Of a stretch of DNA of 20,149 bases, positions 1 through 20,149 are shown piece by piece (positions within the stretch are counted from its first letter, which is position 1; the number at the start of each line of letters is the position of its first letter). The notes under the pieces were generated by a model that saw nothing but the letters and a program-made list of their open reading frames with translations, searched no databases and was not told the origin of the DNA. Source of the DNA: a virus; IMG/VR virus record IMGVR_UViG_3300046517_000280, positions 1 to 20,149 of that record; one strand, given 5' to 3'. The translations under genes and the position numbers were made by a program.

Positions 1-2
1 GG

Positions 3-275
3 GTGGGCGAGCCGGTGCGCGTTGAGGCTTGGGCCGAGGGCCGCATGGCGACGGCGGCCGAGACGATCGAGAGCATCCGCACCGGCCTGCCGGCGCTGAT
101 GGCGCTCGATAAGGACGACCCCGAGGGGATGGTCGAGATCAGGCGGCGGCTGAATGACGCCTGGCGCGTGCTGGGGCTGCCTGGGCGCGGCGACGGGCTG
201 CTGGATAGCCTGGAGCTGCAACGGGCCTCCACGGGGCTCCCAGAGGCTCCTGGAGCTGGTCCCTTGACCGGGTGA
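3..275 (+). CDS. Hypothetical protein, probably 5'-truncated by the window edge
   Basis: This is the 3' end of an open frame that stays open to the first base of the window, so the true start may lie upstream. Inside the window it can start at GTG 3 or at ATG 45; the latter has a GAGGG at 36-40, four bases away. The product is about 75-90 residues, mixed charged and helical in the middle (AETIESIRTGL, EIRRRLNDAW) and ending in a Gly/Pro-rich tail. I do not recognise a family and see no membrane segment or cysteine motif. A strong intrinsic terminator follows about 50 bases after its stop, so it appears to be the last gene of an upstream transcription unit rather than part of the packaging operon. 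Confidence 0.4.
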   Translation: MGEPVRVEAWAEGRMATAAETIESIRTGLPALMALDKDDPEGMVEIRRRLNDAWRVLGLPGRGDGLLDSLELQRASTGLPEAPGAGPLTG

Positions 276-324
276 ACCTGTGGGCCCATGCTTGTGGCAT
301 CGTCATCTTGCTCGCCCAAAAGCA

Positions 325-352
325 AAAAGCCCGCCCAGCCCGGCGGGCTTTT
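325..352 (+). terminator. Intrinsic terminator after the first gene
   Basis: An 11-bp perfect stem, AAAAGCCCGCC (325-335) pairing with GGCGGGCTTTT (342-352), closes a 6-base loop. The stem ends in four T on the + strand and four A on the left arm, so it could end transcription from both directions. It separates the first gene from the terminase region and marks a likely operon boundary. Confidence 0.85.
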
Positions 353-386
353 GCGTAGGTGAGGCAGCATCCGAAAGAATAGATGC

Positions 387-791
387 GTGCCGGTCAGTAA
401 GCTTCACAGCAAGTATTCAGGGGCGCCTGCGCCTGCGTTGATGCCGATCAAATCGCGGGCATCCGCCGCGAGCCAGGCGCGCCGGCCGTCGCACAACAGA
501 CCCGAGCCAAAAGGTCCAAGACCCATCATCGATCAGCGCATCCGCGAGCGCATCCAGGCAGCTGCGATTGTCAACATCTTGACAGAGCACGTCAAAGGGA
601 AACGAAAGATGCGCGCTACCCAAGTCCGCGCCGCGCTAGGATTACTCGCGAAAGTCCTGCCCGATCTACAGACGATCGACTTGGCCGCGCAGGTCACCGT
701 GCGCCATGTAGTGAGAGACGAGCCTTTGAGCGTCGAGGAGTTTGCCCGTCAATACTGCGATCCACCGGTCATCGATCTGAAGCCGAATTGA
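387..791 (+). CDS. Putative terminase small subunit-like DNA-binding protein
   Basis: The 134-residue product is basic at its N-terminus (about residues 25-60, rich in Arg, Lys, Ser, Pro). It then has a helical segment, about residues 66-100, with the pattern KRKMRATQVRAALGLLAKVL followed by PDLQTIDL. A 'basic, then T/AQVRAA..LL.KvLPDL' arrangement is one I associate with small terminase or packaging-initiation proteins of proteobacterial phages, and the position ahead of the large terminase agrees. A small terminase binds the packaging site and feeds DNA to the large subunit. The start is uncertain: GTG 387 gives the longest frame and ATG 441 would remove 18 residues; neither has a clear Shine-Dalgarno. 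About 600 bases, including a 362-base non-coding stretch, separate it from the large subunit, which is unusual. It could instead be a regulator with the same fold. Confidence 0.5.
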   Translation: MPVSKLHSKYSGAPAPALMPIKSRASAASQARRPSHNRPEPKGPRPIIDQRIRERIQAAAIVNILTEHVKGKRKMRATQVRAALGLLAKVLPDLQTIDLAAQVTVRHVVRDEPLSVEEFARQYCDPPVIDLKPN

Positions 792-1153
792 GGGGCGAGC
801 TGCTAGCCCTAATGCGACATTATCGGTAGTCGACGTCTAAGTCGTTGACATCGTTGCATGTTTATCCCGCGGTCTGCCCGGCTCCAGTCACAACTCCAGT
901 CACTTCGCTCAGCGAGCGGCCTCGGCGGGTCACAGTAGAGATCAGACCAAGCGCCGCGACCAGGTCAGGCCTCGGAGGGCCTGGTGCGAGGGGCTGGGGC
1001 CGGGCTGGGCTGGGGGAGGGGCGGGGAGGGGCCCCCTCCGGGACCGGGGGGCCGGGGACCGGGGATGGACCGCCAGATCCGGCTGCGCGAGCGCCCGCCC
1101 CCTTCCCACGCGGAGCAGATAAAAACGCACCCAACCACATTGGAGGAATACTG
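792..1153. other. 362-base stretch without a convincing gene
   Basis: A frame is open from 845 into the next gene, but its translation is Gly/Pro/Arg low-complexity and would bury a Tat signal 103 residues inside a protein, so I treat it as non-coding. It holds a direct repeat CTCCAGTCAC (882-891 and 894-903, period 12), a small hairpin CGCTC-AGC-GAGCG (906-918), an inverted repeat CAGGCC/GGCCTG (966-971/978-983), a dense G-tract block (990-1064) and a near-palindrome GGAGGGGCCCCCTCC (1025-1039). A TTGACA at 845-850 resembles a -35 box but has no good -10 at 16-18 bases. A packaging site, a regulatory leader or both could lie here. Confidence 0.6.
990..1064 (+). repeat. Cluster of twelve G-tracts (potential G-quadruplexes)
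   Basis: The + strand carries eight runs of three to five G within 990-1031, separated by only one or two bases. Four more runs at 1040-1042, 1046-1051, 1054-1057 and 1061-1064 are separated by two or three bases. The second set contains the direct repeat GGGACCGGGG at 1040-1049 and 1055-1064. The spacing fits the usual G-quadruplex rule (four G3+ runs with loops of 1-7) three times over. The block lies about 90 bases upstream of the start at 1154, on the coding strand, so it would also be present in the mRNA leader. Confidence 0.75.
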
Positions 1154-1396
1154 ATGAATACGACACGACGCGGATTGTTCGGCTGGCTCGCCGGAACGGC
1201 TGCTGCGGCGGTCGTGGCGCCCGCGCTCGTGCAGGCGGCGGTTGCGGAGGCGCCTGTCGGCATGCCTCCTACCGGCGACTGGAACGAGGACGCCTGGCAA
1301 CCGCTCGCCGACGACGGCTCGCACTCGCATGCCTTCCTGACCGACGAGCTGCCCTCTCACACGCACTCGTTCCACTCGTTCCCGCGCCATGCTTGA
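1154..1396 (+). CDS. Small Tat-exported histidine-rich protein
   Basis: The start ATG 1154 is chosen because GGAGGA (1142-1147) lies six bases ahead and because it puts a signal peptide at the very N-terminus. The 80-residue product opens with TRRGLFG (twin Arg at residues 5-6), a hydrophobic stretch at about residues 10-28, and AxA-type cleavage options near residues 26-31. This is a standard twin-arginine signal. The remaining roughly 50 residues are acidic, then histidine-rich: six His between residues 57 and 79 (SHSH, SHTHSFH, RHA), which could bind metal. The gene overlaps the large terminase by 8 bases (ATGCTTGA), implying translational coupling. A Tat substrate inside a packaging operon is odd. 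It may be a moron that alters the host periplasm, an exclusion factor or a lysis helper; its function is unknown. Confidence 0.8.
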   Translation: MNTTRRGLFGWLAGTAAAAVVAPALVQAAVAEAPVGMPPTGDWNEDAWQPLADDGSHSHAFLTDELPSHTHSFHSFPRHA

Positions 1397-2858
1397 TCTA
1401 CCTGAAAAGGTCGTGTGGAGCCCGCAGGAGGGCCCGCAGCACGTCCTGTGCAAATGTAGTCTTGGCGAAGTCTTCATGGGCGGGGCGCGCGGCGGCGGCA
1501 AGACCGATGGCGTGCTCGGCAAATGGGCCGCGAAGGAGGCGCGCTGCGGGCCAGCCTTCAACGCCATGATGTTCAGGCGCACGACGGTGTCGTCGACCGA
1601 CGCCATCGACCGCTCGAAGGAGATCTACCGGCCGCTCGGCGGGCATTTCAACGAGGCGAAGCTCACCTGGCGCATGCCCAATGGCGGGCGGGTCGGCTTC
1701 GGCTACCTCGACGGGGTCGACGACGCGGCCGAGTATCAGGGCCGCAACCTGACCGACGCCTGGATCGAGGAGGCGGGGCAATATCCGACACCAGATCCGA
1801 TCTTCCGGTTGTTCGGGGCGCTGCGCTCGGCCGGCGGCGTGCCGGTGCAGCTGATCCTGACGGGCAACCCCGGCGGGCCTGGGCAGAGCTGGATCAGGGA
1901 CCGCTACGAGATGGTGCCCTTTCCCAAGGCGCCTAAGATCTTGCTCAAGAGCCTGCCGGACGGCACCCGGCACCAGGTCGCGGTGATCCCATCGCGGCTC
2001 GGCGATAATCAGATCCTGCTGAGACAAGATCCAGGCTATGCGTCGAGGCTGACCATGGTCGGCAATCCGACCCTGGTGCGCGCCTGGCTCGAAGGCGATT
2101 GGTCGGCGATCGAGGGTGCCTTCTTCACCGAGTGGGAGGAGCGTCGGCACGTCATCCCGGCCTTCGAGGTGCCTCGGCACTGGCTGCGCTTCCGCTCGAT
2201 GGACTGGGGGTCGGCCTCGCCCTTCTCGATCGGCTGGTGGGCCGTCGTCTCCGACCGCTACCAGCTCAAGGATGGTCGGACGCTGCCGCGCGGCGCGATC
2301 GTGCGCTATCGCGAATGGTATGGGGCGCGGAAGGTCGGCGAGAGCTGGACGGGGCTGAAGCTTCCCAACGAGGCGATCGGCGCCGGCATCGTCGAACGCG
2401 AGAAGGGTGAGCGCATCGCCTACGGGGTGCTCGATCCGTCTTGCATGAACCAGTCGGGCGGCCCCTCGATCTATGAGCAGATGCGGCAAGGCGCGCGCCA
2501 GGCCGGCGGCTCGCTCTTGTTTCGCGAGGCCGACAACACGCGGGCTCCCAAGCGCGGGCCGATCTCGGGCTGGGGTGCGCTGCGCGAGCGCCTGGTCGGC
2601 ACCGACGAAGCGCCGATGCTCTTCGCCTTCGACGTCTGCAAGCACCTGATCAGGACGCTGCCGATGATGGAGCACGACGCCGACCGGCCCGAGGATATCG
2701 ACACCGATGCCGAGGACCACGCGGTCGACGAGTGCCGCTACGCCTGCCTGTCGCGGCCTTGGGTCAGGCCGCGCCCGGTCGTCGAGGTGGTCAAGGCCGG
2801 CAGCGGCTACAGCCGCGACAAGGTCGACCGCCGGCCGCTGGTCGTGACGGATATGTGA
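1389..2858 (+). CDS. terL: Terminase large subunit (packaging ATPase/nuclease)
   Basis: The 489-residue protein shows the two-domain plan of large terminases, the motor that pumps DNA through the portal and cuts it. The ATPase domain has a Walker A GGARGGGKTD (residues 31-40), a Walker B-like segment with acidic pair DAWIEEAG (123-130) and a coupling motif LTGNPGG (157-163). The RNase H-like nuclease domain supplies candidate metal-binding acids at D272 (SMDWGS), D349 (VLDPS) and D443/D447 (EDHAVDECRYA). Length is normal for the family. The start overlaps the stop of the Tat gene; there is no clear Shine-Dalgarno, so initiation is probably coupled. The stop overlaps the next ATG as TGATG. Confidence 0.95.
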   Translation: MLDLPEKVVWSPQEGPQHVLCKCSLGEVFMGGARGGGKTDGVLGKWAAKEARCGPAFNAMMFRRTTVSSTDAIDRSKEIYRPLGGHFNEAKLTWRMPNGGRVGFGYLDGVDDAAEYQGRNLTDAWIEEAGQYPTPDPIFRLFGALRSAGGVPVQLILTGNPGGPGQSWIRDRYEMVPFPKAPKILLKSLPDGTRHQVAVIPSRLGDNQILLRQDPGYASRLTMVGNPTLVRAWLEGDWSAIEGAFFTEWEERRHVIPAFEVPRHWLRFRSMDWGSASPFSIGWWAVVSDRYQLKDGRTLPRGAIVRYREWYGARKVGESWTGLKLPNEAIGAGIVEREKGERIAYGVLDPSCMNQSGGPSIYEQMRQGARQAGGSLLFREADNTRAPKRGPISGWGALRERLVGTDEAPMLFAFDVCKHLIRTLPMMEHDADRPEDIDTDAEDHAVDECRYACLSRPWVRPRPVVEVVKAGSGYSRDKVDRRPLVVTDM

Positions 2859-3061
2859 TGCTGCACTGGGGTCTGAGGCCGGCGCCAGGCCCGCACGCGC
2901 CGATGTCCAAGGCTGAGTGCCGCCTGATGACCGAGGCCGAGGGGCGCAAGGTCGTGCTGATCACCGACCATCAGATCCATTCGGTCGACGCGGACGGGAA
3001 GCCTTGGGTGCAATGGCGCCCTGACCCGCGCTTTCCGCCGAGCCCCGCAGTGAGGTGGTGA
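2858..3061 (+). CDS. Hypothetical 67-aa protein between terminase and portal
   Basis: A frame starting at ATG 2858 shares one base with the terminase stop (TGATG) and ends in another TGATG shared with the portal start, so it is precisely fitted between two real genes; this is the main evidence that it is translated. The product has a charged core (KAECRLMTEAEGRKVVLITD) followed by HQIHSVDADGKPWVQWRPDP, which looks like a small beta-rich domain with aromatic residues. No signal, membrane segment or known family is recognised. The frame is open further upstream inside the terminase gene, but the coupled ATG is much the more likely start. Confidence 0.65.
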   Translation: MLHWGLRPAPGPHAPMSKAECRLMTEAEGRKVVLITDHQIHSVDADGKPWVQWRPDPRFPPSPAVRW

Positions 3062-5361
3062 TGCCTCCACCGATCCAGAGCAACGTCTTGCCGTTTCCGC
3101 AGCAGCCCCAGCAGCTGGGGCTGGGCGGCATGCTGCCGGCTGGCGCGGCCGGTCCAGGAATGGCGCCTCCGGTGGGCGCGGCTGGACCGGGAATGGCGCT
3201 TCCTGGCGGGGCTCCAGGGGCCGCCGGCCTCCCTGGCGCAGCTCCTGGAGCACCCCCGCCGATGCAGCCGCTGCCCGGCGCGCGGCCCGTGCCGCCGCCG
3301 CCGACCGTCTTTGCGAGGCCTCCGCTCGGCGAGGCGCCGGCCGAGGACGGGCCGCAGCTCGAACCGCCCGACGTCGAGGATCTGCGCCGGCAGTTCGAGC
3401 ACTACGTCATGCAGAAGCAGGACGAGATCGCCGAGTCGAAGACCGCGATCGAGTATTATCACGGCAAGCAGTTCAACAAGACGCAGCTGCAGACCTTCCG
3501 CGACCGCCGCCAGGCGCCGATCATCTTCAACCGCATCCGGCCCAAGGTGAATGCCATCGTGGGGGTGCTCAAGAAGATGCGCGGCGACCCCAAGGCCTTC
3601 GGGCGCAACGCCGCCGACGAGGCCGGCGCGGAGCTTGCGACGCAGTGCGTGCGCTATGCGCTCGATGCCTGCCGCTGGGATGCGCACGAGTCCGAGGTGA
3701 TGACCATCGGCTGCGCCCACGGCATCGTCGTCGCCGAGCTGGGGCTGACGCCGGGCGACAAGGGCGACCCCGACCCGGACGTCGCTGGCGTCGACCCCCG
3801 GACCTTCTTCTACGATCCGCGCAGCCTGCGCCAGGATCTCTCGGACGCCCGCTTCATGGGCACGTCGAAGTTCGTCACCCAGGACGAGTTCGAGGAGCTG
3901 TTCCCCGGCCAGGCCGGCGAGGACGGCAAGCAGGCCGAGAGCCAGTGGTCGGAGGCCTTCGGCTCGAATGGCGGCAGTGAGTCCGAGACGGAGTTCGAGG
4001 CCGACCGGCAATATCTCTGGTCGCAGGGGCGCAAGAAGCTGCGCCTGGTCGAGCACTGGTATAGGACCGCGGGCGAGTGGCGTTACTGTTTTTACGCCGG
4101 TTCTACCATCTTGGACTATGGCGTTTCACCTTTCTACGATGAGCGTGGCCAGACAATTCCGCGCTATATTGGCTTTGCCGTCTCGATCGACGAGGAAGGC
4201 GGGCACTATGGCTTCGTGCGCCACCTGAAGGGTCCGCAGGACACCATCAACTTCGCCAAGATGAAGATGGCTTGGATCGCGGCGGCCCGGCAGCTGAAGG
4301 TCGGGCGCTCGGCGCTCGGCGGTGACGGCCAGGACATCGAGACGAAGCGCACCGAGGCCGCGCGCGCCGATGGCGTGCTCATCTGGGAAGTCGACCCGAA
4401 CGAGATCGAGGTCATCACCCAGGACTCGGAGTTCCTGAAGCAGGCGCAATTCTACGCCGACGCCAAGCAGGAGATCGACGGCTTCGGTCCCTCGCCGGCC
4501 TTGGTCGGGGCGCAAGGCGCGCCGGCCGATATCTCGGGCCGTTCGCTCGCCATGCAGCAGCAGGCCTCGCTGGCCGAGCTGGGGCCGTTCTTGGAGAACT
4601 GGAACAACTGGCGCCTGCGCATCTACCGCGCCATCTGGGTGTCGCAGCAATGCTACTGGCAGGCCGAGCGCTGGCTGCGCGTCACCAAGGACCAGCTCAC
4701 GAGCCAATACATCGCCATCAACCAGGGCACCGTCGACCAGTGGGGCCGGCCGGCGATCGTCAACCAGATCGGCAACCTCGACGTCGAGATCCTGATGGAC
4801 GAGGGCCCGAACAGCGCCAACGTGATGGGCGACTCGTTCGACTTGATGTCGGCTCTCGCGCTCAAGGGCATGCCGATCCCGCCGCCGGCCCTCATCGAGC
4901 TGTCGCCGCTGCCGCGCTCGGAGAAGGACAAGCTCAACGCCCTGATGAACCAGCCGGACCCGGCCAAGCAGGCGATGCAGCAGGCGATGGTCGACAAGAC
5001 GAAGAGCGAGGCGACCAAGAACCTGGCATCGGCCCAGGCGAGCCAGGTCGACTCCCAGGTCAAGATGCAAGGCGCGCCGGCCGACGCCGGGCTGAAGCAG
5101 GCGACTGCGCTGCACAAGATCGCCCTGACCCAGCACGAGACGCGCAAGGCGCACGCCACCACGGCCCAGTCGGCGATCGACATGCACGCCGCCATGCAGC
5201 CGCAGGAAGGGCAGCAGGCGCCGATGTCGCCGGCATCCGCCAGCGCCGCGCCTGGGCCGCCGATCCCCGGCGGGCCGCCCGTGCGGGGCCCTGACGGGCA
5301 TTTCTACGTCCACGCCCCGCATCCCGGCGGCGTCTATCAGCGGGTGCTGATCAAGCCGTGA
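3061..5361 (+). CDS. P22-like portal protein
   Basis: The 766-residue protein would form the dodecameric ring at the capsid vertex through which DNA enters and leaves. The conserved portal region starts near residue 104 (DVEDLRRQFEHYV) and includes YYHGKQFNKTQLQ, RQAPIIFNRIRPKVNAIVG and KKMRGDPKAFGR (about residues 132-182), which I associate with P22-type portals. The length is close to the 725 residues of P22 gp1. ATG 3061 is chosen over GTG 3055 because of GAGGTG at 3052-3057 and the TGATG coupling. Residues 20-95 are a Gly/Pro/Ala collagen-like tail that is not part of the core fold. The C-terminal 150 residues are helical and Gln/Ala-rich, as in the portal barrel, and end with a Pro/Gly segment. 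Residues 341-374 use an anomalous codon set. Confidence 0.9.
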   Translation: MPPPIQSNVLPFPQQPQQLGLGGMLPAGAAGPGMAPPVGAAGPGMALPGGAPGAAGLPGAAPGAPPPMQPLPGARPVPPPPTVFARPPLGEAPAEDGPQLEPPDVEDLRRQFEHYVMQKQDEIAESKTAIEYYHGKQFNKTQLQTFRDRRQAPIIFNRIRPKVNAIVGVLKKMRGDPKAFGRNAADEAGAELATQCVRYALDACRWDAHESEVMTIGCAHGIVVAELGLTPGDKGDPDPDVAGVDPRTFFYDPRSLRQDLSDARFMGTSKFVTQDEFEELFPGQAGEDGKQAESQWSEAFGSNGGSESETEFEADRQYLWSQGRKKLRLVEHWYRTAGEWRYCFYAGSTILDYGVSPFYDERGQTIPRYIGFAVSIDEEGGHYGFVRHLKGPQDTINFAKMKMAWIAAARQLKVGRSALGGDGQDIETKRTEAARADGVLIWEVDPNEIEVITQDSEFLKQAQFYADAKQEIDGFGPSPALVGAQGAPADISGRSLAMQQQASLAELGPFLENWNNWRLRIYRAIWVSQQCYWQAERWLRVTKDQLTSQYIAINQGTVDQWGRPAIVNQIGNLDVEILMDEGPNSANVMGDSFDLMSALALKGMPIPPPALIELSPLPRSEKDKLNALMNQPDPAKQAMQQAMVDKTKSEATKNLASAQASQVDSQVKMQGAPADAGLKQATALHKIALTQHETRKAHATTAQSAIDMHAAMQPQEGQQAPMSPASASAAPGPPIPGGPPVRGPDGHFYVHAPHPGGVYQRVLIKP
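3142..3203 (+). repeat. Tandem 33-bp repeat in the portal N-terminus
   Basis: Two 29-base copies, starting at 3142 and 3175, differ at only a few positions and are spaced by 33 bases. They encode two successive 11-residue units GAAGPGMAPPV and GAAGPGMALPG, in phase with the portal frame. They sit in a Gly-X-Y-like stretch and probably arose by in-frame duplication. Confidence 0.8.
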
Positions 5362-5370
5362 GGTGACACC

Positions 5371-5586
5371 ATGATTGCCATTGCGATCGAGGTTCTGTGG
5401 CTTCTCATCGGGGCCATCTGCCTGGCCGGCGTGATCTGGCTGGTGCTCTACGGGATCAACCATTTCATCACGGAAATCCCGCCGAGGATCGAGCAGGGCA
5501 TCTGGTTCATCGTGTTGTTGCTCATCATCATCGGCGCCCTCACCCTGCTGGCGGGAGGCTCTCTTCGACCGGCGTTCATCCGTTAG
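5371..5586 (+). CDS. Small two-transmembrane protein (holin-like size)
   Basis: ATG 5371 has GAGGTG (5360-5365) five bases ahead and follows the portal stop by nine bases. The 71-residue product has two hydrophobic segments: residues 3-27 (IAIEVLWLLIGAICLAGVIW) and about 44-62 (WFIVLLLIIIGALTLLAG). A short polar turn with two Pro and several charges joins them, and the tail is short and basic. Size and topology fit class II holins, but many phage two-TM miniproteins are not holins. No endolysin gene is adjacent; the only wall-active domain seen is in the internal protein at 15262. Function remains open. Confidence 0.75.
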   Translation: MIAIAIEVLWLLIGAICLAGVIWLVLYGINHFITEIPPRIEQGIWFIVLLLIIIGALTLLAGGSLRPAFIR

Positions 5587-5647
5587 CCGGGTGCCGGATC
5601 GCATCATCATCCCGCCGGCACCGCCGCCGATCTGCGAGGGCTGCTAG

Positions 5648-8107
5648 ATGGCGGAATACGTCCTCGATCCGGTCCCGCATGACCCGTGGACGGTGCCGCA
5701 CGCGCATGAGCCGCTGATCGTCCCGGTCTACCCGAGGAACTATCCGCCGCCCAAGCCTTTGCCGGCGCCAGTCGAGGAGGGCACGCCGGCTTTAAGCCCC
5801 GCAGCGCCACCCACGGCGGCACCAGGCGGCGGCCCTGCCGCGCCCGGCGAGGCCCAGGATCTCGGGCCGCTGGTCGACAAATGGTTCCCCGGCCCGGCCG
5901 AGACGCCAGGCCAGCGAACGCCGGACGAGCTGCCCCCGCCGCCGGCCGGCATCGAGGCGCCCAATTTCTCGCTGCAGCCGGTCGGGCACGATCCGTTCGA
6001 CACCAAGCTCTACCTCGCGGCCGAGCGCGCCAAGCAGGCGATCGAGCGCCAGGCGCAGGCCCCGGTGCAGATGGGCTCGCCGCAGTCGCCCGACCCGTTC
6101 ATGGAGCACGAGATCGGGCAGCCCGCCTGGCCCTACGCCCAGAGCCCGCAGGACATGGATCTGCAGCAGGCCCTCGCGGCGGCCGGCGGCGGCCCCGACT
6201 TCCCCGCGATGGCGCCGCAGGCGCCGACCCCGGTCCTCCCGACCTGGATGGACCCGCAGAAGCAGGAAGCCTCGATCGGGCCGCAGCCGGCCGACTGGCA
6301 GAAGGGGCTCGAAGCGACCTTGCGCTCGATCGCGCCGCAAGGCTCGGGGCTCAGCGACACGGCGTCGGCGATCCCGAGCCTCATCGGCATGACGCCGGCC
6401 GGCTCGGTCGCGGATGTCGGGCAGTCCTGGAACCGGGGCGACCTCGCGGGCGTCGGCATGGCGGCGCTGGGCGCCCTGCCGGGTGTCGGCACGGCCGAGA
6501 GGGTCGGCGCCAAGGCCTTGACGGCGGCCGAGCGGATCGCGGCCAGGCGCGAGGCGGCGGGGCTCACGCGCACGCTCGAAGCCAACGCCCTCCCCGCAAC
6601 GGCGCCGAGCCTCGCCGAGAGCCTAGCGCCGAACGCCGCGCCCGAGATCGCGGGCGCCGGCCGCCTCGGCATCGGCGGCAACCAACCGCCACGCCAGGTG
6701 CCGCTGCTGCGCCAGCCGAACCCGTTCTCGCCGACGCTCGACACGATGCATCCCGACGAGGCGGCGTTGACGGTCAACGACATCCTGCAGCCCGACTATC
6801 CGGCGATCAAACGGGTCAAGGGGCGCGGGGTGGACACGATCGCGGGCGAGCTGGATCAACGGGCCCAGACCGCCTTGCGCAATATGGGGGTGCGCGGCGG
6901 CAAGATCTCGGGGCCCGACCCTGCGACGGTCGCCATCATGGCGCGCACCGCGCCGGGGCAGCCGCTCGGCCGGCTCGGCAACACCGACGAGCTGCTCGCT
7001 CGCAACCTCGCCTCCGAGGCGCGGGAGGCGATGCGACGCGGCGGCACCACGGCGGTCGACTGGTATTCGTCGAAGTTCGACAACGCCATGAAGATCGCGG
7101 CGCTGATGCACCCGGAGATCGCCACCGACCCGCATTCCGCGACCGCCTACCGGGCCGCGCTCGCCATCACCAGTCAGGGCGAGACGGTGCCGGCGAACGT
7201 CAAGCTCGCGAATGAGGTTTACGACCGCTTCAAGGCCTCGTCGGTCAATCCCGCCGAGCGGCGCTTCGACGCGGCCGACATCGAGGCCAAGGCCAAGAAC
7301 GGCCCGGCGATGAAGGCCAATCTCACCAAGATGAACGACCTACTCGAAGCCATGGACCCGGCGGGCGTGACCAGGCTCCTGAGCGAGGAGATGTCGGTCA
7401 GGGATTGGGCCAAGCGGGGCTTCAAGGTCGAGGGCGAGCTGGCCGACACGCTCGTCCACGGCTCGGCCATTCTCGGGCCTAAGATCGGCGGCGGCTTCTA
7501 CCAGAACCTGTCGGGCAACTACAATCCGACCACCTTCGACCTGTGGTGGATGCGCAAGTTCGGGCGCTCGACCGGCAATCTGGTGGGGCTCCAGGACACG
7601 ACCAAGCAGCGGGCCCGCCTGGAGAGGCTGCTGGAGGCGGCGAAGGGCGACACGACCTTGCCCCCGGAGATCCAGGCGCTCGCCGCCCTGCCCGTGCCCA
7701 AGACTCAGCCGGGCCTATTCCGGCGGGCGGACGACATCGCTTCGGCGCATGAGCGCCACTACAGCAAGAACCAGGCCGACTACGCCTCGAAGAAATACCC
7801 CGACCGGCCGCTTCAGAAATCGGACCTTGCCAAGGCCTCGATCGCCTACCGGGACGCCATCACGGGGATCAACGAGGCCCCCACCAGCGGCGGCCAGCGC
7901 AACTGGATGCGGGCCGTGACCCAGAGGGCCCGTGAGATATTGGCGGAACACGATATTCACATGACCAATGCCGATCTGCAGGCGACGCTGTGGTATCCAG
8001 AGAAGGATCTTTATGCTAAGCTTGGAGGCAAGCCCAGTGAGGGCTTGAATGTGGACTACGAGAGCGCGCACCGCGATCTCGCCCGCTCAAGGGGGATCTT
8101 AAAATGA
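5648..8107 (+). CDS. Large 819-aa phage protein, polyvalent/ejected-protein-like
   Basis: GAGGG at 5636-5640, seven bases ahead, supports ATG 5648. Residues 1-215 are Pro/Ala-rich and probably disordered. Residues 228-285 form a small-residue amphipathic or membrane-active stretch (AGVGMAALGALPGVGTAERV). From about residue 360 to the end it is a folded helical region with distinctive motifs: AVDWYSSKFDNAMKIAALMH (469-488), an ILGPKIGGGFYQNLSGNYNP segment (608-627), TTFDLWWMRKFGRSTG (628-643) and ADLQATLWYPEKDLYAKLGG (775-794). I recall similar segments in very large polyvalent proteins of phages and mobile elements and in predicted internal virion proteins, but cannot name the family with certainty. 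It sits between portal and scaffold, where P22 has no such gene. It may be a co-injected effector or an internal core protein. It overlaps the next gene by ATGA. Confidence 0.8.
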   Translation: MAEYVLDPVPHDPWTVPHAHEPLIVPVYPRNYPPPKPLPAPVEEGTPALSPAAPPTAAPGGGPAAPGEAQDLGPLVDKWFPGPAETPGQRTPDELPPPPAGIEAPNFSLQPVGHDPFDTKLYLAAERAKQAIERQAQAPVQMGSPQSPDPFMEHEIGQPAWPYAQSPQDMDLQQALAAAGGGPDFPAMAPQAPTPVLPTWMDPQKQEASIGPQPADWQKGLEATLRSIAPQGSGLSDTASAIPSLIGMTPAGSVADVGQSWNRGDLAGVGMAALGALPGVGTAERVGAKALTAAERIAARREAAGLTRTLEANALPATAPSLAESLAPNAAPEIAGAGRLGIGGNQPPRQVPLLRQPNPFSPTLDTMHPDEAALTVNDILQPDYPAIKRVKGRGVDTIAGELDQRAQTALRNMGVRGGKISGPDPATVAIMARTAPGQPLGRLGNTDELLARNLASEAREAMRRGGTTAVDWYSSKFDNAMKIAALMHPEIATDPHSATAYRAALAITSQGETVPANVKLANEVYDRFKASSVNPAERRFDAADIEAKAKNGPAMKANLTKMNDLLEAMDPAGVTRLLSEEMSVRDWAKRGFKVEGELADTLVHGSAILGPKIGGGFYQNLSGNYNPTTFDLWWMRKFGRSTGNLVGLQDTTKQRARLERLLEAAKGDTTLPPEIQALAALPVPKTQPGLFRRADDIASAHERHYSKNQADYASKKYPDRPLQKSDLAKASIAYRDAITGINEAPTSGGQRNWMRAVTQRAREILAEHDIHMTNADLQATLWYPEKDLYAKLGGKPSEGLNVDYESAHRDLARSRGILK

Positions 8108-8307
8108 CTGAGCAGCCGCACCACCACTACCCTTGGCTCGATGAGACGCCCGAGGACAGCTACGTGATGAGCCGCGAGGACTTCAAGAAGTTCGCCGCCA
8201 ACATGGCCAAGGAATATGGCTACAAGCCCAAGCCGGCGCCCGACACGCCCGAGGCGCAGCAGCAGCTCGCCGACGAGGTGCTGCGCATGAAGGACGAGCC
8301 GAAATGA
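8104..8307 (+). CDS. 67-aa protein with a scaffold-like C-terminal motif
   Basis: It starts with a 4-base ATGA overlap on the 819-aa gene and ends with the same overlap on the following TM protein, so it is tightly built into the operon. The product is hydrophilic: an HHHYPW segment near the N-terminus, a helical middle (SREDFKKFAANMAKEYGYK), a Pro hinge, and a last helix QQLADEVLRMKDEPK. That last helix closely matches the extreme C-terminus of the scaffold protein encoded at 8649-9560 (ELAEEILSMREEPT), although the codons differ at most third positions. In scaffolds the C-terminus often contacts coat protein, so this small protein may bind the same partner. That role is inferred; no named family is recognised. 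Confidence 0.75.
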   Translation: MTEQPHHHYPWLDETPEDSYVMSREDFKKFAANMAKEYGYKPKPAPDTPEAQQQLADEVLRMKDEPK

Positions 8308-8504
8308 TCGCCTTTGCCGCCTTCTTGTTCATCTGCATCGTCGGCCTCTTCGTCTTGGGCCTGGTCGGCGCCTTAGTCGGCGAGGCCGATGAGCGCACTC
8401 GTCAGCGCGCGGCGAACCGGCCGCCCCCGCCGCCTCGGAAGAAGCCCGAGCTTCCCGAGCACCTCTTGCCCTATTCCTTGATCGCCAAGCGCCTGAAGGC
8501 CTGA
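8304..8504 (+). CDS. Small single-TM protein with Pro-rich basic tail
   Basis: The start overlaps the previous stop as ATGA. Of 66 residues, residues 2-26 form one hydrophobic segment (AFAAFLFICIVGLFVLGLVG), followed by a charged hinge (EADERTRQR), five consecutive Pro, two Lys and a short helix ending in LIAKRLKA. With a basic tail the positive-inside rule places the tail in the cytoplasm. A lysis role (holin-like or inner spanin-like) is possible, but the tail is too short and Pro-rich for a usual inner spanin. A terminator-like hairpin follows about 30 bases downstream, so it appears to end the transcription unit that contains the terminase and portal genes. Confidence 0.7.
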   Translation: MIAFAAFLFICIVGLFVLGLVGALVGEADERTRQRAANRPPPPPRKKPELPEHLLPYSLIAKRLKA

Positions 8505-8536
8505 CGCGACCAGCTCCACTTCCTTTTCTAGTCTAC

Positions 8537-8562
8537 CGACGCCCGCTTTCGAGCGGGCGTTG
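8537..8562 (+). terminator. Terminator-like hairpin before the scaffold gene
   Basis: A 9-bp perfect stem, ACGCCCGCT (8539-8547) with AGCGGGCGT (8552-8560), closes a TTCG tetraloop and can be extended by two pairs (8537-8562). The following bases (tgtcgtttct) are only moderately T-rich, so it may be a partial terminator or an mRNA-stabilising hairpin that lowers read-through into the scaffold and coat genes or protects a processed transcript. Confidence 0.6.
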
Positions 8563-8571
8563 TCGTTTCTG

Positions 8572-8636
8572 AGGGCCGCAGCCGGGCCCTGAAATCGGCT
8601 GTTTCGCGCCCAGGCCGGCGACACGGGCCTGTTTCG
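8572..8636 (+). promoter_or_regulatory. Structured leader with two further hairpins ahead of the scaffold gene
   Basis: Immediately after the first hairpin come AGGGCC/GGCCCT (8572-8577/8585-8590, 7-base loop) and CAGGCC/GGCCTG (8611-8616/8626-8631, 9-base loop). The octamer CTGTTTCG occurs twice, 30 bases apart (8599-8606 and 8629-8636). The structures suggest an ordered 5' leader, but no recognised riboswitch or promoter box is visible. The CAGGCC/GGCCTG arms also occur at 966-983. Confidence 0.35.
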
Positions 8637-8648
8637 TCATTCCTACGA

Positions 8649-9560
8649 ATGGAAACCACCATGACCGACCTCGATCACGAGGCCGAGGCGCTTGCTTTGG
8701 CCGATGCGACCTTGTCTGCCGAGAACGAGGACGCCTTGCACGGCGAGGAGCCTCAAGCCCAACCCCAGCCTGGCGCCGAACAGCCCCAGCCTGGCGCAGA
8801 GCAACAGTCGGGACAGCAGGCGGCTGGTCAGGTCGCCACGCAGCAGCCCGAGCCCCGCACGGCCGACCATGTGCCGCTCGCGGTCTATCTGGAGCAGCGC
8901 GAGCAGGCCAAGGAATACCATCGCCGGCTCGCCCAGTATGAGCAGCAGCGGCAGCAACAGCAGCCGCAGCAGCAACCCGACCCTTTCATGCATCCCGACA
9001 AGTTCGCCGACAGCCGCATCCAGGCGGCCGTCGCGCCGATCATCAGCCAGATGCAGGCGATCGTCGCCAACAACAACCTCTCGGCCGCCCGTGCGATCCA
9101 CGGGCAAGAGCTGGCCGATCGTGCCTACCAAGAGTTCGACAAGGCCCTGCCGCAGATGTCGCCTTACGAGGCCGCACAGGTGATGCAGGCGCAGAACCCC
9201 TTCGTGGCCGCCGTGGAGTGGCACCGCCGTCGCGAGATCCTGCAACAGGTCGGTGACGACCCCAACGCCTACCGCGAGCGCCTCCTGCAAGAGGCCCTCA
9301 CAGACCCCGACTTCCTGGCGCGCGCTCGTGAGGTGATCAGCGCTCGGATGGAGGGGCGACAGCCCCAGCAGCAGCCGCAACAGGCTCTCCCGCCTCGCAA
9401 CGAGGCCGGCCAGTTCGTTGCCGCACCCCCTGCCAGAAAATTGCTCCCCTCAGTCAACCGCGCCGGATCAGGCCAGCAGGCGATGTCCGCTGCCCCGGTC
9501 GCCCTCGACGACATGGAGCTTGCCGAGGAAATCTTGAGCATGCGGGAAGAGCCAACATAA
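8649..9560 (+). CDS. Capsid scaffolding protein
   Basis: The gene lies directly ahead of the coat gene, the standard scaffold position, and encodes an acidic, Gln-rich, helical and largely disordered 303-residue protein, as expected for a scaffold that directs coat assembly and then leaves the procapsid. Visible parts: acidic N-terminus; a duplicated QPQPGAE heptapeptide near residues 39-53; a Gln-rich coiled-coil-like stretch (about 80-115); a helical core (about 118-235, IQAAVAPIISQMQAIVANNN); a second Gln/Pro-rich linker; and a short C-terminal helix DDMELAEEILSMREEPT. The start could be ATG 8661, which has GGAAA at 8651-8655 ahead of it, while ATG 8649 has no Shine-Dalgarno; the longer frame is given. 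The assignment rests on position and composition. Confidence 0.75.
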   Translation: METTMTDLDHEAEALALADATLSAENEDALHGEEPQAQPQPGAEQPQPGAEQQSGQQAAGQVATQQPEPRTADHVPLAVYLEQREQAKEYHRRLAQYEQQRQQQQPQQQPDPFMHPDKFADSRIQAAVAPIISQMQAIVANNNLSAARAIHGQELADRAYQEFDKALPQMSPYEAAQVMQAQNPFVAAVEWHRRREILQQVGDDPNAYRERLLQEALTDPDFLARAREVISARMEGRQPQQQPQQALPPRNEAGQFVAAPPARKLLPSVNRAGSGQQAMSAAPVALDDMELAEEILSMREEPT

Positions 9561-9576
9561 GTATAAGCGCCCCCGC

Positions 9577-9592
9577 GGCTCCAATAGGAGCC
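9577..9592 (+). promoter_or_regulatory. Hairpin occluding the coat gene ribosome-binding site
   Basis: GGCTCC (9577-9582) pairs perfectly with GGAGCC (9587-9592) across an AATA loop. The right arm contains GGAG (9587-9590), the Shine-Dalgarno of the coat gene, whose ATG is at 9597. The most highly translated phage gene would therefore begin with its ribosome-binding site paired, suggesting translational control, for example opening by ribosomes terminating on the scaffold gene at 9560. Confidence 0.6.
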
Positions 9593-9596
9593 AGTC

Positions 9597-10811
9597 ATGG
9601 CCGAGACCTATAATAACGTTAACCTCGAACTCATCAAATGGCAGAAGCGAGTTACTTGGACTTTTCTTCGCGCTTCTCGCTTCGACAACTACACCGGCGC
9701 CGGGCCCATGAACATCATCCAGCGGGTGATGGACCTCGCTGGCGACGGCAAGCAGGTGAACGTCCCCCTCATGGATCAGCTGCGCGGCGACGGCGTCGCC
9801 ACCGGCCAGCTGGTCGGGCACGAGGAGCAGCTCGACAACTACGGCATCCCGCTGTGGGCCGACTGGCTCAGGCACGCGGTGTCGTTCAAGAAGAGCAGCA
9901 CCAAGGAGTCGGCGATCAACATCCGCGAGCAGGGCACGCCGGCCCTGCAGTCGTTCATCAAGCGCTGGCGCCGCGACGACATGGTCGATGCGCTGCTCTC
10001 GATCCCGACCGCGACCCAGCCCGCCAACTTCCACACCGACCCCGGCAACCGCATCAACGGTCTGCGCTGGAAAGACGCGAGCGCCGGCCAGCGCAATTCC
10101 TGGCTGACGGCGAACAACGATCGCGTCGTGTTCGGTTCGAAGCTGTCGAACACCGTCGCCGGCAACGTGGCGTCGAGCTTGTCGACCATGGTGGCGGCGA
10201 CCGACAAGATGACGGCCGGCATGGGGCGCCTGCTCAAGCGCCAGGCGCAGCAGACGACCGCCATGGCCAGCTGGCCGGCGATCCGGCCTTACCAGCTCGC
10301 GGGCGACCAGGAGTGGTATGTCTGCTTCATGGGCTCGCGCGCCTTGCGCGACCTCTCGAACGACCCCGAGATGGCGAACGCCAACCTCTATGCCCGCAAC
10401 CGCGAGAACGGCAATCCTCTCAAGGAGAACCCGATCTTCACGGGCGCCGGCTTCCTGAAGGACGGCATCATCTACCGGGAGATCCCGGAGATCGACACGC
10501 GCTACATCCTCGGCACGGGCTCGGTGGGTGCCTCGTCGAACGGCCCGCTCGCGGGCGTCGGCGGCGCCTCGGCCGACGTCTCGCCGATCCTGATGTGCGG
10601 CATGTCGGCCTACGCCTATGTGGTCGGCCAGATGCCCAAGAGCACCAACCGCGACGAAACCGATTACCAGTTCCTGAAGGGCATCGGCGTCGAGGCGCAA
10701 TACGGCTACGGCAAGATCGCCAAGGCGCCGCCGGATCAGGCCGGCGCGGTGGGCAATCTCAAGGATTGGGGCGTCGTCACCGGCTTTGCCATCTCGATCC
10801 CTGACGCATGA
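9597..10811 (+). CDS. Major capsid protein, N4 gp56-like family
   Basis: The 404-residue product is the shell protein. Residues 22-105 carry the signature region of the N4 gp56-like (DUF4043-type) coat family: FLRASRFDNYTGAGPMNIIQ, then DLAGDGKQVNVPLMDQLRGD, GVATGQLVGHEEQLDNYG and LRHAVSFKKS. The later part is mixed beta with the expected RLLKRQAQQ and WYVCFMGSRALRDL segments (about residues 205-255). GGAG at 9587-9590 provides the ribosome-binding site, within a hairpin. The gene is followed at once by a strong terminator and is preceded by the scaffold, so the pair can be expressed at its own level. The coat type differs from that of P22, although the portal and tail genes around it are P22-like. 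Confidence 0.9.
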   Translation: MAETYNNVNLELIKWQKRVTWTFLRASRFDNYTGAGPMNIIQRVMDLAGDGKQVNVPLMDQLRGDGVATGQLVGHEEQLDNYGIPLWADWLRHAVSFKKSSTKESAINIREQGTPALQSFIKRWRRDDMVDALLSIPTATQPANFHTDPGNRINGLRWKDASAGQRNSWLTANNDRVVFGSKLSNTVAGNVASSLSTMVAATDKMTAGMGRLLKRQAQQTTAMASWPAIRPYQLAGDQEWYVCFMGSRALRDLSNDPEMANANLYARNRENGNPLKENPIFTGAGFLKDGIIYREIPEIDTRYILGTGSVGASSNGPLAGVGGASADVSPILMCGMSAYAYVVGQMPKSTNRDETDYQFLKGIGVEAQYGYGKIAKAPPDQAGAVGNLKDWGVVTGFAISIPDA

Positions 10812-10818
10812 TCCGCTT

Positions 10819-10845
10819 AGCCCCGCCGGTCCTCGGCGGGGCTTT
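10819..10845 (+). terminator. Intrinsic terminator after the coat gene
   Basis: AGCCCCGCCG (10819-10828) and CGGCGGGGCT (10834-10843) form a perfect 10-bp stem with a GTCCT loop, followed by TTT. It begins eight bases after the coat stop. The short T-run suggests partial termination, giving more coat mRNA than downstream mRNA. Confidence 0.8.
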
Positions 10846-10870
10846 CCCCATTCATTGAAGGACCACACAA

Positions 10871-11302
10871 ATGGCCAACCGAGTTGCCTATGCGCCGACC
10901 GTGGCGCGCTCGACCCCGTCGCACGGGCCCTATCGGGCCAAGAAGGTTTTGGGCGGACCCGTCAGCATCCTGGCGGCCGATGTCGGCACCATCAACAACA
11001 CCGTGCAGATGTTCAAGGTGCCCGCCGGCTTCACCGTCACCGGCATGAATTTCGAGACGCCTTCGCTCGCCGCGTCGGCGCTGACCCTCTCGATCGGCGA
11101 TGCGACGCTCGCCACCAGGCTGCTCAACGCCTCGACGGCGGGCGTGGCCGGCGGCAAGGTCGACGTCCTGCCGGCCGGCGTGCTCGGCTACAAGTTCCCG
11201 GCCGAGACGGACATCCAGCTCACGGTTGCGGCTGCGGGCGTCACGCCGGCCGCCGGCATCCTCCAGTGCTTCCTCACGGGCTTCATCGACAGCCCCGGCT
11301 GA
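10871..11302 (+). CDS. Putative capsid decoration/minor head protein
   Basis: GAAGGA (10857-10862), eight bases ahead, supports ATG 10871. The 143-residue product is Ala/Gly/Val/Thr-rich, nearly free of long helices, and reads as repeated beta strands: TVQMFKVPAGFTVTGMNFET, AASALTLSIGDATLATRLL, KVDVLPAGVLGYKFPAETDI and a final LQCFLTGFIDSPG. The '(L/F)KVPAG..V....l......LtLsiGD' pattern recurs in small beta proteins coded just after phage coat genes that are thought to decorate or cement the capsid. The position between two terminators, downstream of the coat gene, suits a protein made in many copies. The family name is not certain. Confidence 0.6.
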   Translation: MANRVAYAPTVARSTPSHGPYRAKKVLGGPVSILAADVGTINNTVQMFKVPAGFTVTGMNFETPSLAASALTLSIGDATLATRLLNASTAGVAGGKVDVLPAGVLGYKFPAETDIQLTVAAAGVTPAAGILQCFLTGFIDSPG

Positions 11303-11311
11303 TGCCAATGG

Positions 11312-11342
11312 ACCCGGCGAGTCGCTCGCCGGGTTGACTTTT
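11312..11342 (+). terminator. Terminator after the putative decoration gene
   Basis: ACCCGGCGAG (11312-11321) pairs with CTCGCCGGGT (11325-11334) over a 3-base loop; the sequence then runs TGACTTTT. The T-run belongs to an adjoining second inverted repeat, so termination strength may depend on which structure forms. Confidence 0.65.
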
Positions 11343-11350
11343 AAGTCAAC
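11333..11350. repeat. 18-bp inverted repeat overlapping the terminator
   Basis: GTTGACTT (11333-11340) and AAGTCAAC (11343-11350) are perfect inverted copies around a TT centre. It shares two bases with the preceding terminator stem, so the two hairpins partly exclude each other. It is AT-rich against a GC-rich background and lies 16 bases ahead of the next start. It could be an operator, a bidirectional terminator arm or an antiterminator. Confidence 0.6.
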
Positions 11351-11366
11351 ATCGAAGGAGGGCAGC

Positions 11367-11744
11367 ATGCCCACGATCACCTATCACGACCTCGACAAAT
11401 CCTGCCACGAGACGGTCTGGTTCGGGGTGCCGTTCCATGACGGCGATGCCGTCGAGCTGGACGACTGCGAGAACCTGTCGGAGGAGCAGAAGGCCGAGAT
11501 GCTTCTGCGCGCTTCTGGAAGCCCGTTCTTCGAGACGCCTCAGACCGAGACCCCGGTGAAGGCCAAGGCAAAGGCCGTCACCTCCGAGTCGGACAACGAC
11601 TACAAGGCCGGGCACGGGGCTGCGGAGGCCGGCGCCAAGCGCGACGCGCACAAGAGCGCCGCCTGGCTCAAGGGCTTCGACGAGGCCATGTCGGACCTTG
11701 AGGACAAGGCGGCGAAGAGCAAGAACACGCACCCGCGCCGATGA
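11367..11744 (+). CDS. Hypothetical 125-aa protein with a possible RMF-like C-terminal motif
   Basis: GAAGGAGGG (11354-11362) fixes the start at ATG 11367; the frame is open further upstream but runs through the previous gene and the terminator. The N-terminal half (residues 1-55) contains paired aromatic and acidic residues (TYHDLDKSCHETVWFGVPF, DAVELDDCENLSEEQKAEML). A Lys/Ala-rich linker follows, then a helical C-terminus with the spacing Y-x-A-G-x(3)-A-x(2)-A-G-x(2)-R-D ... A-A-W-L-x-G-F-D-E-A. That spacing resembles the ribosome modulation factor-like segment seen in many small phage and alphaproteobacterial proteins; this is a tentative likeness. It overlaps the next gene by ATGA and may serve head completion or host modulation. 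Confidence 0.65.
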   Translation: MPTITYHDLDKSCHETVWFGVPFHDGDAVELDDCENLSEEQKAEMLLRASGSPFFETPQTETPVKAKAKAVTSESDNDYKAGHGAAEAGAKRDAHKSAAWLKGFDEAMSDLEDKAAKSKNTHPRR

Positions 11745-12115
11745 CCTTCATCGTCACGCCGACGCGCGACTCCACCTGGATCGCGACGAAGGCCTTGACC
11801 CACATCATTCGGGCGTCGGTCGATAACCCGGCGACGCCCGAGGATCTGACGGTCGCCCTCGACGAGCTGGACGCGCTCGCGGCGAGCCTCGCCTTGCGCG
11901 GCGTCATCACCATCGCCGACCTCGACGCGGTGCCCTCGGGCATCGCCGAGGAGCTGTCGCGCCGCCTGGCGGTCGCCCTCAAGACCTCCTTCGGCATCGA
12001 CACGCCGCCCGGTCAGGACACGCTCGGCTCGCCGGCCGCGATCGAGCTGAACCTGCGCCGCATGGACGCCATCGCGGCGCAGGGCTTCGGGCCCGCCAAG
12101 GTGTCGTTCTACTGA
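11741..12115 (+). CDS. P22 gp4-like head-tail adaptor (tail accessory factor)
   Basis: The 124-residue helical protein follows the pattern of P22-type gp4 adaptors, which bind under the portal ring after packaging and create the seat for the tail hub. Visible features are an N-terminal segment (MTFIVTPTRDSTWIATKALT), a central helix pair (PEDLTVALDELDALAASLAL), a second helix (IAEELSRRLAVALKTSFGID) and a C-terminal 'AIELNLRRMDAIA' helix. It is shorter than P22 gp4 (166 residues). The strongest support is its position directly before the gp10-like gene, with ATGA coupling upstream and TGATG downstream. Confidence 0.7.
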   Translation: MTFIVTPTRDSTWIATKALTHIIRASVDNPATPEDLTVALDELDALAASLALRGVITIADLDAVPSGIAEELSRRLAVALKTSFGIDTPPGQDTLGSPAAIELNLRRMDAIAAQGFGPAKVSFY

Positions 12116-13557
12116 TGCCGACGCCGTTGGTGATCCCCTTCCCGCAGTCGTCGCAGCCCGGCGATCTGCCGGGCGAGGGCGTGGGACGCTTGGTCAATCG
12201 CTACTATGAGGTCGACGGCGCCATCGATCTGCATCGTTGGGTGCCGGGGTTGGCGCCGTTTGCCGATGTCGGCATCGCCATCCCGCGCGGCCAGATCGAC
12301 GTCAACGGCACGCTCTATGTCGGCCGCAACAACGCGGCGGCGCGAGTGTCGACCTCGGGTGCCGTGACGGCGCTCACGGGCGCGCTGAACGGCTCGGACC
12401 TGGTCACCTGGGCCAAGAACAACCGGAGCCCGACGCCGGATCTGGTCGCAGTGTCGGTCGCCAACGGCGCTTATTCGGTGTCGTCGACCGCCGTCACCGC
12501 CTACCCCGACGCCAACCTCACCGGAGCGAACCAACCCAACTCGGTGTCGTTCCTCGACGGTTACTTCCTGTTCACGCTCCCGGATGGGCGCATCTTCGCC
12601 TCGGGCGTCAACGACATCTGGGTGAGCGACTCGGACCACACGCAGAACGCCCTGTCCTTCGCCCTCGCGGATCTCTCGGGCGGCCTGGTGCGCGGCACCT
12701 CGGCTGGCGGCTTGTTCTACGCCTGGGGCAAGAAGGCTTGCACCGTCTATTCCGACGCCGCGACCTCGCCCTTCCCGTTGGCGCGCTCGGGCGTCATCCA
12801 GGTCGGGCTCCTCGGGGCGAGCGCCATCACCGGCTTCGACCCTGGCTGGGGACTCGCGCAATACTTCGTGGCGACCGACAACACGGTGCGCCGGGTCGAC
12901 GGCTTCGCGGCGGTGCCGGTCAGCAACCTCGATGTCGTGCGCGACATCGCGGCCGAGGCGGACAAGACCCAGATCGAGATGAGCTGCTACGTGATCGGCG
13001 GGCGGCCGACCGTCGTCGTCAAGGGTCCGAATTTCTGTTGGGAGCTGAACGCCGCCACCGGCTTCTGGAACGAGCGCCGCAGCGCCAATCAGAACACCTG
13101 GCGCGCTTCGCGCTCGATCTACTTCAATGGCAAATGGTATTACGGCGATATGCTGTCGAACCAGCTCGCCGAGATCTCGTCTTCAGTATTCGACGAGCTG
13201 GGCGCAGCTTTCACGGCGCGGCTCGAAAGCGGGCCGGTCAAGCAATTCCCGCACCGCATCCAATGCGTCGCGGCCTATTTCGACTTCACCACCGGGATGG
13301 GGCACGCCGGCACCTCGGACTCAACCGACCCATCCTTGTGGATCTCGACGAGCCGCGACGGCGGTGCCACCTGGTCGACGCCGCTGGTGCGGCGCGGCCT
13401 CGGGCAGCAAGGCGACTTCCAGCGCCCGATCAGCGTCAATCGCATCGGCGGCATCGCCACCCAGCACGGCATTCGTTTTCGGCTCGACACCTCCTCGCCG
13501 ATCTACTCGACCTTCCGGGGCGGGCGCTGTGACGTGAACCTTCTGGGGCCGCCCTGA
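12115..13557 (+). CDS. P22 gp10-like tail hub / packaged DNA stabilisation protein
   Basis: The 480-residue product is nearly the length of P22 gp10 (472) and has its style: an N-terminal GVGRLVNRYYE (22-32) and HRWVPGLAPF (40-49) segment, then repeated strand-turn blades with short aromatic motifs (GTLYVGR, DGYFLFTLPDGR, GGLFYAWGKKACTVY, QYFVATDNTVRRVDG, FCWELNAATGFWNERR, GKWYYGD), as in a beta-propeller hub. It would plug the portal after packaging and hold the rest of the tail. The C-terminal part (about residues 385-470) reads like a second beta domain with WISTSRDGGATWST. The start is coupled to gp4 by TGATG, and the stop is coupled to the next ATG in the same way. Confidence 0.85.
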   Translation: MPTPLVIPFPQSSQPGDLPGEGVGRLVNRYYEVDGAIDLHRWVPGLAPFADVGIAIPRGQIDVNGTLYVGRNNAAARVSTSGAVTALTGALNGSDLVTWAKNNRSPTPDLVAVSVANGAYSVSSTAVTAYPDANLTGANQPNSVSFLDGYFLFTLPDGRIFASGVNDIWVSDSDHTQNALSFALADLSGGLVRGTSAGGLFYAWGKKACTVYSDAATSPFPLARSGVIQVGLLGASAITGFDPGWGLAQYFVATDNTVRRVDGFAAVPVSNLDVVRDIAAEADKTQIEMSCYVIGGRPTVVVKGPNFCWELNAATGFWNERRSANQNTWRASRSIYFNGKWYYGDMLSNQLAEISSSVFDELGAAFTARLESGPVKQFPHRIQCVAAYFDFTTGMGHAGTSDSTDPSLWISTSRDGGATWSTPLVRRGLGQQGDFQRPISVNRIGGIATQHGIRFRLDTSSPIYSTFRGGRCDVNLLGPP

Positions 13558-13808
13558 TGGCTATCGCCTTCACCGACAAGCCGCCGCCGCTGCTGCAGCC
13601 GCAGATCCGGCGCTTCGATGCCGGTGGGCTCCCGACGATCGCGCAGGTGCAATATGAGGGCCTGCTGCAACAGTTCCTGACCCGCGCTGTCGCGGCGCTC
13701 TCGACCATGCAGCCCAAGACCGATGCCTCGCTCCTCCCCACTGTGAACCCGCATGTGGTCGGCCAGGTCTGGTCGAATGCCGGCGTCCTCACCGTCTCAG
13801 CAGGATAA
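13557..13808 (+). CDS. Hypothetical 83-aa protein in the tail/ejection cluster
   Basis: The ATG shares one base with the gp10-like stop (TGATG), and the gene ends four bases before the next start, so it is clearly part of the operon. The product has a Pro-rich N-terminus (DKPPPLLQPQIRRFD), an amphipathic helix (TIAQVQYEGLLQQFLTRAVA) and a short beta-like tail (VGQVWSNAGVLTVSAG). It occupies the place of the P22 gp26 needle or gp14, but it is too short for a needle and lacks heptad repeats. No family is recognised. Confidence 0.65.
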   Translation: MAIAFTDKPPPLLQPQIRRFDAGGLPTIAQVQYEGLLQQFLTRAVAALSTMQPKTDASLLPTVNPHVVGQVWSNAGVLTVSAG

Positions 13809-13812
13809 TCCC

Positions 13813-15258
13813 ATGGGCCTCTTCGACGCCTTTTCCGGTTCGGCCGGACGCAAGACCGCCGTCTTTGGCGCCGACCTCGCGGCGCGCCAGGGGATGGCCG
13901 CCAACTCCGACATCGCGCGCGGCGAGGGTCAGAGCCTCGACGCCTACCGGAACGCCTACGGCACGAGCCAGGACGCGCTGACGAGCGGCTCGGATGCGGC
14001 GCAGCGGGCGCTGCTGACGGGCTACCAGACCGGCAACCAAGCGATCGGGACCGGTTACGGCAACGCCCGCAGTGATGCCGATTTCGGCTACACCGGGGCT
14101 TCGCAATGGCTCAACCAGGGTTATGGCCAGGCGCGGGGCGACGTCACGGCGGGCTCGGGCCAGGCCATGGACATCTATGGTCGGGGCGGCCAGGCGGCTA
14201 CCGGCGATGTCACGGGCGGACTTGGGGCGAGCCTCGGCGCCGTCAACCAAGGCTATGGCTCGGGGCTCAACACGCTCGGCGGCATCTCGGCGACCTTCAA
14301 CCCCTACGCTCAGCCCGGCGCCGTGGCGCAGACGACGCTCGCGGGGGCGCTCGGGCTCGGCTCGCCGGCCGACCAGGCCGCAGCTCGGGCCCGCTTCCAG
14401 GCGGCGCCCGGCTATCAATACACCGTCGACCAGGCGATGGATCAGACCAACCGGGGCGCGGCATCCTCGGGCGGGACCGGCGGCGGCAATGTCCTCGCCG
14501 CGCTGCAGAGCCGGGCCGCGAACCTCGCCGATCAAGGCTGGCAGAGTTGGATCACCAACCTCGCCAACACCGGCCAGACGGGCTTGCAGGCCACGGGCCA
14601 GCAGGCCGGCGCCGCGACCAATCTCGCGGGCGCCCAGATCGGCCAGGGCACCACGCAAGCCGGCCTCTTGACCAACGCCGCGACCCAGCGGGCGGCGATC
14701 GACCAGGCGACGGCGACGCAGCAGGGCGGCCTTGCCAATCAGACAGGATTGACCTTGGCGCAATTGGCGCAGCAGGCAGGGCAGCAGCAGGCCCAGAACG
14801 CCGCTCAGCGGGGCACCGCGCTCGCCGGCTACGACATCGGCCAGGGCACGGCGGCGGCCAATCTCGCCGGGCAATACGGGGCCGGCAGCGCCGCCCTCTA
14901 TGGCACCCTCGGCTCGCAGCTCGCCGGCTTGTCGCAAAACTACGGCACCCAGCAGAACCAGGTCTACGACGCGGCCACCGGCCGCTACGTCAACCAGGAC
15001 AATCTGCTCACCGGCCAGCAGCTGCCGCTGGTGAACCAAGGCGGCATGGCGGGCCAGCAGGCCTCGGCGACCGCCCTCAATTTCGGGCTGGGGCTCGGCG
15101 GCGATCTGCTCAAGCTCGGCGGGCTCGGACTCGGCGGCGGCTCGACGCTCGGCGGCTCGCTGTTCTCGAACCTGTTCGGTAGCGGCCTGGGTGCGGGCGG
15201 CGGCGGCTCGAACCTCGGGCTCGGCGGCTCGGGCGGCAGCGGCGTCGTGGGAGCCTGA
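13813..15258 (+). CDS. Internal virion/DNA ejection protein with hendecad repeats
   Basis: ATG 13813 is chosen over upstream starts because AGGA lies at 13802-13805 and the upstream frame overlaps the previous gene. Of 481 residues, 37-157 form eleven successive 11-residue units beginning mostly with G and Y or small residues (GYQTGNQAIGT, GYGNARSDADF, GYTGASQWLNQ, GYGQARGDVTA). Residues about 195-250 hold a motif, APGYQYTVDQAMDQTNRGAA then QGWQSWITNL, that I associate with podovirus DNA-transfer proteins. Residues about 260-391 again fall into 11-residue steps rich in Ala and Gln. The C-terminal 60 residues are Gly/Leu-rich (GLGLGGDLLKLGGLGLGGG) and may contact membrane. Its place in the cluster matches P22 gp7/gp20. 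It probably travels in the head and forms part of the trans-envelope channel. Confidence 0.75.
   Translation: MGLFDAFSGSAGRKTAVFGADLAARQGMAANSDIARGEGQSLDAYRNAYGTSQDALTSGSDAAQRALLTGYQTGNQAIGTGYGNARSDADFGYTGASQWLNQGYGQARGDVTAGSGQAMDIYGRGGQAATGDVTGGLGASLGAVNQGYGSGLNTLGGISATFNPYAQPGAVAQTTLAGALGLGSPADQAAARARFQAAPGYQYTVDQAMDQTNRGAASSGGTGGGNVLAALQSRAANLADQGWQSWITNLANTGQTGLQATGQQAGAATNLAGAQIGQGTTQAGLLTNAATQRAAIDQATATQQGGLANQTGLTLAQLAQQAGQQQAQNAAQRGTALAGYDIGQGTAAANLAGQYGAGSAALYGTLGSQLAGLSQNYGTQQNQVYDAATGRYVNQDNLLTGQQLPLVNQGGMAGQQASATALNFGLGLGGDLLKLGGLGLGGGSTLGGSLFSNLFGSGLGAGGGGSNLGLGGSGGSGVVGA
13921..14283 (+). repeat. Eleven tandem 33-bp (11-residue) degenerate units
   Basis: The coding sequence here reads as eleven consecutive units of 33 bases. 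At the protein level nine of the eleven start with Gly and four have Gly-Tyr at positions 1-2; Ala/Gln and small residues recur inside. The DNA copies are well diverged, so selection on the protein period rather than recent duplication seems responsible. Confidence 0.65.
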
Positions 15259-15261
15259 ACC

Positions 15262-18200
15262 ATGCCCGTTTACGATTTCTCAAGCGGCCTCGGGCTGCTC
15301 GGCTCAGGCATCGACAGTCTCGGCGCGAGCCTGAAGGCTGCAAACCAGCAACAGTCCTCGACCGACCTCGCGACCGCGCTCGCGGCCGGCGACTATGAGG
15401 GCGCCATGAAGGCGGCGGCTGCGGCCGGGGACTCGAGCACGGTGCTCAAGCTGCGCGAGCTGCAGCAGCATGCCTCGTCCGATCAGAGCCTGCAGGATCT
15501 CACCAAGCAGCTCTATGCGCCGATCGGTGGTGGGACCGGCGCGCCTAGCGCCGATGGTAGCGGCAGGGGCACCCAGCCGGCGAGCGGCCCGGCCGGCTCC
15601 TCGATCGAGGCCGCGAAGCGCGCCATCTCGGGCATCGAGTCGGGCGGCAAGTATGACGTCCTCGGGCCGGTGCAGAAGAGCGGCGACTATGCGATCGGCC
15701 GCTACCAGGTGATGGCGTCGAATGTCCCGAGCTGGACGAAGGAAGCGCTCGGCACCTCGATGACGCCCGAGCAATTCCGCAACAGCCCCGACGCGCAGGA
15801 GAAGGTCTTCGAGAAGCGCTTCGGCGACGCCATGACGCAGTATGGGCCGCAGGGCGCGGCCAATGTCTGGTTCACCGGCCGGCCCGACCCCTCGCCCGGC
15901 GCGCGAGACTCGCTCGGGACGACGGCGTCGGGCTACGGCTCGCGCTTCATGAAATCTTACCTCGCGGCCGGCGGCGAGCAGAACCCCGGCGGCGCGGTCG
16001 CCTCGGCCCCGCTGGCGCCGATCGGCGGCGCCCCTGCGGCGGTCGCGGGTGCGTCACCGGACGAGGGGCCCGTCTGGCGCGCCACTGACGGCACTACCTA
16101 TGGCGGCCCAACCGGCCAGCGCGCCGCCGGGCCCGGTGCGACGCTGGTGACGCCAGGCGCGCCGCCCCTGAACTCTGTCGGTAAGACTATCGTCAACCCG
16201 CAAGCCGGTGCCGTGCCGGCCGCGCTGCCGCCCCAGGCGCCCCCTACAGCTACCAACGCGCTCGGCGGGCAATCGCCGCTGGTCAACGCGCCGCTGCCGC
16301 CCGTGCGGCCTCCAGGCCTCGGTGGCAGCCTCGCGGCCGTGCCCTCGGCCGCGAGCGCGACGGACCCGGCGGTCGCCCAGTTCCTCGCCTCGCATGTCGG
16401 CCCGGTCGCTGCCGCAGCGCTGCTGCGGGCGTCCCCGGAGACGCCCGTGGCCAAGCTCGTGCCACCCGGCTCGCTGCAATCCGACGACATGCTCAAGAGC
16501 GCCGGGCAGTTCGTCGATGAGGCGCGCCAGGCCCTGGCTGGCGGTATGGGCCACGGCGCGCCGGCCGGGCTCGGTGCGACGCTCTCGCCGCCCGCTGCCG
16601 CGCCAGCGTCGAGCATCCCGCCACCGGCTCCGATGGACGAGAGCGCAGGCGGCCCGACAGTGCCGCCCCCACGCCCGCCACCGGGTGCGTTGCCGCCGGC
16701 CGCCGGCTTCGACGAGGCGCCTCGCGCCCCGCTTGTCGTGCCTGTTGCGCCTCCAGCTGCGCCACCACCTGCCGCCGCTGGAGCTCCAGCAGGGATTGTC
16801 CCGGACATTGGCGCCAGGGTCGTCGCGGGTGCGGTCGCTGGCGGGGCGCCGGCCCCTGCGGCCCAGCCCGATATGGCGGGCCCTGGCGAGCAGCTCGCCG
16901 CCAGGGTCGTGCCCGAGACGGTCCCGGCCGCCGCGCCTGCGGCAGCTCCTGCAGCTGCGGCGCCGGTCGCCACGGCGACCAACCCCGACCCGCCCGTGCT
17001 GATCAACGGCAAGGCTTGGACGCGAGCCCAGGCCTCGGCCGACGACAGCCCCAACTCGCCGAGCGTCGCGGATGTCGCGGCGGCGCAAGGCATCAAGGGC
17101 GAGATCGACGACGAGGCCTCGGCCGAGGATGTCCAAGCGAGCCTCAAGTCGGGCGAGCTGACCTTCGGAGGCAGCGCCGCAGGCGCGACGCCAGCTACCG
17201 GAGGCGGCGCCGCAGGATCGAGTGAGGCGCCGCCGGTAGCTCTCCCGCCCGCGCCGACCGCGAAGCTGCCGCCATCGCCGGCTGCGGTGAAGGCCGGCGA
17301 CCCGGTCGTCGCGGCAGCGGCGCCGCAGAGCCCCCAGGTGGCGCAGTCGCTCGCCAACACCCGGCCAGGCTCGGACCAGCGCATGCTGTTGCTGGCGCTG
17401 ATGGCGCGCGCGGCGGCGGGCTCCTCGAACCCCACCGGCAACCTCAAATTCGTCGAGATGCTCGCGGGCATCGAGAAGGCGCATCAGGACCAGTTCGAGA
17501 AGCAGAAGACCCCGCTCACGCCGGCCGAGTTAAAGCAGCTGAACCTGACGCCGCCGGCCGGCGCGGTCGGCTTCAAGGACGCCTTCGGCAACATTTCCTT
17601 CGTGCAGGGCGAGAAGCCACCGGATGAGGTCTTGACGCCGGCCCAGGTCAAGGCCAGCCCGCTCGCGGCGGCCTCGGGTCCGGGTCGGGTCTTCGTCCGA
17701 GGCTCGGACGGCAAGATCACCACCATCGACGCGCCGGCAACCGAGACGTCCTTCACCAAGCCGACCGAGCAGCAAAAGGCCGACTTCCCCGGCGTCATCT
17801 ACATGGGCTCGACCGGCAAGCCTTATTTCACGCCGACGCCCGCTGCGATCATCGATCAACGCGGCCAGAGCGATGCCGAGAAGCTGATCGTCAAAGATCT
17901 CGACCTGGGCTACACGGGCGCCCGCCAAGGCGCGATCCCGGCCCTGATCGCCGCCAACCGCATGCAGCAGCAGCTCGATAAGGGGATCATCTCGGGCTAT
18001 GGCGCCGCGCAACCGGCCGTGATGGGCATGGCCGAGATCTTCGCCAAGATGGGGCTCGGCGACCCCACCAAGGTCGCGGACACCCAGAAATACATGGCGA
18101 GCGCCCTGCAGGAGTTCCTGCCGCTCGCCAAGGCGATGTTCCCGCAACGGGTGACGAACACCGATCTGCGCCTCACCGAGCTGATGAGCGGCACCAACCC

Positions 18201-18480
18201 GGCGAACACCAAGGCGGCGCTGCAGCTCGCGGTCGACGTCGCCAAGCAGCGCGCCAATCTGATGATCCAGCAGCACAACGAGAACGTCGACAAGTATGTG
18301 ACGGCGTTCCCGAACCAAGCCAACATCGGCAACTATTTCAGGATCGATCCCTCGAAGCTGCCGGTGGACGTCCCGCCGGCCGCAAGGGCGCCTGCGGCGC
18401 CGGCCGCGCCCGTGCTCAAGCCTGGCGGCTCCTACACCTGGACCCCCAACGGGGGCTTCCAGGAAAAGGCCGCGCCATGA
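15262..18480 (+). CDS. Large internal virion protein with lytic transglycosylase domain
   Basis: GGGAG near 15249-15253 supports ATG 15262, three bases after the previous stop. Of 1072 residues, 1-85 are helical (DYEGAMKAAAAAGDSSTVLK resembles a tetratricopeptide-like hairpin). Residues 115-235 form a lytic transglycosylase (SLT-type) domain: RAISGIESGGKYD with the likely catalytic Glu126, DYAIGRYQVM (142-151), PSWTKEALG and QYGPQGAANVWFTG. Such domains cut peptidoglycan so DNA can pass the cell wall. About residues 240-710 are Pro/Ala/Gly linker of low complexity. Residues about 720-1072 are a folded helical region (MLLLALMARAA, KFVEMLAGIEKAHQ, AKQRANLMIQQHNENVDKYV) likely to pack inside the capsid. 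It overlaps the following gene as ATGA. Confidence 0.85.
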   Translation: MPVYDFSSGLGLLGSGIDSLGASLKAANQQQSSTDLATALAAGDYEGAMKAAAAAGDSSTVLKLRELQQHASSDQSLQDLTKQLYAPIGGGTGAPSADGSGRGTQPASGPAGSSIEAAKRAISGIESGGKYDVLGPVQKSGDYAIGRYQVMASNVPSWTKEALGTSMTPEQFRNSPDAQEKVFEKRFGDAMTQYGPQGAANVWFTGRPDPSPGARDSLGTTASGYGSRFMKSYLAAGGEQNPGGAVASAPLAPIGGAPAAVAGASPDEGPVWRATDGTTYGGPTGQRAAGPGATLVTPGAPPLNSVGKTIVNPQAGAVPAALPPQAPPTATNALGGQSPLVNAPLPPVRPPGLGGSLAAVPSAASATDPAVAQFLASHVGPVAAAALLRASPETPVAKLVPPGSLQSDDMLKSAGQFVDEARQALAGGMGHGAPAGLGATLSPPAAAPASSIPPPAPMDESAGGPTVPPPRPPPGALPPAAGFDEAPRAPLVVPVAPPAAPPPAAAGAPAGIVPDIGARVVAGAVAGGAPAPAAQPDMAGPGEQLAARVVPETVPAAAPAAAPAAAAPVATATNPDPPVLINGKAWTRAQASADDSPNSPSVADVAAAQGIKGEIDDEASAEDVQASLKSGELTFGGSAAGATPATGGGAAGSSEAPPVALPPAPTAKLPPSPAAVKAGDPVVAAAAPQSPQVAQSLANTRPGSDQRMLLLALMARAAAGSSNPTGNLKFVEMLAGIEKAHQDQFEKQKTPLTPAELKQLNLTPPAGAVGFKDAFGNISFVQGEKPPDEVLTPAQVKASPLAAASGPGRVFVRGSDGKITTIDAPATETSFTKPTEQQKADFPGVIYMGSTGKPYFTPTPAAIIDQRGQSDAEKLIVKDLDLGYTGARQGAIPALIAANRMQQQLDKGIISGYGAAQPAVMGMAEIFAKMGLGDPTKVADTQKYMASALQEFLPLAKAMFPQRVTNTDLRLTELMSGTNPANTKAALQLAVDVAKQRANLMIQQHNENVDKYVTAFPNQANIGNYFRIDPSKLPVDVPPAARAPAAPAAPVLKPGGSYTWTPNGGFQEKAAP
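16777..16790. repeat. 14-bp perfect palindrome in the linker of the transglycosylase gene
   Basis: GCTGGAGCTCCAGC is fully self-complementary and part of a CTCCAG-rich Pro/Ala coding tract (CTCCAGC also at 16751-16757). It probably reflects low-complexity Ala/Gly/Pro codons. Confidence 0.5.
17193..17241 (+). repeat. Long bulged hairpin inside the transglycosylase gene
   Basis: Left arm AGCTACC-GGA-GGCGGCGCC (17193-17211) pairs over sixteen positions with right arm GGCGCCGCCGGTAGCT (17226-17241), leaving only a three-base GGA bulge, around a 14-base loop. It lies in the Gly/Ala/Pro linker and keeps the frame open. It would be a very stable RNA structure within the mRNA. Confidence 0.8.
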
Positions 18481-20149
18481 GCATCACGGTTCAGGGGCCC
18501 GGCGGCTCCAGCATCGAGTTCCCCGATGGGACCGACGCCGCGACGATCGACAAGGTGATGCGTCAGGCGACCGGTGCGAAGCCGAGCGCGGCGCCCGCAG
18601 CGGGCCCAGAGCCGGGCCTCGCCGAGGCGATCGGCCGAGGTGCCGCTGCCGGCGCGACCTTCAACTTTTACGACGAGCTGGCGGGCCTCTCGAAGGCCTC
18701 GGGGGATCGCGGGGCCGACCAGCCGATGAGCCTCGGGCAGCTGGTGAAGGGCGCCTACAAGAAGCTGACCGGCGACCCCGAGGCCGAGCAGCGCTACCAG
18801 GCCGAGGTCGACACCCAGCGCAAGGCCCAAGAGGCAGCACAGCAGGCGCACCCTGCGGGCTATCTCGGCGGTGAGGTGCTCGGCTCGATCCCGAGTGTGG
18901 TCGCGGGTGGCGCCGCCGGCTCAGCGCTGCGAGCCACGGGCGTGCCTGGCAGTGGCGCTGCCGCCGCCTTGCTGTCGGGCGCTCCTGCCGAGGGCGCTGG
19001 CGCCGTGGCCAGGGGCGCGGCCTTGGTCGGTTCCGGGGCTGGCTATGGGGCGCTCGCCGGGGCCGGTGCCGCCAAGGAAGGCGAGCGCGCGGCAGGGGCT
19101 GGATCGGGCGCGCTCACCGGAGCCATCGCCGCGCCCCTCGTAGCGGGCGCTGGGGCTGTTCTCGGAAATGTGGCCGGCCATATCGGGGCGACAATCAGCC
19201 CTGCTAGGCGAGCCGCCGGGGCCGTTCGCGAGGCGGTCGAGAGCGACAGCGGCAATGTCGGCGACATCGCCTCTCAGATGGCAGGGGCCCAGGCGCGCGG
19301 CCAGCCGGCGACCATGGCGGACCTGGCGGGGCCAAATGTGCGGGGCCTCGCCAGCAGCCTCACGCGGGCGCCTGGCGCCACCAAGACCGAGGCGCAGCGC
19401 TTCCTGGAGGACCGGCAGCTCGGAGCGGACCCAGCCTCGATCGGCTCCAATGCGCCCCCGCCGGGCGGCGTGTCCTCACCCGGCTCAAGTCAAGGCGAGC
19501 GCATCAACGACGCTCTTACCGGGCTGACCGGCGGCTCGACGCGGGGCACGCTCGCCACGGCTGACGACATCGTCACTCAGCGAGCCGCCGACGCAGCGCC
19601 GCTCTACGAGGCGGCCCACGCGGCCCAGATCCCCAACGACGCCATCCCGGTGCATCTCCTCGATCGCCTGCAGCGGGCCGGCGTGTTCGACGAGGCGGTG
19701 CAAAAAATGGGGGTGCGGGGCGAGCCGTTCGATATCGGCACGGTGCAGCCTTGGGACGTCATGAAGGAGGCGCTCGGCGACCGCATCGGCGCCGCACAGC
19801 GAGCCGGCCAGAACAGCGCCGCTCGCGACTTCACGCGACTGAAGAACGACCTTACCGGCGCGATCGATGCGGCGGTCCCGGTCTACGCCCAGGCGCGCCA
19901 GGTGTTCGCCGGGCACTCCGAGCTGAATGACGCCCTCGAAGCCGGCGCCAAGGCGTTCGCCCCCTCAGTGCCGCGCGAGGCCCTGCAGCGGGAATATGCG
20001 GCGCTTGGAACGGACGGCGAGCGGCAGATGTATCGCCTGGGCTTCGTCAACGCCGCCAAGGACAGGGTCGCCGGCTACCCCGAGGGCGGCGACAAGGCCA
20101 AGCTCCTGATGGGCAACCGAGCGATCCGCGAGAAGATCTCGGCGATTGC
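18477..20149 (+). CDS. Internal virion/DNA injection protein, 3' end beyond the window
   Basis: A frame opens at ATG 18477 (ATGA overlap with the previous stop) and stays open without a stop to the last base, 557 complete codons, so the protein is C-terminally incomplete. Residues 1-32 read VQGPGGSSIEFPDGTDAATI with DKVMRQATG, a small 'FPDGT...I..vM' segment often found at the N-terminus of phage injection proteins. Residues about 46-127 are helical. Residues about 128-238 are very rich in Gly/Ala with glycine-zipper spacing (GGEVLGSIPSVVAGGAAGSA, ALVGSGAGYGALAGAG, LTGAIAAPLVAGAGAVLGNV), likely membrane-inserting. After a linker, residues about 340 onward are helical (AADAAPLYEAAHAA, PVHLLDRLQRAGVFDEAV, FTRLKNDLTGAIDAAVPVYA). 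The position matches P22 gp16, the protein that helps DNA cross the inner membrane. Confidence 0.8.
   Translation, partial: MSITVQGPGGSSIEFPDGTDAATIDKVMRQATGAKPSAAPAAGPEPGLAEAIGRGAAAGATFNFYDELAGLSKASGDRGADQPMSLGQLVKGAYKKLTGDPEAEQRYQAEVDTQRKAQEAAQQAHPAGYLGGEVLGSIPSVVAGGAAGSALRATGVPGSGAAAALLSGAPAEGAGAVARGAALVGSGAGYGALAGAGAAKEGERAAGAGSGALTGAIAAPLVAGAGAVLGNVAGHIGATISPARRAAGAVREAVESDSGNVGDIASQMAGAQARGQPATMADLAGPNVRGLASSLTRAPGATKTEAQRFLEDRQLGADPASIGSNAPPPGGVSSPGSSQGERINDALTGLTGGSTRGTLATADDIVTQRAADAAPLYEAAHAAQIPNDAIPVHLLDRLQRAGVFDEAVQKMGVRGEPFDIGTVQPWDVMKEALGDRIGAAQRAGQNSAARDFTRLKNDLTGAIDAAVPVYAQARQVFAGHSELNDALEAGAKAFAPSVPREALQREYAALGTDGERQMYRLGFVNAAKDRVAGYPEGGDKAKLLMGNRAIREKISAI

Follow-up and report, generated by a model that had tools for sequence, protein, structure and literature searches.

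There is still no agreement on how a phage terminase recognizes its own DNA. In the literature, pac sites are described as often lying in or near the terminase genes (PMC5217972). For example, the pac region of the Bacillus phage SPP1 spans the promoters, the ribosome-binding site and the start of terS and includes spaced repeats (PMC6316719, PMC4737164), and the pac of P22 comprises 22 bp inside its terS gene (PMC9611059). The latter source also states that pac-type TerS proteins bind DNA weakly in vitro, with no clear preference for particular sequences. As to cos phages, GC-rich ends are known, such as GGGCGGCGACCT in lambda and GCCGGCCCCTTTCCGCGTTA in PaP3 (PMC9611059, PMC7672466).

The present analysis covered a window of 20,149 bases, i.e. 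the complete source record, which is of the linear end type and probably represents a fragment. Between a TerS candidate and TerL it carries a conserved G-rich element (Table 1). The pac sites of the Bacillus phages SPP1 and SF6 are similar to this element, because they also adjoin terS, overlap expression signals and comprise several spaced boxes within a small region. However, these sites are situated before terS and reach into it, whereas the element found here lies between terS and terL; the descriptions consulted do not present them as rich in G-tracts, and their function has been experimentally shown, whereas that of our element is predicted from sequence. P22 likewise has a single packaging signal at the terminase genes, and the window encodes a P22-like portal, but the conserved site found here begins approximately 205-240 bases after terS in apparently non-coding DNA. 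The cos regions of lambda and PaP3 are also GC-rich, present in single copy and composed of several parts; in contrast, the contigs studied here pass through the element. Finally, the Pseudanabaena phage Pam5, which has the TerL nearest to that of the window among isolates (58.3%), shows the same gene order terS-terL-portal, but its TerS-TerL gap amounts to only about 40 bases; hence, Pam5 has no room for such an element. Our preferred but still tentative reading, to which we assign a probability of roughly 0.4, is that the element might be a single-copy, cis-acting DNA site for pac-like packaging initiation or terminase control that acts as duplex DNA.

Table 1. Position of the element, its parts and neighbouring genes in the window.
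Feature	Coordinates	Strand	Remarks
TerS candidate, 134 aa	387-791	+	conserved in 5 of 5 lineages; local similarity and position
G-cluster, 12 G-tracts	990-1064	+	orthologous site in each of five lineages has 8-12 tracts
GGAGGG inverted-repeat arm, partner CCCTCC in block 1	1015-1020	+	
Block 1, GGGGCCCCCTCC	1028-1039	+	12 of 12 columns invariant in five lineages
Block 2, GGGACCGGGGATGGACCGC	1055-1073	+	18 of 19 columns invariant; a single exact copy in each record
Block 3, CCCTTCCCACGCGGAGCAGATAAAAACGCA	1100-1129	+	25 of 30 columns invariant; one copy per record
Ribosome-binding sequence GGAGGA	1142-1147	+	conserved 3' of block 3 (alignment)
80-aa ORF, Tat-like signal	1154-1396	+	shared by window, L004 and L005; missing in L006 and L009
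TerL	1389-2858	+	PF04466 E 3e-5; phrog_979 E 7e-27; phrog_2 E 1e-25
P22-like portal	3055-5361		PF16510 E 6e-81
Major capsid	9597-10811		
Head closure	12115-13557		

The G-rich part of the element had been noticed in a preliminary description as a cluster of twelve G-tracts (runs of three or more G) within 75 bases, and a recount gave the same number and the same loops. The first eight runs occupy positions 990-993, 996-999, 1002-1004, 1007-1009, 1012-1016, 1018-1021, 1023-1026 and 1028-1031 with loops of 1-2 bases, CCCCCTCC separates the last of them from the run at 1040-1042, and this run together with those at 1046-1051, 1054-1057 and 1061-1064 forms the second part with loops of 2-3 bases. 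The placement of the cluster between the terminase genes was also correct, with the TerS candidate upstream and TerL downstream, and the G4 scoring that had been proposed ranked it first in the window, with a G4Hunter value of 3.0 over 25 bases compared to 1.68 for the second site. No other G-tract cluster of the window is as dense, and the densest C-tract cluster has 6 tracts. In 600 Markov simulations (200 each of the orders 1, 3 and 4) a maximum of 9 tracts was obtained on either strand, and none of 1000 dinucleotide shuffles of the TerS-TerL gap reached 12 tracts. When the gaps of the relatives were shuffled in the same way, the observed count was reached in 7 of 1000 cases for locus L004 and in 0 for L005, L006 and L009, as for the window. 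An identical copy of the cluster occurs in IMGVR_UViG_3300047316_000251 (L003), which matches the window by 100% over 2613 bases; hence, the cluster is not an assembly error of one contig. It exceeds chance, is real and is conserved at its place in the relatives.

These relatives were obtained from IMG/VR by searches with TerL and portal. Six of the loci obtained extend sufficiently upstream and have a G-cluster just before TerL, with 12 tracts in L003 and L006, 8 in L004, and 9 in L005, L008 and L009. Since L003 represents the same virus as the window and L008 belongs to the L009 population (99.95% over 1905 bases), both were omitted from the lineage count, as were L002 and L007, in which the contig continues upstream of the TerL match for only 105 and 7 bases, respectively. 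Thus, four further lineages, whose TerL genes are about 74-80% identical to that of the window in DNA, make five with the window (window, L004, L005, L006 and L009); perhaps only four are independent, because L004 and L009 share much of the cluster sequence. The comparison with related phages that had been suggested in advance therefore shows that G-richness is kept at the same place, while the spacing of the G-runs is not conserved: counts vary from 8 to 12, and the cluster upstream of block 1 has a mean pairwise identity of 39% with a lowest value of 28% among the five lineages. Unconserved spacing was one of the two observations named beforehand as speaking against the initial idea.

Conservation is concentrated in three near-invariant blocks, not mentioned in the preliminary description, that overlap the 3' end of the G-cluster and continue past it, namely GGGGCCCCCTCC, followed by GGGACCGGGGATGGACYGC and by a 30-base block with CGCGGAGCAGMTAAAAAC. 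In the alignment of the five gaps, 55 of the 61 block columns are invariant, compared to 37% of the fourfold sites in TerL (n = 182) and 26% of those in TerS (n = 31); the blocks are therefore under strong selection. Block 2 follows block 1 at a distance of 27 bases in the window, compared to 26 in L004, L005, L006 and L009, and CGGAGCAG of block 3 follows block 2 at 56 bases in all five. The sequences in between are variable, with 2 of 15 invariant columns in the first spacer and 3 of 26 in the second one. Such a constant block spacing with free spacers is typical of a protein-DNA site and not of a gene. All five lineages have a GGAGGG 12-16 bases 5' of block 1 that is complementary to the CCCTCC of this block, and in L009 the inverted repeat, as read from the sequence, extends to 14 bp (GAGGGGTGGGAGGG / CCCTCCCACCCCTC). 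Block 2 contains GGACC twice, 11 bases apart, and this spaced pair occurs once in each of six records scanned; for block 3, no further copy with fewer than six mismatches was detected in the scanned records. The complete trio is single-copy in each of the 6 records that were searched whole, only one of which is near complete; they include a contig of 42,187 bases with ends overlapping over 159 bases at 99.4%. One copy per record also rules out a dispersed phage promoter motif.

Scanning IMG/VR with blocks 1 and 2 in combination returned 6 contigs, and block 3 returned the same 6 and nothing else. Block 2 alone matched 11 contigs, five of which lacked the other blocks within the 300 bases read around the match; these five were taken as chance, because the other blocks are missing and they are absent from the combined scan. 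Two matches to the block 3 pattern in bacterial genomes came without block 2 and were likewise read as chance. No match was found by a DNA search of the phages collection with positions 700-1400, and a TerL profile search of bacterial genomes gave no relative. Of the 23 TerL loci examined, 2 were too short for a decision; the element is present in 6, and block 3 is missing in 15, including L012, L017 and L047 with less than 300 upstream bases. At the end of the L047 contig just upstream of TerL, positions 1-130 consist of poly-G/poly-C junk, probably a sequencing artefact that was possibly provoked by a G-rich block; therefore, its 7 G-tracts before TerL were not counted.

Protein-coding blocks appear unlikely from their pattern of change. 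Frames are open through the blocks in all five lineages, as is common at 63-69% G+C, and in the window the stretch from block 1 to block 2 differs in length by one base, which shifts the frame. In block 1 every codon position is frozen, as is almost every one in block 2. Where the second half of block 3 varies, the changes do not fall on third positions of the open plus frame. It might also be possible that the blocks form an internal late promoter or the site of another phage or host regulator, with the G-cluster as a by-product of slippage at a G-rich repeat. The A-rich core of block 3 (GATAAAAAC) and the free drift of the G-cluster sequence would fit to this scenario, but a scan over the element in the window and L009 found no sigma-70-like promoter, one copy per record is unlike a family promoter, and the tract counts hold at 8-12 despite the drift; we consider it quite improbable. 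An intrinsic terminator (GC hairpin plus T run) was also searched for on the plus strand of window positions 600-1500, with no hit.

The preliminary description had proposed that the cluster could fold into up to three stacked quadruplexes. Strict G4 patterns indeed occur at 990-1031 and 1040-1064 and at the same place in all six other element-bearing records, in each of which this cluster is the top G4Hunter site as well. However, the predicted gain from the G4 term, calculated with RNA energies, is uneven among the relatives. It amounts to -40.9 kcal/mol in the window and -27.3 in L005, where 0 and 1 of 100 shuffles, respectively, gained as much; it is marginal in L006 (-14.4; 5 of 100) and L009 (-7.6; 10 of 100) and absent in L004 (-0.7; 26 of 100), where Watson-Crick pairing does as well as a G4. 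The gain is thus strong in two, marginal in two and absent in one of the five lineages. Moreover, the inverted repeat of GGAGGG and the block 1 CCCTCC competes with a G4. Judged by these energies, a G4 is likely to be possible in the window virus; it is not the conserved property of the element, and the quadruplex explanation is secondary. This bears on the idea that a true DNA quadruplex, or an R-loop with a G4 on the non-template strand, stalls the polymerase, marks the packaging start or primes replication. While the ubiquitous G4 patterns and the large gains in the window and L005 speak for it, it is in our opinion unlikely given the weak or missing gain in the other lineages, the unconserved spacing of the G-runs and the fact that the C-rich partner in block 1 is invariant but the G-runs are not. 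For the replication-priming variant, the GC skew of the 42,187-base relative reaches its minimum about 6 kb away from the element; hence, there is no origin signal at the element.

As the main alternative, the element may serve as an mRNA leader for terL, and for the Tat-like ORF in lineages that have it, and would then set the output of terL relative to terS. The G-rich strand could fold co-transcriptionally into a hairpin or an RNA G4, alternating with pairing of the C-run of block 1 or block 3. Several observations are in line with this. The tract cluster is dense on the coding strand every time, block 1 is able to pair with the upstream GGAGGG or with block 2 in all five lineages, CCCTCCCC of block 3 can also pair with a GGAGG ribosome-binding sequence, and the element is close to the conserved GGAGGA, whichever gene comes next. 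In the window, this gene is the 80-aa ORF, which starts with MNTTRRGLFGWLAG, sits between the ribosome-binding sequence and TerL, and overlaps the TerL start; it has no Pfam match, and PHROG gave a weak tail-fibre match alone (E 9e-4). The promoter-like and terminator-like leader upstream of terS (see below) suggests in addition that terS and terL may be carried on one late transcript through the element. However, a structured RNA leader was not recovered by stability, covariation or Rfam. Plain RNA folds of the window, L009 and L006 were no better than shuffles (z +1.07, -1.24 and +0.63), the covariation term of the RNAalifold consensus was unfavourable at +5.4 kcal/mol, with the invariant pairs being uninformative, and Rfam returned no match at the gathering score in the five sources window, L004, L005, L006 and L009. 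We regard the leader function as possible but doubtful; it stays close to our preferred reading because only 12 bases separate the end of block 3 from the conserved ribosome-binding sequence in the window.

A further argument comes from the gene upstream. Assignment of 387-791 as TerS is that of a candidate, made from position and one local similarity. The C-terminal part of the protein weakly matches the Pam5 TerS with E 0.002 in a single comparison. It also shows 61.9% identity over 42 aa to a protein in the Bradyrhizobium elkanii prophage ppBeUSDA76-2, which abuts a TerL of an unrelated kind. Nothing convincing was found in Pfam or PHROGs even at lax limits, a PDB sequence search gave nothing useful, and the AlphaFold model from the 5-row TerS alignment was poor (pLDDT 59). 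Nevertheless, all 6 contigs with the element carry TerL plus this TerS, whole or partial, with the last codons remaining in IMGVR_UViG_3300047319_000560, and an IMG/VR search with the TerS alignment returned exactly the five element-bearing contigs that reach upstream over TerS. Locus L010 has a TerL with 73% best-segment identity, compared to 74-75% for L006-L009, but a different upstream ORF that overlaps TerL, and the element is absent. Therefore, the element goes with this TerS type, as follows from the TerS search and from L010 lacking both. The element is conserved, keeps its block spacing, is present once per record and occurs only with this type of TerS, although the co-occurrence may reflect a single event in a small clade.

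Returning to the pac-like packaging site, a role that the preliminary description had also considered, the location between the TerS candidate and TerL and the presence of a conserved sequence in single copy in six records agree with such a function. A P22-like portal is a sign of headful packaging, and from its portal the packaging module of the window looks to be of the headful type. In the proposed mechanism, an element of about 140 probably non-coding bases in the terS-terL gap would start with the G-rich inverted-repeat arm, followed by the three spaced blocks. TerS, whose gene lies directly upstream, would attach to the spaced blocks and, once bound, would position TerL for the initial cut of the concatemer; the GC-rich repeat might supply a stiff or extrudable feature. 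In this scheme we infer TerS binding, the cutting and duplex DNA, instead of RNA, as the active form. Some points argue against it. The end of the element lies shortly before the ribosome-binding sequence for the following gene, which would be expected of a translational element, and a duplex-binding site does not require that G-richness is kept without sequence. Furthermore, a frozen sequence read by TerS is less expected, because little preference for particular sequences is reported for pac-type TerS proteins in vitro.

Two other packaging functions could be considered. The element could be a cos site that generates cohesive ends, with cutting at block 1 and its dyad GGGGCCCC and binding at blocks 2-3. 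GC-rich ends are known from cos phages, and the element is single-copy with fixed block spacing; however, the contigs of L003, L004, L005, L006, L008 and L009 run unbroken through the element, which is weak evidence in a metagenome, and the P22-like portal points to headful packaging, so that a cos site seems very improbable. Least probable of all, late transcription might open an R-loop or quadruplex in the G-rich array, and TerS/TerL might start packaging at the site thus opened and partly single-stranded, which, if true, would tie packaging to late gene expression.

Regarding its wider meaning, this divergent phage group offers, in a compact and near-invariant element that occurs once beside terS, a clean candidate for the pac-like site that we prefer, and the five lineages provide a natural mutational series with fixed block spacing. 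If it acts as a terL leader instead, it would represent a new control point in the late operon. Among the matches listed in searches of the open-access literature, the titles and abstract starts mentioned no G-rich or G4 element between terS and terL.

A second conserved and non-coding element was observed upstream of terS. At 264-352 of the window, TTGAC[AC]-17 bases-[GC]ATGCT is followed by TGTGGCATCGTCAT and a terminator-like GCCCGCC/GGCGGGC hairpin. It is conserved in the window, L004, L006 and L009, and its 19-base core occurs in four IMG/VR contigs only. This arrangement resembles either a late promoter followed by a short leader with a terminator, for which lambda pR'-tR' is a comparison, or a small RNA. 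The genes terS and terL may be co-transcribed, in which case the element between them would be internal to the late transcript.

Some variation was also seen in TerL itself. In L009 (about 5896-7518), the TerL frame is open upstream to an ATG inside block 2, which would extend the N-terminus, and in L004, L005 and L006 this ATG is followed by a TGA two codons later. Compared to the window gene, TerL in L004, L005 and L006 contains an insertion between the ATPase and nuclease parts, which is largest in L006.

Follow-up and report, generated by a model that had tools for sequence, protein, structure and literature searches.

The window analyzed, a 20 kb virus record (20,149 nucleotides) of a soil phage, carries a gene for a miniprotein between a probable terminase small subunit gene (terS) and the terminase large subunit gene (terL), with a P22-type portal gene downstream of terL. 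The following features were assigned:

387..791, + strand: probable terminase small subunit gene, by comparison with ORFs of L020 and L013
792..1153, + strand: leader between terS and the miniprotein gene, common to relatives lacking the gene; it contains a G-rich run and the conserved block CGCGGAGCAGATAAAAACGCA
1142..1147, + strand: Shine-Dalgarno sequence GGAGGA of the miniprotein gene; in phages lacking the gene it directly precedes terL
1154..1396, + strand: miniprotein gene, 80 aa (ORF and homologues, dN/dS about 0.4)
1154..1252, + strand: predicted Tat signal peptide, residues 1-33 (TatP motif match; TTRRGLFGWLAG invariant in three homologues)
1253..1312, + strand: linker, residues 34-53, not conserved between homologues
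1313..1372, + strand: HxH-x9-HxH module, residues 54-73, DGSHSHAFLTDELPSHTHSF, tail-fiber-tip-like (homologue alignment and tail-protein comparisons)
1389..2858, + strand: terL (Pfam PF04466, phrog_979)

The product of the probable small subunit gene shares 45% identity over 75 aa with the L020 ORF that immediately precedes terL, and the corresponding ORF of L013 matches phrog_51, terminase small subunit. Since the relatives of TerL occur mostly in Hyphomicrobiales and other Alphaproteobacteria, a host within these groups is suggested. Directly after the portal gene, positions 5371-5586 encode a protein of 71 aa that contains two strongly hydrophobic segments, has no PHROGs match and looks like a small, holin-like membrane protein. 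An 819-aa protein, also with no PHROGs match, is encoded at 5648-8107 between the portal and capsid genes.

The miniprotein gene and its coupling to terL

The miniprotein ORF runs on the plus strand from ATG 1154 to a TGA ending at 1396 and specifies 80 residues (MNTTRRGLFGWLAGTAAAAVVAPALVQAAVAEAPVGMPPTGDWNEDAWQPLADDGSHSHAFLTDELPSHTHSFHSFPRHA). Just 5' of the ATG lies GGAGGA, with a predicted anti-Shine-Dalgarno duplex of -9.3 kcal/mol, so that the excellent ribosome-binding site of the original prediction was borne out. When 468 kb of the window and related DNA were scanned with a strict Tat test together with a Shine-Dalgarno sequence, this ORF was the only one selected among 1011 short ORFs; in 2 Mb of random sequence none of 6036 was. 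Comparison of the window miniprotein with its homologues gave a dN/dS of about 0.4. The ORF is a genuine translated phage gene and not a chance reading frame.

The terL start codon (ATG 1389) overlaps the end of the miniprotein gene by 8 nt, as had been claimed, and stop and start overlap in the two homologous loci, L006 and L007, as well (TGATG). No Shine-Dalgarno sequence of its own was found for terL in the window (anti-Shine-Dalgarno duplex +0.7), and with its start overlapped in this way terL very likely depends on translation of the miniprotein ORF. The expectation that the miniprotein is made whenever the terminase is made can thus be taken further, to a probable translational coupling of the two genes. 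No promoter or terminator belonging to the miniprotein gene was seen.

The segment at 1113-1153, consisting of CGGAGCAG[AC]TAAAAAC[AG]CA and the Shine-Dalgarno block, hardly varies among the contigs found; the gene that it serves is either that of the miniprotein or terL. Further upstream, between terS and the miniprotein gene (960-1075), the strand is very G-rich, with GGGG runs followed by GGGGCCCCCTCC. The GGGACCGGGGATGGAC sequence after the G-rich run is conserved in the six contigs aligned, those lacking the gene included, and the stretch is a candidate regulatory or packaging-site element.

Homologues and patchy distribution

Relatives were found by TerL searches, which returned phages with 53-79% identical TerL, and the regions upstream of their terL genes were then read. 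Two homologues of the miniprotein, with 54-58% identity, occupy the same place before terL (L006:5735-5989 and L007:956-1204). Invariant in all three are M1, T3-G14, D54-G55, H57, H59, F61, D64-P67, H69, H71, F73 and a few more residues; the homologues thus keep the RR pair, the GLFGWLAG core and DG[AS]HxHxF-x2-DELPxHxHxF. The original prediction had proposed that homologues beside terL be inspected for the RR pair and the histidines, and both are retained in L006 and L007. The middle of the protein is wholly different among the three; L006 and L007 differ there too, although the DNA of their terL genes is about 95% identical.

In the close relatives L008, L010 and L011 the same leader and Shine-Dalgarno sequence are present and the miniprotein gene is absent. 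A terL tree groups L006 and L007 with L010 and L011 and places the window apart; carriers and non-carriers are thus interleaved, which implies at least two gains or losses of the gene. On this comparative evidence it is an accessory cassette, an insertion that separates terL from a shared late-operon Shine-Dalgarno site. The description of the miniprotein as a product of the packaging operon therefore holds for its position before terL and not for its function, and a role in packaging was rejected because these close relatives do without the gene.

No further carrier was found among 2.9 million viral contigs searched by protein, profile, motif pattern, leader pattern and core profile; these searches returned just the contigs of the three carriers, identical copies and relatives lacking the gene. 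The family thus comprises three distinct sequences in a narrow phage group. No homologue was found in plasmids, in genome contigs, in the 12 genomes holding related terL loci or in about 780 alphaproteobacterial genomes, the last giving only Tat-signal or chance matches. Searches of Pfam, NCBIfam and PDB with the miniprotein or its profile gave nothing credible, and no match in phage records covered more than 33% of it. An isoamylase match (E 0.026) was rejected as chance, as were Vibrio phage matches in the phage records (26 aa only, E 0.5-0.6). The searches made thus found no described relative. A Rhizobium tubonense locus holds, on the strand opposite to terL and about 1.8 kb upstream of it (L052:3003-3200, -), a gene for a small, secreted-looking protein with an HHHHHH run (MNKFLIASAIAIASLVGTSVSSQA...NYHHHHHHCYT); this His-rich, exported-looking peptide near prophage genes is different from the miniprotein.

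Tat-type signal and HxH module

The Tat criterion applied was the TatP motif RR.[FGAVML][LITMVF] in the n-region, as quoted in PMC6085387. It is matched by RRGLF at residues 5-9 of the window protein and of both homologues, in agreement with the RR signal originally predicted. In the window protein about 26 uncharged residues follow, and AxA-type cleavage choices (VQA, AVA, AEA) are present at about residues 28-33; in L006 and L007 the choice is AQA. Mean hydropathy over residues 7-26 is 1.75 in the window protein and 1.02 in L007, values of an uncharged, weakly hydrophobic h-region. A glutamate at residue 22 makes both homologues, of which L007 lay outside the scanned set, fail the strict Tat test, yet they contain the TatP motif. 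Export by the Tat route, which carries folded proteins out (PMC6085387), is suggested by this signal. A Tat-like N-terminus, MLSRRSLFR.IG, was also seen within terL at L061:1706-1897 and L063:5731-5823, apparently in an alternative frame. These ORFs were rejected as chance overlaps, and they serve as a warning that RR motifs alone arise by chance.

Six histidines (57, 59, 69, 71, 74 and 79) lie within the last 24 residues, as had been counted, and the His motif is conserved in both homologues. When the records of relatives were searched with a profile built from the three miniproteins, the hits fell on the HxH region of ORFs in G006, G010, G011 and G012 (open frames of 421-473 residues, encoded proteins of 421-454 residues). 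The fibers compared are those of related phages, not the window phage's own. The scanned proteins of G006, G010 and G012 are tail proteins by family match (phrog_8763, phrog_19618 tail collar and phrog_2097) and carry 5-13 HxH motifs at steps of 10-14 residues, often 12, and 12 residues is also the period of the HxH pair in the miniprotein. The profile of these tail proteins matched the T4 gp37 tip (2XGF, E 1.5e-5) and also a tailspike head-binding domain (7EEQ).

By BLASTP the L007 miniprotein and the G006 tail protein share 57% identity over 28 aa (E 3e-6 for the pair), with DGSHTHSFRCDELPAHSHHFATRLDERG of L007 aligned to the last HxH pair of the G006 fiber, DGSHTHSGVTDLGGAHTHIFATDLSGGG. Against G006, none of 1000 composition shuffles reached the observed score for any of the three miniproteins, and when the histidines were held fixed only 0-1 of 2000 did so. 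The likeness to this nearest fiber therefore exceeds histidine spacing. The His-fixed counts were 1-54 of 2000 against G010 and 5-158 of 2000 against G012, the more distant fiber, against which the window miniprotein scores less well. The miniprotein matches phrog_2097 through its HxH stretch only (E 0.0045 with the mature part).

The HxH part is thus no random His cluster; it copies the period and local sequence of the last tail-fiber HxH pair. Of the metal-scavenging cluster originally proposed, conservation of the histidines stood; their arrangement is specifically HxH-x9-HxH, like the fiber tips of related phages, which does not point to generic scavenging. Miniproteins and tail proteins may have converged on a short His-rich design, since their profile-profile comparison (E 1.3e-4) covers 28 columns at a probability of only 54%, figures that do not settle between descent and convergence. 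What the module has in common with known fiber tips is the repeated HxH with its period of about 12 residues; at 80 aa, and with no Pfam or NCBIfam match, the miniprotein is not a full-length fiber with a virion-attachment domain. In solved fibers, an octahedral iron site with six His ligands is built from the HxH pairs of three chains (PMC6116203; PMC11705849), and by analogy the miniprotein may bind metal as a trimer. An AlphaFold monomer model, of low confidence (pLDDT 54), placed short strands on both HxH motifs, which is compatible with a fiber-tip reading and is not evidence for it.

Possible function and comparison with known systems

The anatomy of the gene is firm and odd and its family is small; the function proposed here is read from sequence. 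The explanation tentatively preferred is that the miniprotein is a Tat-exported, metal-binding piece of the tail-fiber-tip type which acts in the envelope and possibly hinders re-adsorption. It would be made together with the packaging proteins and would take up iron or zinc in the cytoplasm, probably as a trimer like T4 gp37. Such cytoplasmic folding around a metal would fit the Tat route, since Tat exports folded proteins, and the loaded protein would leave the cytoplasm folded and work in the periplasm or outer membrane. There we infer that the tip-like module could engage the phage's own receptor and so hinder re-adsorption of progeny or sister phages. Receptor interference is the simplest specific role because the module resembles a receptor-binding tip, and by analogy with Cor. 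In keeping with the proposal, it is precisely the core of the RR signal and the HxH module that are conserved while the linker is replaced. Morons typically occur in some close relatives and not in others, and the distribution of the miniprotein gene may be likened to theirs. In its most specific form, in which a metal-loaded mimic of the phage's own fiber tip jams the receptor from the periplasmic side, so that exclusion by self-mimicry depends on Tat, the explanation is rather unlikely.

An exported metal-binding peptide with no receptor function, which buffers or delivers periplasmic iron or zinc, for instance for the folding of phage proteins or during lysis, is possible though doubtful. 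The conserved Tat-type signal and paired HxH agree with it, and HxH sites of the fiber kind hold iron or zinc in phage fibers (PMC6116203); however, the likeness to tail tips extends past the histidines, for which plain metal buffering has no need, and the metals of fiber HxH sites are structural and buried, not exchangeable. That the signal is instead an uncleaved membrane anchor, with the HxH tail facing the cytoplasm or the periplasm, as in a lysis or injection accessory, is unlikely. Hydropathy of the window protein does peak at 1.86 over 19 residues, a marginal value for a membrane helix, and AlphaFold, again at low confidence, drew residues 6-32 as a single helix. In L007, though, the value is only 1.09, with proline and glutamate in the stretch, which would make a weak anchor and a normal Tat signal, and all three proteins keep the exact RR-x-[hydrophobic]2 motif.

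The position of the gene allows a different reading, in which the ORF mainly sets terL expression by coupling and the peptide is secondary. The contrast in duplex strength (-9.3 kcal/mol for the miniprotein ORF against +0.7 for terL), the stop/start overlap in 3/3 carriers and the direct use of the same Shine-Dalgarno sequence by terL in relatives lacking the gene are in its favor, but those relatives do without the ORF, and a mere leader would not keep RR, GLFGWLAG and HxH at a dN/dS of about 0.4 with a varying linker; such a device is improbable as the main explanation. A functionless remnant, a tail-fiber gene fragment captured behind a start region, would account for the tail-tip similarity and the patchy distribution, yet it is very improbable given the same dN/dS, the intact frame, the ends conserved in three lineages and the optimal Shine-Dalgarno sequence.

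Should the preferred explanation, an exported fiber-tip-type piece, be true, it would join phage use of the Tat export route with a part of a receptor-binding tip that works outside the virion, and would give a testable handle both on how late-expressed phage proteins change the envelope and on the reason why fiber tips so often contain HxH metal sites. No paper on phage Tat substrates was found in the literature searched. The Tat signal and the fiber-tip HxH each have known counterparts; the libraries searched yielded no case of the two combined.

With bacterial Tat substrates the miniprotein has in common the RR motif, a weakly hydrophobic Ala/Gly-rich h-region and AxA-type cleavage, and the best chromosomal match of its signal in 397 Hyphomicrobiales genomes was an ordinary RR-signal protein (L070); it differs in being encoded by a phage, in a mature part of fewer than 50 residues and in having no cofactor enzyme fold. 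The tips of T4 gp37 (2XGF) and R-pyocin fibers show the same HxH pairs, 12-residue spacing and similar neighbors, whereas the miniprotein has one HxH pair in 80 aa and a Tat-type signal, is encoded before terL and is no virion fiber. The pid gene of P22 is reportedly a moron, an accessory cassette in a phage late operon. Like such morons, the miniprotein gene is an extra late-region gene found in some relatives only; unlike them it has no promoter or terminator of its own that was seen and is probably coupled to terL. Phage-coded exclusion by receptor interference is established, for example for Cor of mEp167 (PMC9311878). Cor and T4 Spackle are small phage products that interfere at the envelope with adsorption or entry, as is proposed for the miniprotein, which shows no sequence relation to known superinfection-exclusion proteins in Pfam, NCBIfam, PHROGs or phage records. 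It differs from both in being expressed with late genes and in carrying a Tat-type signal rather than a Sec or lipoprotein signal.
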